Assembly (NCBI RefSeq): GCF_001887355.1 | Contig: NZ_MPIN01000006.1 | Coordinates: 124,001 to 188,000 of the forward strand | DNA from: Cystobacter ferrugineus | GTDB taxonomy: Bacteria > Myxococcota > Myxococcia > Myxococcales > Myxococcaceae | DNA length: 64,000 bases | Direction of reading: 5' to 3' | In this document: positions 1-64,000 of the stretch, piece after piece | Layout: each line of letters begins with the position of its first letter | How positions within the stretch are numbered: position 1 is the first letter of the stretch | Notes under the pieces: generated by a model | What the model was told of the DNA's origin: nothing | What the model saw: only the letters and a program-made list of their open reading frames with translations | Databases searched by the model: none | Made by a program: the position numbers and the translations under genes

Positions 1-722
1 AACGCGCGATCATGCAGCCCCTCTCGCACGATGATGGCGAGGATGGCCGCCATCAGGAACGCGTCGGTGCCGGGGCGAAGCTGCAGGTGGACGTCGGCGA
101 GGCGCGCGGTCTCCGTCTTGCGCGGATCGATCACGACCATCTGGCGCGCGGGGTCCTTCTTCAGCTCGCGCAGGGTGTCGCGCGCGTTGGGGATGCCGTG
201 CGCCTGGAACGGGTTGGTGCCAATGAACAGCACGAAGTCCGCGTGCTCCACGTCCTCGGTGAGGTGGCACCGCTGATCACCGAAGAGCCGTCCATTGACC
301 CAGAAGTCACCCGTCTTCTCTTGCGCGAGGGCGCTGTAGACGAAGCGGCTCTTCATCGCCTTGGTGAGCTGCCGGCTGTAGGCGCCTCCCAGGTGGTTGC
401 CCTGGCCGCCGCCACCGTAGAACGCGAACGCCCGCCCGCCGTGCCGTTCGCGGATGGTGACGAGGCGCCTGGCGATGTCCGCCAGCGCCTCGTCCCAACC
501 GACGCGGACGTAGGTGCCGTCAGGCTCGCGCCGCAGCGGATGCTCGAGGCGGTCCGCGTTCTCCTGGTAGTGCTGCAGCCGCGCGGCCTTCTGGCAGAGG
601 TAGCCCTTGGAGACCGGATGCGCCTCATCGCCGCGAATGCTCGTGATGCGTGAACCCTCGACTTCGACGCGGAGCCCGCAGTTGCGGGAGCACAGGATGC
701 AGGCGGTCTGTTCGGTGGTCAT
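1..722 (-). CDS. Molybdopterin oxidoreductase, N-terminal part (C-terminus beyond window)
   Basis: The 240 visible codons form the start of a bis-MGD molybdopterin oxidoreductase (formate dehydrogenase / assimilatory nitrate reductase type). Residues 8-16 read CILCSRNCG, a C-x2-C-x3-C pattern, and a fourth Cys follows in GYLCQKA, which together make the N-terminal [4Fe-4S] site of the family. Further family features are FYGGGGQGNHLGG, FWVNGRLFGDQR and VVIDPRKTETA. The ATG at 722 opens directly before this domain. The substrate cannot be told from this part. It is divergent from the TetR gene at 772, which probably controls it. The gene runs off the left edge. Confidence 0.85.
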   Translation of the reverse strand, partial: MTTEQTACILCSRNCGLRVEVEGSRITSIRGDEAHPVSKGYLCQKAARLQHYQENADRLEHPLRREPDGTYVRVGWDEALADIARRLVTIRERHGGRAFAFYGGGGQGNHLGGAYSRQLTKAMKSRFVYSALAQEKTGDFWVNGRLFGDQRCHLTEDVEHADFVLFIGTNPFQAHGIPNARDTLRELKKDPARQMVVIDPRKTETARLADVHLQLRPGTDAFLMAAILAIIVREGLHDRA

Positions 723-741
723 GGGTCCCCCTTGCCGGAAA

Positions 742-757
742 GATAACGAACGTTATC
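742..757. promoter_or_regulatory. Palindromic operator between oxidoreductase and TetR genes
   Basis: The sequence GATAACGAACGTTATC has perfect 7-bp arms (GATAACG/CGTTATC) around a 2-bp centre. It lies 14 bp before the TetR ATG and 19 bp from the oxidoreductase ATG. Its size and position are typical of a TetR-family operator controlling both divergent genes. Binding by the 772-1362 product is inferred. Confidence 0.65.
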
Positions 758-771
758 CTGGTTGACGCCCT

Positions 772-1362
772 ATGCGCCATCCCCCTGAACAGAAGTCGCC
801 GTCCCGTGAAAAACTCGTGCGTGCCAGTGCCTCGCTCGCCAAGCAGCAGGGGTTCGCGGGCAGCGGAGTCGATGCGCTCGCGAGCGCGGCGGGGCTCACC
901 AGCGGCGCGTTCTACCGGCACTTCAAGGGCAAGGACGAGATGCTGTCCGCCATCGTCGAGACAGAACTCGAGGCGACGCGCGGTCGCTTCTCCACGATCG
1001 AGCCGCGCAACGAAGAGCAGTTGCTGCGCGCCATCGACGCCTACCTCAGCCTCGCGCATGTGCGGCATCCGGAGTCGGGATGCGTGCTGCCAACGCTGGC
1101 TTCGGAGATTGGTCGCGCTCCGGCCAGGACGAAGAAGGTATTCGAGCGCGCGCTTTCGGAGCTGATGGCCGTCCTCTCCGACAAGGTGGGCGACTCATCG
1201 GTCGCCTTCTCGCTCCTCAACCAGTGCGTCGGGGCGGTGATGATCGCGCGTGGTCTCGCGACGGACGACGCGAAGCACGAGGTGCTCGCGGCCGCACGCA
1301 AGAGCGTACGCGATGGCATCGCCTCGCTGCGGATGCGGTCCCCTCCAAAAGGAACGCCGTGA
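772..1362 (+). CDS. TetR/AcrR-family transcriptional regulator
   Basis: A 196-residue protein with an N-terminal TetR helix-turn-helix: residues 10-55 include SREKLVRASASLAKQQG, GVDALASAAGLTSGAFYRHF and the following KGKDEML. The C-terminal half is the usual all-helical ligand domain (C104 and a GAVMIARGLA segment are visible). Length is normal for the family. It is expected to repress the divergent molybdopterin oxidoreductase and itself through the palindrome at 742-757. The inducer is unknown. The ATG at 772 is chosen because it starts just before the HTH and just after the operator. Confidence 0.88.
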   Translation: MRHPPEQKSPSREKLVRASASLAKQQGFAGSGVDALASAAGLTSGAFYRHFKGKDEMLSAIVETELEATRGRFSTIEPRNEEQLLRAIDAYLSLAHVRHPESGCVLPTLASEIGRAPARTKKVFERALSELMAVLSDKVGDSSVAFSLLNQCVGAVMIARGLATDDAKHEVLAAARKSVRDGIASLRMRSPPKGTP

Positions 1363-1369
1363 CTTCGGC

Positions 1370-1393
1370 GTCGGCGTCCCCGGGAGGGCCGAC
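1370..1393. terminator. Stem-loop between convergent TetR and kinase genes
   Basis: Arms GTCGGC (1370-1375) and GCCGAC (1388-1393) are perfect complements, with more GC pairing inside. It sits in the 37-bp gap between two converging genes (stops at 1362 and 1400). There is no T-run, so it would be a simple bidirectional stem-loop. Confidence 0.4.
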
Positions 1394-1399
1394 AGGAAC

Positions 1400-3382
1400 T
1401 CAAGGCCCGGGGGGACCGGCCGGTAGCGCGTGCGCGTCGGCCGCGCCCTCCAACACCGGGAGGGTGAAACGAAAGGTCGAGCCGGAGCCCACCTCGCTCT
1501 CCACCCAGATGCGGCCTCCGTGGCGCTCGACGATGTCACGGCAGATGTAGAGCCCCAGCCCCAGCCCTCCGAAGCCCGAAATGGGGGCGTTGCGCGCCCG
1601 GAAGAAGCGCTCGAAGAGGTGAGCCTTCTGGTCCGATGGGATGCCTATCCCCGTATCCATCACCGAGACGAGAGCCTGGGCGCCGTACCGATCCACCGTG
1701 AGGCGGATGAGTCCCCCCGTGGGGCTGTACTTGATGGCGTTCTCCAGCAGGTTCACCAGCACCTGGGCGAGCCGTCCCCGGTCTCCCTGGATGATGAGCA
1801 TCTCGTCGGGCTCCTCGTACTCGAGCGTGTGCTGAGGGCAGACCGAGCGGAGGTCCGCGAGCACCTCGCGGGTGAGTTGCTGGAGTGGCACGGGCTCGTG
1901 CTTCAACTCCAGCCGTCCCGCCTGGATGCGCGAGGTGTCCAGCAGATCATTGATGAGCCCGGAGAGCCGCGCGACCTGGGCGAGCGCCTTCTCCACATGT
2001 TGGAGCGGGAAAGGCTGTCCGGACACCGCCCGCTGCCGGAGCACCTGCAGATGGAGCTTGAGGGGGGTGAGCGGCGTCTTCAGTTCGTGGGAGGCGATGG
2101 ACAGGAAGTCATCGCGCACGCGGATGGCTTCCTCGGCCTCGCGCAGCAACCGCTCACGCTCCGCCCGCGCATGGCGCTCCTCCGTCACGTCCCGGTAGCT
2201 CCAGACGCGGCCGACGATGGTGTCTCCCAACCGCTGGGGGCGAGAGTAGCGCTCGAGGATGCGCCCATCGCGCAGCTCGATGGTGTCGACCCCCTCCTGG
2301 TCGGGGGCCGCACGCAACGTCTCGACCCGCTCGAGGAACTGCTCCGGGTGCTGGACCAGGGTGAGCGCGTACCTGAGCATCTTCTCGCCGTCCCAGCCCT
2401 TCTTGAACTCGTCGGACATCCGCCAGATTTCCAGGAACCTCTTGTTGTAGGCCGTGACCCGCCGGCGTTGGTCGACCACCACCACCCCATCCGCGGTCGA
2501 TTCGAGGGTGGCACGCAGGAGCGACACCATGTGCTCCAGGTGCTCGCGAGCCCGGCGATGCTCGGTGACGTCCACCATGATGCCGCGCAGCTCGCTGGGG
2601 ACGCCGTCCTCGGAAATCACCGTGACGATGTCGCGCAGCCACACGACGCGCCCATCCGCGGCGATCATCCGGTACTCGAATTCGTGCGGCCTGCACTCCA
2701 TCGCCGCCTTCATGCAGAAGGCCGGAGCCCAGTCCTGATCCTCGGGGTGCAGGTGCTTCAACCAGAAGTCAGGCTCCTGAGTCCACTTCTGGAGGGGATA
2801 GCCCAACAGGCGTTCGGCCTGCTTGCTGACGAACGTGAAGCGGAATCTCGCATCGGTGGACCAGACGATGCCATCGACGGTGTTGGTGAGTTCCACGTGC
2901 TCGCGCTCGGAGCGAGTGAGTTCCCGGGCGACCTCTTCCGGCGCGTCCTCCAGCAACGAACAGGCGGTGATCAGTGGCTGGAACACGGGCCGCGAAGCGG
3001 GGACGAGAAGCCGGACGGTGCCGATGAGCTCCCCCGCTCCATCCGCCGAGGTCTCGATGGCGCTCAGTTCGACGGACAGGCGGACAAGCCTTCCCTGAGT
3101 CGCCTCGGCGCGGAAATCGACAGAGCACGATCCGCCTGTCCGGAGCACCCTCCGCCATGCCTCCAGCACCCGCTCGAGATCCTCCGGGTGCACGAGCCGC
3201 TGGACGAAGTCCCAAGCCTTCCACTCCTCCAGGGAATGGCCGAGCGCACGCAAGAGGGACGGGCTTGCCCAGCGCAAGCGGGGCGGAAGTCCTCCGCCGA
3301 GCCAGAGCATCGGCGCGTCCGGTGAGGCACTCGCCGGGTCGGTCGCCTCCAGCCTCTCCTCGCCCCACTGCGTGTCGGCCAT
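1400..3382 (-). CDS. PAS-domain sensor histidine kinase (cytoplasmic)
   Basis: 660 residues. Three PAS/PAC modules come first: about 30-125 (degenerate), 165-277 (ending in the PAC-like RGIMVDVTEHRRA) and 285-405 (ending in WSYRDVTEER). A HisKA domain follows with SHELKTPLTPLKLH (phosphoacceptor His432), then a HATPase domain with the N-box NLLENAIKYSP (about 544), DTGIGIP and GLGLGLYICRDIVERHGG. No membrane segment is seen, so it should sense a cytoplasmic signal. No receiver domain is present and no response regulator gene is adjacent, so it is an orphan kinase, common in myxobacteria. Start at ATG 3382 with GGGAG just upstream. Confidence 0.9.
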   Translation of the reverse strand: MADTQWGEERLEATDPASASPDAPMLWLGGGLPPRLRWASPSLLRALGHSLEEWKAWDFVQRLVHPEDLERVLEAWRRVLRTGGSCSVDFRAEATQGRLVRLSVELSAIETSADGAGELIGTVRLLVPASRPVFQPLITACSLLEDAPEEVARELTRSEREHVELTNTVDGIVWSTDARFRFTFVSKQAERLLGYPLQKWTQEPDFWLKHLHPEDQDWAPAFCMKAAMECRPHEFEYRMIAADGRVVWLRDIVTVISEDGVPSELRGIMVDVTEHRRAREHLEHMVSLLRATLESTADGVVVVDQRRRVTAYNKRFLEIWRMSDEFKKGWDGEKMLRYALTLVQHPEQFLERVETLRAAPDQEGVDTIELRDGRILERYSRPQRLGDTIVGRVWSYRDVTEERHARAERERLLREAEEAIRVRDDFLSIASHELKTPLTPLKLHLQVLRQRAVSGQPFPLQHVEKALAQVARLSGLINDLLDTSRIQAGRLELKHEPVPLQQLTREVLADLRSVCPQHTLEYEEPDEMLIIQGDRGRLAQVLVNLLENAIKYSPTGGLIRLTVDRYGAQALVSVMDTGIGIPSDQKAHLFERFFRARNAPISGFGGLGLGLYICRDIVERHGGRIWVESEVGSGSTFRFTLPVLEGAADAHALPAGPPGP

Positions 3383-3543
3383 GTCTCCCTACTTCCCCGC
3401 GGACTGTCGTGATGTCCTCGACAATCAATATCCACGGCTGCCTTGGGAATCCGGGCCGCTCCCTCACTGGCCGGCCGGAAGGGCCTCTTGCTCGCCTCGA
3501 CGACCATGCACTGGTCGGGACCGGGTGGGTCCGGGCCAGCGCT

Positions 3544-4254
3544 TCATGCCGTGAGCGTCCAGTAGAAGCGCTTGTTGTCCTTTCCCTTGTTGTCGAACTT
3601 CCTGATGCGCGCCCGGCCGATCTCTCGCGTCGAGTGCACGTGAGTTCCGCCGCAGGCCTGCGCATCGAATCCTTCGATCTCGACGATTCGCACGCGCCCA
3701 TCCACGACCGGCGGGAGGACATTCAAGGTTCGGATGAGCTCGGGCCGTGCCCGGAACTCGTCCTCGCTGATGACCGAGGAGGTCACGGAGCAGCCCTGTT
3801 GGAGCACGTCATTGACTCGGCTTTCCAGCTCAGCAGTCTGTTCGCGAGAGAAGCCGGCCAGCTTGAAGTCGATTCGTGACTCCTCGGGACCGAGCTGCAC
3901 ACCCGTGATGACGCCACCCAGGTGTTGGCGCGCCACCGTATTGACGACGTGCATCAGACCATGGTGACGCATCAGTGCGTGTCTGTAGGACCAGTCAATG
4001 GTTCCTCGCACGGCTTCACCCGCCGCGAGCGCTCGTCCGATGCGGTGCCATATCCGGCCCGCGGCGTCCTCCCGGACTTCGGAGACCTCGACGGAGCCGC
4101 CCTCCAGGTGCAGATGGCCGCGATCGCAGGGTTGACCACCTCCACCCGGGTAGAAGACCGTTCGCGACAGGACACACCACCCGTCCTCGTACTCGAGCAC
4201 CTCGGCGTTGAACTCACGTTGGTACGAGTCCTCGAGGTAGAGCCTGACGGTCAT
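3544..4254 (-). CDS. AlaX-type alanyl-tRNA editing protein
   Basis: 236 residues, a free-standing homologue of the AlaRS editing domain that deacylates mischarged tRNA-Ala. The zinc/editing motifs are present: HGLMH (H98, H102) and CGGTH (C201, H205). The AlaRS-like VFYPGGGGQPCDRG near residue 33 and the THVHSTREIG segment support the call. The frame is open further upstream, but ATG 4254 is chosen because AGGAG lies 9 bases before it and homology begins there. Upstream lies a truncated madM gene on the other strand, so the promoter of this gene sits next to a rearrangement breakpoint. Confidence 0.88.
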   Translation of the reverse strand: MTVRLYLEDSYQREFNAEVLEYEDGWCVLSRTVFYPGGGGQPCDRGHLHLEGGSVEVSEVREDAAGRIWHRIGRALAAGEAVRGTIDWSYRHALMRHHGLMHVVNTVARQHLGGVITGVQLGPEESRIDFKLAGFSREQTAELESRVNDVLQQGCSVTSSVISEDEFRARPELIRTLNVLPPVVDGRVRIVEIEGFDAQACGGTHVHSTREIGRARIRKFDNKGKDNKRFYWTLTA

Positions 4255-4321
4255 GGGCGGATGTCTCCTTTGGGGGTCAAAAGGTGGGACGAAGATCTGC
4301 TCGGATCCCTGACAGCCCCCC

Positions 4322-4864
4322 TCACTGGGACTGATGGGCGGCGCGATGCTGCGCGACCTCGCCATCGTGGCCACGGCCTTCGAGGTGAACGTGGTGGAGG
4401 CGCGCCGGGCGGGCCTCGTCGGTGTCCTGGCGCTGGGCCTGGGCACCGTGCTGCCCTTCCTCGTGGGCGCGGTGGTGGCCTGGGCCTTCGGATACCGGGA
4501 CGCGGTGAGCATGACCACGCTCGGAGCGGGCGCCATCACCTACATCGTGGGCCCGGTGACGGGCGCGGCGCTGGGGGCCCGCTCGGACGTCATCGCCCTG
4601 AGCATCGCCACGGGGGTGTTCAAGGCCGTGCTGGTCATGGTGGGCACGCCGTTCGCGGCGAAGTTCATCGGGCTCGACAACCCGCGCTCCGCCATGATCT
4701 TCGGCGGCTTCATGGGCACGGTGAGCGGGGTGACCGGTGGGCTCGCCGCCACGGATCCCAAGCTCGTGCCCTACGGGGCGCTCACGGCCACCTTCCACAC
4801 GGGCCTGGGCTGCCTCGTGGCCCCCTCGGTCCTCTACTTCATCGTCCGCGCCCTGGTGGGCTGA
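4322..4864 (+). pseudogene. madM: 5'-truncated malonate transporter subunit MadM
   Basis: About 180 codons match the C-terminal two thirds of MadM, the larger membrane subunit of the MadLM malonate/sodium symporter, from LGLMGGAMLRDLAIVATAFEV to the end. Typical MadM segments are ITYIVGPVTGAALGA, DNPRSAMIFGG and YGALTATFHTGLGCL. Family members are about 250 residues, so roughly the first 75 are missing. An in-frame TGA at 4310-4312 lies just before the homology, and madL and malonate decarboxylase genes are absent. An ATG at 4334 could still give a 176-residue membrane product. I judge it a remnant left by a deletion or insertion near 4320. Confidence 0.75.
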
Positions 4865-4971
4865 ACGGGGGCCAGGGCGGCGGCTCTCCAGCGCAACCAG
4901 GCGGGTCCGGGCGTGATACAGCCAGGAGGAAAACCGAGAGTCTCCTCCCCCTTCCCGACGAGGGCCCCGCC

Positions 4972-5466
4972 ATGGACACCGCGCCTCTGCAAGACATCGC
5001 CGCGCCAGAAGGCATCTGCTACGGCTGTGGCAGCAACAATCCACACGGTCTGCACATCAAGAGCTACTGGCATGACGACGGCATCCACGTCATGGCCAGA
5101 CACATCCCCGAGGCCAGATACACGGGTTGGCCCGAGCTGGTGTACGGCGGTCTGATCGCCATGCTGGTCGACTGCCACTCGAACTGGACCGCGATGGCCT
5201 ACCACTACCGCGCCGAGGGGCGCGAGCCCGGCAGCCTGCCGCGGATCGAATGCGTCACGGGCCACCTCGGCGTCAAGTTCATCAAACCCACGCCCATGGG
5301 GGTGCCCCTGCTCCTTCGCGCGCGCGTCGAAGGCGAAGTCGGCCGCAAGAGCCGGGTCCTCTGTGAGGTCCATGCCGGCGATACGCTGACCGCGGTGGGT
5401 GATTCGATCTTCGTCCGCGTGGATACCGGGAAATTGAAAGAGGCGGCGCACGGCCGAGGAGCCTGA
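4972..5466 (+). CDS. PaaI-like hotdog thioesterase family protein
   Basis: 164 residues with the single-hotdog thioesterase pattern. An N-terminal CYGCGSNNPHGLHIK is typical of the 4HBT/PaaI subgroup, followed by ELVYGGLIAMLVDCHSNW (the active-site helix region, with Asp in DCH) and a strand block VTGHLGVKFIKPTPMGVPL. It probably hydrolyses a small acyl-CoA; the substrate is unknown. The start is ATG 4972, with weak GAGGG upstream; the frame is open further upstream but without homology. It follows the madM remnant in the same direction by 107 bp. Confidence 0.75.
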   Translation: MDTAPLQDIAAPEGICYGCGSNNPHGLHIKSYWHDDGIHVMARHIPEARYTGWPELVYGGLIAMLVDCHSNWTAMAYHYRAEGREPGSLPRIECVTGHLGVKFIKPTPMGVPLLLRARVEGEVGRKSRVLCEVHAGDTLTAVGDSIFVRVDTGKLKEAAHGRGA

Positions 5467-5469
5467 GCC

Positions 5470-5494
5470 GGACGCCCCTCACGCAGGAGCGTCC
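5470..5494. terminator. Stem-loop after the thioesterase gene
   Basis: GGACGC (5470-5475) pairs with GCGTCC (5489-5494), with a short inner CCT/AGG extension. It starts 4 bp after the thioesterase stop, in the convergent gap before the gene ending at 5546. No T-run. Confidence 0.45.
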
Positions 5495-5545
5495 GTGGGC
5501 CTCGGGAACGAACGAGGCGCACCCGCTGGAGCGCAGTTCCCCGGC

Positions 5546-6160
5546 TCAGAGCTTGGCGTGACCCGACGCGGGGGGCGCGGTGCCTCCCTGGGCATATTTC
5601 GCGTTCACCTCGGCGTTGGTCCGGTTGGAGCTGCTGAGGATGTACTCGTAGACGGCGTCGCCCTGATGTCCCTTCGCCTTGGCCTTGTTCACGAGGTCAT
5701 CGAAGGTGGGGCCGTCCGGGTTGCCGTACTCCTTCAGGTCACGTGCGCGCAGCGCTTCCACGTCGGCCTTGTTCTCCATCATGCCGCGCGCCTCGAGGCG
5801 GGCCTCGTGGCGGATCCCCGCCGCCTTCCGGGCCCGCTGCTCGGGCGACAGGCCCGCCGCCTTCCACTGGGCGTCGAGCGCCGGGATCTCGCCGACCTTC
5901 TGGTTGTACCAGGCGCGGACGTCCGCGTTGCTCATCTTCGAGGCGTTGTTCGCGCCCGTGCCGAGCACGCTCGCCGTCTTGGTGTCTCGCGACTGCGGCG
6001 AGTAGTTGTCGCGGACCTGGTTGGACGAGGCCGCGGACGTCGACGAGACGGGGGTACTCGCGCCCGTGGGCGTGCTGGCGCCCGTGGGCGAGTTCGCACG
6101 CGTGGGCGAGGAGGGAGGCGCGGCGCTAGGGCTCGGAGGCCGGGACGTCCTGATGGTCAT
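5546..6160 (-). CDS. Possible polymorphic-toxin-type C-terminal domain protein
   Basis: 204 residues in two parts. Residues 1-65 are Pro/Ser/Thr-rich with a duplicated PTGAST element and no signal peptide. Residues 75-200 are a compact charged domain: DVRAWYNQKVGEIPALDAQW, RARKAAGIRHEARLEARGMM, LRARDLKEYGNPDGPTFDDL and SSSNRTNAEVN. From memory, this second part resembles domains at the C-termini of Rhs-like and other polymorphic toxins; I cannot confirm it by search. The low-complexity head would then be a delivery or linker region. It lies 39 bp after the small gene 6200-6469 on the same strand, a toxin/immunity-like arrangement. The activity is unknown. Confidence 0.45.
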   Translation of the reverse strand: MTIRTSRPPSPSAAPPSSPTRANSPTGASTPTGASTPVSSTSAASSNQVRDNYSPQSRDTKTASVLGTGANNASKMSNADVRAWYNQKVGEIPALDAQWKAAGLSPEQRARKAAGIRHEARLEARGMMENKADVEALRARDLKEYGNPDGPTFDDLVNKAKAKGHQGDAVYEYILSSSNRTNAEVNAKYAQGGTAPPASGHAKL

Positions 6161-6199
6161 GGCGATGACTTTCGGAGAGAGCGGAGGGGACGTCGGGGT

Positions 6200-6469
6200 T
6201 TATTTGTCGTGCCCGGTCGTCTTGGCGGTCTTGGACTTGCCGTAGAAGCCCGCGGACTTGTCGGAGGGGGGGCGCTGCCATGTCTTGGGCCAGTCGTCGA
6301 ACTGAGCGAGTTCCTTGTCGCCCGCGAGCAGCGTGTACAGGGACTCCTCGGGGAAGTCGCCGACGCGGATGCGCAGCTCCTGTCCATCCACCTCGGTGCG
6401 CATCGGATGGAAGGCATCCTGCGTCTTCTCCCACTTCAACTTGCGCTGCAGCAGTTCCTCGCCCGTCAT
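6200..6469 (-). CDS. Small hypothetical protein, possible immunity partner
   Basis: 89 residues, soluble and charged. The core is LRIRVGDFPEESLYTLLAGD followed by FDDWPKTWQRPP; the tail is Lys/Gly-rich. The ATG at 6469 has GAGGA 8 bases upstream; the longer open frame to 6808 lacks coding character. It is the first gene of a two-gene unit with 5546-6160, and by position could be the cognate immunity protein. I do not recognise a named family. Confidence 0.5.
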   Translation of the reverse strand: MTGEELLQRKLKWEKTQDAFHPMRTEVDGQELRIRVGDFPEESLYTLLAGDKELAQFDDWPKTWQRPPSDKSAGFYGKSKTAKTTGHDK

Positions 6470-6644
6470 GGCCCGTCCTCGTCGGGTGCCTCCCTGTCGG
6501 CGGCACACTTCCGTGGAACGGAACGCTAGGGGCCCCCAGCACGGATTGTCAAAGACGGATGGGGGCCGGCTCAAGCGCTCCCCAAGCAGAACACCCCGGT
6601 CCGAGGGTGGGACCCCCCTATGTCGGGACGAACGAGGTCGGGCC

Positions 6645-6827
6645 TCAATCCAACAAAGCAGCGGCCACGGACACCACTCCGGTCGGCCCCCGCACATGAA
6701 CCGGAGCCAGGTTGTCGTCCGTGGTGTCATCCCCCAGTTGGCCGAAGCGGTTGAAACCCCAAGCCCACACGGCGCCACCGGAGCCCACCGCCAGCGAATG
6801 GGTCTCACTCGCCGCCACGGCCATCAT
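6645..6827 (-). pseudogene. RCC1-repeat protein fragment
   Basis: The minus strand encodes about 60 residues with one clear RCC1 repeat: AVAASETHSLAVGSGGAVWA, then WGFNRFGQLGDDTTDD and GVVSVAA, ending at a stop. RCC1 proteins of myxobacteria carry many such repeats in several hundred residues after a signal peptide; here only one and the start of a second remain. It is therefore a remnant of a larger secreted beta-propeller gene. Confidence 0.65.
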
Positions 6828-7315
6828 CCGGCCTCCAAGCAGGCATGCGGATGCCCCCTGACAGCACCCCACCCAACACTCCCAGTGAAGCAGGGCATCG
6901 CAATGACCCGTCTCGAGCAGCCCCCGCGAATTCACAAAATAGACACAAACACGTGCCCGCGCAGCTCGATCTCGCCTCCTTCCCCAGCCCTTCCTGGCCA
7001 GTCTCGCCTCGGGGTCCGTCGTCGAGGCATGCGTGGTATTGCCTCGCTTTTCCCCGTGGAAGTTGACCGTCGGATTGCCCGGTCATCCGTCGGAGTAGAA
7101 TCGGGCAGTTGGCTGACCACGAGAGTTATTTGGACTCCTTCAGCAACCGAAGCTCCGTATGAGGTGCGCTTCCAGCAGGAGTTATGGAATCGTCGCTTCG
7201 AGCAGGCCCTCAATGAGCACGCCAGCAAAGTCCCGGCAGCGGTGGAACTCGCCTGCGTCCGGTACCTGTTCTACTCGGCCGCCCTATCCCCGGGGCTGCC
7301 CCATGGTCTTCATTC
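6828..7315. other. Gene-free stretch
   Basis: No convincing gene, RNA or repeat is seen. Parts (about 6930-6960 and 7090-7200) are less GC-rich than the surroundings. Open frames across it (for example plus-strand residues from about 7150 reading VRFQQELWNRRFEQALNEH) show no family I recognise. With relics on its left, this is probably degraded accessory DNA. Confidence 0.5.
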
Positions 7316-7696
7316 TCACACGGACAAGATCACGAGCGAGCGAAGAACCACTTTGAAGAAGCCTTGAGCACACCAGAGCACGGTCACCATCAACACCCAG
7401 GGCTTCCCACTCTTCAGCCAGCCTCGTGCGAGGAGCGCGTAGACAGGCCAGAACAAGAATCCACCCACCATGAAGAGAGTCGACAGGCTCCCTCTAGCCA
7501 CATGGACCCCTCCACACGTCACCATGAATGGAGACAGCACCAACGCGGCGGCAACATCTTTGAATGAAACAGGGTAATCTCCCGCCAGGAGATCTCCCGC
7601 GACGCCCATGTTGATTCCCACGAGCGTCCCCAACAGGAGAAGCGCCGTACGTCTCCCCATCCCCCCACTCGAGGATGACTCCGTCTGTCTTTGCAT
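7316..7696 (-). CDS. Small integral membrane protein, unknown function
   Basis: 126 residues with three to four hydrophobic segments: about 14-38 (ALLLLGTLVGINMG), 47-62, 70-90 (LSTLFMVGGFLFWPVYALLA) and 100-124. The head MQRQTESSSSGGMGRR is short and polar. No family is recognised. It follows 7716-8057 on the same strand by 19 bp, so the two probably form one unit. Confidence 0.5.
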   Translation of the reverse strand: MQRQTESSSSGGMGRRTALLLLGTLVGINMGVAGDLLAGDYPVSFKDVAAALVLSPFMVTCGGVHVARGSLSTLFMVGGFLFWPVYALLARGWLKSGKPWVLMVTVLWCAQGFFKVVLRSLVILSV

Positions 7697-7715
7697 CCGG
7701 CCTCACCTCGGTGCT

Positions 7716-8057
7716 TCACGACTCCAGGGTGCCCTTCCGCAATCCGCAGTGCATGCAGCGCCCCGTCCATGGATTGTGCACGAATGACTTGATGTAAAAC
7801 GACCTTCCACACCTCGGACAGGAAAACCCAACGAACAGCTTCAAACTCCAGCCGATCGTCCCCAGCGCCCACAGCCCACCCAGGACGAAGAGGAACCCAT
7901 TCACCACGGCTTCCAGTTTTCGCGGTGGCAAGAACAATCCGAGCAGGTAGGTGAGTGCGAAAAGCGTGATGGCGATGAAGACAGCTCCGCCCATCCACCA
8001 CAGAAGAAAGCACTTCCAGAGCCTTCGGTCTTCTCGCCAGTCATCGGCGTAGCTCAT
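7716..8057 (-). CDS. Membrane protein with C-terminal zinc ribbon
   Basis: 113 residues. Two hydrophobic segments (about 19-42 and 53-76) are followed by a C-terminal zinc ribbon, CPRCG about 80 and CMHCG about 101, in a C-x2-C...C-x2-C arrangement. The ribbon should face the cytoplasm if the protein is a two-pass hairpin. It ends 4 bp downstream of the repeat lipoprotein gene's region and leads the membrane pair with 7316-7696. Function unknown. Confidence 0.55.
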   Translation of the reverse strand: MSYADDWREDRRLWKCFLLWWMGGAVFIAITLFALTYLLGLFLPPRKLEAVVNGFLFVLGGLWALGTIGWSLKLFVGFSCPRCGRSFYIKSFVHNPWTGRCMHCGLRKGTLES

Positions 8058-8061
8058 GGCC

Positions 8062-10487
8062 TCAGTCGTATTCGCGCGCGGGGGCCCGTGACTCGTCCGG
8101 GGGCGCCGCTCGCCATTGCGCCGCCGAGGTCACGGATAGCGGATAGCGCGCCATCTCGCCCTGGCTCGTCACCCGCATCCCCAGGACGTCCGGCTGCCGA
8201 TCATAGCCGGGCGCGGTCCAGACGACGAGATAACCCTCGCCATTGGAGGCCACGGCGGGAGTGTCCTCCCAGGCCGCGGTGGCACGGATGGGCACGCCCC
8301 TGGGGTCCGACACCTCGCCCGTGCTCGACACGAGCGCACCGTAGATGTCCGACGTTCTGTAATTATAGCCATCCGCCCAGACGACGAGCCAGTTCACTCC
8401 ATCCGAGGCCACCGCGGGAATCCTCTGCGAGGAACCTTCACCGCCGAGGGAGATCCCCGAGGGATCCAGCACCTCACCCGTGCGCGACACGCGGGTGGCC
8501 TGGATGTGCGCGGTGCCGCCGCGCTGGCCCTCCCAGACGAGGAGGTAGTCCGTGCCATTGAAGGCCACCTTCACATTGTGCTCGCTGGCGGCCGATGCGC
8601 TCCCCGCCGCCAGGCTCAGTTCCAGCCGCAGGGGCTCGCTCCCGTCCGCGGGCACCATCGCGCCCTGGATGTCCGCCTCGGAGCCGCCCAGGCTCTGGTG
8701 ACTCCAGACGACGAGGAGCTGGCCGAAGTCGGAGAGCGCCACGGCCGACGAGGACCAGGTCGCGTCCGCCACGCTGAAGCGCGGACCCGGCGCCTCCACC
8801 TCGCCGTCGCTCGTCACACGCGTCCCCTGGAGGCTCCACTTCCCACTGTCGAGCTCATCCCAGTAGACCAGGAAGGGCATGCGGCCCTGGATCACCTTGG
8901 GCGAGAACTGGCCATGCGGGGAGGCGCCGAGGACGAGCGCCGGCTCATCCAGCACCGCGCCCTCCACCGTCACGCGCGCCCCGTGGATGTCCGTATCGCC
9001 GCCCTGACCAGAGTCCTCCCACACCACGAGCGAGGGGCCGTAGTACGAGGCCACCACCGGAGCGCGCTGCGAGCCGGCCGCCGAGGAGATCACCAACGCC
9101 GGGGAGTCCAGCACCACGCCACCCGGCGACACACGCGCCCCGTGGATGTCACCGTCGGCATCGGCGCCCTCATCCACCCAGACGATCAACCAATCCGTGT
9201 AGTTGTAGGTCACCGCCGGTTGGCGCTGGGCGGCCGGGCCGGTGGCAATGGCGAGACCCTCGGGCTCGGCGACCCGGCCGTCGTGCATCACGCGTGCGCC
9301 ACGAATGTCCACCGACCCGGCGCCGCGGGTGTCTTCCCAGACGACGAACCAGTCACCGCGACCCTCCGCCACCGCCGGAGCAGTCTGATGGCCTTCGGCC
9401 GTACTGATGGCCAGGGGCGTCGAGTCCAGCACGGCATCGTCTGAACCGACCGACACCCGCGCGCCGAGGATGTTCGCGTTCAGCTCATCCACGAACTCCG
9501 CCCAGACGACGAGGCAGTCCCCCCCGTCGCAGGCCACCGCCGGGGACTCCTGCCGCTCCGTCCCGGAGGCGGTGCCTATCCGCAGGCCCGAGGGGTCCAC
9601 CAGGAGACCGTGCCGCGTCACGCGAGTGCCGTAGATGCGCGAGATCCCCCCCAGGCGGTCGTCCTGCCAGACGACGAGGAAGTCCAACCCATTGGGAGCC
9701 ACCACGGGCCGCACCTGGTTGCCCGGAGCCGGCGTCACCACCGCCCCATCCAGTCCAAGCTCGGGGGAGATGACCGGAGCGAGCGAAGCCGGATAGGCGC
9801 TCGCCTCGACGAGTGCCCGCGGCACGCTCACCAGGAGCTGGCCCGCCTCGTAGGTGGCCTTCAGCTCCGTGCGTCGGTCGTTGGCATCCACCCACGTGGC
9901 CTGGCCATAGCGGAAACCCAGCCCCGTGCGCTCATCCGCGAAGTGGAGCCCGCTCGGCGTCGCCCCCATGAAGGACAGCCCCTCCACGGGGATGCGCACC
10001 CGCAGGTCCCCCTCTCCTTCCGGTGCCCGTGGGAAGGCCCAGGACTGCTCCACGCCCTCGTCGGTGTTGCGCAGGTGCTCGACGATGCCGTCCTCCCGCT
10101 CCAGCGTCAGATGGCCGTCCTTTTCCAGACGCCCCTCGGAGAGGGCCCCCCCAGCCCCCGCTGCCCGCGCGTCAGCAGGGCCCTGCCCAGCTCCAACGTC
10201 GCCTCCTCCCGGGCCCGCGCGCTCCCGGCGGGCTTCGCCGTGGTCAGCGAGAGCCCCTCGGCGCTGGCGCGCACCTCATAGGTCGAGTGCCCGCCACTCC
10301 ACCCCTGGCCCTCGGGCCTGTAGGCGAAGTGCACCTGCCGCATCACCGCGCCGACATCGAAGGGCGCACTCACCGCCGCACTCGCGGGTGGCGCCTGCTC
10401 GGGCGTCGTCTCCGAGCGGCAGGCCATGGCGCAGAAGGCAAGAACAGACAGCATGAGCCGTAACGGCGTCCGGCAACACGTCTTCAT
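8062..10487 (-). pseudogene. Frameshifted repeat lipoprotein (predicted beta-propeller)
   Basis: Two frames make one gene. The 5' frame from ATG 10487 gives a lipoprotein signal (LSVLAFCAMAC) and an N-terminal domain (QVHFAYRPEGQGWSGGHSTY). The rest, 8062 to about 10145, is in another frame and continues ALSEGRLEKDGHLTLE directly into about ten repeats of roughly 55 residues, each with a core like PVVAPNGLDFLVVWQDDR. The shift falls at the seven-C run 10146-10152; one more C would restore a single reading frame of about 808 residues. The repeats suggest a surface beta-propeller. A sequencing error, a real mutation or a length-switching tract are all possible. Confidence 0.7.
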
Positions 10488-10680
10488 GTGGAATTACTCC
10501 CGAGTGAGGTCTCGCCCATGAAATCCCTCACCCGGACGCGCATATCGACCTCCGCGACAGAAGGCTGGAGGCGCTCTCGAGGCGCTCGCCGAGTTCCCCG
10601 CCGGCCGCCTTCTGAAGCCCGAGTGGCGCTGGCCGCGCTAGAATGCCCTCGTCGTACAGACCCAACCCAGGAGCGCTTGA

Positions 10681-10851
10681 ATGTCCAAGAAGATCCTTCG
10701 CATGGTTGCCCTGCTCTCCGCTGTTGCTGGCGTGGGCGTGGCGGGACTCACCCTGGTGCCGGGCTCGGCCCAGGCCGCGGAACTCCCCAGTGGCTGCTAT
10801 CGGCACCCCATCACCGGCGCGCTGATCTGCCCCTCCCCCCCTCCGTACTGA
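10681..10851 (+). CDS. 56-residue secreted peptide
   Basis: Starts MSKKILRMVALLSAVAGVGV, a classic Sec signal with two Lys and a long hydrophobic core, ending in SAQA; predicted cleavage is after residue 32. The remaining 24 residues contain two Cys (C39 and C50) that could form a disulfide, and the end is proline-rich (PSPPPY). AGGAG lies about 8 bases before the ATG, which supports translation. No family is recognised. It stands alone between the repeat lipoprotein (divergent) and the peptidase gene (convergent). Confidence 0.6.
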   Translation: MSKKILRMVALLSAVAGVGVAGLTLVPGSAQAAELPSGCYRHPITGALICPSPPPY

Positions 10852-10911
10852 TGCACTCCAGCCCCTGCCTGGCATCGGCCCAGGCAGGGTTTCAGAAGGC
10901 GAGGCGCCTGC

Positions 10912-11952
10912 TCAGAAGCGGCCCGTATCCACGTCCTGGATGAAGCGGATGAGCCCCGCGAAGTACGTCCGCTGATCGTCATACATGGACATGTGGCTGC
11001 CCTGGGGGCAGTGCAGGTAGCGGCCCTGCCGCACCTGGCTCGCCATCCACTCCATGTGCTTGGGATCCATGGTGTCGTACTGCCCCCCGATGGTGAGCGT
11101 GGGCACGGTGATGGCCGGCAGGTCCTTCGTCCGATCCCACTTCTCGAGGATGCCGCTCGCGCCCATCTCGCTCGGGCCCTGCATGGGCACGTAGACCTTC
11201 TGATTGCTGTGCGAGAAGGCGCGCGACGCCGGCTCGGGCCACTGGGCCGACGGCATGCGCAGGATGTGGTGCTCGTAATAGTTCGGCACCAGCAACTCCA
11301 TGTAGCGCGGATTCGCGTAGTCCTTCGCCGCCTCGAGCGCCTGCACCTCGGCCAGCACCTTCGGGTCCATCCGCGGCATCAGCACGTTCTTCGCGTACTC
11401 GTTGTACGCGGGGATGCTCGCCATCATGTTGGAGATGATGAGACCCTTGAGATGCTGCTGGTACTTGAGCGCGTACTCGATGGCGAGGATGCCTCCCCAC
11501 GAGTGGCCCAGCAGGTAGAAGTCGTCGCGGCCGAGGCCGAGCGCCTGGCGCACCTGCTCGACCTCCTCGACGAAGTGCTCCGTGTTGAGCAGCGCCGCCA
11601 GCTTCGCGTCGTCGGGCTGGTCGCTGCGGAACGAGCCGAGCTGGTCGTAGTAGTAGTACTCGATGCTCGCGCCCGGGAAGTAGCTGTCCGCGGCCTCGAA
11701 GTACTCGCTCGAGCCACCAGGGCCGCCGTGCAGCAACAGCAACTTGATGGTGGGGTTGTTCCCCACGCGCTTCGTCCAGACGTGGAACCTGCCCTGCGAG
11801 GTGGAGATCTCGATGCGCCGCGCGCCGCCGCTCAGCACATCCGGGCGCCCGCTCGAGTCGAAGTAGCGGGAGCTGGCGGGAGCTTGCGCCGCGCACGCCT
11901 GGAGCAGGAGGAGCGCACCGACCGCGAGCAGCCCAGAAGCGTTCATCTTCAT
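10912..11952 (-). CDS. Proline iminopeptidase-like alpha/beta hydrolase, lipoprotein
   Basis: 346 residues. Starts with a lipoprotein signal, GLLAVGALLLLQACAAQAPA, lipobox LQAC, so it is probably anchored outside the inner membrane. The alpha/beta hydrolase core has the oxyanion motif HGGPGG, the nucleophile elbow GHSWGG (Ser), an acid in GGQYDTMD and His in GSHMSM. HGGPGG plus GHSWGG is the signature of the S33 prolyl aminopeptidase group, so an N-terminal proline-releasing peptidase or related amidase is likely. ATG 11952 is preferred because the signal peptide begins there; the frame is open to 12042. Confidence 0.82.
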   Translation of the reverse strand: MKMNASGLLAVGALLLLQACAAQAPASSRYFDSSGRPDVLSGGARRIEISTSQGRFHVWTKRVGNNPTIKLLLLHGGPGGSSEYFEAADSYFPGASIEYYYYDQLGSFRSDQPDDAKLAALLNTEHFVEEVEQVRQALGLGRDDFYLLGHSWGGILAIEYALKYQQHLKGLIISNMMASIPAYNEYAKNVLMPRMDPKVLAEVQALEAAKDYANPRYMELLVPNYYEHHILRMPSAQWPEPASRAFSHSNQKVYVPMQGPSEMGASGILEKWDRTKDLPAITVPTLTIGGQYDTMDPKHMEWMASQVRQGRYLHCPQGSHMSMYDDQRTYFAGLIRFIQDVDTGRF

Positions 11953-12182
11953 GTCAGGAGGACCCCGGGGAGAGAGGGCGACGGACGCCGGGCCCGCCGC
12001 GCGCGGCAGCGTACACCCGGCAGTGCGGGGAGTGGGACCCACCGCGGCCTCCAGTCGGCCTCAGGCCGCCACTACCGCCGGGCGCGCTTCGCGGTGGGAG
12101 CGTCCGGCTCCCGTCCACCACCCACCTGCGCAGGGCCACATCCTGCGCGGCGATCGCCACCGAGGCGGTGAGCTGGGCCAGT

Positions 12183-12440
12183 TCAGGATTCGCGAGAGGC
12201 GAGCCCTCCACTCCTCCCGTGTATCGTGGAGTGCTGGTCTCGGAAGGCGAGCAGGAACGCGGCACGCTTCAGGCGCTGCATCTGGACGTACTCGTAGACG
12301 CCCATCCCGAAGAGCGTGGAGAACTGCCGGTGGAAGTGGAACTTCGAGAAGGCCGCCACGCGGCCGAGCCGTTCGACGCCCAGCTCCTCGTCCAGGTGCG
12401 CGTCGATGAACTCGAGCACCCTTCGGAGACGTTCGGCAAG
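12183..12440 (-). pseudogene. AraC-family regulator fragment
   Basis: Residues decoded from 12440 to about 12237 match the first helix-turn-helix of an AraC regulator: FIDAHLDEELGVERLGRVAA, FSKFHFHRQF and VQMQRLKRAAFLLAFRD. A stop precedes it at 12443, and after FRD the second HTH and the C-terminal domain are missing, replaced by unrelated residues and a stop. This is a remnant truncated at both ends. Confidence 0.65.
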
Positions 12441-12540
12441 CTACCGGCCGGTCCGCCCGATGACCTGACCGATGTTGCTGAATGCGCAGCGTCCAGGCCA
12501 GCCCCGGCGAGTCCGAGCGAAGTACTGACACGTCAACCCT

Positions 12541-12579
12541 CTCCGCCGATACGTCACCCGCGCATCAGATGCGGCGGAG
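12541..12579. other. Nested inverted repeats upstream of lipoprotein peptidase
   Basis: CTCCGCCG (12541-12548) pairs with CGGCGGAG (12572-12579). A second hairpin, CGCAT/ATGCG around CAG at 12561-12573, overlaps the right arm, so the two stems exclude each other. It lies about 95 bp before the ATG at 12675. Possible operator or 5'-leader structure; weak evidence. Confidence 0.25.
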
Positions 12580-12674
12580 TGCCCTCCCACGAGGCCTCTA
12601 CATCGAGACAATGACTTCGCGATAGACCTCCCCACGCCGTGCACCACCACACCGTGTGCAAAGGAAGCCACCTC

Positions 12675-14078
12675 ATGTCCTCGCCGTTCCTCTTCCCTTC
12701 TTCGAAGCAGCCCCGCTCGCGCGCCTCCCAGCGTCCTGGCGCGCGCAGGCGCTTGTCCTGGTTGGCCTCCCTCGGGCTGGGGCTCGCCGCCGCCGGCTGC
12801 GGTCCCACCGAGGACGACAAACCCAACCCCCCCGACCCCGACTACACGCACCCGCTGGCCGAGAACACCCCCATCTGCGGGCGCTCCGACTTCAACGAGA
12901 TGTTCCCCTACTCCATCCGCTCCACGACCCTTCCGGTGCTCGTGCACTACTACAAGGAGAGCGAGCGGGAGACGGCCCAGCAGGTGCTCGGGTTCGTCGA
13001 GAAGGGCTGGGACTATCACGTCAACCAGCTCGGCATGCGCCCGGCCATCACCGACGCTGGCGAGTGCGGGCCCGATGAGGCCTTCGACGTGTTCGTGTGG
13101 AAGGGGCACCGGAGCTGTCTCGTCAACGTCCTGTCGGGCGAGCCCACCACGGCGTGGGATGACCGGCGCGGCTACATGATCGTCGATCCGTGGGGCCCCT
13201 ACGGCGGCGCCGAGCTCGAGGAGACCGTCGTCCATGAGATGGCGCATGCCTCGCAGGCCGCGGACGACTGGTACGAGTCCCCCATCACCTTCGAGATGTC
13301 CGCGGTCTTCACGGATCAGGTCTACGCGAACCGCTACATCAAGACCTACTTCGATGACTTCCAGGCCCACCCCGACTGGGCGCTCGACTACTACGATGAG
13401 TACGAGACCTGGTACATGTATGGCTCCTCCATGTACCTGCTCTACCTGAAGGATCGTTTCTTCGGGGGCGACGCGCGGTTCCTCTCGAGCATGTGGCTGG
13501 AGTCGCGCAACCCGCCGGGCGCGGGGGAGGATCAGACGCTCAATGATCCGGACTTCGCCGATGCGCTCGACAAGCTGCTCGCCAGCCACGGCTCGAGCTA
13601 CGTGCAGAGCGTCCCCGAGTTCTCACGCTGGCGCTGGTACACGGGCGACCATGTGGACGAGAACCACTTCCATCACTTCAAGGACGGACTGGAGAATCTC
13701 CGGGCGGCCAAACTCGCGCTGGCGGCCCAGCAGGAGGCCAGGCCGGGGAAGATCGACATCGGCGACAACGCGCCGATGATGCTCGGCACGAGCTACCTCG
13801 AGCTGTCGGCCGGCGCGGGCACCCCGGGCACGCTCTATGTGTCGCTCGAGGCCCCCAGCGACGCGTCGCGCCGCTTCATCGTCCAGGCCGTGCCCGGACT
13901 GACGCCGGGCTCCGACGGCGAGGTGCTGGACCTCGCCTCGGGCCCGAAGGAGCTGAAGTTCGCGGCGGATCAGAAGCGCACCCTCATCGTCACCGTCGTG
14001 CCCACGGGCGATTACGACCCCGACCTGCGCACCGCGGATCGTCATCCCTTCTCGATCGTCCTCGCGGATCATCCGTAG
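12675..14078 (+). CDS. Secreted lipoprotein with HExxH zinc-peptidase motif
   Basis: 467 residues. A long N-region with many Arg (to RRRLSW) is followed by a hydrophobic segment and a lipobox-like AAAGC near residue 40. The catalytic motif HEMAHASQA (HExxH) lies in ETVVHEMAHASQAADDWYES, followed by an acidic helix typical of a third metal ligand. MYGSSMYLLYLKDRFFGGD resembles helices after the active site in thermolysin-like and gluzincin folds. The C-terminal 110 residues form a beta-rich domain. AAGGAAG lies 7 bases before ATG 12675, which decides the start. Peptidase activity is inferred from the motif only. Confidence 0.65.
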   Translation: MSSPFLFPSSKQPRSRASQRPGARRRLSWLASLGLGLAAAGCGPTEDDKPNPPDPDYTHPLAENTPICGRSDFNEMFPYSIRSTTLPVLVHYYKESERETAQQVLGFVEKGWDYHVNQLGMRPAITDAGECGPDEAFDVFVWKGHRSCLVNVLSGEPTTAWDDRRGYMIVDPWGPYGGAELEETVVHEMAHASQAADDWYESPITFEMSAVFTDQVYANRYIKTYFDDFQAHPDWALDYYDEYETWYMYGSSMYLLYLKDRFFGGDARFLSSMWLESRNPPGAGEDQTLNDPDFADALDKLLASHGSSYVQSVPEFSRWRWYTGDHVDENHFHHFKDGLENLRAAKLALAAQQEARPGKIDIGDNAPMMLGTSYLELSAGAGTPGTLYVSLEAPSDASRRFIVQAVPGLTPGSDGEVLDLASGPKELKFAADQKRTLIVTVVPTGDYDPDLRTADRHPFSIVLADHP

Positions 14079-14088
14079 GCCCGGACCT

Positions 14089-14120
14089 GGGCGGCGCTCG
14101 TGGGTTCACGAGGGCCGCCC
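14089..14120. terminator. Strong bidirectional stem-loop
   Basis: Arms GGGCGGCGCTCGTG (14089-14102) and CACGAGGGCCGCCC (14107-14120) pair at 13 of 14 positions around a 4-base GGTT loop. It fills the 47-bp gap between converging genes (stops at 14078 and 14126). Confidence 0.65.
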
Positions 14121-14125
14121 GCCCT

Positions 14126-15094
14126 TCACAGCTCCGCCAGGAACTGGAGCAGCGCCGCGTTCACCTCCGCGGGGCGCTCCTGCTGGGTCCAGTGGCCACA
14201 GCCCGGAAGCATCACGGTGCGGCGCAGCCCGGGCACGTTGCGCGCCAGGGCCTCGGCGGCCCCGGGTTGCATGGCCAACACCGGCTCGCGCTCTCCCGCG
14301 ATGAAGAGCGCCGGCTGCTCGATGCGCTTGTCGTCCCACCCTCGCGACAGCTCCCAGGTCGCATCCGCGCAGCGATACCAGTTCAACCCGCCGCGGAAGC
14401 CCGTGCGCTGGAACTCGGCCGTGTAGAAGTCGAGCTCCGCCTCGGTGAGCCAGGAGGGGAGCACCTCCGGCTGGAGCAGGTGCTCGAGCATGGTGCCGTC
14501 GGCGGGCCCTCCCGCGAGGCCGCGCAGCGCCTGGGGGGGAGGCTCGCCCGAGAGCGAGTAGAAGAAGCCGCGCAGGAACGTGCGCACGTTCGCGTCCAGC
14601 TCCGCCTCGGCGATGCCGGGTTTCTGGAAGTAGAGGAAGTAGAACCACTGCCCGCCCGCGGCCTGCGCGAGGGTCCGCGTCACCGACAGGGGGGAGCGGG
14701 GATTCCACGGCACGCCCAGCGCCGCCACGGCGTGGAAGCGCTCCGGCCGTAACAGCGCCGCGTTCCAGGCCACCGAGCACCCCCAGTCGTGGCCCACCAC
14801 CACGGCCTTGTCGATGCCCAGCGCGTCGAGCACGCCCACCATGTCGCCCACGTGGTGGAACTGGGTATAGGCGTGCACCTCCGCGGGCGCCTCCGTCTGT
14901 CCATAGCCGCGCATGTCCGGCGCCAACACCCGGTAGCCCGCCGCGGCGAGCGCCGGAAGCTGGTGGCGCCACGAGTACCAGCTCTCGGGGAAGCCGTGGC
15001 AGAGCAACACGGCGGGGCCCTTCTCGGGTCCCGCCTCCACGAGGTGCACCTTCAGGTTCTTCGCATCGACGAAACGGTGGCGCAGTTCGGTCAT
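14126..15094 (-). CDS. Epoxide hydrolase-like alpha/beta hydrolase
   Basis: 322 residues, the size of soluble epoxide hydrolases. Motifs: oxyanion HGFPES (residues 33-38), APDMRGYGQTEAP, nucleophile elbow GHDWG with Asp (not Ser) as nucleophile, and the catalytic His in GCGHWTQQERP near the end. A lid helix with Tyr residues (FYFLYFQKPGIAEAELDANV) is present. It probably opens epoxides to diols in the cytoplasm; a haloalkane dehalogenase is less likely because HGFPES and GHDWG with the lid Tyr are epoxide hydrolase signatures. It stands alone. Confidence 0.85.
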   Translation of the reverse strand: MTELRHRFVDAKNLKVHLVEAGPEKGPAVLLCHGFPESWYSWRHQLPALAAAGYRVLAPDMRGYGQTEAPAEVHAYTQFHHVGDMVGVLDALGIDKAVVVGHDWGCSVAWNAALLRPERFHAVAALGVPWNPRSPLSVTRTLAQAAGGQWFYFLYFQKPGIAEAELDANVRTFLRGFFYSLSGEPPPQALRGLAGGPADGTMLEHLLQPEVLPSWLTEAELDFYTAEFQRTGFRGGLNWYRCADATWELSRGWDDKRIEQPALFIAGEREPVLAMQPGAAEALARNVPGLRRTVMLPGCGHWTQQERPAEVNAALLQFLAEL

Positions 15095-15475
15095 GCGGGG
15101 CAGTGCAGGAAATGCCCCCTCCCCCTGTCAAGGATGTCTCGTTCACGGAATGACGAAGCCCCTCCCCACGGGCCGAGGCGCGAGGTGGGAAGCGCCAGGC
15201 AGGGAAGGAGGCGTCAACGCGAAGTCGCGAGACCGCTGGCTGACAGAAGCCCCGTGCGGGAGGATCTCCGGCTCAACGCTTCCGGGGCATTTCGTCTTGC
15301 TCGGAGCGACCCTGGCGTCTTATCGCTGATACATGTCTCGAGGGACCGAAAAACCCGGAAGGGAGGGGTCCGCCGCACGTGATTCCCGTCAGCTCCCACG
15401 AGTGCGCCTGGAGCGGTCGGCTGCCCGTCATGAAGCCAGCCGCGCGAAGCACGGGTCCGATGGAGCGACCCCAGG
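15095..15475. other. Gene-free intergenic region
   Basis: This 381-bp divergent region must hold the promoters of the hydrolase (minus) and the hybrid kinase (plus). I see no confident -35/-10 pair, repeat or RNA gene in it. Confidence 0.5.
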
Positions 15476-18400
15476 ATGAGCAGCGAGCCTGCCGCCGATC
15501 TCTTCGCCTCGAGTGGCGAGTTGGGTGCGCTTCTCCGGACCGTGGACTGGGCACGAACGCCGCTCGGTCCCGTGAGCCAATGGCCACGACTGCTGCGCAC
15601 CTCCATCAGCATCTGCCTCAGTCAGCGCTTCCCCGCCCTCGTCTTGTGGGGGACGGACTTCGTCCTGCTCTACAACCAGGGCTACATCCCCATCCTCGAG
15701 ATGAAGCACCCCGGCGCGATCGGTAGACCCTTCCGCGATGTCTGGCCGGAGGTCTGGGATGTCCTGGGGGCGCAGATCCGGGACGTGGTCTCCACGAAAG
15801 TGGCCTCCTGGTCGGAAGAGCTCCCGCTCCAGGTCAACCGCAAGGGGTTCCTGGAAGAGACCTACTTCACCTTCTCGTTCGCGCCCTTGATTGACGAGGA
15901 GGGAAAGGTCAGCGGGATCTTCTGCACGGGGAGCGAGACCACGCAATACGTGCTCTCCGAGCGCCGGCTGCGGACCTCGCGGGCGCTGGGGGAAGCCGCG
16001 CTGGGCGCGAGGACCGTGGAAGAAGCGTGCGCCGCGATCGCTCGCACGCTGAGCAATGCCGCGGACGTCCCGTTCTCGGCGCTTTATCTGACGACAGAGC
16101 AGCAGACACATGCGCGGCTGGTGAGCACCTCGGGCATCCTGGAGGGCCAGCCCCAGTGCCCCACCCTGATTTCGTTGAGTGACGAGAACGAGCCCTGGCC
16201 CCTGGCCAAGGTCGCGCGAACAGGCGCCACGGAGCTCGTCGAGATGTCTCCACGGCCCACCGGCGAGCCGTCGGGAAGGGTCTTGCCCGAGCCCGTGCGG
16301 TCCGCGCTCGTGTTGCCCATTCTTCGTGCGGGCCAGGCGCGCCCCGCTGGTTTCCTGGTCGCCGGCCTGAATCCGCTCTGTGCGCTCGACGAGCACTACC
16401 GCTCCTTCCTCGAGCTCACCGCGGGACAGATCGCCGTCGCGGTGGCGAGTGCCCGTGCCTACGAAGAGGAGCGCCGGCGCACCGAGGCCCTGCTGGAGCT
16501 GGATCGGGCCAAGACGGCCTTCTTCAGCAATGTGTCACATGAGTTCCGCACGCCCCTGACGCTGATGCTCGGGCCGCTCAAGGACGCGCGCGCCTCTCCG
16601 GAGCAGGCGCTGCGAGGCGAGTCCCTCGAGGTCGTCATTCGCAACAGCGAACGCCTGCTGCGACTGGTGAACAACCTGCTCGACTTCTCGCGCATCGAGG
16701 CGGGACGCGCCGAGGCGCACTTCCAGCCCACCGCGCTCGACGCCTTCACGGCGGAGCTGGTCAGCGGCTTCCAGTCCGCCACGGAGCGCGCCGGGCTGAG
16801 GCTCGTCGTGGACTGCCCTCCCCTGTCCGAGCCCGTCTACGTCGATCGGGCGCTGTGGGAGATGATCGTCCTCAATCTGGTGTCGAATGCCTTCAAGTTC
16901 ACCTTCGAGGGCGGCATCACCGTGCGGCTGCGTGAAGAGGAGCGGCACGTCGTCCTCGAGGTGGAGGACACGGGAACGGGCATTCCAGAGCACGAGCTGC
17001 CCCACGTCTTCGAGCGGTTCCACCGCGTGCGAGGCGCTCGGAGCCGCTCCATCGAGGGGAGTGGTATCGGGCTGGCGCTCGTGCGGGAGCTGATCAAGCT
17101 CCACGAGGGGACGATCTCGGTGGAGAGCCAGGTGGACCGGGGCACGCGGTTCACGGTGTGCATCCCACGGGGCTCGGCGCATGTGCCGAAGGATCGACTC
17201 CAGGAGGAGTCGCGGCCGGAGTCCATCGAGACGGAGGCCAGGCTCCACGTCCAGGAGGCACACCGGTGGTTGCCCGAGGACACGGAGGAGGAGCCGCTCC
17301 CCGTCTCCGAGGCCCCTCCGTCTCCCCCTGGCCCTCGGGAGCGCCCTTCCGGCCGGGTGCTCATCGTCGACGACAACGCGGACATGCGCGACTACCTGCG
17401 CCGCATCCTCGTGCCCCACTTCGAGGTCCAGCGGGCAGTGGATGGGCACACCGCGCTCGAGGCCGCGCGCGAGCAGCGCCCGGACCTCATCGTCAGCGAC
17501 GTGATGATGCCCGGCCTGGATGGGCTGGGGCTGCTCCAACGGCTGCGCGAAGATCCAGACCTGCGCACCATCCCCGTCCTGCTGCTGTCCGCCCAGGCGG
17601 GTCCCGAAGCCGCCGTGAGCGGGCTCGACGCGGGAGCGGATGACTACCTCGTGAAGCCGTTCTCCGCCCGGGAGCTGATCGCCCGGGTGCGCTCCAACCT
17701 CGAGCTCGCGAGGATGCGCCGGGAGATCTTCCGCCGCGAGGCGCTCGAGGCCGGTCTCCAGGAAGCCGTGCAGGCCCGGGACGAGTTCCTCTCCGTGGCC
17801 AGCCACGAGCTCAAGACGCCCCTGACCCGCTTCCGCCTCCAATTGGAAATCGTGGCGAGAGGCCTGAGCGCGGAGAGTCGGGAGCGCGTCGGTGCGCGGC
17901 TCGACACGGCCAACCAGACCGTGCGCAACCTGGCCTCGCTGGTCGAAACGCTCCTGGATGTGTCGAGGATCAACACCGGCCAGCTCCACCTGCGCTTCCA
18001 CGACGTGGACCTGGGGGCGCTCGTGGCCGAGGTGCTCGAGGACATGCGGGACGAGGCCGCGCGCGTGGGCAGCGCCCTCTGCTTCCAGTTCCAGGGACAG
18101 GCCGCCCTCGTGGTGAGGTGTGACCGCACTCGCATCCGCCAGGTCATCGAGAACCTGCTGTCCAACGCCGTGAAGTTCGGAATGAGCAAGCCGGTGGAGG
18201 TGAACCTGGAGGCGTGGGAAGGATTCGCCCGGGTGACCGTGACCGACCATGGCATCGGCATCGATCCACGAGACCGCTCCCGCATCTTCGAGCGCTTCGA
18301 GCGCGCGGTCTCCGCACGCCATTACGGAGGATTCGGACTGGGGCTGTGGATCTCCCGGCAGGTGGTGGAGGCGCACCGCGGGGACATCGCGGTCGCCCCG

Positions 18401-18490
18401 ACGCCCGGCGGCGGCTCCACCTTCACCCTGGAGCTGCCGCTCGATACCACCGCGGCGCTGGAGACGGGCGCGGGGTACGAGCCGCCCTGA
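15476..18490 (+). CDS. Hybrid sensor kinase: PAS-GAF-kinase-receiver-kinase
   Basis: 1004 residues, no membrane segment. Order: PAS-like domain about 20-160; GAF about 165-330; HisKA with SNVSHEFRTPLTLML (His355); HATPase with N-box NLVSNAFKF, DTGTGIP and GSGIGLALV to about 565; an acidic/proline linker; a receiver domain 625-745 with DD at 632-633, phosphoacceptor D675 in VSDVMMPG and K727 in VKPFS; then a second HisKA with SHELKTPLTRFRLQL (His777) and a second HATPase with NLLSNAVKF, DHGIGID and GFGLGLWIS. Both kinase modules look intact. Possible intramolecular relay His355 to Asp675, with His777 as output. No partner regulator is adjacent. Confidence 0.9.
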   Translation: MSSEPAADLFASSGELGALLRTVDWARTPLGPVSQWPRLLRTSISICLSQRFPALVLWGTDFVLLYNQGYIPILEMKHPGAIGRPFRDVWPEVWDVLGAQIRDVVSTKVASWSEELPLQVNRKGFLEETYFTFSFAPLIDEEGKVSGIFCTGSETTQYVLSERRLRTSRALGEAALGARTVEEACAAIARTLSNAADVPFSALYLTTEQQTHARLVSTSGILEGQPQCPTLISLSDENEPWPLAKVARTGATELVEMSPRPTGEPSGRVLPEPVRSALVLPILRAGQARPAGFLVAGLNPLCALDEHYRSFLELTAGQIAVAVASARAYEEERRRTEALLELDRAKTAFFSNVSHEFRTPLTLMLGPLKDARASPEQALRGESLEVVIRNSERLLRLVNNLLDFSRIEAGRAEAHFQPTALDAFTAELVSGFQSATERAGLRLVVDCPPLSEPVYVDRALWEMIVLNLVSNAFKFTFEGGITVRLREEERHVVLEVEDTGTGIPEHELPHVFERFHRVRGARSRSIEGSGIGLALVRELIKLHEGTISVESQVDRGTRFTVCIPRGSAHVPKDRLQEESRPESIETEARLHVQEAHRWLPEDTEEEPLPVSEAPPSPPGPRERPSGRVLIVDDNADMRDYLRRILVPHFEVQRAVDGHTALEAAREQRPDLIVSDVMMPGLDGLGLLQRLREDPDLRTIPVLLLSAQAGPEAAVSGLDAGADDYLVKPFSARELIARVRSNLELARMRREIFRREALEAGLQEAVQARDEFLSVASHELKTPLTRFRLQLEIVARGLSAESRERVGARLDTANQTVRNLASLVETLLDVSRINTGQLHLRFHDVDLGALVAEVLEDMRDEAARVGSALCFQFQGQAALVVRCDRTRIRQVIENLLSNAVKFGMSKPVEVNLEAWEGFARVTVTDHGIGIDPRDRSRIFERFERAVSARHYGGFGLGLWISRQVVEAHRGDIAVAPTPGGGSTFTLELPLDTTAALETGAGYEPP

Positions 18491-18508
18491 TGTGCTCGGG
18501 CCGAGGGC

Positions 18509-19537
18509 CTACCGGCCCAGGAACCCCTCCAGGACTCCGGCGACGTTGGCGCCGATCTCCTCCACCGCATAGCCGCCTTCCTGCACGAAGACGGTGGGCA
18601 CCTTCAGCTCGGCCAGGCGCCTTCCCATCCGCGGGAAGTGCTCCGTGGAGAGCTTGAAGGCGCTGATCGGATCGCCCTCGTAGGTATCCACGCCGAGCGA
18701 CACCACGAGCGCATCGGGCGCGAACCCACCCACGGCATCCAGCGCCGCGTCCAGGGCGATGCCGTACTCCTTCCAGGTGGTGCCACGCGGCAGAGGGAAG
18801 TTGCGGGTGTACCCCTCTCCGGCGCCCTCGCCCCGCTCGTCGGCATAGCCGAGGAAGTAGGGGTACTCGGTCTCCGGGGTGGCGTGGATGGACACGAAGA
18901 GCACGTCGGAGCGCTCCCAGAAGATGTCCTGGGTGCCATTGCCGTGGTGGTAGTCCACGTCCAGCACCGCCACCCGCCCGAAGCCCTGGTCCCGCAGGTG
19001 CTGCGCCGCCAGGGCCGCGTTGTTGAGGAAGCAGTAGCCGCCGTAGACGGAGCGAGCGGCATGGTGTCCGGGAGGACGGCACAGGGCATAGGCGCTCTTC
19101 TCGCCCTCGGCGACCCACGCGGCGGCCGTCAGGGCGCAATGGGCGGCGGCGAGCGCGGCGTCCCAGGTGCCCTCGACGATGGGCGTGCTGGCATCGAAGG
19201 CGTAGTACCCCATCCTGCCGTTGATGCCGGTGGGGATGTGATCACGTCGCAGGGCGCGGGCGGGAAAGCCGCTCGGCAACATGAAGCCCTCCTTGCCGGC
19301 GGCCCGCCACTCGGCATGGGCGGTGCGCAGGAACTCGACGAACCCGGCGTCGTGGACGCGCAGCAGCGACTCCAGCGGGAACGGGCGCGGCTCGAGCACC
19401 TCGAAGCCAGCGCGACGCATCGCCGCCAGGATGTAGTCGGCGCGCACCGGCATCTCGAAGCACGGCACCAGCTCGCCGCGATGCAGTTCCTTGCCACCAT
19501 CGTGGCGGATGTGCAGGGGGGAATGAGCGACTTTCAT
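18509..19537 (-). CDS. aphA: Acetylpolyamine amidohydrolase (class II HDAC-like)
   Basis: 342 residues, the length of the Mycoplana ramosa enzyme, which hydrolyses N-acetylated polyamines. All expected catalytic residues fall at the same numbers as I remember for that enzyme: H158 and H159 in PPGHHA, zinc ligands D195 and H197 in LDVDYHHGNG, D284 in GVDTYEGDP and Y323 in EGGYAV. The N-terminal GELVPCFEMPVRADYI and DGGKEL segments also match that subfamily rather than AcuC-type deacetylases. Likely a cytoplasmic polyamine salvage enzyme. It stands alone, converging with the hybrid kinase. Confidence 0.88.
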   Translation of the reverse strand: MKVAHSPLHIRHDGGKELHRGELVPCFEMPVRADYILAAMRRAGFEVLEPRPFPLESLLRVHDAGFVEFLRTAHAEWRAAGKEGFMLPSGFPARALRRDHIPTGINGRMGYYAFDASTPIVEGTWDAALAAAHCALTAAAWVAEGEKSAYALCRPPGHHAARSVYGGYCFLNNAALAAQHLRDQGFGRVAVLDVDYHHGNGTQDIFWERSDVLFVSIHATPETEYPYFLGYADERGEGAGEGYTRNFPLPRGTTWKEYGIALDAALDAVGGFAPDALVVSLGVDTYEGDPISAFKLSTEHFPRMGRRLAELKVPTVFVQEGGYAVEEIGANVAGVLEGFLGR

Positions 19538-19644
19538 CGGAGGGCCTCCAGGGCCGAAGGCTGACGGGTTTACCCCGTCCCTGGCAAGCCCACGTGTCCC
19601 GGCTCCTCCGCTCGCCCCCTCCCCCCACCCGGCTCACGCGCGGG

Positions 19645-20385
19645 CTACGGCGTGAACTGGGCCTTGCCGGGGAACGTCTTCTCGGCCTGGACGCTCGGCA
19701 GGGTGTCCTCGAGCACCTGCCCGTTCGAGGCCGTCACCCGGACCCGGATGGAGCCCGCGCCCATCCCCGAGGCCTGCACGAAGTAGTTGTAGCTCAGGCG
19801 CGAGACCTCCACCCACTTGCCGTTGTTCATGTACTCCAGCTTCTTGACGGGCAGGGCGTGGTTGCGCACCTGGATGGCCGTCCAGTACTGGCTGCTCCCC
19901 GTCTTGAAGCGGTACTGGATGGGGCCCGTCACGGGGCACGAGACGAAGCGCCATTTCACGGGCACGCGGCCGTCGATGGGCTTGGCGATCTTCGCGAAGG
20001 CCTCGCGGCTGAGATCGAGGTGGCCCGCGGTGGTGCACCCGGGGCAGACATCCACGATGCGCACCCGCACCGTGCCCAGCGGTCCCTGCACCTCGGCGCA
20101 CGAGCCGCACGCCGCGCTGTTCTCGTACTCGCCCTGGGCGATGGCGGCCACGTCGAGATCCTGCGGACTCGCGTCGAAGCTGCAGGCTCCCGCGCCGGTC
20201 GCGTTGTAGTAGGTGATGAGGCCAGTCTTGAAGCTACCGAGCGGAGTCGAGGCCAGTGAGCCCTCGGCGCGCGCGGACACTCCTTCCGCGTTCGAATCAA
20301 CATCCGACTCGGTCCCGCAGGCGGCGAGGGACAGCAACAGGGCGGCGACGTACGAGCGAGCAAGGGGCAAGGTGGTTCTGTGCAT
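19645..20385 (-). CDS. Expansin-like secreted protein
   Basis: 246 residues. Starts with a lipoprotein-type signal (RSYVAALLLSLAACGTE, lipobox LAAC). The first domain (about 45-145) is a six-stranded double-psi barrel: GLITYYNATGAGACSFD, CGSCAEVQGPLG, VRIVDVCPGC and HLDLSREAFAKIA, including the conserved Asp of HLDLS. The second domain (about 150-246) resembles the carbohydrate-binding module of bacterial expansins. Such proteins loosen cellulose or peptidoglycan without hydrolysis. ATG 20385 has AGGAG 8 bases upstream; the open frame to 20517 is ignored. Confidence 0.85.
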   Translation of the reverse strand: MHRTTLPLARSYVAALLLSLAACGTESDVDSNAEGVSARAEGSLASTPLGSFKTGLITYYNATGAGACSFDASPQDLDVAAIAQGEYENSAACGSCAEVQGPLGTVRVRIVDVCPGCTTAGHLDLSREAFAKIAKPIDGRVPVKWRFVSCPVTGPIQYRFKTGSSQYWTAIQVRNHALPVKKLEYMNNGKWVEVSRLSYNYFVQASGMGAGSIRVRVTASNGQVLEDTLPSVQAEKTFPGKAQFTP

Positions 20386-20513
20386 GCGTTGTGCTCCTGG
20401 TGAGGAGGTGTGGCGCCGCTGAAACACCCCTGCTCTTCGCGAAACTTCCACCCCACGGAGCGGACGCGCCCAACCGGACAGACGCTCGGGACGTCGAGCC
20501 TGCTTGCCACGCC

Positions 20514-20561
20514 TCAAAAAAAGAAGGCGCTCGCCGGCGCCTTGGAGTTCATCCGGCGAGC
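20514..20561 (-). terminator. Rho-independent terminator after the DUF4097 gene
   Basis: On the minus strand, GCTCGCCGG and CCGGCGAGC form a perfect 9-bp stem (forward 20553-20561 and 20529-20537), followed by a run of seven Ts (A-run at forward 20515-20521). It lies about 20 bp after the stop at 20579. This is the clearest intrinsic terminator in the window. Confidence 0.8.
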
Positions 20562-20578
20562 ACCCCGCCCCCGTTGTT

Positions 20579-21280
20579 CTAATTCATGGCCGAGTCGGAC
20601 TGGAGGTCGAGCGAACCGTTCACGGTGCTGATCTCCACCGGGTGCTCGCCGTCGCCATAGCGCCGCTCGATGGAGCCCATGGACCCCCCGCCACCATTGA
20701 AGCGGCCTCCCACCGAGGAGAACTCCACCCGGGCCCCCGCGTCGCGCGGCAGCTTCAGCTTCACGTTGCCGGACACGGTGCTCACCTCGGTGTTGTCGAT
20801 GTCATCGGGCCGCAGTTCCACGCTTCCGCCCACCGTGGTCACCTCCAGACGGCCACGCGAGCCGAGCAGGGACACGTCACCGTTGACCGTGGACACCTCC
20901 ATGGAGCCCGTCACCCCCGTCACCTTCACCGGAGCCCCCACCGCGCTCACCTCCAGCTCGGAGCCCCGGGGGACCTTCACCACGAGGTGCACGGGAACCG
21001 GGTTGTCGCAGCGGGACACGGCGCGCCGCTCGTCACACGGGCCACAGCACACCGACACGCTCACCTCGTCCCCGTCGTGCTCCACGTCCAGGAAGGGCTT
21101 CGCGTCCGACCCGTCCTCCCGCCGCGCCTCCACCGAGACCGTCTGGCCCTCCACGGCCTCCACCTGGATGGAGCCGTTGACGGCGCTGAGGCTCACCTCG
21201 GGGGTGGCTCCCGCCTCGAATCGCCAGGACGCGGGGGCGGGAGCGGAGGCCAGGACGACGATCAGGGCGGTGGAGAGCAT
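20579..21280 (-). CDS. DUF4097-type beta-strand repeat protein, exported
   Basis: 233 residues with a short signal (MLSTALIVVLASAPAPA). The body is a right-handed beta-solenoid of short repeats: VSLSAVNGSIQVEAVEG, LEVSAVGAPVKVTGV, MEVSTVNGDVSL, LEVTTVGGSVEL, TEVSTVSGNVKL, VEISTVNGSLDL. This V-x-T-V-x-G-x-V pattern is characteristic of the DUF4097/DUF4098 'putative adhesin' family. Four Cys cluster at CCGPC and RCDNP. Exact role unknown; probably a periplasmic or surface protein. It is followed by a strong terminator. Confidence 0.75.
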   Translation of the reverse strand: MLSTALIVVLASAPAPASWRFEAGATPEVSLSAVNGSIQVEAVEGQTVSVEARREDGSDAKPFLDVEHDGDEVSVSVCCGPCDERRAVSRCDNPVPVHLVVKVPRGSELEVSAVGAPVKVTGVTGSMEVSTVNGDVSLLGSRGRLEVTTVGGSVELRPDDIDNTEVSTVSGNVKLKLPRDAGARVEFSSVGGRFNGGGGSMGSIERRYGDGEHPVEISTVNGSLDLQSDSAMN

Positions 21281-21344
21281 GGGAGCGTTCCTCGGAGGGC
21301 AACAGCGGGTTCCCCTCCCCTTACGCTCCAGCGCTCCGGCGATT

Positions 21345-22472
21345 TCATTCGTCTCGCGCCACGCGCCGGTACAGCGCGTCGTGCCGGCGCACCATCCGCG
21401 TCAGCGACAGCTCGCGCTCCACGAAGGCGCGAGCCCGCGCGCCCATGCGCCGGCCCCGTTCGCGGTCCGAGAGCAGTTGGAGGAACGCCTCGCTCAGCGC
21501 ATCCGGCCGCAGGGGCGGCACCACCAGGCCCCGCTCGCCATCCGCCACCAGCTCCGGGTTGCCGCCCACGTTCGTCACCACCATGGGCAGTCCCGCGGCC
21601 ATGCCCTCCATCACCGCGTTGGACATGCCCTCGGCGCTGGAGCACAGCACGCCGAAGTTCGCGCGCTCGTAGATGGCGGGCACGTCCCCGCGGTGCCCCA
21701 GGAAGTGCACGCGGTCCGCGACCCCCAGCGTCTCCGCGAGCTTCTCCATCTCCGGCCGCCGCGGCCCGTTCCCCACGAGGAAGGCATGCAGCGTGTGGCC
21801 CGCGCGCCGCACCGACGCCAGGGCCCGCAGGAGATCCTCCTGCCGCTTCACCGGGTGGTTCATGTTCGCCACGTGCACCACCACGGGCGCCCCGTGCGTG
21901 TCCGGCAACGGCGCCTGGAGTCCCGCGCGCCGACGCTGATCGAAGCGCACGATGTCCAGGCCGTTGTGAATGACCGTCACCTTCTCCGGCGGGATGCCCT
22001 CCTCCTCCACGAGCATCTTGCGGACGGCCTCCGCGTTGCCCACCACGTGGTCCGCCATGAGGGTGAGGTGCCGCAGCAGCGCCCGCCGCACCTTGCCGTG
22101 CCAGTGCGCCAGGTCCAACCGGCCGACGATCACCTTCGTCCCCGCGAGCTTCGCCGCCGGCACCGCCAGCACCGTCGCGTAGAAGTCGTGCACGTGGACG
22201 AGTTCCACCCGCTCCTGCTTGAGCCAGCGCGCCATGCGCATCACCTGGGCGAGCGTGTTGGGCCGGGCGAGCGAGCCGCGCAGGGAGAACTCCTCCGGGG
22301 TGATGCCCATCTTGCGGATGGGCTCCATCAGCGGCCCCACGGCGTCCAGCACCGACACCTGCACGCGGTAGTTGGCGGGCAGGCCACGCAACAACTCCAC
22401 CACCTGCACCTCGGTGCCACCGAAGTAGAAGGACTTGGTGAACTGCACCAGGCGCAGAGGCGCTTCCGCCAT
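21345..22472 (-). CDS. GT4-family glycosyltransferase
   Basis: 375 residues, GT-B fold. The N-terminal VQFTKSFYFGGTEVQVVELL has the glycine-rich acceptor loop. The C-terminal donor domain includes FLVGNGPRRPEME, VHFLGHRGDVPAIYERANFG and SSAEGMSNAVMEGMAAGLP, with the E-x7-E signature (EGMSNAVME). It should transfer a sugar from a nucleotide donor to a surface glycan intermediate. ATG 22472 is preferred because GAGGAG lies 7 bases upstream; an ATG at 22493 overlaps the stop of the upstream gene. It is co-transcribed with the Wzy/WaaL-like gene, so both probably serve one polysaccharide. Confidence 0.88.
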   Translation of the reverse strand: MAEAPLRLVQFTKSFYFGGTEVQVVELLRGLPANYRVQVSVLDAVGPLMEPIRKMGITPEEFSLRGSLARPNTLAQVMRMARWLKQERVELVHVHDFYATVLAVPAAKLAGTKVIVGRLDLAHWHGKVRRALLRHLTLMADHVVGNAEAVRKMLVEEEGIPPEKVTVIHNGLDIVRFDQRRRAGLQAPLPDTHGAPVVVHVANMNHPVKRQEDLLRALASVRRAGHTLHAFLVGNGPRRPEMEKLAETLGVADRVHFLGHRGDVPAIYERANFGVLCSSAEGMSNAVMEGMAAGLPMVVTNVGGNPELVADGERGLVVPPLRPDALSEAFLQLLSDRERGRRMGARARAFVERELSLTRMVRRHDALYRRVARDE

Positions 22473-22482
22473 CCGCGTCTCC

Positions 22483-23763
22483 TCACGCCGCATGGTTCGA
22501 GCCCTCCCATCCCGGCACCACCGCCTGCTTCACGTCACGCTCCGTCTCCTTCACCGCGTACGCCTGGGCGATGCGATGCGCGCTCGCCGCCAGGCCGAAG
22601 AGCACGTACAGGTGCGCCGAGAGGATGTAGCCGGAGAACATGTCGCAGATGAGGTAGCCCGTCATCGCGGCCGCCAGCCCTCGCGCCATCCACCCCATGC
22701 GCGGATCCCTCGAGGCCTCGAAGGCACCGCCCGTGGCGCTCCCCGCGAACACCAGGAAGAAGAGCAGGCCCACCCAGCCCATCTCCCCGATGACGTCCAG
22801 GAAGATGTTGTGCGCCACGTAGGCCCGCGTGGCCTGGGGCGGCGCGTAGTCGAACCAGGCGTAGCGGAACGCGCCCGCGCCCACGCCCAGCAGCGGCTTG
22901 TCCAGGCTCATGCGCGACGTCACCTGCCAGGCGTACACACGGCCCATCGCCGAGGCGTCCTGGTGCAGCTCCGTCACCGTCTCGTTGCGCTCCCAGAAGC
23001 TCCTGGGCGCGAACACCGCCAGGCCAATGGCCAGCGCGATGCCGATCATCACCGAGCGCATCCGCTTCTTCTCGCGCAGCGCCCACACCGCCATGGCCAC
23101 CGTCAGGCCGATGAAGCCACCGCGCGAGTAGGTGAAGACGATGGCCACCGCCGCCAGGACAATCGCCAGCAGCGACAGCGAGCGCATCACCCAGCCGCTC
23201 TCCTTGCGCGCCAGGAAGGCCACCGCGAGCGGCACGATGATGCCGATGTTCATCGCCGAGCGGTTGGGGTCCGCGTACACCTCGGCCCAGTGCGCCCGGT
23301 AGCCCTCCACCAGCGTCTCCGGCGTGCCAGTGAAGTGCGAGTCGATGACGGCATAGCTCGTCACGATCGAACCCAGCACCATGGCGCCACACACGGCCGC
23401 CAGCCGCCGGGGCGTGGTGATGACGTTCACCAGCGTCAGGTAGATCGCCGTGAGCTTGAGCAGCTCGAGGGCGGTGGTGCGCGACACCTCCGGGTTCACC
23501 GACCACGCGATCGAGGCCAGCGCCAACACCGAGAACGCCAGCAGCGCTCCGCCTCGGATTCCATCGAAATACAGGGGCTCGGCACGCCCCAGTCTCCGCA
23601 AGGCCATCAGCCCCGCGGCCAACCCCGACGCCAACAGCGCCAGCCGCAAGGGGGCCAGCACGGGAAACCACACCTGCGGCAGCATGTACATCAGCGCCGC
23701 GAAGGTGGTCAGTGCGTAGAACGCCACCACGTCCCGGCGTTCCGCTTTATCGCCCAGCTCCAT
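22483..23763 (-). CDS. O-antigen ligase/polymerase-like membrane protein
   Basis: 426 residues with about ten to twelve transmembrane segments. The family signature is present: a long periplasmic loop ending in DKPLLGVGAGAFRYAWFDY and AHNIFLDVIGEMGWVGLLFF, typical of the WaaL/Wzy (PF04932) group, and an upstream FTYSRGGFIGL. Such proteins polymerise or ligate undecaprenyl-linked glycans in the periplasm. The ATG at 23763 is chosen for AGGAGGG 5 bases upstream. The stop overlaps the alternative start of the downstream glycosyltransferase. Confidence 0.85.
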   Translation of the reverse strand: MELGDKAERRDVVAFYALTTFAALMYMLPQVWFPVLAPLRLALLASGLAAGLMALRRLGRAEPLYFDGIRGGALLAFSVLALASIAWSVNPEVSRTTALELLKLTAIYLTLVNVITTPRRLAAVCGAMVLGSIVTSYAVIDSHFTGTPETLVEGYRAHWAEVYADPNRSAMNIGIIVPLAVAFLARKESGWVMRSLSLLAIVLAAVAIVFTYSRGGFIGLTVAMAVWALREKKRMRSVMIGIALAIGLAVFAPRSFWERNETVTELHQDASAMGRVYAWQVTSRMSLDKPLLGVGAGAFRYAWFDYAPPQATRAYVAHNIFLDVIGEMGWVGLLFFLVFAGSATGGAFEASRDPRMGWMARGLAAAMTGYLICDMFSGYILSAHLYVLFGLAASAHRIAQAYAVKETERDVKQAVVPGWEGSNHAA

Positions 23764-23930
23764 CCGGACCCTCCTCCCACGTCCCGTCGCCGCATGCGCG
23801 GACCGGGCCACTCCAAGGCGTTAGCAGGCGATATGCCAACGGCCCTGGAGGGCAAATCCCAGTGGATCCAAGGATTTACCGTGGAAGTCCTCGCACCGGA
23901 GGGCGGGAAGCGGGAAGAATTACCGGCCTT

Positions 23931-25568
23931 TCACTCCATGGGCAGAAGAAGGGAGGCAATGGCGCTGAGCTTTCCCTCCTGGAGAAAAACCGCGCCCATC
24001 TCCTCCAGCAGCCGGGCGAGTACGGCGTTCACCTGGCGACGCAGCTCGGCCCGGGAGGACTCGGGCACCGCGGGCTCCAGCACCCCCAGGGCCTGGTCCG
24101 CCACCCCCGGCTTGAGCCGGGGCGCGTCCGGCGTGCCCTCGAAGAGCCGCGTGCCCAGCGTCTGCCGGCCCTCGCGTGGCAGGGGGCGGGGATCCACCCG
24201 GCCCTCCAGGAGGGCGATGGCCACGGCGGCCGCGAGGAAGCGCTCCATCCCCAACTCCTGGGGCGCGTCGCTGAAGCGGGAGAGCCGCTCCCGGGCGGCT
24301 CGAGCGGAGCCCCCGAGCAGCGCTCCCAGCAACGCCACCTGCGCCTCGGCCCGCGCGAGTACCTCCTCGCTGGCGGCCAGCTCGCGCCGCGAGCGGAAGG
24401 GCACCGGCTCGGCCCCGGGCACCTTCAGGGTGCGCCGCGGCCGCTTGCGGCGCAGCGCCTCCACGGCGGCGGCCTCCTCGGCGAAGAGCAGCGGCACGCC
24501 CTCCACCTTCGTGAAGGGCTCCTTCATCAGCCGGTCCGCGCGGAACTTGAGCGCGAGCGTCAGGGAGAAGCCCACCTGGAAGATGCGTTTGATTTCCGTG
24601 TCGCGCACCACCTGCGCGGCGCGCGAGGGGTCGCCCCCGGTGAGGTGCTCCAGGGCGAGCAGCAGGTAGTCCCGGGCCATCTCGCCCACGCGCCGGATGG
24701 CGTCCAGGTCTCCCGGCTCCTCCACCTCGGCCACGAGCGTGGCGTTGGCGAGGTAGCGCAGCTCCGCCTCCAGGTTCTCGCGCTCGCGCTCGTCCAGCTC
24801 GCGGAAGGCGGCCTCCAGGTAGTCGGGCTGCTCGCGCGTGGCGGCGAGCGCGGCGCTCACGGCCGGAGCGGGCGCGGGCCCGGTGTCCACGCGGCTGAAG
24901 AGCTGCACGGCCTCCTCCAGCGGCGGGAAGCCCAGGTCCTGCAGCCGCGCCGAGCGGAAGCGGTAGGCCACCTCCTCCAGCTCTCCGGGCACCTCCCAGC
25001 GCGTGGCCTCCAGGAAGCGCACCGACTCGAAGGGGTTGTCCGCGATGAGATCGTTGAGCAGCACGCGCAGGGCGGCCAGCTCCGCGCCCTCCACGCCCTT
25101 GAACTCCACGAGGTAGCGCCCCTCGGGCGTCTCCATCGTCACGCCCGCCGGATTCACGTCCGGGTCCTCCTCCAGATCGTGGATGACGGTGAACTCGCGC
25201 ATGAGCATCTCCAGGACCTCGGTGTCCACGGAGCGCACCTTCTTGAGGAAGTCCTCGGCCGAGTCCCCGCGCGCGGCGCGCAGCCAGTTGAGCACGCCGT
25301 GCGGCTCGAGCGTGTCGCGCTTCCACGCGCCCAGGTCCACGAAGGTGCGGAACTGCTCGGGCGAGGTGAGCTGGACGAGGTCCACCGCGTCGGGCAGGCC
25401 CACCTCCATGATGGTGAAGTACAGGTCCTCCGCGGGCAGCGAGCGCACCAGGGCGCGGGCATGCTCCGACTCGACGAGGGCCTCCAGCCGCTTGCGGCCG
25501 GAGAGGGCCGCGAGCTGCCGGCGCACGGTGTTCAGCGCCTTGCTTCCGCTTCCATTGCCATTCGACAT
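23931..25568 (-). CDS. Conserved deltaproteobacterial protein (probable DUF6178)
   Basis: 545 residues, soluble and mostly alpha-helical, rich in Glu, Ala, Leu and Arg. The N-terminal half has LPAEDLYFTIMEVGLPDAVD and LTSPEQFRTFVDLGAWKRD, which I associate with the DUF6178 family from memory. No catalytic motif is visible. The start MSNGNGSGSK follows a non-coding stretch. It precedes the polysaccharide genes by 167 bp and follows engB by 42 bp, so it may be read with engB. Function unknown. Confidence 0.6.
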   Translation of the reverse strand: MSNGNGSGSKALNTVRRQLAALSGRKRLEALVESEHARALVRSLPAEDLYFTIMEVGLPDAVDLVQLTSPEQFRTFVDLGAWKRDTLEPHGVLNWLRAARGDSAEDFLKKVRSVDTEVLEMLMREFTVIHDLEEDPDVNPAGVTMETPEGRYLVEFKGVEGAELAALRVLLNDLIADNPFESVRFLEATRWEVPGELEEVAYRFRSARLQDLGFPPLEEAVQLFSRVDTGPAPAPAVSAALAATREQPDYLEAAFRELDERERENLEAELRYLANATLVAEVEEPGDLDAIRRVGEMARDYLLLALEHLTGGDPSRAAQVVRDTEIKRIFQVGFSLTLALKFRADRLMKEPFTKVEGVPLLFAEEAAAVEALRRKRPRRTLKVPGAEPVPFRSRRELAASEEVLARAEAQVALLGALLGGSARAARERLSRFSDAPQELGMERFLAAAVAIALLEGRVDPRPLPREGRQTLGTRLFEGTPDAPRLKPGVADQALGVLEPAVPESSRAELRRQVNAVLARLLEEMGAVFLQEGKLSAIASLLLPME

Positions 25569-25610
25569 GGCGCCGTGCCTACCACGGTTTGCGCCCGGCC
25601 CTTCAGCCCT

Positions 25611-26213
25611 TCACTTCACACTGTCCAGCAGGGCGCCCCACACCTCGTCCAGGCCCAGCTTCTCCGTGGCGGAGAAGGGCAGCACCGCCTCGCGCGGCAG
25701 GCTGAGCTGCTCGGCGAGCGCGGAGAGGCGCGGCTTGCGGCGCGCCTTGGGCAGGCGATCCATCTTCGTGGCCACCACGAGGATGCGCCGGTAGTCCTGC
25801 AGGTAGTCGAGCGTCTGGAAGTCGTCCGGGGTGGGGCCCACCTCGGCGTCGATGATGCTCACCACCACCTTCAGGTCCCGGCGCTTCTCCAGGTAGGTGG
25901 TGATCATCGTCTGCCACTCGGCGCGCTCGGTCTTGCTCACCTTGGCGAAGCCGTAGCCGGGCAGGTCCGCGAAGCGCACCAGGTGGTGCTTGCCCTCGCG
26001 CTCCACGTCCACGTCGAAGAAGTTGAGCGTGCGGGTGCGGCCGGGGGTGTTGGACACGCGCACGAGCTTCTTGCGGCCCGTGAGCGCGTTGATCATGGAC
26101 GACTTGCCCACGTTGGAGCGGCCCACGAAGGCCACCTCGGGGGCGAGGCTCGTGGGGTAGCCCTTGGGCTCCACCGCCGTGGTGATGAAGCGGGCGTCGA
26201 GGATCTTGATCAC
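25611..26213 (-). CDS. engB: Ribosome biogenesis GTPase EngB (YihA/YsxC)
   Basis: 200 residues, normal length. G-motifs: G1 GRSNVGKSS, G3 DLPGYGFA, G4 TKMD, and the G2 region NTPGRTRTLNFFDV. It is a cytoplasmic GTPase needed for assembly of the 50S ribosomal subunit. The stop of the cytochrome c gene lies one base before its ATG, so the two form one operon. The tail LGLDEVWGALLDSVK is typical of the family. Confidence 0.95.
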   Translation of the reverse strand: MIKILDARFITTAVEPKGYPTSLAPEVAFVGRSNVGKSSMINALTGRKKLVRVSNTPGRTRTLNFFDVDVEREGKHHLVRFADLPGYGFAKVSKTERAEWQTMITTYLEKRRDLKVVVSIIDAEVGPTPDDFQTLDYLQDYRRILVVATKMDRLPKARRKPRLSALAEQLSLPREAVLPFSATEKLGLDEVWGALLDSVK

Positions 26214-26214
26214 G

Positions 26215-26718
26215 CTATTTCTTCTTGGCGGGCTCGGTCGAGGCAGCCTCGGCCCGAGCCGTCTTGTGGCCGGCCCGCTCGGCGGACCAGTGGTCGATCG
26301 CCTTGAGCGACTCGACGAAGTTGAAGGGCTTGAGCGAGGGGGACGAGGCGTCGTGGCAGTTGCGGCACGCCTTCTCCGAGGGGTCCACCAGGCCCACCAG
26401 CCGGGCCAGCTCCGCGTCCTTCATGACATAGGAAGGCGAGTAATGCTGGCCGGGGCCGTGGCACGTCTCGCACGTGACGTGGGAGACGCCCTGGTTGGCC
26501 TGGTCCGGCGCATGGCAGGACAGGCAGCGCACGTCCTTCTGCTGGGTGGGCGCGAGCGAGTCCCCGGCCCGGGCATGCTTGGACTGCATCCAGGCTTCAT
26601 AGGCGGCCGGATGGCAGCCCTTGCAACTCTCCGGGCCAAGGAAATCCGCCGCGCCGGCGGCACCGGAGAGGACGAGGACGAGCAGGAGGGACAGGAGCCA
26701 GGGGCCACGAGCAGGCAT
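26215..26718 (-). CDS. Tetraheme cytochrome c (c554-like), periplasmic
   Basis: 167 residues. A Sec signal (WLLSLLLVLVLSGAAGAA, cleavage about residue 23) is followed by four CxxCH motifs: CKGCH (32-36), CLSCH (65-69), CETCH (83-87) and CRNCH (118-122). The order, with GPESCKGCHPAAYEAWMQSKH at the start and GVSHVTCETCHGPG, resembles the cytochrome c554 group. An unusually charged, Lys-rich C-terminus (AEAASTEPAKKK) follows. It should carry electrons in the periplasm; the partner is unknown. It sits directly before engB. Confidence 0.88.
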   Translation of the reverse strand: MPARGPWLLSLLLVLVLSGAAGAADFLGPESCKGCHPAAYEAWMQSKHARAGDSLAPTQQKDVRCLSCHAPDQANQGVSHVTCETCHGPGQHYSPSYVMKDAELARLVGLVDPSEKACRNCHDASSPSLKPFNFVESLKAIDHWSAERAGHKTARAEAASTEPAKKK

Positions 26719-26847
26719 CGCGTCCGGTCACTAGCAGACGCCTCCAAGGGGGGCAAGGCGCGGGTGGGAAACGCCACCTCCCGACGGGGGCTCGCCAACA
26801 CCTGGAGCGCTTGAGGGGGCGAGGGGAGATCCGCTACACCAAGGAGG

Positions 26848-27318
26848 ATGAAGACCCTCGTCTGCGTCGCCGTGCTCCTCGCCGCCGCGCCCGCGGTGGC
26901 CAAACCGTGGCAGGGCATCGAGCCCGGACAGACCAGGCGCGACAGCATCCTCCAGAAGTTCGGAGAGCCCTCGCGCGTGGTCACCAACGAAGGCAAGGAG
27001 GTCGTCGCCTACTTCGACGACAAGGCCATCAAGGGCACGCGCCAGGTGCAGTTCACCGTGGACGTGGGCACGCAGCAGGTGGAGCGCATCTCGGTCTTCC
27101 CGGGCCCCGTGGTCGACAAGGAGTCCATCGAGAGCACCTACGGCCCCGCCTGTCCGTCCTCCGGCAAGCAGCCCTCCACCCCGTGCTACCAGAAGAAGCT
27201 GACGGACGACTTCCGCACCTACCTCTTCTACGCCCGCCTGGGGCTGGCCGTGTTCCTCAACGAGGACGGCAAGACGGTGCAGTCGCTCACCTTCACCCCC
27301 CAGCAGGGCGCGAAGTAG
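26848..27318 (+). CDS. Secreted hypothetical protein, BamE/OmlA-like start
   Basis: 156 residues with a Sec signal (MKTLVCVAVLLAAAPAVA). The segment GIEPGQTRRDSILQKFGEPS looks like the helix-hairpin of BamE/OmlA-type small periplasmic proteins. A Cys pair (CPSSGKQPSTPC, residues 107-118) probably forms a disulfide loop. It is divergent from the cytochrome gene and 7 bp before coaE, so it is probably co-transcribed with coaE. No exact family is recognised. Confidence 0.6.
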   Translation: MKTLVCVAVLLAAAPAVAKPWQGIEPGQTRRDSILQKFGEPSRVVTNEGKEVVAYFDDKAIKGTRQVQFTVDVGTQQVERISVFPGPVVDKESIESTYGPACPSSGKQPSTPCYQKKLTDDFRTYLFYARLGLAVFLNEDGKTVQSLTFTPQQGAK

Positions 27319-27325
27319 GCCACCG

Positions 27326-27922
27326 GTGAAGATCTACGGACTGACGGGAGGCATCGCCTCGGGCAAGAGCACGGTGAGCCGGATGTTCCGCGAGCTGGGC
27401 GCCGAGGTGCTCGACGCGGACCTCATCGCCCGGGAGGTGGTGGAGCCGGGCACCCCCGGACTGGCGGCCGTGGCCGAGCGTTTCCCCGGCGTGGTGGGCC
27501 CGGAGGGGCGCCTGGACCGGGCGGCGCTGGGCGCGCGGGTCTTCGGGGACGCCACCGAGCGTGCCGCCCTCAACGCCCTGCTCCACCCGCTCATCGGCCA
27601 GCGCTTCATCGAGCGCACCCAGGCGCTCGCCGAGGCGGGCGTGGAGCGCGTCCTCTACGACGCCCCCCTGCTCATCGAGAACCGGCTGCACGGGGCGATG
27701 GAGGGCGTGGTGCTGGTGTGGGTGCCGCGCGAGCTGCAACGGGCCCGGCTGATGCGGCGCGATGGCCTGGACGAGGCCGCGGCCGAGGCCCGGCTGGCCG
27801 CCCAGCTCCCGTTGGACGGCAAGCGGGAGCACGCCACGTGGGTGGTGGACAATTCGGGCACCCTGGAAGCCACCCGGGCCCAGGTCGAGGAGGTCTGGCG
27901 AGCCGTTCTCGCGCGCGGCTGA
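27326..27922 (+). CDS. coaE: Dephospho-CoA kinase
   Basis: 198 residues, the usual length. Catalyses the last step of CoA synthesis, phosphorylating dephospho-CoA at the 3'-hydroxyl. The P-loop is GGIASGKST (residues 6-14); LDADLIAREVVEPGTPG gives the conserved D-A-D substrate motif; HPLIGQRF and YDAPLLIENRL follow. A GTG at 27326 opens the gene 7 bp after the preceding stop; the next gene starts 23 bp later, so this is a three-gene run. Confidence 0.94.
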   Translation: MKIYGLTGGIASGKSTVSRMFRELGAEVLDADLIAREVVEPGTPGLAAVAERFPGVVGPEGRLDRAALGARVFGDATERAALNALLHPLIGQRFIERTQALAEAGVERVLYDAPLLIENRLHGAMEGVVLVWVPRELQRARLMRRDGLDEAAAEARLAAQLPLDGKREHATWVVDNSGTLEATRAQVEEVWRAVLARG

Positions 27923-27945
27923 GGGGCGAGTATGCTCCGCCGCCC

Positions 27946-29127
27946 ATGAGTGACACGCGCAAGGAAGCCAGCGGCCAGGCCCCGACGTACTTCGTCACCG
28001 GCTACCCCGGCTTCATCGGGAAACGGCTGGTCGAGCACATCGTCCGCGAGGCGCCCCAGGCCCACATCTACGCCCTGGTGCAGCCCAAGCACTTCAAGGA
28101 AGCCCAGCAGCTCGCCGCCCGCCTGCGCGGCAAGGGGGCCACGCTGGAGCTGCTCACCGGCGACATCGTGGACATGCACCTGGGCCTGTCCGGCCAGGAG
28201 TACCAGCGGCTGTGCTCGCGGGTGACGCACATCTTCCACCTGGCCGCCGTCTTCTACATGGGCGTGCCCAAGGAGACCGCCTGGCGCATCAACGTGGATG
28301 GCACGCGCAACATGCTGGAGCTGGCGCGCGACTGCGAGCACCTCGAGCGCTTCAACCACTTCTCCACCTGCCATGTGTCCGGGGACCGGGTGGGCGTCAT
28401 CGCCGAGGACGAGCTGGACTGCGGGCAGACCTTCCGCAACGTCTACGAGGAGACCAAGTTCCACGCCGAGCAGCGCCTGCAGCGCGCCGCCTCGAGCCTG
28501 CCCATCACCATCTTCCGTCCGAGCACCGTGGTGGGCGACTCGCGCACCGGGGAGATCGATCGCTTCGAGGGCCCCTACTACCTGGGCATCCTCCTGGTGA
28601 CGAGCCCGCTGGTGGCGCCCATGCCCCTGCCGGGCAACGGCGTGGCTCCGCTCAACGTGGTGCCGGTGGACTACGTGGTGAGGGCCGTGTGGGCGCTGGC
28701 GCATGATCCGCGCGCCGTGGGCCGCACCTTCCACCTCGTGGACCCCAACCCCATGAGCGCCCGCCGCGTCTACGAGCGCATCGCCGAGCAGTCCAACAAG
28801 AAGCTGCCGCGCTTCAACCTCTCGGCCCGGGCCGCGGACGTGATGATGCGCCTGCCCGTGCTGGAGAAGCTCGCCCGCCCCCAGCGCACCGCGCTCAGCT
28901 ACGTCAACCACCTGGCCATCTACAACTCCCACAACACCCTGGAGCTGCTGGACGGCACCGGCATCCGCTGCCCTCCCCTCTCCACCTACCTGGATCAGCT
29001 CGTCTCCTACGTGCGCGAGCAGTACCGCCAGCGCCGCGAGGAGTCCTCCGAGGTGGAGGATCCCCTCGATCTCCGTCCCCCCGGCTCGCGCGACACGCCG
29101 GACACCGACCGCTCCGGGAGCCACTGA
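27946..29127 (+). CDS. Extended SDR-family reductase (NAD-binding_4-like)
   Basis: 393 residues. Rossmann nucleotide site YFVTGYPGFIGKRLV (G-x2-G-x2-G), then HLAAVFYMGVP, INVDGTRNMLELA and the catalytic YxxxK in VYEETKFHAE. The substrate domain resembles fatty acyl-CoA or thioester reductases (NAD_binding_4) rather than sugar epimerases, by RPSTVVGDSRTGEIDRFEGP. The C-terminal 30 residues are charged and disordered. The start is ATG 27946; the open frame extends upstream across coaE but without homology. The likely product is a reduced acyl chain; this is inferred. Confidence 0.75.
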   Translation: MSDTRKEASGQAPTYFVTGYPGFIGKRLVEHIVREAPQAHIYALVQPKHFKEAQQLAARLRGKGATLELLTGDIVDMHLGLSGQEYQRLCSRVTHIFHLAAVFYMGVPKETAWRINVDGTRNMLELARDCEHLERFNHFSTCHVSGDRVGVIAEDELDCGQTFRNVYEETKFHAEQRLQRAASSLPITIFRPSTVVGDSRTGEIDRFEGPYYLGILLVTSPLVAPMPLPGNGVAPLNVVPVDYVVRAVWALAHDPRAVGRTFHLVDPNPMSARRVYERIAEQSNKKLPRFNLSARAADVMMRLPVLEKLARPQRTALSYVNHLAIYNSHNTLELLDGTGIRCPPLSTYLDQLVSYVREQYRQRREESSEVEDPLDLRPPGSRDTPDTDRSGSH

Positions 29128-29129
29128 CC

Positions 29130-30068
29130 ATGCACCCCCTCACTCCACGCTTCGTCCTCCTTTCCGCCCTCTTCTTCGCCCCGGGCTGTCTGGACACGTC
29201 GCAGCCGACTCCCGCGAAAAATCCCTGCGAGCCCAACCCCTGCACCCAGGCGAACAAGACCACCTGCGCCAACGACAACGGCCAGGCCGTCTGCCTGTGC
29301 AGCCAGGGCACGCTCCCCAGGCCCAACGGCACCTGCGAGGCCGTCACCAACGCCAACTGTCCCGAGCACCCCGGAGACAGCGCCGAGCCGGATGACTGTA
29401 TCGCCCGGGCCGCGCCGCTCGATGCCACGGGCACGCGCACGCAGGGCATCGAGCCGGTGGGCGACTACGACTTCTTCCGCATCGACGCCACCGCGCGCAA
29501 CGTCTACGTGCTCACCGTGACGCCGGGACAGGGAGCGCTCCTGCCCCGCGTGGACGTGTTCGATCACGAGGGCAAGTGGATCAGGGCGAAGGATGGCAAC
29601 CCCGGAGTGCAGGTGGGCTTCAAGGCCCGTGTCGGCGCGCCCTACACCGTGCGCGTGAGCCACTCGCCGAGGGATCCCTCTCCCGCCACCGGCCCCTACA
29701 CCCTCCAGCTCGCCCCCCCCGTGCAGGATGACCACGGCGACACCCCGCAGGAAGCCACGGGGCTCGTGCCCGCCCCGGCTGGCACCTCCGCCACCATCCA
29801 CTCCGGCCGCATCGAGTACGGGCAGGACGAGGACTATTTCTCCTTCCCCGTCGTGCTCAACGCCACCTACCGCATCGAGTTCGACACCACCCGCACCGTG
29901 CCCACCCTGGCCGCCTTCATCCGCGAGAACGTGAAGGACCCCTTCCTCACGGTCCAGAACTCCTACGTGGAGTTCAGGGCGGCCTCGAGCACCACGGTGT
30001 TCATCGATCTCTACTCGGCCAACGAGACCCCGGGTGCCTACGCCTTCCGGGTGTTCGAGTACCGCTGA
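29130..30068 (+). CDS. Lipoprotein with EGF-like and pre-peptidase-like domains
   Basis: 312 residues. Lipoprotein signal: FVLLSALFFAPGCLDTS, lipobox APGC. Residues 32-77 form an EGF-like module with six Cys (CEPNPC, TTCANDN, VCLCSQG, TCEAV). Then come two beta-sandwich repeats of the bacterial pre-peptidase C-terminal type: VGDYDFFRIDATARNVYVLT and YGQDEDYFSFPVVLNATYRI. Such proteins are surface-exposed and common in myxobacteria. It starts 2 bp after the SDR gene and is the last gene of this run. Function unknown. Confidence 0.7.
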   Translation: MHPLTPRFVLLSALFFAPGCLDTSQPTPAKNPCEPNPCTQANKTTCANDNGQAVCLCSQGTLPRPNGTCEAVTNANCPEHPGDSAEPDDCIARAAPLDATGTRTQGIEPVGDYDFFRIDATARNVYVLTVTPGQGALLPRVDVFDHEGKWIRAKDGNPGVQVGFKARVGAPYTVRVSHSPRDPSPATGPYTLQLAPPVQDDHGDTPQEATGLVPAPAGTSATIHSGRIEYGQDEDYFSFPVVLNATYRIEFDTTRTVPTLAAFIRENVKDPFLTVQNSYVEFRAASSTTVFIDLYSANETPGAYAFRVFEYR

Positions 30069-30091
30069 GCGAGGCTCAGGCGTCCTCGCTC
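30067..30091. terminator. Stem-loop between convergent genes
   Basis: GAGCGAGG (30067-30074) and CCTCGCTC (30084-30091) are perfect 8-bp arms with a 9-base loop. The stem includes parts of both converging stop codons (ends at 30068 and 30076). Confidence 0.55.
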
Positions 30092-31383
30092 CGGGGGGGC
30101 GGGGGATGGATGCGCACCTGCTTCACCCGGCGCGCCGAGGCATCCGCCACCTCGAGCACGGTGCCATCGGCCAGGGTGAAGCGCGCCCCGACGGGGGGGA
30201 TGGCTCCCGCCAGGGACAGACACAGCCCGCCCAGGGTGCTCCAGTTGCCATCCTCGGGCAGCTCCAGCGGCGCCAACGCCCGGTTCACCTCCCGGATGGG
30301 AAGGACGGCATCCACGAGCGCCGTTCCGTCCGGCTCGCGCCGGATGTGCTCGGTCGGGGCCTCGCGCTCACTGGAGATGCTGCCCACCAGCTCCTCCACC
30401 AGATCCTTCATGGTGACGAGCCCGAGCAGCCCGCCCTGCTCGTCCACCACGAGGGCGAGCTGGATGCGCCGCACCTGCATCTGCTGGAGCGCGTCCAGGG
30501 CGCCCATCGATTCCGGAATGAACCAGGCCGGACGCAGCACGTCCTCCAGGAGGATGAGCTGCTGCTCGAGCGCGAACGACAGCAGATCCTTGGCCACCAC
30601 GTACCCGACGATGTGATCCAGATCCCCCTCATAAACGGGCATCCGGCTGTGCCCCTGCTCCAGGAGCACCTGCCGGATCTCCTCGGGCGTGGCATGCCGG
30701 CGGATCGCCTCCACCTTCGTGCGCGGCACCATGACGTCCGTCACGGAGAGCTCCGCCAGATCGAAGGCCCGCGAGGCGATCTCCCCGGTGCGCGGATGGA
30801 CGCTGCCACTGCGCGCCGCCTCCTCCACGAGCTGCCGCAGCTCATCCGACGACAGGCGCGACTCGGTGAAGGAGGTGCTGTCACCAAAGAGGCGCAGCAC
30901 CAGGTTGGAGCTGAAGGTGAGCAGCCACACCACGGGCTTCATCAACCGCGACAGCCCCCGCAGGGGCCGGCCGATGAGGAGCGCGTAGCGCTCGGCGTAG
31001 CGCAGGGCGAGCGACTTGGGCACCAGCTCGCCCAGCACCAGGGACAGATAGGACACCAGTCCCACCACCAGGGCGAAGGCCACGCTCTCCGCCTCGCGCG
31101 CCGGCAACCCGAGCCCCTCCAGGGGACCGCTCAGGCGCTGGGCGATGGAGGCGCCACCGAAGGCCGCCGCCGTGGAGCCCACGACGGTGATGCCAATCTG
31201 TACCGTGGCCAGGAACCGCTCGGGGTTGTCCCGGAGCGCCTTGACCGCGCGCGCCGCGCCGCTGCGCTGCTCGATGAGCTCCTGCAGCCGCGTCTTGCGG
31301 ATGGAGATGAGCGCGAGCTCCGCTCCGGCGAAGATGCCGTTGGCGAGCACGAGCAACAGGATGATGACGAGTTCGGTAACGAT
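30076..31383 (-). CDS. CNNM/CorC-type membrane protein (DUF21, CBS pair, CorC_HlyC)
   Basis: 435 residues if read from ATC 31383. The N-terminal DUF21 membrane domain has ANGIFAGAELALISIRKTRL and VLGELVPKSLALRYAERYA; two CBS domains follow (VMVPRTKVEAIRRHATPEEI; LALVVDEQGGLLGLVTMKDL), then a CorC_HlyC domain (STLGGLCLSLAGAIPPVGAR). Probably an inner-membrane metal or magnesium homeostasis protein. The start is odd: no ATG or GTG lies between the upstream in-frame stop and the conserved TELVIILLLVLANG. ATC at 31383 aligns with the usual Met and has AAGGA 9 bases upstream; TTG at 31356 is the alternative, but would cut the first membrane helix. Confidence 0.85.
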   Translation of the reverse strand: MVTELVIILLLVLANGIFAGAELALISIRKTRLQELIEQRSGAARAVKALRDNPERFLATVQIGITVVGSTAAAFGGASIAQRLSGPLEGLGLPAREAESVAFALVVGLVSYLSLVLGELVPKSLALRYAERYALLIGRPLRGLSRLMKPVVWLLTFSSNLVLRLFGDSTSFTESRLSSDELRQLVEEAARSGSVHPRTGEIASRAFDLAELSVTDVMVPRTKVEAIRRHATPEEIRQVLLEQGHSRMPVYEGDLDHIVGYVVAKDLLSFALEQQLILLEDVLRPAWFIPESMGALDALQQMQVRRIQLALVVDEQGGLLGLVTMKDLVEELVGSISSEREAPTEHIRREPDGTALVDAVLPIREVNRALAPLELPEDGNWSTLGGLCLSLAGAIPPVGARFTLADGTVLEVADASARRVKQVRIHPPPPRSEDA

Positions 31384-31474
31384 GGCTTCCCGTCCTTGGG
31401 GGAAGCCTCAGTGTGCCGGAGATGGCGGCGAGGTGTGGACAAACTTGGGGAATTGACGTCCCCTCCACACGGCC

Positions 31475-32137
31475 TCAGCGAGGCGCGAGGGTGATGATGT
31501 CCTGCTCCAACAACTGGACCAGCACGCGCATCGTCTCCATGCGGGACATGCCGGACACGGAGAAGAGCGCCTCATAGCTCAGATGTCCGTCGATGCGAGA
31601 CAGCAGGAAGCCCATGCGCGCGTCCAGGCTGAGCTTCATCAACTCCGCCATGCGCAGCTTCAACCGGGGCACCTGCTTCATGCTCCCCAGCCGCTGCTCC
31701 AGCGCGATGCGCTGCGCCTGCTCGCATCGCGCGCGCGCCCCCTCCAACCGGGGCTCCAGCGGATCGAACTGCTCGGCCTTGCCCAGCAGCTCCAGCGCGC
31801 TGGACACATCCCCGAGTGACAACAGCTCGTCCACGCCCACCAGCAGCGTGTTCACTCCCGGGCCCTTGCGCGCGGGAGGCTCGGGCTGGCTCACTTCCTC
31901 CTGGGCCATGTCGCCTTCCGAGAGGAAGGCAAGCACATCCGCGGTGATGGAAGGCAGGGAGGCCGTGGCATAGGACGGCGGCTCCTCCTCCTCCTCCAGC
32001 AGGACGACGCTCACCTCGAGCTCGGGCAGAACCACCTCGGGCGAGGTGCGATGCAGGGGGGACGCCGCACGGGCCGACATCGCGGTTGGAGTCGCCGCCA
32101 GTCCCAAAGCCGCGGATTGCGGAGGATCACTCTTCAC
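31475..32137 (-). CDS. TPR-like cytoplasmic protein, unknown function
   Basis: 220 residues. Residues 1-90 are low-complexity with an acidic block (VVLLEEEEEPP). Residues 97-150 look like a TPR pair (LVGVDELLSLGDVSSALELL, GKAEQFDPLEPRLEGARARC). The C-terminal 60 residues (SLDARMGFLLSRIDGHLSYE ... MSRMETMRVLVQLLEQDII) form a helical domain, seen in my memory at the ends of several myxobacterial regulatory proteins. It starts with GTG 32137, 40 bp after a very good sigma-70 promoter. Function unknown. Confidence 0.6.
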   Translation of the reverse strand: MKSDPPQSAALGLAATPTAMSARAASPLHRTSPEVVLPELEVSVVLLEEEEEPPSYATASLPSITADVLAFLSEGDMAQEEVSQPEPPARKGPGVNTLLVGVDELLSLGDVSSALELLGKAEQFDPLEPRLEGARARCEQAQRIALEQRLGSMKQVPRLKLRMAELMKLSLDARMGFLLSRIDGHLSYEALFSVSGMSRMETMRVLVQLLEQDIITLAPR

Positions 32138-32176
32138 CGGCCACTCCCCTAACCCCTCAAATGCAGAGGTCTTGGA

Positions 32177-32205
32177 ATTCTACGATTCTCAGAGAATGGC
32201 GTCAA
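32177..32205 (-). promoter_or_regulatory. Sigma-70-type promoter for the TPR-like gene
   Basis: On the minus strand, TTGACG (forward 32200-32205) and TAGAAT (forward 32177-32182) are separated by exactly 17 bp. The -10 is 40 bp upstream of the GTG at 32137, a normal leader. Both boxes match the consensus at five of six positions. Confidence 0.65.
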
Positions 32206-32226
32206 CACAAGCAACGGATTCTTTCA

Positions 32227-32256
32227 CCCAGGGAAAAATCCTTTTCCCTGGGTGGG
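32227..32256. terminator. Perfect 13-bp stem-loop downstream of argD
   Basis: CACCCAGGGAAAA (32227-32239) and TTTTCCCTGGGTG (32244-32256) are perfect complements with a 4-base ATCC loop. It lies 64 bp after the argD stop and just before the promoter at 32177-32205, so it probably ends the hslV-hslU-argD transcript. Confidence 0.7.
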
Positions 32257-32319
32257 GGTGGCACCTGGAGAGGCGCGCGTCCGCGAGGGAAGCGCGCCCC
32301 GGTCCAGGCCGCGGGAGGC

Positions 32320-33576
32320 TCAGGGCTTGAGGGCCCGCTCGAGGATGCGCACGCCGTGGTCGAGATCGTCGTGGGACACGGTATAGGCGGGGGCGAAGCG
32401 CAGCGTCTTCTCGCCCGCGGCATTGAGGAGCAGACCGAGCTCGCGGCACCTGGCGATGACGGGGGCGCCTTCCTGGAAGAGCTCCACGCCGATGAGCAGC
32501 CCCACGCCGCGCACCTCCTTGATGATGGTGGGCAGGCGGCGCTGCAGCTCGCTCAGGCGGCCGAGGAAGTACTCACCCTTCTGCGTCACGTCGCGCAGCA
32601 TCTGGGGATCCGTCACCTTGCGCACGACGACGTTGGCGGCGACGGCGGCGATGAGGTTGCCGCCGAACGTGGAGCCGTGGGTGCCCGCCGTGAGGCTCTT
32701 GCCGGCCTCCTCGGTGCACAGCATGGCGCCAATGGGCAGGCCGTTGCCGAGCGACTTCGCCAGGCTGATGGCATCCGGGAGGATGTCCTCGTGCTGGAAG
32801 GCGAAGACCTTGCCGGTGCGGCCCATGCCGGTCTGGATCTCATCGATCAGCAGCAGCAGGCCCTGCTCGTCACACAGGGCGCGCAGCGCCTTGAGGAAGC
32901 CCGGAGGCGCCGAGCGCACCCCACCCTCGCCCTGGATGGGCTCCACGAGGATGGCGGCGGTGCGTGGACCCACCGCCTTGCGCACCGCCTCGAGGTCGCC
33001 GTAGGGCACGTGCGTGAAGCCCTGCGGCAACGGCTCGAAGCCCTTCTGGTACTTCGTCTGGCCCGTGGCGGTGATGGTGGCGAGCGTGCGCCCGTGGAAG
33101 GAGTTGTCGAACGTGATGACCTCGTGGCGCTCGGGCTGGCCGCGGTCCTTCTGCACCTTGCGCGCCAGCTTGATCAGCGCCTCGTTGGCCTCGGCCCCCG
33201 AGTTGCAGAAGAAGGCGCGCGCCAGCCCCGAGGCGGTGGTGAGCCGGGCGGCCAGCTCGATCTGCGGCTCCGAGTAGAAGACGTTGGACACGTGCCACAG
33301 CCGGTCGAGCTGGCCGCGCACCGCGGCGACCACCTCGGGGTGGCAGTGGCCGAGCGCGCACGTGGCGATGCCCCCGAGCAGATCCAGATACTCGCGCCCG
33401 TCCGCGTCCCACACGCGCGAGCCCAACCCACGCTCCAGGACGATCGGCTGCTGCTTGTAGTTCTGCAGCAGGTGGGCCTTGGCCTTCTCGATCCACTGCT
33501 CGTTGTTGGCCGAAGGGGAAGGAGCCCGAGGGGCTGCCTCGGTCTTGATGGAGTTCAGCGAAGGCGTGGACGACAC
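32320..33576 (-). CDS. argD: Acetylornithine aminotransferase family enzyme
   Basis: 418 residues, class-III PLP aminotransferase. Core motifs: FFCNSGAEANEALIKLARK (cofactor phosphate loop), SFHGRTLATI, EPIQGEGGV, LIDEIQTGMGRTG (Asp binding the pyridine nitrogen) and the lysine region SLAKSLGNGLPIGAML, whose Lys forms the Schiff base. GHCHPEVVAAV also fits ArgD. It converts N-acetylglutamate semialdehyde to N-acetylornithine in arginine synthesis. GTG 33576 is chosen because AGGAG lies 7 bases upstream. It follows hslU by 25 bp. An ornithine or succinylornithine aminotransferase cannot be excluded. Confidence 0.85.
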   Translation of the reverse strand: MSSTPSLNSIKTEAAPRAPSPSANNEQWIEKAKAHLLQNYKQQPIVLERGLGSRVWDADGREYLDLLGGIATCALGHCHPEVVAAVRGQLDRLWHVSNVFYSEPQIELAARLTTASGLARAFFCNSGAEANEALIKLARKVQKDRGQPERHEVITFDNSFHGRTLATITATGQTKYQKGFEPLPQGFTHVPYGDLEAVRKAVGPRTAAILVEPIQGEGGVRSAPPGFLKALRALCDEQGLLLLIDEIQTGMGRTGKVFAFQHEDILPDAISLAKSLGNGLPIGAMLCTEEAGKSLTAGTHGSTFGGNLIAAVAANVVVRKVTDPQMLRDVTQKGEYFLGRLSELQRRLPTIIKEVRGVGLLIGVELFQEGAPVIARCRELGLLLNAAGEKTLRFAPAYTVSHDDLDHGVRILERALKP

Positions 33577-33601
33577 GGGCACTCTCCTGACCTGGGGTCT
33601 G

Positions 33602-35005
<1,404 letters not shown>

Positions 35006-35019
35006 GGTGGCGGCTCCCT

Positions 35020-35547
35020 TCAGAGCTCTTCGTAGGTGACGTTGGAGTTGGTGTAGACGCAGATGTCGGCGGCGATCTGCATGGCGTGGGTGGCCACCTC
35101 GCGCGCGGGCAGCTGGGTGTGCGTCATGAGGGCCCGGGCGGCGGCGAGCGCGTAGGTGCCCCCGCTGCCCACCGCGGCGATGCCGAAGTCCGGCTCGATG
35201 ACGTCGCCCGAGCCGGAGAGGATGAACGTCTTCTCGCGGTCGGCCACGATGAGCAGGGCCTCCAGGCGGCGCAGGAAGCGGTCGGTTCTCCAATCCTTGC
35301 CCAGCTCCACGCAGGCGCGGGTGAGGTTCTTCTGGTGCTCCTTGAGCCGCGCCTCGAAGCGATCGAAGAGGGTGAAGGCGTCGGCGGTGCTGCCCGCGAA
35401 GCCGGCGAGCACGGAGCCGTCGCCGATGCGGCGGACCTTCTTCGCGGTGTTCTTCATGATCGTCTTGTCGAGACTGACCTGACCGTCACCGGCGATGACG
35501 ACCTTCGCCTCTCGGCGCACACAGAGGATGGTGGTGCCATGGAACAT
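35020..35547 (-). CDS. hslV: ATP-dependent protease peptidase subunit HslV
   Basis: 175 residues, normal for HslV. N-terminal-nucleophile threonine peptidase: [20 protein letters not shown], where the catalytic Thr is exposed after removal of a four-residue leader (Thr5). [18 protein letters not shown] and [17 protein letters not shown] are standard. It forms the proteolytic double ring capped by HslU. It opens the hslV-hslU-argD operon. Confidence 0.95.
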
Positions 35548-35610
35548 GCCGGGGCATTTAACAAGGCGACGCGGGCGTTTCCACGACTCCCGTGAGGCCT
35601 GTCCGCCCCC

Positions 35611-36054
35611 TCACCGCTTCCGAACGTTCCACCCGCCGTCGAGGGCGAGTGCATTGAAGCGCACCGTCACCAGGAGCACGGCGTAGAGGAACACGTAGCC
35701 CATCTGCAACCCGAGCGTCTCCCACTGGCTGCGCAGCGCGGTGCCGGAGATGAGCACCACCATGAGCAGCCCTCCTCCGAAGAGCGCGGCACGTGTCAGC
35801 AGCCCCAGGGTGAGCAGCAGTCCGAGCACCGCCTCGAGGAAGGGAAGCAACAGCGCGAAGGCGCGCACCAGCGGCGACGGCAGGGGTGTCTGGGCGAAGC
35901 CCTGCACGAGTGTGTCGGCGAAGGCGCTCAAGGCGGGCAGACGCACCGCGCCGTGCAGGAAGATGTTCAGGCCCAGGGCCAGTCGCAACAGGAAGTAGGC
36001 GGCGCCCTCGCAGGACAGCGTGCGGAAGAAGGGAGTGGAAGGTTCGGGAGTCAT
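35611..36054 (-). CDS. DoxX-family membrane protein
   Basis: 147 residues with four predicted membrane helices (about 20-38, 65-85, 88-108 and 115-135). LLRLALGLNIFLHGAVRLPA and PFLEAVLGLLLTLGLLTRAA are typical of the DoxX-like group (HGxxxL after helix 1, E in helix 2). Such proteins are linked to membrane redox or quinone metabolism; the exact role is unclear. ATG 36054 has AAGGA 8 bases before it. It is divergent from the PilZ gene. Confidence 0.75.
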   Translation of the reverse strand: MTPEPSTPFFRTLSCEGAAYFLLRLALGLNIFLHGAVRLPALSAFADTLVQGFAQTPLPSPLVRAFALLLPFLEAVLGLLLTLGLLTRAALFGGGLLMVVLISGTALRSQWETLGLQMGYVFLYAVLLVTVRFNALALDGGWNVRKR

Positions 36055-36205
36055 GAATCGAATCCTTGGGAAAAGAGACAAGGGGCGCGACTTTCAACCC
36101 AACACATGACGAACGCGCTCGGTCGCCGCGCGTGGTCTCCGGTATGATGAAACCCGGGGGGGCGAAAGGCACATTCATTCCTGCCCCTGAGCCGGGAGAT
36201 CCACC

Positions 36206-36556
36206 GTGAGCAACCTGAGCAGTTCTGAGCGGCGCCGCCATCCCCGTCACCGAGTCCGCATGCGCATCAAGATCCTGCGAGGCGAAGTCGAACTCGCCGG
36301 AGAAATCTTCAACATCTCCCGCTCGGGGTGTCTGCTCGTCACCCCCGTGGCGATGCGCGTGGGGGAGCACTACACCGTGCATCTGCCCGTGCTCCCGGAC
36401 TCGTCCTTTTCCATCAAGGTGGTGCGCACGCGCCGGGTGGGCGAGTGGTTCGCCGTGGCGACCCACTTCGAGACCCAACTGCCCGACGAGGCACCCATCC
36501 TCAAGCTCGCCAGCCAGGACTCGGGAGTCCAGGAAGATCCCGAGCAGCTTTTCTGA
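36206..36556 (+). CDS. PilZ-domain protein (c-di-GMP effector)
   Basis: 116 residues consisting almost only of a PilZ domain. Both c-di-GMP motifs are present: R-x3-R in RRRHPRHRVRM (residues 9-19) and N-x-S-x2-G in FNISRSGCLL (residue 35 on). The rest is a six-stranded barrel. It starts with GTG 36206. A single-domain PilZ protein suggests an adaptor acting on a partner. It could read signals from the diguanylate cyclase at 49837, but this is only proximity. Confidence 0.85.
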   Translation: MSNLSSSERRRHPRHRVRMRIKILRGEVELAGEIFNISRSGCLLVTPVAMRVGEHYTVHLPVLPDSSFSIKVVRTRRVGEWFAVATHFETQLPDEAPILKLASQDSGVQEDPEQLF

Positions 36557-36563
36557 GGCGGAG

Positions 36564-37565
36564 CTACTTCGCCTTGCGCGCCACCAGGAGGTGAAGGCAG
36601 CCGGTGTCCTCGGTCCGCACCTCCGCGCTCTCCACACCGGGCAATCCCTCCACGAGCCGCAGCAGATCCTCCGGATCCCGGTAGATGAGATACCAGTCCA
36701 GCGCGGTCTCGGTGAACAGGTGCATGGGGTTCTTCGCGTTGAAGTTGCCCAGCACCAGCAGGCCGCCCGGAGCCAGTCCGTCCCAGAGCTTCGTGGTGAG
36801 CCGCCTGGCGAAGCGCTCCGTCAGGTAGTCGAACAGCCCGATGGAGTAGATGAAGTCCTGCGAGGCCGTGGGCAGATCCGTGCGGTTGCGCAAGAGCTCC
36901 AGCACCGAGCCGCACCACAGCCGCAGCGCCTGATGGCGCGTGGCCGGCATCGCCCCCACCCGCGTGAAGTGGCCGAGCGCCGAGTCGAGCGCGCCCTGGT
37001 CTTGATCCAACAGCGTCACGGACTCGAAGGAGACGTCGCGCGCCACCGCGACGAGCTCGGGCGCCGAGCCAGACGCCACGTTCATCACTTTGCGTGCGCC
37101 CCGGGCATGCTCCGCGCGAAGCATCTGGGCCAGCAGGTCGCGGCGGTTGCGCACCGCCTGGAAGCCGGGCAGCTCCAGGGCCCAGGAGTCCATCCACAAT
37201 TCCAGGGGCGTCTGGCCCTCGGGCTTGCGCCGGTAGAGCGCCTCCATCATCAGGAAGTCTCCCGCGTAGCCGCGGGGCTTTTCCCAGCAGCGCCGCAGCA
37301 CCGCACTCTTCCAGAAATACGGTCCGAGCTCGGCGCGGAAGCGGCTCTGGTCCGGCGAGCCGCGCGCCAGGCCCGGTGAACCCTGCGCACCTCCTGCTCT
37401 CCAGACATCCATCAAGAGTTCATTCAGACGAGAGGAATCCGCCTGCGTGGGAGTCTTTGCGACGCGCTCAGAATTTTCCAATTCCTTCAGCCAGGCACCC
37501 AGGACTGCGAGTGTCGTTGCGAAAGCCGAAGACGACTCAGAAGCCAGGAGATGGAGAGGGTTCAA
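36564..37565 (-). CDS. SAM-dependent methyltransferase-like protein
   Basis: 333 residues. The SAM site is VMNVASGSAPELVAVARD (motif I) with VTLLDQDQGALDSALGHF (motif II acidic residue). An N-terminal helical region contains WEKPRGYAGDFLMMEALY, which I remember from methyltransferases annotated with '3-hydroxypalmitic acid methyl ester biosynthesis' (PhcB-like). Substrate unknown. The start is uncertain: the only full-length choice is TTG 37565, with no clear ribosome site. It converges with the PilZ gene, with only 7 bp between the stops. Confidence 0.7.
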   Translation of the reverse strand: MNPLHLLASESSSAFATTLAVLGAWLKELENSERVAKTPTQADSSRLNELLMDVWRAGGAQGSPGLARGSPDQSRFRAELGPYFWKSAVLRRCWEKPRGYAGDFLMMEALYRRKPEGQTPLELWMDSWALELPGFQAVRNRRDLLAQMLRAEHARGARKVMNVASGSAPELVAVARDVSFESVTLLDQDQGALDSALGHFTRVGAMPATRHQALRLWCGSVLELLRNRTDLPTASQDFIYSIGLFDYLTERFARRLTTKLWDGLAPGGLLVLGNFNAKNPMHLFTETALDWYLIYRDPEDLLRLVEGLPGVESAEVRTEDTGCLHLLVARKAK

Positions 37566-37647
37566 GGCTTATATCTATCTACCGTGGGGCGGCACGGTGC
37601 ACGGAGGGGGAGATTCCGAGTCCAGATTGTGTCAGAATTCCCGAACC

Positions 37648-38232
37648 ATGCCATCGCTCAATAGCCAGGAATGCACGCAGCGGATGGGACTCGCGCCGGA
37701 AACCGCCACCGTGCGAGGACTCATCTTCAATGCGGTCTTCAAGTTGGTGGAGCAGCATCGTGGAGCCCTCGCGGCCACGGAGTTGAGAGCGCGGATAGCG
37801 AAGAAACCGCTGGTGGATTTCTTCTCGTACCCGGCGCGCGACTTCCTCCAGGTGCTCTTCGAGGCGGGTGAGCTGCTCACGCCCCAGTATGGCTCCTCGG
37901 AAGCGGCCATCCGGGCCTGTGGCGCGGCGGCGGTCGGTGGGTTCTTCCAATCCGGAGTGGGCCGGACGTTGACCACCATCATCGGGCAGGGAGACCCCAA
38001 GCGGCTCTTCTCCAGCGCGCCCACGGCCTACTCCACGGCCGTGAGTTATGGCCAACGCAAGTTCAGCGTGTTGGGCGAGCGGCGCGTGAGCCTGCACTTC
38101 AAGGGCGACATGCAACCGGTGGAGTTCCACCAGGGCCTGCTGGAGGCGGCGCTCCAGGGCGTGGGCTGCCCGGGCCAGGTGCAGGTGCGCCGGATGGGCA
38201 TGGATGAAGCGGAGTACTTCATCGAGTGGTGA
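37648..38232 (+). CDS. TIGR02265 (DUF2378) Myxococcus paralogous-family protein
   Basis: 194 residues. The segments VRGLIFNAVFKLVE, FFSYPARDFLQVLFEAGELL, GGFFQSGVGRTLTTI and MQPVEFHQGLLEAALQ are those of TIGR02265, a family expanded in and nearly restricted to myxobacteria. Function is unknown; the fold is thought to resemble small ligand-sensing (V4R/HNOB-like) domains. ATG 37648 is chosen; ATG 37684 is an alternative. It sits between the methyltransferase (divergent) and xerC (convergent). Confidence 0.8.
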   Translation: MPSLNSQECTQRMGLAPETATVRGLIFNAVFKLVEQHRGALAATELRARIAKKPLVDFFSYPARDFLQVLFEAGELLTPQYGSSEAAIRACGAAAVGGFFQSGVGRTLTTIIGQGDPKRLFSSAPTAYSTAVSYGQRKFSVLGERRVSLHFKGDMQPVEFHQGLLEAALQGVGCPGQVQVRRMGMDEAEYFIEW

Positions 38233-38248
38233 GGCTCGCGCCGCGCGC

Positions 38249-39157
38249 TCACGCCCGGGGGTGCGCGGCGTCGTAGACGGCCTGGAGCTGCTCCCAGCTC
38301 ACGTGCGTATAGCGCTGGGTGGTGGACAGGCTCGCGTGGCCGAGCAGCTCCTGGATGCTGCGGATGTCCGCCCCGCCGCCGAGCAGGTGCGTGGCGAACG
38401 AGTGGCGCAGCGCGTGGGGGCTCACCTTGCGCTGCAGCGCGCATCGCAGCACGTACGCGTCCAGGTGCCGCGCGATGCTGCGGGGCGTGAGCCGGCCCCC
38501 GCGGTAGTTGAGGAACACCGCCTCCGCGTCCTGCCCCGCGTGCGGCACCGCGAGCAGCTCGCCCCGGCGCGCCAGGTAAGCCTCCAGCGCGCGGATGGAC
38601 TGCGCGTTCACCGGGCACAGGCGCTCCTTGCTGCCCTTGCCCATCACCCGGATGATGCGCTCGCTCCGGTCCACGTCCAGCAGGTTCAGCCCGCACAGCT
38701 CGCTGATGCGCAGGCCGCCGCCGTAGAGGATCTCCAGGATGGCCCGGTCGCGCAGCCCCAGCACCGTGTCCTGGGGAGGCATCTCGAGGATGGCGAACAG
38801 CTCCTCCACCGGCAGCACCTTGGGCAGCTTCTTGGGCTGCTTGGGGCTCTTCACCAGCTTGGCGGGGCTGCCCGGCAGGAGCTTCTGGCGCACCAGGAAC
38901 TTGTAGAAGCTCTTGATGCTCGCGAGCCGGCGCGCACGGCTGGCGGGCGCGTGCTCCACCGCCAGTGTCCCCAGGTAGCCGCGGATGGCGGCGTGCGAGG
39001 CGGACAGGAGCGAGAGCTTCGCGCGCTCGACGAGGTAGCGCTCGAAGTCCACCAGGTCGATGAAGTAGTTGCGCACCGTGTGCGGACTGGCGCCCTTCTC
39101 CTCGACGAGGTGGACGCGGAACTTCTCCAGCAGGGGCGACAGCGGCGCGGTGCTCAT
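38249..39157 (-). CDS. xerC: Tyrosine recombinase XerC
   Basis: 302 residues, standard for XerC/XerD. All catalytic residues are visible: R150 (GGGLRISEL), K174, H248 and R251 (HALRHSFATH), H274 (LLGHASLSTTQRYTH) and Y283. It acts with XerD at dif to resolve chromosome dimers. Called XerC from context (next to trmFO and hslV as in Bacillus codV) and from ISELCGLNLLDVD; XerD cannot be fully excluded from sequence alone. It starts ATG 39157, 43 bp after the TolB-like lipoprotein stop, probably the same transcript. Confidence 0.88.
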   Translation of the reverse strand: MSTAPLSPLLEKFRVHLVEEKGASPHTVRNYFIDLVDFERYLVERAKLSLLSASHAAIRGYLGTLAVEHAPASRARRLASIKSFYKFLVRQKLLPGSPAKLVKSPKQPKKLPKVLPVEELFAILEMPPQDTVLGLRDRAILEILYGGGLRISELCGLNLLDVDRSERIIRVMGKGSKERLCPVNAQSIRALEAYLARRGELLAVPHAGQDAEAVFLNYRGGRLTPRSIARHLDAYVLRCALQRKVSPHALRHSFATHLLGGGADIRSIQELLGHASLSTTQRYTHVSWEQLQAVYDAAHPRA

Positions 39158-39200
39158 GGGAGGCCCCAGCCTAGACGCGGCCGGGCCTCCCGCAAGCTTC

Positions 39201-40811
39201 TCACGGCCGGGCCGGCGCCGCGTACACGCCCGCGTTGGCGCCCTTGAGCACGTACACCGCCAACGAGTCGTCCGGGCCCGCGAAGTACGCCGGCAACTGG
39301 GCCCCCTGGTCCAGCGTCTTGCGCGCCCCCGTCTTCACGTCATAGACGGCCACGTCGAACGCGTCCGAGTCCATGCGCGCCGAGGTCGCCAGCACGCGCT
39401 CCCCATCCGCGGACAGCTTGTAGCTGTAGATGCCCTGCAGCCACCTGGCCGGCTGGGGCTGGGCCTCGGGGGAGAGGGGCAGCGGCAGCGCCTGGAAGTC
39501 ACAGGCCCGGCCCTCGCGGATGCATCCCGAGCGGAAGACGAGCGCCGAGTTGCCCGGGGTGAATCCATAGCCGAACACCCCCGCCTGGGCCTTGATCGCC
39601 TTCTCCGCGCCCACCGGGTAGACCATCAGGTCCACCGAGTACACGGGCTTGAGGAAGCGCGAGAGGAAGGCCACGTACTGGCCGTCCTTGCCCCAGGTGA
39701 AGTTGGGCACGCGGCTGCCCACGAGCTTCGGCTCGCCCTCCGGCAGCGTCACCACGCCCATGAGCCCCGCGCCCGCGGACTGGTCGTACTTCGCCAGGAA
39801 GCCCAGCGCGCGCGAGTCCGGGCTGAAGGCCACGTCCTTCACGCGCTCGCCCACCTTGCGCCCGGGCTCCCCGGACGCCGGGCCCACGTACAGGTCGCCC
39901 ATCACCTCGGGCTTGCCCCCGTCGTTGCGCGCCAGCCACTTCGAGTCCGGCGAGAAGGCGAACGACGTCGTGCCCGAGGCCACCTTGCGGCCCGTCCACT
40001 CCGGCGGTGACGCCACGTACAGGTCGTACGTCGTGTTGCCGCTGCCGCGCACCTGGTAGGCCACGTACTTCGAGTCCGGTGACGACACGAAGTCGCCCAC
40101 CTGGTCCGCCAGCTTGCGCGGCTCGGCCGGCTTGTCCGCGGGCGAGTCCACCGCCACCGCCACGAGGCCCCCGCCCGCCGTCAGCTTGCGCTTGAAGAAG
40201 AGCGTCGCCCCATCCGGGGAGAAGCCCGCCGTGGACACCTCGCCGCCCACCGGACGGAAGGGCCCCGCGGGCAGCGCGCCCAGCTTCAGCACGCCCCCCT
40301 CCACGAAGGCCAGCTTCGTCCCGTCGGGGCTCGGCACGAAGTACGTCACCCCCTCGCCCAGCTTCTTCGGCTCGGCGGTCGGCTCGTTCAGCTCCAGCAC
40401 GTGCAGCACCCCGGACTGGTTGGCCAGGTTGTAGCCCGTGAGGAACAACACGTGCTTGGAGTCCGGGGTGAACAACTGCCCGCCGGGCACGTTCGTCACC
40501 CCGTCACCCAGCCGGCGCGCCACGCCGCCCTCCACCGGCACCACGTACAGCTCGCCCAGGCGCATCTGCGGCGGAATGCCCTCCACCGTGGGCTTGCGCG
40601 TCTTCGTCAGGTACGAGGCGAAGCGCCCATCCTCCGTCACCCGCAGATCCTCCGCGGGACCCACGGCGAGCGGCACCCCGGCGCCCCCCACCACCGTCGC
40701 GCCCCCACCCGCCGTGCGCCCTCCTCCGGCCGCCTTGTCGTCCCCGCCGCGCTTGCACCCCACCAGCGCGAGCGCCACCAGCGCTCCCATGCACACCGCT
40801 CGTCGGTTCAT
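39201..40811 (-). CDS. TolB-like beta-propeller lipoprotein
   Basis: 536 residues. Lipoprotein signal [20 protein letters not shown] (lipobox LVGC). The body has about ten repeats of the TolB/WD40-like type with the motif [44 protein letters not shown] and [11 protein letters not shown]. It is predicted to be a periplasmic beta-propeller. The ATG overlaps the trmFO stop (ATGA), so the two genes are translationally coupled. Partner proteins (Tol/Pal-like) are not encoded here. Role unknown, possibly envelope sensing. Confidence 0.78.
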
Positions 40812-42154
40812 ACCGTCCTCCCGGGCGCCTCGGCGGGGGGCACGCTCGGCAGCCACGTGGCCAGGTCCGCCCGCGCCCGCTCCGCGTACTTCACCCGCTT
40901 GTCCGCCTTCTTGTGCCGTCCCGGCAGCGGCGGGAACAGCCCGAAGATGATGTTGGAGGGCTGATAGTCGTAGTCCTCCGGGTGCGCCTCGCCCGTCACG
41001 TGCCGGTAGAGCGCGCCCAGCGCCGTGGTGGCCGGCGGCGGCACGAACTCGCCCCCCGTGAGCCGCGCGTACACCGCCAGCGCCGCCAGGTAGCCGCACG
41101 CCGCCGACTCCACGTACCCCTCCACCCCGGTGATCTGCCCCGCGAAGAACAGCCGCGACTCGGCCTCGAGCGACAAGTCCTTGCCCAGCAGCCGCGGCGC
41201 GTCGATGAAGGTGTTGCGGTGGATCTGCCCCATGCGCAGGAACTCGGCGTTGGCCAGGCCCGGGATGCAGGAGGTGAAGATGCGCTTCTGCTCGCCCCAC
41301 GTGAGCCGCGTCTGGAAGCCCACCATGTTCCACGCCGTGCCCGCCTTGTCCTCCATGCGCAGCTGCACCACCGCGTGGGACTCCTTGCCCGTGCGCGGAT
41401 CCACCAGCCCCACCGGCTTCATCGGCCCGAAGGCCAGCGTCTGCTCGCCCCGCTCCACCATCACCTCGATGGGCAGACACCCCTCGAAGTACCTGGGTTC
41501 CTCGAAGCTGTGCGGCTGCAGCTTCTGGCCCGCCTTCACCTCGGCGATGAAGCGCGCGTACTCCTCGGCCGTGAGCGGCAGGTTGATGTAGTCGTCCCCT
41601 CCGCCCTTGCCATAGCGGCTCGCGCGAAAGGCGATGTTCATGTCGATGGAGTCCCCGGCGACGATGGGCGCGATGGAGTCGTAGAAATAGAGCTTCTCCC
41701 CCACGTAGCGCTCGAGCTCCTTCGTCAGCGCGTCCGAGGTGAGCGGCCCGGTGGCGACCACCACCACGCCCTCGGGGAGCTGCTCCACCTCGCCCGCCAC
41801 CACCTCCACGCCGGGCGCCTCGTGCACCGAGCGCGTCACCGCCGCCGAGAACGCGTCCCGGTCCACCGCCAGCGCGTCACCGGCCGGCACCCGGTGCGTG
41901 TCCGCGCAGCCCAGAATCACCGAGGACAGCGCGCGCAGCTCCGCGTGCAACAGGCCGATGGCGCTCTCCGGGTTGTCCGAGCGCAACGAGTTGGAGCACA
42001 CCAGCTCCGCGAACGTGTCCGTCTTGTGCGCGGGCGAGCGCCGGTGCGGCTTCATCTCCCGCAGCGTCACCGGTACTCCGCGCTTCGCCAGTTGCCAGGC
42101 GCACTCGCTGCCCGCGAGGCCCCCGCCAATCACCGTCACCCGCTGATGCTTCAC
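40808..42154 (-). CDS. trmFO: tRNA (m5U54) methyltransferase TrmFO
   Basis: 448 residues. FAD- and folate-dependent enzyme that methylates U54 in the T-loop of tRNA. FAD site: [21 protein letters not shown]. Other family segments: [52 protein letters not shown] and [13 protein letters not shown]. The Cys of CSNSLRSDN and CLPIEV are the conserved pair needed for catalysis in the family. GTG 42154 has AGGAAG 7 bases upstream. It is followed by the coupled TolB-like gene and belongs to the dprA-topA-trmFO-xerC group. Confidence 0.94.
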
Positions 42155-42420
42155 GTCCGCTTCCTGCCTCTCTCCCGGGCGCGGCCATGCCGCCCCGAGC
42201 CATCCGGCCTCTGTTAGCAGGCCCCTTCCGCCCTGTCCCACCCTTCCGCTCGGAGAGGCGCGCCCAATGACCGGCGGCGCCCGCTCCCCCGCCCGCCCTC
42301 CGGCCGGGGCTCCAGGTAGGACAGCCGACGGCAGTTACCCTACCTTTTGGGGACTCCTACTTTTGCCGAGTTCGACTCGCGAAACCGCGAAGCAGGAACC
42401 CAACGCAGTGCACCCTTTCG

Positions 42421-42825
42421 ATGGAGCGACAGGCCATGACGCGAGCCAATGACCTCATGAGAATCCGAGACCTCCTCCAGCGCCGCCGCCGCGCCATCCT
42501 GAGCACGAGCGAGGGGGCCCAACGCGAGCTGTCCGCGCTCAAGGACTCGGATCGGGATCCCGAGTACGAGGAGCAGGCCCAGGCCGAGCTGGCGGACTAC
42601 ACCCTGTCCAGCCTGATGGAGACCCAGCGGCGCGAGGTGATGCTCATCGATGCCGCGCTGCGTCGCATGGACACGGGCGTGTTCGGCGAGTGCGTGGATT
42701 GCGGCGCGGACATCACCATCGAGCGGCTGGAGGCGATGCCCTTCGCCATCCGCTGCGAGGAGGACGCGACGAGCCACGAGCTGGAGATGCGCGGAGGCCA
42801 CGCCCAGTCCATCCCCACCCTCTAG
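42421..42825 (+). CDS. DksA/TraR-family zinc-finger protein, one ligand replaced
   Basis: 134 residues. Long helical arms (about 10-85), then the DksA/TraR zinc finger: C91 and C94 in GECVDCGADIT, and C112 in FAIRCEEDA. The fourth ligand position (115) is Asp, where DksA proteins have Cys, so it is a three-Cys variant, perhaps with weak or no zinc binding. The coiled-coil tip does not show the DxxDxA seen in canonical DksA (DRDPEYE instead). Probably an RNA polymerase-binding transcription factor or relative. Start ATG 42421, or ATG 42436 with GGAG 9 bases before it. Confidence 0.8.
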   Translation: MERQAMTRANDLMRIRDLLQRRRRAILSTSEGAQRELSALKDSDRDPEYEEQAQAELADYTLSSLMETQRREVMLIDAALRRMDTGVFGECVDCGADITIERLEAMPFAIRCEEDATSHELEMRGGHAQSIPTL

Positions 42826-42835
42826 CCGCGCGGGC

Positions 42836-42857
42836 GCGCTCGGGTCTCCCCGAGCGC
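42836..42857. terminator. Stem-loop between convergent dksA-like and topA genes
   Basis: GCGCTCGGG (42836-42844) and CCCGAGCGC (42849-42857) are perfect 9-bp arms with a TCTC loop, 10 bp after the dksA-like stop and 26 bp before the topA stop. Confidence 0.6.
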
Positions 42858-42882
42858 CCCGGGTGAGCCGGAGGCGGAAGGC

Positions 42883-45486
42883 TCAGGCCGCCGAGGACGC
42901 GTCGGGCCCGTTGGCCGCCGGAGGAAGGGCCTCGGGCTCGGTGATCTGCCGGCGGTAGTCGCACTCCTTGTTCGGGCAGGCCACGAAGGGCCCGTCGCGC
43001 TTGGAGAACTTCTGCACCAGGTAGGGCGACTGGCACTGCGGGCACGCCTCGGGCAGCGGCCTGTCCCACGCGGCGAACTTGCAGTCCGGGTAGCGGTTGC
43101 ACCCGAAGAAGATCTTCCCGAAGCGGCTGCGGCGCTCGGTGAGGTAGCCCTGCTTGCAGTCCGGACACGTCACGCCGATGGAGATGGGCTTGGACGTCTT
43201 GCAGTCCGGGTAGCCCGAGCAGGCGAGGAACTTGCCGAACCGGCCGCGCTTGACGACCATGTTCTTGCCGCAGTTCTCGCACATCTCGTCCGTGGTCTCC
43301 TCCTCCACGATGACGATCTTCCCCTCGGCGTCGCGCTTGAAGTCCTTGGTGTTCTTGCACTCGGGATAGTTCGAGCACGCGAGGAAGTGGCCCATCTTCC
43401 CCCACTTGATGACCATGACGTTGCCGCACTTCTCGCACGCCACGTCGGTCTTCACTTCCTCGCGCTTGACGTCGCGCATCTCCGCCTCGGCCTTCTCGAG
43501 CGTCTCCTTGAAGGGCGCGTAGAAGTCCTTGAGCACGGTCCTCCAGTTGGCCTCGCCCTCGGAGATCTGATCCAGCTTCTCCTCCATGTTGGCCGTGAAC
43601 GTCACGTCCAGCTCCTGGGGGAAGTGCTTGACCAGGAGATCATTGCAGATGAGGCCCAGGTCCGTGGGGCGGAAGCGGCCCTCGATCTTCTCCGCGTACT
43701 TCTTGTCCTGGATGGTGGAGAGGATGGCGGCGTAGGTGGAGGGACGGCCGATGCCCCGCTCCTCCAGCTCCTTGACGAGGGTGGCCTCGGAGAAGCGCGG
43801 AGGCGGCTGGGTGAAGTGCTGCTCGTCGATGAGCTTCTGCAGGACGAGGCTGTCGCCCTCGTTGAGCACGGGCAGTTCGCCCGTGGCGGCGTCGTCGGCG
43901 CTCTCGTCGCCCGCGGCACGCGCCTTCTCCTGGGCGGCCTCCTCCTCGGGGGTGAGGCTCGCGCCGTAGACGGCCAGGTAGCCGGGGAACTTCAGCGTGG
44001 AGCCCGAGGCGCGGAACGTGGCCCGGCCCGAGGCGATGTCCGCGCTCGTCTGGTCATACACGGCCGGCTTCGTCTGGCACGCCACGAAGCGGTTCCAGAT
44101 GAGCTCGTAGAGGCGGAACATGTCCGCGGCCATGTCGTCGTTCATCGCGTCGAAGGCGGCCTTCACCTTGGCGGGCGGGTACTCGAGCGAGGTGGGACGG
44201 ATGGCCTCGTGCGCGTCCTGGGCGCCCTTCTTGGTGCGGTACACCACGGGCTCCTCGGGCAGGTAGTCCGGGCCGTACGTCTGGAGGATGAAGTCGCGCA
44301 CCCCCGCCACGGCCTGCTCGGACAGACGGGTGGAGTCCGTACGCATGTACGTGATGAGCGCCGTCTGGCCCTCCTCGCCGAGCAGCACGCCTTCATAGAG
44401 CCGCTGGGCGAGCGCCATGGTCTTCTTGGCGGTGAAGTGCAGCCGGTTGGCGGCCTCCTGCTGGAGCTTGGAGGTGATGAAGGGCGCGGGGGCGTTGCGG
44501 CGCCGCTCGCGCTTGTCCACCTTGGACACGGAGAAGGGAGCGTCCTTCAGCTCGGCCACCAGGCCGTGGGTGGTGGCCTGGTCCTTCAGGTCCACCTTCT
44601 TGCCGTCCACGCGCGACAGCTTCGCCTTGAAGGACGGCGGCCCGGACTGGCCCTGCAAGAGCGCGTCCAGCGTCCAGTACTCCTGGGGCACGAAGGCCTT
44701 GATCTCGCTCTCGCGCTCGCAGATGAGGCGCACGGCGACGGACTGCACGCGGCCCGCGGACAGGCCCCGGCGCACCTTCTTCCAGAGGATGGGCGAGATC
44801 TGATAGCCCACGAGCCGGTCCAGGATGCGCCGCGTCTGCTGGGAGTCGTAGTTCTCCTGGCTGAGCTGGCGCGGGTTGGCGATCGCCTCCTGGATGGCCG
44901 GCTTGGTGATCTCGTTGAACATCACCCGGTAGGCATCCGGGTGGCCGAGCTGCTGGTTGATGTGCCAGGCGATGGCCTCGCCCTCGCGATCCGGGTCCGT
45001 GGCGAGGAAGACCTTGTCCACGCCCTGGGCGGCCTTCTTCAGCTCGTTGAGCACCTTCTCCTTGCCTTTGATCACCTCGTACTGGGGCTCGAAGTCGTGC
45101 TCCAGGTCCACGCCCATCTTGCTCTTGGGCAGGTCGAGGATGTGACCCACGCTCGCCTTCACCGTGTAGCCCGAGCCCAGGTACTTCTTGATCGTCTTCG
45201 CCTTGGCGGGCGACTCGACGACCACGAGGTAGTGCGGCCCCTTGCCGCGGCGGGGAGCCTCGGCCTCGGTGTCGGCGTCCTCGGCGGAGGCCTCCACGGT
45301 GGCCAGCTCGCCCTTCTTGCCGCGCTTGACGGCCGCCTTCTTCGCGGACGCCTTCTTCGCGGTGGTCTTCTTCTTGGCGGCGCTCTTCTTGCGCGCCGCT
45401 GGCTTCCTGGTCGGCTTCTCGGGGGCCGTCGTCTCCTCGACCTCCTGCTCGCCCGCGGTGGCCGTCTTCTTCGTGCGCGTCGCCAT
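42883..45486 (-). CDS. topA: DNA topoisomerase I
   Basis: 867 residues. Relaxes negative supercoils. Residues 1-83 are a basic, disordered tail (many AAKKK/ASAKK units, histone H1-like) ending in an acidic patch; the Toprim domain starts at about 85 (LVVVESPAKAKTIKKYLG) with DPDREGEAIAWH at 164 on. The catalytic Tyr is Y380 in ALITYMRTDST. Four C-terminal zinc ribbons are seen: CEKCG...CSNYPEC, CENCG...CSGYPDC, CPDCK...CNRYPDC and CPQCQ...CPNKEC. The N-terminal basic tail is unusual, since such tails are generally C-terminal in bacteria. It follows dprA by 8 bp. Confidence 0.95.
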   Translation of the reverse strand: MATRTKKTATAGEQEVEETTAPEKPTRKPAARKKSAAKKKTTAKKASAKKAAVKRGKKGELATVEASAEDADTEAEAPRRGKGPHYLVVVESPAKAKTIKKYLGSGYTVKASVGHILDLPKSKMGVDLEHDFEPQYEVIKGKEKVLNELKKAAQGVDKVFLATDPDREGEAIAWHINQQLGHPDAYRVMFNEITKPAIQEAIANPRQLSQENYDSQQTRRILDRLVGYQISPILWKKVRRGLSAGRVQSVAVRLICERESEIKAFVPQEYWTLDALLQGQSGPPSFKAKLSRVDGKKVDLKDQATTHGLVAELKDAPFSVSKVDKRERRRNAPAPFITSKLQQEAANRLHFTAKKTMALAQRLYEGVLLGEEGQTALITYMRTDSTRLSEQAVAGVRDFILQTYGPDYLPEEPVVYRTKKGAQDAHEAIRPTSLEYPPAKVKAAFDAMNDDMAADMFRLYELIWNRFVACQTKPAVYDQTSADIASGRATFRASGSTLKFPGYLAVYGASLTPEEEAAQEKARAAGDESADDAATGELPVLNEGDSLVLQKLIDEQHFTQPPPRFSEATLVKELEERGIGRPSTYAAILSTIQDKKYAEKIEGRFRPTDLGLICNDLLVKHFPQELDVTFTANMEEKLDQISEGEANWRTVLKDFYAPFKETLEKAEAEMRDVKREEVKTDVACEKCGNVMVIKWGKMGHFLACSNYPECKNTKDFKRDAEGKIVIVEEETTDEMCENCGKNMVVKRGRFGKFLACSGYPDCKTSKPISIGVTCPDCKQGYLTERRSRFGKIFFGCNRYPDCKFAAWDRPLPEACPQCQSPYLVQKFSKRDGPFVACPNKECDYRRQITEPEALPPAANGPDASSAA

Positions 45487-45494
45487 GTTTTTCC

Positions 45495-46616
45495 TCAGAC
45501 CCTCTCGAACAACCTGCCGGGGTGCTGGATCACGAATCCCGACAGCTCCAGTTCCACCAGGGCGCTGGTGAGCGCCGCGGGGGAGAGCTGGCTGCCGGCC
45601 AACACCTCATCGAATGATTTGGGAACCCGGTTCAACACCTGATAGGCCCCTCTCGCTTCCACCGAGAGTTCTTCCCACGAAGAACCCTCCGCTGGCGGCA
45701 CGTGCCGGTGGGGAAGGATCCCCACGGCCCGCCAGACCTCTTCAACGGACAGACACGCGCGGGCGTGACCATCACGCAACAATGCGTTACACCCCGCCGC
45801 CGCCTCGTTCAGCACGTCTCCGGGCAGGGCGAACACCGGACGGCCCTGCGCCCGGCCCGCCTCCGCCGTGTAGAGACTGCCCGAACCCACCCCCGCCCGA
45901 AGAACCACCACCGCGTCCGACGCGCCAGCAATGAGCCGGTTGCGCCGGGGAAACGTCGTCGTGCTCGCCCGCACGCCCGGGGGCAGTTCGCTGAAGAACA
46001 CCCCCCCCCGGGCCAGGAAGTGCGGCAGCAGCCGGGCCTGGGCGGGATCCAACTCGTCCAGCGCCGAGCCGAGGAAGGCCCACGTCTCGCCCCCGGCATC
46101 CATCGCGCCCCAGTGGCAGGCCCGATCCACCCCGGCCGCGGCGCCCGACACCACCCCGACCCCCCCTTCCGCCACCTGCCGCGCGAACGTCCGGGCGAAG
46201 GGAAGAAATCCCTGATCCGGATGCCGGCTGCCCACCAACGCGGCGCGGCGCCGCGGCGGGCCGATCTGTCCCCGGTAGAACAGAAGCGGAGGCGCGTCGT
46301 CCGTTTCGGCCAGGCGCGCCGGGTAGGCGGGCTGGCCCTGGAAGGCCAGGCCCATCCCCGCCCGAGCACAGCGCTCCAGCAGTTGCGTGGCGAGCGGTTC
46401 CAACGCGGAGAACCCGGCGAGCCGGCGGCGGACAGGGGGAGGCAGCGGCGCTTCGGCGAGCCAGTCCCTCACCGGGCAGGAGGCCAGCGAGGCCAGCCCT
46501 CCCCTGGCAAAGGAGCGCAGACGCTCGAGGGTTCTCGGACCCAGACCCGGAACCGACCAGAGCGCCAGGAGCGCGTGTTGCTCCGCCGTGTAGCTGTTCG
46601 CCGTGACGTCCACCAT
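45495..46616 (-). CDS. dprA: DNA processing protein DprA
   Basis: 373 residues. Protects incoming single-stranded DNA and loads RecA during transformation. An N-terminal HhH-like region (LLALWSVPGLGPRTLERLRS), then the Rossmann DprA core: ALVGSRHPDQGFLPFA, VVSGAAAGVDRACH, ELPPGVRASTTTFPRRNRLI and VFALPGD. A C-terminal winged-helix-like domain (SFDEVLAGSQLSPAALTSALVELELSG) resembles the Z-DNA-like DML1 domain. The start is ATG 46616 with a G-rich upstream. It begins the dprA-topA unit. Confidence 0.92.
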   Translation of the reverse strand: MVDVTANSYTAEQHALLALWSVPGLGPRTLERLRSFARGGLASLASCPVRDWLAEAPLPPPVRRRLAGFSALEPLATQLLERCARAGMGLAFQGQPAYPARLAETDDAPPLLFYRGQIGPPRRRAALVGSRHPDQGFLPFARTFARQVAEGGVGVVSGAAAGVDRACHWGAMDAGGETWAFLGSALDELDPAQARLLPHFLARGGVFFSELPPGVRASTTTFPRRNRLIAGASDAVVVLRAGVGSGSLYTAEAGRAQGRPVFALPGDVLNEAAAGCNALLRDGHARACLSVEEVWRAVGILPHRHVPPAEGSSWEELSVEARGAYQVLNRVPKSFDEVLAGSQLSPAALTSALVELELSGFVIQHPGRLFERV

Positions 46617-46806
46617 GCCCCACCCCCTTCCCCGAGCCACCTATATAGAGGATGGGTCCGACGGAAAGAGGTCGGCACACATAAACACCTGACCGCCGGT
46701 GGTCAAGCGGGACGTCCCTGGAAGTAGGGCTCGCGGGGGGCGATTCCGTGGGTGCGATGTCCACACGGACGCCTGGACTGAACGGCGGGACAGGAGGGCG
46801 GGCGCG

Positions 46807-48015
46807 TCAGCGCTGGGCCGTGGAGGCCGCGTCCACGCGCATCACCACCGGGTCGCCGGGGCCCACTTCCTGGAGGGAGCGCGTGATGAGGCAGTTGGAG
46901 GTGCGCTCCTTGACCTCGGTGACGAGGCACAGGCCGATGTCCTCCGTGGGCAGCTCCACCGGCTGGTTCTTCTTGCCGATGGGCAGCTCGAACTTGAGGA
47001 TTTCCTGCCGGGCGGGATCTCCCTGGCGGGTGATGGTGAAGGTGTTGCCCGGCTGGACGCCATCGGCACTGCCCCGGTCGATCACCAGGATGTGATGCTC
47101 CGCGGCGAGGCTCAGGTAGGGCACGAGCGCGGTGAGGACCACGCCCTTGACCTCCTTCTGGTTGCGGCGGGGCACCACCGAGTCGGCCATGCGCTCGCCA
47201 TAGGGGCCCACCAGATCGCCGCGCACCACGGGATCCCACGTCTCCATGACCTGCGCCTTGACGTAGTCCTTGCCCAGCGCCGTCACGCGCAGCATGCCCA
47301 CGAACTCGGTGAGGTAGCCCACCGGCTTCTTCGTCACCGGGTGGAAGATCTGCTCCGCGGTGTGGAACACCACGTAGCGGTCGCCGAGCTTCGCGTCCGT
47401 CTTGCGCTTGAAGCGCACGTAGGTGGTGTCCGGGAAGGAGAGCATCTCCGCGCCGCTGCTGGAGCCCTCGATGCGGCCCGCCTCGTCCAGCTCGCGCGCG
47501 GTGACGAAGGCCTGCGTCATCACCGAGCGCCCGGACTTGGGCGAGTAGGAGATCTTCCCGCTCACCTCCACGTCGTCGCCCGCCGTCTCCGAGGGCACGG
47601 GGGCGTCGTCACCGGAAGCCACGGGGCCAACGCCCGCCTCCACGCGCGAGGGGACCTCCTCGCCCGCGGCGAAGAAGCGCACGTTGTTGCCGGGGTAGAT
47701 CCAGTGCGGGTTGGCGATCTCCGGGTTGTAGGACCAGACCTTGGGCCAGTACCAGGGGCTGCCCAGGTAGCGCTGGGACAGGTCCCACAGCGTGTCGCCC
47801 GTCTGGACGGTGTGGACCTCGCCAGGAGCGGACTCGCGGCCGCCCTGCCCCGGAGGAAGCGTGACGCGGCCCGGGCGCGAGGCGGGAGCCTCCTCGTCCA
47901 CCACGTCACTGCCTTCGGTCTCGTCACCGGTCTCGGGCTCCGATTCGTCCTGCGCCCAGACGGGCGGCGCGAGGACGGCGGCGAGAAGGAGCGAGGAGAG
48001 GATCCGCGAGCGCAT
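46807..48015 (-). CDS. LysM-domain exported protein
   Basis: 402 residues. A Sec signal (ILSSLLLAAVLAPPVWAQ) is followed by an acidic linker and one LysM domain, VHTVQTGDTLWDLSQRYLGS ... PEIANPHWIYPGNNVRF (about 67-115). The remaining 270 residues are beta-rich with YVRFKRKTDAKLGDRYVVFH and IDRGSADGVQPGNTF, resembling FlgT/YgaU-like regions in other myxobacterial LysM proteins. It should bind peptidoglycan. It follows the CpoB-like gene at 24 bp. Confidence 0.78.
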   Translation of the reverse strand: MRSRILSSLLLAAVLAPPVWAQDESEPETGDETEGSDVVDEEAPASRPGRVTLPPGQGGRESAPGEVHTVQTGDTLWDLSQRYLGSPWYWPKVWSYNPEIANPHWIYPGNNVRFFAAGEEVPSRVEAGVGPVASGDDAPVPSETAGDDVEVSGKISYSPKSGRSVMTQAFVTARELDEAGRIEGSSSGAEMLSFPDTTYVRFKRKTDAKLGDRYVVFHTAEQIFHPVTKKPVGYLTEFVGMLRVTALGKDYVKAQVMETWDPVVRGDLVGPYGERMADSVVPRRNQKEVKGVVLTALVPYLSLAAEHHILVIDRGSADGVQPGNTFTITRQGDPARQEILKFELPIGKKNQPVELPTEDIGLCLVTEVKERTSNCLITRSLQEVGPGDPVVMRVDAASTAQR

Positions 48016-48039
48016 TCGGATGACTTCCTTTCGGACTGC

Positions 48040-48843
48040 TTAGTGCGAGAGGGACGCGAGCCGCTGCTCCGCCTGGGTGGCGGCGGCCGTGCCCGGAAAC
48101 TGGGTGAGGATACGGGTGTAGAGGGCCCGGGCGTCGTCCTTCTGCTCGAGCCGCAGCCGGCACTCGGCCAGCCGGAGCATGCCGTCCAGCACGGCGTCAC
48201 CGGCGGGATAGCGGGAGATCAGCCGCTCGAACGTGCCGGCCGCGGAGGCATAGTCCTTGAGCCCCATCTGCCCGAGTCCGCTGAAGTAGAGCGCGTTGTC
48301 GGCGCGGGCGTGACGGGGGTTGTTCTCGGCGAAGCCCAGCAGCGTGGTCACCCCACCCTCCACGTTGCCGGTGCGCAGCGCCGCCACGGCCTGCTCGAAG
48401 GCGGCGTCCAATCCGGAGTCCGAGGCCTTCGGCGCCAGGGCCTCGTCGCTGGTGGAGCCCTCATCGGGCGAGGCGCTCACGAACAACTCCATGTCCTCGT
48501 CCGAGGGCTCGACGACGTCCACGCGCACGGGCAGCGCGGGCGCGGGCTCGGCACGGGGCTTGAGCTTCACCACCGCCAGCTCGGGAGTGACGAGGGCGGA
48601 CGTGGCCGAGGCCTCGGGGGCCGGGGCGGGCTCGGCGGCGGGCGTGGCGGCACGCGAGGCACGGGCCTGCTTCACGCTCGCGAGCATCTCCATCCGCTCG
48701 AGGCGCTTCTCCAGGTGCGACTGGGCCTCGCGCAGCGAGCGCACCTCGGCCCTCAACGACACCAGCTCCGAGTTGGAGGCGGAGTTCGTGGTGGCGCAGG
48801 CGGTCAGCGCACACAGCGGGACGATGGCAAGCAGTGGGCGAAT
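48040..48843 (-). CDS. CpoB/YbgF-like TPR lipoprotein with apparent ATT start
   Basis: 267 residues if translated from ATT 48843. The N-terminus reads (M)RPLLAIVPLCALTACATTNS, a clear lipoprotein signal with lipobox LTAC. A coiled coil (LVSLRAEVRSLREAQSHLEK) and a disordered Ala/Pro/Glu region follow, then TPRs (GQMGLKDYASAAGTFERLIS, AECRLRLEQKDDARALYTRI), as in CpoB, which coordinates septal peptidoglycan synthesis with Tol-Pal. Between the upstream in-frame TGA (48910-48912) and this signal there is no ATG, GTG or TTG. GGAG lies 9 bases before the ATT. GTG 48762 would be in frame but removes the whole signal. Confidence 0.78.
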   Translation of the reverse strand: MRPLLAIVPLCALTACATTNSASNSELVSLRAEVRSLREAQSHLEKRLERMEMLASVKQARASRAATPAAEPAPAPEASATSALVTPELAVVKLKPRAEPAPALPVRVDVVEPSDEDMELFVSASPDEGSTSDEALAPKASDSGLDAAFEQAVAALRTGNVEGGVTTLLGFAENNPRHARADNALYFSGLGQMGLKDYASAAGTFERLISRYPAGDAVLDGMLRLAECRLRLEQKDDARALYTRILTQFPGTAAATQAEQRLASLSH

Positions 48844-48909
48844 GGCGCGGTGCTCCGGAGCGGCCTGGGGGAGATCCTTCCGGAGGATAGGAAGCAGCGC
48901 CGGAGACCG

Positions 48910-49695
48910 TCAAGAAATCGGCCCGGACGCGGCCGGGAACCGGTGCACCACGAAGTTGAGGTGGCGGCCCGTGCGCCCCGCGTCGCGCCGGTGGGAGAAG
49001 AACCGCCGCGCGTCACACGCGGTGCAGGGGGCCAGCACGTCCACCCGCTCCGCGAGCAACCCCGCGCCCAGCAACGTCTCGCGCACGGCGCGTGAGAGAT
49101 CCAGTCGCACCTGGGAGCCCTCGCGCACCACCACCTGTGGACCGAAGCAAGCAGTGAAGCGCTCGCCCAGCTCCTCGGAGACGACGTAGCAGCAGCGCTG
49201 GATGCACGGGCCCACCGCCGCGAGCAGCCGCTCAGGACGCGAGCCGCGCGCGACCAGGGCCTCCACCGCGCGCGCCACGATGCGCGCCTCCGTCCCCTTC
49301 CAGCCCGAGTGCACCGCCGCCACGCGCTGGCCCTCGGGGTCCACCAGCAACACCGGCACGCAGTCCGCCGTCCCCACCCCCACCCAATGCCCCGGCCGGT
49401 CCGTCCAGAGGCCATCCGCCTCGCCCTCGGGAGGCCGCGGCTCCTCGCTCCCCTCCCCCGCTCCCGCCTCCACCACGCGCTCTCCATGCACCTGCTTCAC
49501 CGTGTGCAGCGTGGCGAGCGGGACGCCCAGCTCCGCGGCCAGGCGCTGGTGGTTCTCCACCACGCGCTCGCGCACGTCACCCACGGCGAAGCCCAGGTTG
49601 AGCGAGGCGAAGGGCTCCTCGGACACGCCCCCCTCACGGGTGGTGAAGCCATGAGGGACCGGGAGCAGAGAAGATTGGAGGAAGGAGCGGCTCAT
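48910..49695 (-). CDS. pgeF: Peptidoglycan editing factor / laccase-domain protein
   Basis: 261 residues, DUF152 (Cu-oxidase_4) fold. Zinc/active-site residues: H70 in VKQVHGERV, C112 in GTADCVPVLL and H129 in AVHSGWKG. FTTREGGVSEEPFASLNLG is the standard start. In E. coli the enzyme removes L-Ser-type mistakes from UDP-MurNAc precursors; family members also show purine nucleoside or oxidase activity. ATG 49695 is chosen as the start of homology. It precedes the CpoB-like gene, and both concern peptidoglycan. Confidence 0.85.
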   Translation of the reverse strand: MSRSFLQSSLLPVPHGFTTREGGVSEEPFASLNLGFAVGDVRERVVENHQRLAAELGVPLATLHTVKQVHGERVVEAGAGEGSEEPRPPEGEADGLWTDRPGHWVGVGTADCVPVLLVDPEGQRVAAVHSGWKGTEARIVARAVEALVARGSRPERLLAAVGPCIQRCCYVVSEELGERFTACFGPQVVVREGSQVRLDLSRAVRETLLGAGLLAERVDVLAPCTACDARRFFSHRRDAGRTGRHLNFVVHRFPAASGPIS

Positions 49696-49778
49696 GATGG
49701 GAACACTCCCGGATATTCTTTCCGACGCGCCACGCAACCTCGTCCTTCCCTTTTTAGAGAATACAGGACGAATGCAGT

Positions 49779-49808
49779 TTGACAGTGTGAGTCAACCGGG
49801 CCGACAAT
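49779..49808 (+). promoter_or_regulatory. Candidate sigma-70 promoter for the diguanylate cyclase
   Basis: TTGACA (49779-49784) and GACAAT (49803-49808) are separated by 18 bp, and the -10 ends 28 bp before the ATG at 49837. The -35 is a perfect consensus; the -10 matches at four of six positions. It lies in the divergent region with pgeF. Confidence 0.5.
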
Positions 49809-49836
49809 CCACCCATTCGAGAGGCCCTCACCCTCC

Positions 49837-51744
49837 ATGCCATCGGGTTTCAACACCATCGGCAGGAAGCTCCTGCGGAGCGTTGCCCTGCCGGGGCTGT
49901 TCACGGCCCTGGTGGTCGTGGCCCTGTTCTGGCGGCAGGCCCACGTGGCGACGCGGGACGCCACCCATGACGAAGCGCTGGTGCTCGCGGAGTTCGTGGA
50001 CGCCACCTTCCGGTTGACCACGCCCGCGGGCCAGGCCCCGCACGCGCCCGTCGCCGAGCTCCTGGCGGCCAACACCCGGCTGCTGGGCTCCACCATGGAG
50101 CTCAACGTGCTGTCGCCGCAGGGGCTCATCCTCTGGTCGACCCAGCCGCAAGAGGTGGGCCTGCGCCACCCGGCGGCGGCGCTGCTGACGGCGCCCGGTC
50201 CCCAGTGGGCGCGCTCGGACGAGCATCAGACGGAAGTGCTCCGTCCGCTCGGGGACAAGGCGTGCGAGGGGTGTCATGCGGGCGCGAGCGAGCGGCCCGT
50301 GGGCCTGCTGCACCTGCGCGCGGCGGAGCCCGTGGTGCACCGCGAGCTGTCCGACGCCTTGATGGGCGCGCTGGTGGCGGTGTTCGTGCTGGGCTCCCTG
50401 CTCATCGTCGCCACCGGCACGTCGCTGCACTTCTTCCTCGTGCGCCCCTTGCGCCGGCTGATGGCCGCCATGCGGCGCGCCGAGGAGGGGGACGTGCTGG
50501 TGCGCGCCGAGGCGGGCGACTCGGACGAGCTGGCGAGGCTCGGCGCGGCCTTCAACGCCATGCTGGCGCGCCTCACCTCCATGAAGGCCGAGGAGATCGA
50601 CACCCACCGGGATCTCGAGGAGACGAGGCACAAGCTCTCCCTCAAGGAGGAGCTGGAGGAGCGCGTCGCGGAGCTGGGCCTGCTCTGCGACGTGGCGCAC
50701 TCGCTCAACTCCACGCTCGAGCTACCGGAAATGCTCGCGCGCATCACCCAGCTCGTCCCCGAGCGGCTCCACATCCCGGACTTCTCCATCATGCTCGTCA
50801 ACGCGGACGGGCTGCTGGAGATCAAGCGCACCTTCCCGGCGGACCCGGTGCTGGAGGGGATGACCTTCCGCTTCGGCGAGGGCATCTGCGGGCGCGCGGC
50901 GGCGACCCAGCGCAGCGTGTACGTGCCGGACGTGGCGGAGCCCTCGAGCCAGTACGCCCGGCGGGACGAGCGGCCGGAGCACGAGCGCGGGGCGATATTG
51001 AGCGTGCCCCTGGTGCACACGAAGACGGTGCTCGGCGTGCTCAACTTCCAACGCCCGGAGGTGGCCAGCTTCTCTCCCCAGGAGCTGGAGCTGCTCACCA
51101 CGGTGGCCGACCAGGTCGCCGCGGCGGTGAAGAACGCCCTCCTGCACACCGAGGCGGTGCGGCTCACCCTGACGGATCCCCTCACCGGCGTGCCCAACCG
51201 CCGCCACCTCTTCACCCGGCTGGAGCTGGAGGTGGCGCGCGCCCAGCGCTTCGGCACCCACGTGTCCATCCTCATGGTGGACATCGATCACTTCAAGAAG
51301 CTCAACGACGCCGCGGGCCATCGCGCCGGGGACGAGGCGCTGCGCAAGGTGTGCGACGTGCTGCGCGCGCGCGTGCGCAAGGTGGACACGCTCGCGCGCT
51401 ACGGCGGCGAGGAGTTCATGCTCGTGCTCTCCAACGTGTCCAAGAAGGACGCGCACGAGGTGGCCGAGAAGCTGCGGCGCGCCGTGGTGGAGGCTCCCCA
51501 GCTCGCCGCGTCCACCCAGCCGGGCGGCCACATCACCGTGTCCATTGGCGTGGCCACCCTGCCCACCGACGCGACCGCCCAGGACAACCTGGTGGATTGC
51601 GCCGACGCCGCCCTCTACGCGAGCAAGCGCGGCGGCCGCAACCGCGTCACCAGCTACGAGCCCGGCATGGAGGTCCACCCGGATCGGGAGCGGGGCTTGA
51701 GCCGCCCCCATGATCCGTCCGCGGCCCCCATGGCCAAGGCCTGA
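49837..51744 (+). CDS. Membrane diguanylate cyclase with c-type heme motif, HAMP and GAF
   Basis: 635 residues. TM1 about 15-33 and TM2 about 173-197 flank a periplasmic domain that contains CEGCH (143-147), a covalent heme c site. HAMP about 197-250, coiled linker, GAF about 285-435, GGDEF 445-605. The active site is YGGEEF (523-527), a functional GGEEF, preceded by RKVD (514-517), the product-inhibition I-site at the correct five-residue spacing. It should make c-di-GMP in response to a redox or gas signal at the heme and a second input at GAF. Possible receivers include the PilZ protein at 36206, by inference only. The start is ATG 49837. Confidence 0.88.
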   Translation: MPSGFNTIGRKLLRSVALPGLFTALVVVALFWRQAHVATRDATHDEALVLAEFVDATFRLTTPAGQAPHAPVAELLAANTRLLGSTMELNVLSPQGLILWSTQPQEVGLRHPAAALLTAPGPQWARSDEHQTEVLRPLGDKACEGCHAGASERPVGLLHLRAAEPVVHRELSDALMGALVAVFVLGSLLIVATGTSLHFFLVRPLRRLMAAMRRAEEGDVLVRAEAGDSDELARLGAAFNAMLARLTSMKAEEIDTHRDLEETRHKLSLKEELEERVAELGLLCDVAHSLNSTLELPEMLARITQLVPERLHIPDFSIMLVNADGLLEIKRTFPADPVLEGMTFRFGEGICGRAAATQRSVYVPDVAEPSSQYARRDERPEHERGAILSVPLVHTKTVLGVLNFQRPEVASFSPQELELLTTVADQVAAAVKNALLHTEAVRLTLTDPLTGVPNRRHLFTRLELEVARAQRFGTHVSILMVDIDHFKKLNDAAGHRAGDEALRKVCDVLRARVRKVDTLARYGGEEFMLVLSNVSKKDAHEVAEKLRRAVVEAPQLAASTQPGGHITVSIGVATLPTDATAQDNLVDCADAALYASKRGGRNRVTSYEPGMEVHPDRERGLSRPHDPSAAPMAKA

Positions 51745-51753
51745 GCGGCGGGC

Positions 51754-53208
51754 TCAGGGTGACGTCGGCAACGTCAGGGCACGCAGCGCGCGCCCGCCCG
51801 GCAACGCCACGCGCAAGAGCAGCGTGCTGCCCGCGGGCGCCTTGCGGATGATGCTCGCCAGTTCCTGCGCGCTGGCCACCGGCTTGCGGTTGACCTCCAC
51901 CACCACCATGCCCGGCTCCAACTGAGCGCGCTCGGCGGGCGAGCCCGGCTGCACCTCCGTCACCATCGCGCCCCTGGCCGAGTCCAACCCGGCGCGCTCG
52001 GCGATGCGCGGATCCAGGTTGCTCAAGGACACGCCCACGCGCGCCTTGGAGGACTGCTCCTCGTCCTCCTGGCCCTGGCGCGGACGCACCCCGAGGTTCT
52101 CCAGGTCCGGACGCGTGCCGAGCTGCACCTTGAGCGTCTGCCGCTTGCCCTCGCGGAAGACCTCCAGCGCGGAGGTGCTGCCCGGCTTCTTGAGCGCCAC
52201 CGAGCGGGTGAGCGAGCTGCCCGAGCCCACCTTCTGTCCGTCGATGGAGACGATGACGTCATCCACCTTCATGCCCGCGCGTCCCGCCGGGGAGTTGTCG
52301 TTCACCTGGTTGACGATGGCGCCTTCCTTGACGGGCAGTTGCAGGGCCCGGGCGATGTCCTCGTCCAGGTCCTGGATGCCAATGCCCAGCCAGGCGCGCG
52401 TCACCGCGCCCTCCTTCTCGAGCTGGGGCAGGAGCGCCTTCACCTGGTTGCTCGGCACCGCGAAGCCGATGCCCGTGCCGCCGCCGACGATGGCGGTGTT
52501 GATGCCCACCACCTCGCCCTTGAGGTTGAAGAGCGGACCCCCCGAGTTGCCCGGGTTGATGGCGGCGTCCGTCTGCAGGAAGTCGTCGTAGGGACCGGAG
52601 TGGATGTTGCGCGCGCGCGCGGAGAGGATGCCGCTGCTCACGCTCGAGGCCAGCCCGAACGGGTTGCCAATGGCCACCACCCAGTCACCCACGCGCATCG
52701 CGTCCGAGTCGCCGAGCTTCACCGTGGGCAGGTTCTCCGCCTTCTTGAGCTGGATGAGCGCCACGTCGGTGAGCGGATCCCTGCCGACGATCTCCGCGTT
52801 GAAGCTGCGCCCGTCATCCAGCCGGACGCGGATGGACACCGCGCCCTCCACGACGTGGTTGTTGGTCAACACCAGGCCCTTGGAGTCGATGATGAAACCC
52901 GAGCCGGTGCCCTGGCGGATGGGCTCGCGGCGGGAGCCCCGGGGATCCTCGCCTCCGAAGAAGCGATCAAAGGGCGTCAGTTGCCGCTCGCCCCGGCTGG
53001 AGGTGGACTGGACGTCCACGTTGACGACAGCGCCCTTGACGGACTCGACCAGCGGAGCGAGCGAGGGCAGGGCCTGCGCCTCCTTCGTGGCGGGCTGGAG
53101 CACGTTCTGGGGAGACTGCGAAGCCGCCTGGGCGTGCGCCAGCAAGGGCAGCGCGACGAAGGCAGCACCCGCGATGGCACTCCGCGGAAAATTCGTTCGT
53201 TTGGTCAT
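51754..53208 (-). CDS. Periplasmic serine protease HtrA/DegP
   Basis: 484 residues. A Sec signal (SAIAGAAFVALPLLAHAQA) leads to a trypsin-like domain with the full triad: His in LTNNHVVEG, Asp in LTDVALIQL and Ser in INPGNSGGPLF. Two PDZ domains follow (about 270-370, WLGIGIQDLDEDIARALQLP; and 395-480, VGVSLSNLDPRIAERAGLDS). This is DegP/DegQ/MucD architecture, a periplasmic quality-control protease. ATG 53208 is chosen with GGGAG close by; the upstream open frame to 53286 has no signal. It stands alone. Confidence 0.92.
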   Translation of the reverse strand: MTKRTNFPRSAIAGAAFVALPLLAHAQAASQSPQNVLQPATKEAQALPSLAPLVESVKGAVVNVDVQSTSSRGERQLTPFDRFFGGEDPRGSRREPIRQGTGSGFIIDSKGLVLTNNHVVEGAVSIRVRLDDGRSFNAEIVGRDPLTDVALIQLKKAENLPTVKLGDSDAMRVGDWVVAIGNPFGLASSVSSGILSARARNIHSGPYDDFLQTDAAINPGNSGGPLFNLKGEVVGINTAIVGGGTGIGFAVPSNQVKALLPQLEKEGAVTRAWLGIGIQDLDEDIARALQLPVKEGAIVNQVNDNSPAGRAGMKVDDVIVSIDGQKVGSGSSLTRSVALKKPGSTSALEVFREGKRQTLKVQLGTRPDLENLGVRPRQGQEDEEQSSKARVGVSLSNLDPRIAERAGLDSARGAMVTEVQPGSPAERAQLEPGMVVVEVNRKPVASAQELASIIRKAPAGSTLLLRVALPGGRALRALTLPTSP

Positions 53209-53295
53209 GACTCTCCCGACATAAGACACGAAGACACCGAAGCAAGGCGGAAGCGCCCCGTCCGTACGACATAACAACGCGAGCACCCCCCTCTT

Positions 53296-53313
53296 CCCCC
53301 GAATGCAAGGGGG
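53296..53313. terminator. Weak stem-loop after the GH57 gene
   Basis: CCCCC (53296-53300) and GGGGG (53309-53313) flank an 8-base loop, 30 bp after the stop of the GH57 gene on the minus strand. A short stem only. Confidence 0.25.
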
Positions 53314-53343
53314 ACGAGCGAGCGGTGCCCGGCTCCGGCTGTT

Positions 53344-54936
53344 TCACTCCGGACGGTAGACGCGGTAGTCGATTTCAGGAAACACGGTGCTCGTCGACTC
53401 GAACCGGGTGAGTTGCTCCTCATCGATGCGGCCCGCGCGCAACTGCTCGTGCAGGCGCAGGAAACGCAGCACGTGCTCCTTCGTGCGGCGCACCGCGTAG
53501 TCCACCATGGTCCCCGTCTTCATGATGAAGGCCCAGTCCGAGGACTGCGCGAGCAACAACTCGCGCGCGGCCTGGTTGAGGGCCCGCCGCTGCAGCGTGG
53601 GCGAGTCGTCCGGGAAGTCCTTCGCCAGGGCGATCATCTGCCGGGCGCAGTGGTGGAGGTGGCGGTAGATCCAATCGTTGGCGCCATCCAGCCACATGGT
53701 CGCATAGCCCCCCGCTCCCCAGGAGCTCAGGGGCGGCGTGGCCACCTGGTTCTCCGGATGCGCGGCGAGATCGTCCGAGGGCGTCACCAGCGAGAACGTC
53801 TTCTGCTCCCGCGCCACCTTGCGCAGCAACGCATCGAGGAACCAGGGCCCCTCGAACCACCAGTGGCCGAAGAGTTCCGCGTCGTAGGGCGCCACCACCA
53901 CCGGCTTGCGTCCGCTCACCTTGCCCGCGAGCCACTCGAACTGCTTCTCGCGGTTGAAGAGGAAGTTGCCCGCGTGGACGTCCGCCCGCTCGCGCGCGAG
54001 GTCCGGATCATACGGCTGCTTGTCCTGCGCCTTGCCGGTGATGCGGTAGTACTTGAAGCCCGTGTTCTTGCGATCTCCCGTGGGCTGGATGTAGGGCCGG
54101 ACGTAGTCCAGCTCCAGGTCCCAGCCGATGTCCCGGTAGAACTCCCGGTAGTGGGGATCGCCGGGATAGCCGCGCTCGGCGCTCCACACCTGCTGGCTGC
54201 TCTCCGGATCGCGCGCGTACGCGGCCACGCCCGCCTCGGTGTAGATGGGCGCGAAGGGGCCATTGAGCGGCCGGGGCGTCGCGTCCGTGAGGCCGTGCGT
54301 GTCCACGAAGAAGTAGCGGATGCGCTCGGCCGCGAGGAACTTCTCCACCCCGGGGAAGTAGCCACACTCGGCGAGCCAGATGCCCGGCGCGTCCCGCCCG
54401 AAGGTGAGCCGGTAGTGGCTGGCGGCCACGGAGATCTGCGCACGCACCGCCTCGGGGGTCTGCTGCATCAGCGGCAGGAAGCCGTGCGTGGCGTTGCAGG
54501 TGATGATCTCCAGGTGCCCCGCGTCCTGGAGCCGGCGGAAGGCGCCCACCAGGTCGCGCTTGTAGCGCTCATGGAAGGCCTGACGCAGCGACTCGAAGTG
54601 GTCGCGGTGGAAGCGCGCGAGCCGGCCGAAGACGGGATCATTCCGGGTGCGATGCACCTCGCGCGCGCCCAGCTCGCACAGCCGCTCCAGGCGCTGGGCA
54701 TAGCGGCTCATGAGCAGCTCATCACGCAACATGGTGACGAGCGTGGGCGTGAGCGTGAGCGTCAACCGGAAGGGCACGTCCTCCTCCGCCAGCCGATCGA
54801 AGACGAGCAGCAACGGGAGGTACGTCTCGGAGATGGCCTCGTAGAGCCAGTCCTCCTCCAGGAAGTTCTCGTACTCGGGATGGCGGACGAACGGCAGGTG
54901 CGCGTGCAGGATGATGGCCAGGGAGCCGATGCTCAT
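53344..54936 (-). CDS. GH57 1,4-alpha-glucan branching enzyme
   Basis: 530 residues, close to the Thermus GH57 branching enzyme (about 520). Catalytic nucleophile E190 in GIWLAECGYFPG and acid/base D352 in APYDAELFGHWWFEGP, numbers almost the same as in the Thermus enzyme (E184, D353, from memory). The start HAHLPFVRHPE and the C-terminal DUF1957 region (LLLAQSSDWAFIMKTGTMVD) complete the architecture. It makes alpha-1,6 branches in glycogen-like glucans. ATG 54936 has GAGGG 7 bases upstream, 10 bp after the DUF4912 stop, so the two are one operon. Confidence 0.92.
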   Translation of the reverse strand: MSIGSLAIILHAHLPFVRHPEYENFLEEDWLYEAISETYLPLLLVFDRLAEEDVPFRLTLTLTPTLVTMLRDELLMSRYAQRLERLCELGAREVHRTRNDPVFGRLARFHRDHFESLRQAFHERYKRDLVGAFRRLQDAGHLEIITCNATHGFLPLMQQTPEAVRAQISVAASHYRLTFGRDAPGIWLAECGYFPGVEKFLAAERIRYFFVDTHGLTDATPRPLNGPFAPIYTEAGVAAYARDPESSQQVWSAERGYPGDPHYREFYRDIGWDLELDYVRPYIQPTGDRKNTGFKYYRITGKAQDKQPYDPDLARERADVHAGNFLFNREKQFEWLAGKVSGRKPVVVAPYDAELFGHWWFEGPWFLDALLRKVAREQKTFSLVTPSDDLAAHPENQVATPPLSSWGAGGYATMWLDGANDWIYRHLHHCARQMIALAKDFPDDSPTLQRRALNQAARELLLAQSSDWAFIMKTGTMVDYAVRRTKEHVLRFLRLHEQLRAGRIDEEQLTRFESTSTVFPEIDYRVYRPE

Positions 54937-54946
54937 GTTCTCGCCC

Positions 54947-56644
54947 TCACCACCCCGGACCCGAGGAGCCCGCCGGTCCGCTCGACCACACCCACCGCCC
55001 GGCGGCTCCGGACGGTCCTCCCGAACCGGGGCCCTGCTCCGAGGAGCCCGCCGGTCCGCTCGACCACACCCACTGCCCGGCGGCCCTGGGCGAACCCGCC
55101 AGGCCCGGCCCCTGTTCCACCGGCCCGTAGACCCACATCCATTGCACAACCCCTTCCCCTCGCCGCGGCGCACCCGGCACCTGCTCCGAGGAGCCCGCCG
55201 GCCCGTGCGAGCCAATCCATTGAACGACTCCTTCGCGCGCATGCGACACTCCCGCCGCCTGCTCCGAGGAGCCCGCGGGCCCCTGGGACGCGAACCCGTG
55301 GGCGAGGGGCCCGGTGGGCGCTCGTGCGTCGCCACCCGATTGGGGGACGCCCGTCGGCCAGGCGCTCTGCTCCGAGGAACCCGACGGTCCGGCCGAATCC
55401 AGCCAGATCTCCGAAGAGCCACCAGGCCCGTGTGACCACACCCAACGCTCCGGGGGCGCGGTCTCGGGGGGCCCCGCCGGCACAGGCACCTCGCCGGGAG
55501 CCCTCTCGGCGGGCCTCGGAACAGCCACGCGTCCTTCCGACGAGGAGCCCTCGGCACGCGGGACGTGTAGATACCCCGGCGCGGGGACGTCCTGCTCGCC
55601 AGGAGGCGCCGCGCGCTCCGGCACACGGGGCTCGAGACGCTCGGCGCTGCCCGGCAGGCTCACGCGGCGCCAGGTGATGTAGTCGCGCTCCTGGTCGGGC
55701 TCGATCCGGAGGGCCACGGAGCCGGGACGAGGCGTGGCGCGCCAGGCGGCGGGAGACGGCATCCGCAGGAAGCGCACCGAGGTGTCCGCGGAAGGCCCCG
55801 CGGGAGGCAGGACGACACGGTTGGAGGAGTGTCCGATGCGGCGCGAGCGGCCATCCCGGCCGACGAAATGCAGCTCCACCCGGTAGGCCCGGCCCGCTGG
55901 GAGTCCGCCGAGGTAGAAGCTCCGCGACTCGAGCGCGACGTCGGTGACACCGAGCAGGGTGCCCTGCTCATCGAGCAGCCTCATCACGACCCGCGGGTAC
56001 TCCAGCCCCTGCGCGGCGCGCTCCCGGGTGGAGGCCTTGAAGTCCCAGAACACGAAGAGCGTGTGGGGATCCCGGGGCAGCAACACGACGGTGTCATCCT
56101 CGTAGTCCATCGGCAGCGTGCCGAGCGACCCGTTGGAGAGCAGCCCTCCCGGCGCATCGGGAGGCGGCGCGTTCGACGCTCCGGTGAGATGGTGGCGCCG
56201 GGCCTCGTCCTCCCCCGCGATGCGCGCCACGAAGAAGCCCTCCACGAGCGGCTCGGAGGAGAACCTCGCGGGCTCGGGAGGAGGCGCGGCGGGCGCGGGA
56301 GGAACAGGGGGCGCCGGTGGGGCCGAGGCCACCGGTTCCAACTCCGCCTTGGGCGCGGGTGGGAAGTCATCATCCCCGGGCAGGGGCCGCTTCGGCGCGG
56401 CGGGGGCCTCGGGCCGGGAAGTGGGCGGTTCCGCGGGGGACTGGGACGCGGGGACGCCCGAGGGAGCACCGGTGGAGTCGTGATCCCGCTCTCGCAGTCC
56501 CATGAGGGTGACGAGCTCGTCCACGCGCGTCGCCAGTGCGCCGAGCAGGCCCTTGCGAGCCTTGAGCCTGTCCACCCCGCGCCCCCACTGCGTGTGCGCG
56601 AATTCCCGGAGGTGTTCCACCATGATGCGCTTGCGGTCGGCCAT
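54947..56644 (-). CDS. DUF4912 protein with GPAGSSEQ repeat tail
   Basis: 565 residues. Residues 1-60 look like a charged helix (EHLREFAHTQWGRG ... ALATRVDELVTLMGL). Residues 60-130 are Pro/Ala-rich. A DUF4912-like domain at about 178-295 has LLPRDPHTLFVFWDFKASTR and YLGGLPAGRAYRVELHFVGR. From about 340 it is low-complexity, and residues 401-565 carry seven W-x-x-S-x-GPAGSSE-type repeats (WVWSHGPGGSSE, WIGSHGPAGSSE, WVWSSGPAGSSE and others). DUF4912 proteins are often next to GH57 enzymes, as here (10 bp to the branching enzyme). Role unknown; possibly a glucan-binding partner. Confidence 0.75.
   Translation of the reverse strand: MADRKRIMVEHLREFAHTQWGRGVDRLKARKGLLGALATRVDELVTLMGLRERDHDSTGAPSGVPASQSPAEPPTSRPEAPAAPKRPLPGDDDFPPAPKAELEPVASAPPAPPVPPAPAAPPPEPARFSSEPLVEGFFVARIAGEDEARRHHLTGASNAPPPDAPGGLLSNGSLGTLPMDYEDDTVVLLPRDPHTLFVFWDFKASTRERAAQGLEYPRVVMRLLDEQGTLLGVTDVALESRSFYLGGLPAGRAYRVELHFVGRDGRSRRIGHSSNRVVLPPAGPSADTSVRFLRMPSPAAWRATPRPGSVALRIEPDQERDYITWRRVSLPGSAERLEPRVPERAAPPGEQDVPAPGYLHVPRAEGSSSEGRVAVPRPAERAPGEVPVPAGPPETAPPERWVWSHGPGGSSEIWLDSAGPSGSSEQSAWPTGVPQSGGDARAPTGPLAHGFASQGPAGSSEQAAGVSHAREGVVQWIGSHGPAGSSEQVPGAPRRGEGVVQWMWVYGPVEQGPGLAGSPRAAGQWVWSSGPAGSSEQGPGSGGPSGAAGRWVWSSGPAGSSGPGW
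54950..55444 (-). repeat. Degenerate GPAGSSEQ-coding repeats
   Basis: Seven copies encode W-x-x-S-x-G-P-x-G-S-S-E with 15-40 residue spacers, some copies decayed (WMWVYGPVEQ). The last two are almost identical at DNA level and 26 codons apart. The copies nearest the 3' end are the most alike, suggesting recent duplication there. The units are in frame throughout. Confidence 0.75.
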
Positions 56645-56776
56645 AAGCGGTCCTGGGCTTAGGGCCGGCGCAAACCCGGGTCAACGGACGATTTCGCGAC
56701 TGTTCTTGGGGATACCTCGCGGGGCGGTGAGGGACGGTGACAAGGCGGGAGCGGGCTTTGTATTCTCCGGCCCGCC

Positions 56777-59020
56777 TTGAGTGATCTGCCCAGACTCCTG
56801 CTGTGCAGCTTCGACGTCATCCCCGGCCCGTCGGGTTCCTCGCGCCGGCTGACCGAGTATTTGAAGGCACTGCCCGATCGGTTCTCCGTGGTGGTGCTCT
56901 CGGTCAAGACGCCGGATCACACCCACATCGAGAAGTACGAGAACGCGCGGCTGCTCCGGGTGCCCGTGGGCGCGGGAGACCTGGCCTCGCGCATCCAGGC
57001 CTTCGAGCGCGCCGTGCGGCGTCAGTTGGAGAGCGAGGAGTACGCCCTCGTCCACTTCACCGATCCCTTCGGCGGCTACGCCCTGTGCGAGCTCAAGGGC
57101 GACTACGGCTACCGGCTCGTCTACGAGGCGCAGAGCTTTCCCTCGCAGGAGCTGCGCTACACGCATCCGCAGTTGGAGGGAGACCGCAAGTTCCTCTCGA
57201 AGATCCGGCGCCAGGAGCTGTTCTGCCTGATGAACGTGGATCGGGTCATCACCGGCTCGGCCACCACGGGCCACTTCATCCAGTCCCTGGGCGTGCCGAG
57301 CGAGTCGGTGCACGTGGTGCGCGCCCCCGTGGACATGGGGCCCTATGCGCCCGAGGCGCTCGGTGTGCCCGACGGCGCCCCCATGCGGCTCATGTACCTG
57401 GGCAGTCAGGTCTCCTGGCAGGGCCTCGCCGGGCTGCTGCGGGGACTCGCGCTCGCGGTGCGCGAGGTGGACGTGCGGCTGTCGATCGTCGGTCCGCGAC
57501 ACCCCGACTGGCAGCCCCACCTGGAAGATCTCGTCGCCGAGCTCGACCTCAAGCAGCACGTCGAGTTCCAGCCCTCCGTCAGCCATGACAACCTGGCCAA
57601 GGTGCTCGCCCTCGCGGACGTGGGGGTGGTGCCGCTCGACGACGTGGATCGCAACCGCGTCCAGGGCGGCGCGCTCGCCAAGGTGTCCGAGTACCTCGCC
57701 GCGGGCCGGCCCGTGCTCGCCGCGGACCTGCCCCTCACGCGCGAGCTCGTCCCCGCCGCCGCGGGGGTCTTCTACCCACCCGGAGATGCCCAGGCCCTCG
57801 CCGAGCGCCTCATCGCCCTCGCCCGCGACGTGCCCCGGCGCCTGTCGCTCGGCGAGCACGCCCGCGCCTTCGCCAGCCAGTCGCTCGACGCGGGGCTCAT
57901 CCGCGGCCAGCTCCTGGACATCTACGACACCCTGCTCGGCAAGGACGTCACGGCGCGCGCGCGCACCGGCGAGCCGAGCGAACCCCAGCTCACGGCCGTC
58001 ACCGGCACGCCCACCAACCGCGTCCTCGGCATGATGGGCACGGTGAGCGCCGAGGCCCCTCCCGAGCCCGAGCCCCCCGCCGCCAAGGCCGCCGAGCCTG
58101 AAAGCCCGGCCACCCAGGACACGGATCCCGGACAGGGTCCCCCGGCGCTGGATGATCCGCCCGTCGTCGTGGGCCAGGCCCTTCGGGTCGAAGATGGCTT
58201 TGATACCCGGCTCGTCAAGACCGAGCCCGACACCCGCCGTCCGGAGGGTCCTCCCGTGGTCATGGGCCTGCCCCTACGAGATCCCCCCGCCGCCGACCAG
58301 GAGCAGTCCCTGACCGAGCAGCACGCGCGGCCTCCCGTTCCACCCCCGGCTCCGCCTCCGATCCCGGCTCCGACCTCCGTCCCGGCGCCCCCGCCCATTC
58401 CCAGCCGGCCCTCCATGGGCCCGCGCCCCGTGCCCCCGGAGCTGCGCCGCACCACCCCGCCCGAGCTGCGCCGCGCGGTGACCCCGGAGCCCGAGCCGCT
58501 CCGGCCTCCCGCCCTGCCCCCCCGGCCGTCCGTGGAGACCCCGCGCCCCTCGCGCGCCTCGCTCGCCATTCCGCCGCTGCCCCCCCGGGCCACCCGGCCG
58601 CCCAATGGCCCACGGCCCAGCGAGCCCCCCGTGCTCACGCCGGTGCCCGCGCCCCCGGCTCCCGCGCCTCCCGTCCTCCATCCCGTCGCCGAGGAGGAAC
58701 CCGAGGAGATCTCCTCCTCTCATGCCGAGGTGCTCGCGGACGAGGAGGCCTCACCCACGCCCCGCCATGCCCACCCGATCGAGGAGCCCGAGGAGATCAG
58801 CAGCGAGGAAATCCAGGAGACCGAGGCGCCCCCTCGCGAGCCGCCCGAGTCCCGGCTCAACCCGTGGTTCGCCCAGCTCGCCCACGGCTACTGCCCGCCC
58901 GAGGGCACCCACTTCGCCCGGCACACCCCTCCCACCACCTTCCCCGGCCGGGACGAGCTGCCCGCCCCCACGGCCGTTCCCCCCAAGCTCCAGGGCGGCG
59001 CGCGCGGCAAACCCTCATAA
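56777..59020 (+). CDS. GT4-family glycosyltransferase with long proline-rich tail
   Basis: 747 residues. Residues 1-395 are a GT-B glycosyltransferase: LLCSFDVIPGPSGSSRRLTE, VHFTDPFGGYAL, MYLGSQVSWQGLAGLLRGLA, LADVGVVPLDD and KVSEYLAAGRPVLA. The typical E-x7-E acid is reduced to SEYLAAG. Residues 395-747 are Pro/Glu-rich and disordered, with acidic EEPEEISS twice, and end in a short block SRLNPWFAQLAHGYCPPEGT. It starts at TTG 56777 with no clear ribosome site. Divergent from the DUF4912-GH57 pair (132 bp) and 129 bp before aglZ. Donor and acceptor are unknown. Confidence 0.8.
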   Translation: MSDLPRLLLCSFDVIPGPSGSSRRLTEYLKALPDRFSVVVLSVKTPDHTHIEKYENARLLRVPVGAGDLASRIQAFERAVRRQLESEEYALVHFTDPFGGYALCELKGDYGYRLVYEAQSFPSQELRYTHPQLEGDRKFLSKIRRQELFCLMNVDRVITGSATTGHFIQSLGVPSESVHVVRAPVDMGPYAPEALGVPDGAPMRLMYLGSQVSWQGLAGLLRGLALAVREVDVRLSIVGPRHPDWQPHLEDLVAELDLKQHVEFQPSVSHDNLAKVLALADVGVVPLDDVDRNRVQGGALAKVSEYLAAGRPVLAADLPLTRELVPAAAGVFYPPGDAQALAERLIALARDVPRRLSLGEHARAFASQSLDAGLIRGQLLDIYDTLLGKDVTARARTGEPSEPQLTAVTGTPTNRVLGMMGTVSAEAPPEPEPPAAKAAEPESPATQDTDPGQGPPALDDPPVVVGQALRVEDGFDTRLVKTEPDTRRPEGPPVVMGLPLRDPPAADQEQSLTEQHARPPVPPPAPPPIPAPTSVPAPPPIPSRPSMGPRPVPPELRRTTPPELRRAVTPEPEPLRPPALPPRPSVETPRPSRASLAIPPLPPRATRPPNGPRPSEPPVLTPVPAPPAPAPPVLHPVAEEEPEEISSSHAEVLADEEASPTPRHAHPIEEPEEISSEEIQETEAPPREPPESRLNPWFAQLAHGYCPPEGTHFARHTPPTTFPGRDELPAPTAVPPKLQGGARGKPS

Positions 59021-59058
59021 AGATTCAGATCTTCCTGCGACCCGTGTGCCAAGCAACC

Positions 59059-59087
59059 AAGCTTGGAAGGGGAACTTTCCAAGGCTT
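59059..59087. other. Stem-loop between glycosyltransferase gene and aglZ
   Basis: AAGCTTGGAA (59059-59068) pairs with TTCCAAGGCTT (59077-59087) with one bulge. It lies 38 bp after the glycosyltransferase stop and 63 bp before the aglZ ATG. No T-run follows, so it may be a weak terminator or part of the aglZ control region. Confidence 0.35.
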
Positions 59088-59149
59088 GTCGGCCGGATCT
59101 AGGATGTGCCGGTTTTCATTGAACTTTTTGCCTGGAAAAAAAAGAGCTC

Positions 59150-62100
59150 ATGGAGCGTCGCGTCCTCATTGTTGAAAGCCAGAATGACTTCGCCCTGAGC
59201 ATGGCCACCGTGCTCAAGAGCGCGGGTTATCAAACGGCCATGGCGGCCACCGCCGCCGATGCTCAGCGGGAGATGGAGAAGCGGCGTCCGGATCTCATCG
59301 TGGTCCGCGCCGAGCTGCCGGACCAGTCGGGCTTTTCCCTCTGTGGGCAGATCAAGAAGGGCAAGTGGGGGCAGAACATGCGGGTGCTCCTGCTGTCCTC
59401 GGACACGGGGGCGGACGGGCTGCAGCAGCACGGCCAGACGCCGGGCGCCGCGGACGGCTACCTCTCCATCCCCTTCGAGATGGGAGAGCTCGCGTCGATG
59501 AGCGTGGACATCATGCCGCCGGGCGAGTCCGAGCAGGATGCCGCGGCGCGTGAGGGCGCGCCCGCCACGCCGCCGCCGCTCAAGGGAGGCCCCACCCCCG
59601 CGGGTGCTCCGCCCCGGCTGCCCAAGCGCGAGCGCCGCAGCGCCATCACCGAGGAGGATCGCACCTTCCTCGAGCGCGCCTTCCAGTCCATCGCGGACCG
59701 CAAGGCCGAGCTGCTCGCCGAGTCGCGTCAGCTCCGGCGCCCGCCGCCGCGGCGCGACCTGATGGGCACGCCCGAGGGCAAGGTGCAGCTCCTGCGCGAT
59801 GAGTTGAAGGTGCGCGAGGCGCAGATCGCCCGGCTGTCCGAGGTGTGGAACGTGCGCGAGCGCGAGCTGCTCTCGGTCGAGGACCGCCTCCACGAGAAGG
59901 ACGTGGAGCTGCAGGCCCTGAAGATGCAGGTGGATGACCTGCTGCGCCGCTTCAACGAGGCCCAGCAGGGCATGCTCCAGAAGGAGCGCGAGCACGGCGC
60001 GACCGTGGACGACCTGCTCCTGCAGAAGTTCTCCGCGGAGAAGGATCTCATCGAGGTCGTCGCCTCCAAGGAGAAGGACATCAACGTCCTGCGCCGCTCG
60101 GTGACCAACCTCGAGGACGAGCTGTCGCGTCGCGGGGGCGAGCTGAGCAATCTGCGCGACGAGTACGAGAAGCTCGAGAAGCACCTGAACATCGTCACCC
60201 TCGAGTTCGAGGTGAAGGAGCAGGGGCTCACCACGACGGTGCAGGCGCACGAGGCCGAGCTCGGCCGCCGCCAGCAGCGCATCGAGGAAGTGGAAGGCGA
60301 GCTGGCGCGCACCATCAGCGAGCGCGATCAGCGCTACTCCGAGCTCACCGGGGAGATCCAGGCGCTGCAGGAGCGGCTGGCCCAGACCGAGCAGGAGCGC
60401 GACACGACCGTGCGCAACCTGGAGGCGCGCGCCCTCGCGGCCGAGGATCACGGCGCCCAGGCGGACGCGGAAATCCAGCGCATCTCCGCCGAGCGCGCCG
60501 CGCTCGAGGCCCAGCTCAACGAGCAGATCGCCGGCCTCACCGCGGACCTGGCGCGCACCAACGCCGAGCGCGATCAGCTCCAGCTCGACAAGGACGCCCA
60601 GGAGCAGCTCCTCAACCAGCGCCTGGAGGAGCGCGACGCGAAGGTCGCCACGCTCGAGACCGAGCTGCAGGAGACGATCGCCCGCAACGAGAACCACGAG
60701 GCGGAGCTCAACGCCAACATCCAGCAGCAGATGGAGCGCATCGGCGAGCTGGAAGGCGAGGTCGAGGCCGCCAAGGCGCACCTGGCCGATCGCGAGCACG
60801 AGCTGACGGCGGAGCTGGAGGCGCTCACCGCCGCCAAGGCCGCCATGGAGGCGGACTACGCCGGCCAGGTGCAGGCGCTCCAGGAGACCGTCGCCGATCG
60901 CGACGCGAACATCGCCACCCTGCGCGGCGAGCTGGACGCCACCTCTCAGACGCTCACCGAGACCCAGTCCACCCTCACCGACACCCAGGACAAGCTGGCC
61001 CAGGCCGAGGAGACGCTCCTCACCACGCGCGGCGAGCTGGACGCCACCTCTCAGACGCTCACCGAGACCCAGTCCACCCTCACCGACACCCAGGACAAGC
61101 TGGCCCAGGCCGAGGAGACGCTCCTCACCACGCGCGGCGAGCTGGACGCCACCACCCAGGCCCTCACCAGCACCCAGTCCACCCTCACCGACACCCAGGA
61201 CAAGCTGGCCCAGGCCGAGGAGACGCTCCTCACCACGCGCGGCGAGCTGGACGCCACCACCCAGGCGCTGACGGAGACCCAGAACACCCTCGCCACCACC
61301 CAGGACACCCTGGCCCAGACCGAGGAGTCGCTCTCCGCCACGCGCGGCGAGCTGGACGCCACCACCCAGGCCTTCACCGAGACCCAGGGCCTGCTGGAGC
61401 AGACCCGCGACGAGCTCGCCCAGACCGTGCAGGCGCGCACCGAGCGCGAGGCCGAGCTGATCGCCGCGCACAAGGAGATCGCCCGCGTCAACGGAATCCT
61501 CCAGGAGACCGAGGCCCTCAAGACGGCCATGGAGGAGGAGCTGTCCGAGCAGCTCGGCCTCGTGCGCACCGAGCTGGCCGAGACCCAGGGCACCCTCTCC
61601 GCCACGCGCGAGGCGCTCGCGGGTGAACAGGCCGCCCACGTGCAGACCCAGCAGCAGGCGTCCAGCACCCAGGCCGACCTGGAGGCCCAGCTCGCCCAGG
61701 CGCGCGATCAGGGCCAGGATCTCGAGGAGCAGCTCTTCCTCGTCAAGCAGGAGCTGGGCAGCCGCGTCTCCGAGGTCACCCAGCTCGGCTCGCAGCTCGC
61801 GCAGATCGAGGAGGAGCGCAACAACCTCCAGGATCGTCTCGACACGCTCACCGCCGAGTCCCAGCGCCGCATCGACATCCTGGAGCAGGACTCCGAGCGC
61901 AAGAACCAGGAGCTGTCCGACACCCTCCAGAAGCTCAGCGGTCTGACGCAGGAGCGCGAGCGTCTGCGCGGCGAGGTGGCCGCGCGCAACGAGCAGCTCA
62001 AGCAGCAGGAGGAGCGCCGTCAGCACGAGGCGGAGCACGCGCGCCGCGCCCAGGAGGAGCTGTCCCGTCAGCTCGCCGGCCTCAACTCGGAACTGGAGGC

Positions 62101-63049
62101 CCTGCGCAAGCAGCTCGCCGCCCGTGACGAGCAGCTACGCGCCGCGGCCGCCGCCCAGTCCAAGCTCCAGTCCGAGCGCGAGGGCCTCGCGGCCAACCTC
62201 TCCGCGGCTCACGCCCAGGCCCAGGCCATCCAGCAGACCCAGGCCCAGGAGCGCGCCGAGGCCAGGCGCGCCCAGGAGGAGCTGAACGCGAAGCTGTCTC
62301 GCGCCGAGGCCCGCGCGGTCCAGCTCGGCCAGGAAGCCCAGGCCCGCGCCGCCGAGGCCGAGGAGCGGATCAAGGAGGCCCAGGCCCAGCTCGCCGCTCG
62401 CGCCAAGAAGGTCCAGGAGATGGAGCTCGCGGTGGAGAACGCCACGGGTGCCAAGGCGCGCGCGGAGAAGGAACTCAACGCCAGGCTGGCCGCCGCCGAG
62501 ACCAAGGCCACCGACGCCGCGACCAAGCTCGCCACCGCCCTCAAGGAGCGCAAGGAGCTGGAGGCCAGGCAGCAGAAGGAGCTCGAGGATCTCGCCACCC
62601 GTCAGAAGGCGGAGCTGGAGCGCCGCGAGGCCCTCAAGGCCCAGGAGATCGCGCGCCTGCAGCAGTCCGTGCAGGAGAAGAGCAAGGCCCTCAAGGTCGC
62701 CGAGCTGGAGCTGGCCCGCTTCAAGACGAAGGGCGCCGCCGCCCCCAACACGGTGAAGCCGGCCGCCACCAGGCCCCCGGTGGAGGACGATGATTCCCTG
62801 CTGGCCACCCAGCAGGCCGTTCCCACCATCGCCCCCGCGGCGCCCCGGGCCGCTCCCGCTGCTCGTCCCGGCGCCAAGCCCGCCTCGGGTGCCACCGCGA
62901 AACGTCCCGCTCCGGCTCCAGCTCCGGCTGCCTCGCTCGCCGAGGACGAGGCCGCTCCCGATCGCACCATGATCATGCCGGTGCCCGGCGCCGCTCCCGC
63001 CGAGGACGAGGCCGACTGGACGTCGCTCGTGGACGAGCTGGACAAGTAA
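59150..63049 (+). CDS. aglZ: AglZ gliding-motility coiled-coil protein with pseudo-receiver
   Basis: 1299 residues; the Myxococcus AglZ is about 1395 (from memory). Residues 1-120 are a receiver fold (RRVLIVESQNDFALSMATVL), but the acid pair is ES, the phosphoacceptor position is Arg53 in LIVVRAELPDQ, and the conserved Lys is lost (GYLSIPFEM), so it cannot be phosphorylated normally. Residues 120-205 are a linker. From about 205 to 1190 it is a heptad coiled coil, including exact 35-residue repeats. A proline-rich tail ends in DWTSLVDELDK. AglZ organises adventurous-motility sites and interacts with MglA and the Frz pathway in M. xanthus. FrzS is related, but much shorter. An A-rich region precedes ATG 59150. 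Confidence 0.9.
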   Translation: MERRVLIVESQNDFALSMATVLKSAGYQTAMAATAADAQREMEKRRPDLIVVRAELPDQSGFSLCGQIKKGKWGQNMRVLLLSSDTGADGLQQHGQTPGAADGYLSIPFEMGELASMSVDIMPPGESEQDAAAREGAPATPPPLKGGPTPAGAPPRLPKRERRSAITEEDRTFLERAFQSIADRKAELLAESRQLRRPPPRRDLMGTPEGKVQLLRDELKVREAQIARLSEVWNVRERELLSVEDRLHEKDVELQALKMQVDDLLRRFNEAQQGMLQKEREHGATVDDLLLQKFSAEKDLIEVVASKEKDINVLRRSVTNLEDELSRRGGELSNLRDEYEKLEKHLNIVTLEFEVKEQGLTTTVQAHEAELGRRQQRIEEVEGELARTISERDQRYSELTGEIQALQERLAQTEQERDTTVRNLEARALAAEDHGAQADAEIQRISAERAALEAQLNEQIAGLTADLARTNAERDQLQLDKDAQEQLLNQRLEERDAKVATLETELQETIARNENHEAELNANIQQQMERIGELEGEVEAAKAHLADREHELTAELEALTAAKAAMEADYAGQVQALQETVADRDANIATLRGELDATSQTLTETQSTLTDTQDKLAQAEETLLTTRGELDATSQTLTETQSTLTDTQDKLAQAEETLLTTRGELDATTQALTSTQSTLTDTQDKLAQAEETLLTTRGELDATTQALTETQNTLATTQDTLAQTEESLSATRGELDATTQAFTETQGLLEQTRDELAQTVQARTEREAELIAAHKEIARVNGILQETEALKTAMEEELSEQLGLVRTELAETQGTLSATREALAGEQAAHVQTQQQASSTQADLEAQLAQARDQGQDLEEQLFLVKQELGSRVSEVTQLGSQLAQIEEERNNLQDRLDTLTAESQRRIDILEQDSERKNQELSDTLQKLSGLTQERERLRGEVAARNEQLKQQEERRQHEAEHARRAQEELSRQLAGLNSELEALRKQLAARDEQLRAAAAAQSKLQSEREGLAANLSAAHAQAQAIQQTQAQERAEARRAQEELNAKLSRAEARAVQLGQEAQARAAEAEERIKEAQAQLAARAKKVQEMELAVENATGAKARAEKELNARLAAAETKATDAATKLATALKERKELEARQQKELEDLATRQKAELERREALKAQEIARLQQSVQEKSKALKVAELELARFKTKGAAAPNTVKPAATRPPVEDDDSLLATQQAVPTIAPAAPRAAPAARPGAKPASGATAKRPAPAPAPAASLAEDEAAPDRTMIMPVPGAAPAEDEADWTSLVDELDK
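60923..61411 (+). repeat. 105-bp tandem repeats in aglZ
   Basis: Four full units start at 60923, 61028, 61133 and 61238, each 105 bp, and a partial fifth starts at 61343. Each encodes 35 residues (for example GELDATSQTLTETQ then STLTDTQDKLAQAE), exactly five heptads with Leu at position 3 of each. The first two units look identical at DNA level; the later ones differ at a few sites. Confidence 0.9.
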
Positions 63050-63062
63050 CTCCGGCTGTTGG

Positions 63063-63090
63063 GAGCGCGGGGCCTCCGGGTCCCGCGCTC
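63063..63090. terminator. Stem-loop downstream of aglZ
   Basis: GAGCGCGGG (63063-63071) and CCCGCGCTC (63082-63090) are perfect 9-bp arms with a 10-base loop, 13 bp after the aglZ stop and 16 bp before the stop of the converging small membrane gene. Confidence 0.65.
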
Positions 63091-63106
63091 ACGGCGCGGC
63101 GCTCGC

Positions 63107-63331
63107 CTACAGCGTGGCGCGCGCCTGCTGCACCAGCTCCTTGAGGTGCACCGTGGCCAGCACGTCCCGGAACGACACCGGCACGCCGCTCGTCAGCGAC
63201 TCCTGCTGCGCCTGCCGCCAGTGCTCCCACATCGTCCGGGTCGCGAGGTAGGACACGAGCAGCAGGAAGGCGCCTGGAACCACGGTCACCACCGCCACCA
63301 GCATCATCCGCCACACCCAGGACATGATCAC
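63107..63331 (-). CDS. Small single-pass membrane protein
   Basis: 74 residues. Start MIMSWVWRMMLVAVVTVVPG and a hydrophobic segment to about residue 30, then a soluble charged tail (WEHWRQAQQESLTSG ... LKELVQQARATL). No family is recognised. It converges with aglZ across a stem-loop, so it is not co-transcribed with it. Coding is supported by normal codon usage only, so confidence is limited. Confidence 0.5.
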   Translation of the reverse strand: MIMSWVWRMMLVAVVTVVPGAFLLLVSYLATRTMWEHWRQAQQESLTSGVPVSFRDVLATVHLKELVQQARATL

Positions 63332-63515
63332 TGCCTCCGTCGCTCAACTTCCGACGGTTTCCAATGCACGTGACGTGCCCACTGTGTGAAAAAAGATTCC
63401 CAAGTCGTTCCGCCTGGTTGGCTCGGGGCCCGTGTGTCGCCTGGGCAGCGGCGAGGCAGGCACCCTGGCATTTTTGCCGCAGTCGCCTGAAAGTTCTTCG
63501 ACTAACTTGACGGGT

Positions 63516-64000
63516 GTGACCCTCCCCTTTCCTCCGACCGACACCCACACGCTGCGCGGCGTGGAAGACGCGGCGACGCGGCTCGAGCAGGTGGGCTACC
63601 TGGCCTCACCGGAGATCGCCACGGCGAGCTTCCTGGCGGACAGGCTGGCCAAACCCATCCTGGTGGAGGGCCCGGCGGGGGTGGGCAAGACGGAGCTGGC
63701 GCGGGCGCTCGCCCAGGCCCTGGGTCGCGAGTTCATCCGCCTGCAGTGCTACGAGGGGCTGGACGAGACCAAGGCGCTCTACGAGTGGGAGTACGCCAAG
63801 CAACTGCTCTACACCCAGTTGCTCAAGGACAAGATTGGCGAGCTGGTCCAGGGCGCGGGCACGCTGGGCGAGGCGGCCGAGCGGCTGGCGGCGAGCGACG
63901 CGGTGTTCTTCTCCGAGCGCTTCCTGCTGCCGCGGCCCGTGCTCCAGGCGCTGCGCTCGGAGCGGCCGGCGCTGCTGCTGGTGGACGAGATCGACAAGGC
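63516..64000 (+). CDS. MoxR-type AAA ATPase, N-terminal part (continues past window)
   Basis: 161 codons visible. Walker A GPAGVGKTELARALAQAL (residues 53-60 hold the GPAGVGKT loop) and Walker B LLLVDEIDKA at the right edge. YEGLDETKALYEWEYAKQLL is typical of the MoxR group. Such ATPases act with a VWA-domain partner, often encoded next, as chaperones for metal or complex insertion. GTG 63516 is taken as the start; the substrate is unknown. It runs off the window. Confidence 0.82.
   Translation, partial: MTLPFPPTDTHTLRGVEDAATRLEQVGYLASPEIATASFLADRLAKPILVEGPAGVGKTELARALAQALGREFIRLQCYEGLDETKALYEWEYAKQLLYTQLLKDKIGELVQGAGTLGEAAERLAASDAVFFSERFLLPRPVLQALRSERPALLLVDEIDK

Follow-up and report, generated by a model that had tools for sequence, protein, structure and literature searches.

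A conserved four-residue core in the repeat tail of a DUF4912 protein paired with a GH57 enzyme in Myxococcota: a candidate docking array

DUF4912 and GH57 genes form a near-obligate pair in Myxococcota, and the DUF4912 protein of the pair in Cystobacter ferrugineus ends in a repeat tail that is, with good confidence, a selected array of short motifs of some kind. Even distant relatives retain the four-letter core G-[AGS]-S-[DE] of the tail, which for this reason is probably a row of docking sites and not junk. Our reading as a whole, which we hold tentatively and at somewhat less than even confidence, is that this is a multivalent docking tail on a dedicated partner of the GH57 enzyme. The window analysed is a stretch of 64,000 nt from C. 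ferrugineus contig NZ_MPIN01000006.1, and coordinates count from its first letter (Table 1).

Architecture of the DUF4912 protein

The only Pfam domain placed on the window protein was DUF4912 (PF16258), at 62.7 bits against a gathering cut-off of 29.4. A search for Rho_N (PF07498) gave no match in this protein up to an E of 1; the same model scored above its cut-off of 24.9 in relatives, however, with 31.8 bits in L129, 36.6 in L133 and 45.8 in L148, and the N-terminus is accordingly Rho_N-like as judged via those relatives. The protein of L148 (genome G082) carries a tandem pair of Rho_N stretches ahead of DUF4912.

Zero sequence matches to solved structures were obtained for the DUF4912 protein at E up to 1, and its fold was examined by prediction. 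The full-length model was built from an alignment of three rows and reached a mean pLDDT of 44; it shows four helices at the N-terminus and a beta sandwich at residues 184-283, and leaves the tail without structure. The sandwich resembles fibronectin type III domains with a Z of 11.1 and an rmsd of 1.9 over 89 residues, and the domain folded alone (pLDDT 72.7) gave closely similar values (Z 10.7, rmsd 2.2, 89 residues). None of the matches listed for the domain had a non-FN3-like fold, and its sequence stays below the Pfam fn3 threshold. DUF4912 is thus predicted to adopt the fibronectin type III fold, as an FN3-like beta sandwich. The tail has a pLDDT of about 30 in the full-length model, which, coming from an alignment of only three rows, is weak evidence for disorder; its composition (G, S, A and P, and also W) and its fast change in length agree with disorder. 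The modelled architecture is therefore Rho_N-like, then FN3-like DUF4912, then a tail without predicted structure, consistent with the initial annotation, which had described the tail as lacking globular character and as belonging to no named family; no Pfam or NCBIfam model covers it.

Repeat units of the tail

The final 165 residues of the 565-aa protein contain seven units of 12-13 residues, starting at residues 401, 414, 450, 476, 502, 525 and 551 and hence spaced by 13, 36, 26, 26, 23 and 26. The translation and the unit coordinates bear out the seven W-x-x-S-x-GPAGSSE repeats that had been proposed at 54950-55444, with the exact pattern present in the units at 476 and 525, four further units off by one or two places and the unit at 502 degenerate. 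GSSE is intact in five of the seven units and Trp is present in six. G[AS]S[DE] cores occur five times in the tail, whereas shuffling predicts 0.13 and none of 2000 shuffled tails had more than two; in the window the core stands as GSSEQ, with an aromatic residue 8-9 positions upstream. At the DNA level, TRF reports a 78-bp period with a score of 218.

The last two units were rightly described as nearly identical, since units 6 and 7 open with 33 identical bases. The suggested decay of the repeats with distance holds only roughly: degeneration is greatest in unit 5, and upstream of the array there are two weaker look-alikes (residues 322-337 and 358-372), the first of which, the YITWRRVxLPGS segment, is kept in most Myxococcaceae homologues. 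Compared with two close relatives (G029 and G045), the unit counts are 7, 7 and 9, the extra units being insertions of roughly 26 residues. Units are therefore gained or lost in steps of roughly 26 residues, in line with the view of an actively duplicating tail. That the repeats also occur in other proteins of the genome was considered and rejected: in five of five genomes, the DUF4912 gene alone was matched by a repeat HMM at E 0.001 or better (among the best-ranked 150 out of roughly 500-750 first-look candidates in each genome), and weaker matches in these five genomes looked like chance.

Table 1. Features of the DUF4912-GH57 locus in the window
Feature	Coordinates	Strand	Remarks
GH57 AmyC-type glucan branching enzyme, 530 aa	53344..54936	-	Glyco_hydro_57 and BE_C; 2b5d, E 1.3e-179
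DUF4912 protein, repeat carrier, 565 aa	54947..56644	-	stop codon included
N-terminal helical Rho_N/SAP-like region, residues 1-50	56495..56644	-	four helices in model; Rho_N in relatives
DUF4912 domain, residues 181-288, predicted FN3-like beta sandwich	55781..56104	-	PF16258, E 5.2e-17
YITWRRVxLPGS segment after DUF4912, possible remote unit, residues 322-337	55634..55681	-	unit-like by eye only
YLHVPRAEGSSSEGR, remote unit, residues 358-372	55529..55573	-	resembles Tyr-type units of other genera
Unit 1, WVWSHGPGGSSE	55409..55444	-	
Unit 2, WLDSAGPSGSSE	55370..55405	-	
Unit 3, GFASQGPAGSSE	55262..55297	-	without Trp
Unit 4, WIGSHGPAGSSE	55184..55219	-	
Unit 5, WMWVYGPVEQ	55112..55141	-	degenerate
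Unit 6, WVWSSGPAGSSEQ	55034..55072	-	
Unit 7, WVWSSGPAGSSGPGW	54950..54994	-	first 33 bases those of unit 6
Divergent GT4-type glycosyltransferase, Pro-rich tail	56777..59020	+	neighbour in most Myxococcaceae loci

The tail in relatives

The DUF4912 protein is matched in 34 of 58 same-family genomes (the match in G040 was too weak and is not counted). The tail starts used in the core counts, the tree label and the aromatic counts were set by regular expressions. In 33 tails, those of 32 relatives and of the window, G[AS]S[DE] cores number two or more in 27, one in a single tail and zero in five; in the wider set of 91 loci, 61 reach two cores or more at a shuffle p of 0.01 or less. The initial annotation had named an absent or unrelated tail in relatives as grounds against its claim, and on that count the claim survives: the tail is present in most of them, in altered form.

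What alters is the spacing and the surroundings of the core. Units lie mostly 13 residues apart in g8 and in the window's own genus, 14 in g26, 15 in parts of g23 and 19 in g15, and the core is set in WVWSxGPAGSSEQ in g1 and g8, in YLTVPRAPGASDQ in g26 and in YLESxRPxGSSEQ in g15. Trp characterises g1 and g8, its place being taken by Tyr in g26, g23 and g15, and we consequently dropped the idea that the tail is in essence a sevenfold Trp motif. Kept across genera are the Gly, a small residue, the Ser and an acid, that is, G-[AGS]-S-[DE], and it is this core, not Trp as the initial annotation had implied, that defines the units. A count made without presupposing any motif gave the same picture, the commonest exact tail 4-mer being GSSE in g1, g8 and g15, GASD in g26, g17 and g23, and GASE in f20 and the second copies of f2 (eight of eight groups).

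A second kind of DUF4912 protein occurs in the Anaeromyxobacter-like loci L135, L152 and L153 and also in L131; its GASE/GGSE arrays are dense, their period being about 8-10, and in the Anaeromyxobacter-like second copies the Trp position is often only Leu. The Anaeromyxobacter-like genomes (G144, G148 and G165, for L135, L152 and L153) each have two DUF4912 and two GH57 matches, the array being on the second DUF4912-GH57 pair and the first pair lacking one. Other arrangements were also seen. In f13 (L129, L133, L145 and L149) the DUF4912 proteins end in a further domain-like stretch (YWLWVDADLIVYGATVPGSRV...) and not in repeats, and in L065 (G006) long Pro/Ala/Ser-rich repeats lie N-terminal of DUF4912 and not after it. 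Upstream of GH57 in L179 (G012) is a diverged DUF4912-like protein of 431 aa that the family searches missed and whose tail is of another type, abundant in LPSS-like words.

Selection on the core

Pooled over 11 within-genus pairs, with the L153/L152 pair excluded, dN/dS was 0.065 for core columns, picked where the motif occurs in one or both members of the pair and so favouring conservation, against 0.148 for the equally biased control of other frequent repeat words and 0.44 for the rest of the tail, all of these counts being non-independent because the repeats exchange sequence among themselves. In the same pairs the DUF4912 domain stood at 0.23 and the N-terminal part, linker included, at 0.45. 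The synonymous rate of the core is normal, at 0.276 per site, and its Ser codons are TCN in 446 cases and AGY in 38. These substitution rates show the core to be under purifying selection. Amino-acid identity within genera is 0.91 for the core versus 0.89 for other frequent repeat words, and 0.90-0.94 for W, Y and F; judged on sequence comparison, then, the core stands out between genera and by dN/dS, not by identity within genera.

On a tree of 62 GH57 proteins, the character 'two or more cores' requires 5 gains or losses, against 20.5 when shuffled, and at least 3 of those 5 changes are forced by well-supported branches. A single gain covers the crown Myxococcaceae, and L131 and the second copies of f2 are placed elsewhere, with the same core arrays recurring in separate parts of the tree. 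Single copies of the motif, such as LGASEQR in L127 and LGASERS in L122, suggest an old single motif that was amplified more than once, the alternative being repeated loss.

The GH57 neighbour

The GH57 gene begins 10 bases past the stop codon of the DUF4912 gene, as initially annotated. Its product scores 117.3 bits against a cut-off of 21.2 for Glyco_hydro_57 and 136.7 against 25 for BE_C, and its best solved relative, aligned over the whole length, is the Thermotoga maritima alpha-amylase 2b5d. The catalytic Glu-Cys and the Asp proton donor are kept, with WLAEC and APYDAELFGHWW aligning with 2b5d; the roles of the catalytic Glu and Asp in GH57 branching enzymes are set out in the portion of PMC6616209 available to us. 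The protein falls short of the NCBIfam Thermococcales or Thermus branching-enzyme equivalogs (324.7 bits against 1000 and 314 against 920), and the alignment with 2b5d shows that it does not have the long catalytic-loop insertion. According to the accessible parts of PMC6616209 and PMC10346327, AmyC shows weak branching and much hydrolysis, with 10.5 mU/mg on amylose versus 480 for a Thermococcus enzyme, and the accessible part of the latter paper reports that 92% of GH57 branching enzymes have no catalytic loop, with very low branching when assayed alone.

In 89 of 89 loci with both genes, the gene immediately after DUF4912, in the same orientation, is GH57, a count that omits L098 and L104 (no GH57 seen in the locus contig) and L150 (where the profile found no DUF4912). 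Among 146 Myxococcota genomes, DUF4912 occurs in 97 and GH57 in 103, and all 97 are among the 103, so that the neighbour proposed as a branching-enzyme partner is indeed a constant genomic partner (89/89 loci; 97/97 genomes). The six genomes with GH57 and no DUF4912 match are the distant G068, G081, G093, G097 and G104, together with G053, whose contig (locus L178) breaks within the DUF4912 tail; draft genomes may thus undercount both the DUF4912 gene and its units. The array is not needed for the partnership, because 30 of the 91 loci have fewer than two cores and keep the GH57 pair intact.

GH57 as the only branching enzyme was ruled out, since a GH13 GlgB scores above cut-off in 58 of 58 family genomes; GH57 is therefore a second enzyme, and probably a specialised one. 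Within the GH57 proteins themselves the core motif is absent from 88 of 89 and present as one copy in the remaining one. A GH57 query gave two distant actinobacterial plasmid matches and no match in viral contigs (a made-up query gave none in phages), and T. maritima, as a control genome, has a DUF4912 match. One scan of genome contigs brought up two myxobacteria.

On the other side of the DUF4912 gene, the glycosyltransferase was considered as a further carrier of the core and rejected: two scattered cores in 8 of 58, non-tandem and with one inside the GT domain, were judged to be chance. That gene has short DNA repeats of its own (18 and 24 bp) in its Pro-rich tail, at 58345-58490. Beyond it, at 59150-63049, lies a gene whose 1299-aa product, AglZ-like by resemblance, joins a receiver domain to a long repetitive tail, and which contains 4.4 near-identical 105-bp tandem repeats at 60922-61387; AglZ is described, in the part of PMC4546325 available, as a motility protein with a receiver domain and a long coiled coil. 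The start of an AglZ-like gene is also near the DUF4912-GH57 pair in L179.

Discussion

In the mechanism we propose, the AmyC-type GH57 enzyme from the next gene would have in the DUF4912 protein a dedicated partner that is not itself catalytic. The C-terminal tail of this partner would be disordered and multivalent, repeating one short linear motif with G-[AGS]-S-[DE] as its core. Every copy of the core would be a weak docking site; through avidity the array would make the local concentration higher and keep several GH57 molecules, or a single GH57 on a glucan particle, at the DUF4912 protein. One enzyme per unit is implausible in several genera, whose units, at a spacing of 13-14 residues, leave too little room. 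The docked partner would most likely be GH57 or a shared partner on the glucan particle, and the function, we infer, would be clustering on glucan. Whether the core docks a protein rather than glucan appears evenly balanced; that GH57 itself is the docked protein is possible but rather doubtful.

Another way to view the tail is as binding alpha-glucan directly, with its spaced Trp or Tyr residues stacking on the chains and bringing the enzyme to glycogen in the manner of ESV1/LESV. We consider this a serious rival, though less likely than not: the partner enzyme does act on glucan, the tail aromatics are highly conserved and, in the crown genera, an aromatic lies at most 9 residues before or 5 after the core in 19/20 cases (g1), 36/36 (g8), 83/84 (g26), 27/27 (g15) and 81/85 (g23). 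Among the f2 second copies, however, no more than 18 of the 30 cores have a near aromatic, and in f12 neither of the two does, yet G-[AGS]-S-[DE] is kept there, and direct binding gives no reason for the invariant S-[DE]. Moreover, ESV1/LESV form an extended beta sheet according to the accessible part of PMC10219597, and none is predicted in the tail by the shallow model. From the sequence comparison, glucan binding thus looks strong as an explanation in crown Myxococcaceae and weak in the f2 second copies and f12; tethering or docking appears to fit the conserved core better, and glucan binding the conserved aromatics. Both may operate together, with the core for docking and the aromatics for glucan.

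The tail could instead self-associate, its aromatics acting as stickers and its Gly, Ser and Pro as spacers, and the resulting condensates or oligomers would concentrate the GH57 that the folded domains hold. A composition dominated by G, S, A, P and W, the lack of predicted structure, a unit number that varies freely and a partnership that exists without arrays too are all compatible with this, but a mere sticker-spacer tail would need neither an exact tetrapeptide across groups with different spacers nor so low a core dN/dS, and we regard it as distinctly unlikely. Less probable by far is a switching of the partner through multisite modification (phosphorylation, for instance) of the arrayed S-[DE] cores. 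Myxobacteria do have many Ser/Thr kinases and the invariant Ser adjoins an acid, but the invariant Gly and small residue would go unexplained. Neutral slippage in a GC-rich, low-complexity linker, to which the recent 26-residue insertions and the identical openings of units 6 and 7 might point, has a negligible chance of being the explanation and was rejected on the low core dN/dS at a normal synonymous rate and on the recurrence of the same core in separate lineages.

A bolder version of the docking mechanism would make the AmyC-type GH57 half of a two-part enzyme and the DUF4912 protein its missing subunit, with the repeat tail docking several enzymes and presenting glucan in place of the lost loop, as a multivalent scaffold for storage glucan whose G-[AGS]-S-[DE] arrays were gained more than once. 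We offer this as speculation, and think it improbable as it stands. If it is true that a loop-less GH57 works with a DUF4912 partner, then earlier solo assays measured half a system. The core motif gives a concrete handle on DUF4912, a domain family without known function, and the tail is a candidate for a bacterial example in which disordered repeats organise an enzyme of metabolism. Searches of literature lying outside most subscription journals, including those for AmyC, TM1437/TM1438 and MXAN_2988-2992, found nothing on the DUF4912-GH57 pair, and the only mention of DUF4912 there, in the portion available, was in work on cotton callus.

The window protein shares with other DUF4912 (PF16258) proteins the domain itself and, across Myxococcota, the position adjoining GH57; Pfam assigns the domain no function, and the repeat tail lies outside the model. 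The neighbouring enzyme resembles AmyC of T. maritima (2b5d) in keeping the Glu-Cys and Asp motifs, and both are without the long catalytic-loop insertion of the archaeal enzymes, but AmyC has been studied alone, with no partner protein named in the parts of its literature available to us.

The Trp-rich region of the plant proteins ESV1/LESV offers a likeness in its regular aromatics and acids linked to alpha-glucan (PMC10219597, in the part available). Unlike the beta-sheet plane formed by ESV1/LESV, the DUF4912 tail is without predicted structure, and, as the f2 second copies and f12 show, its aromatics are not family-wide. EPYC1 and CsLinker of the pyrenoid, and CsoS2, are disordered multivalent linkers. 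The window protein differs from them in sequence and in having two folded N-terminal domains. It resembles them in a tail that is predicted to be largely disordered and carries repeated short elements. The FLIPPer screen used an element spacing of 20-120 residues (PMC11570498, as far as available); the spacing of 23-36 for most units in the window falls within that range, with one gap of 13 and, in the long runs of other genera, spacings of 13-15.
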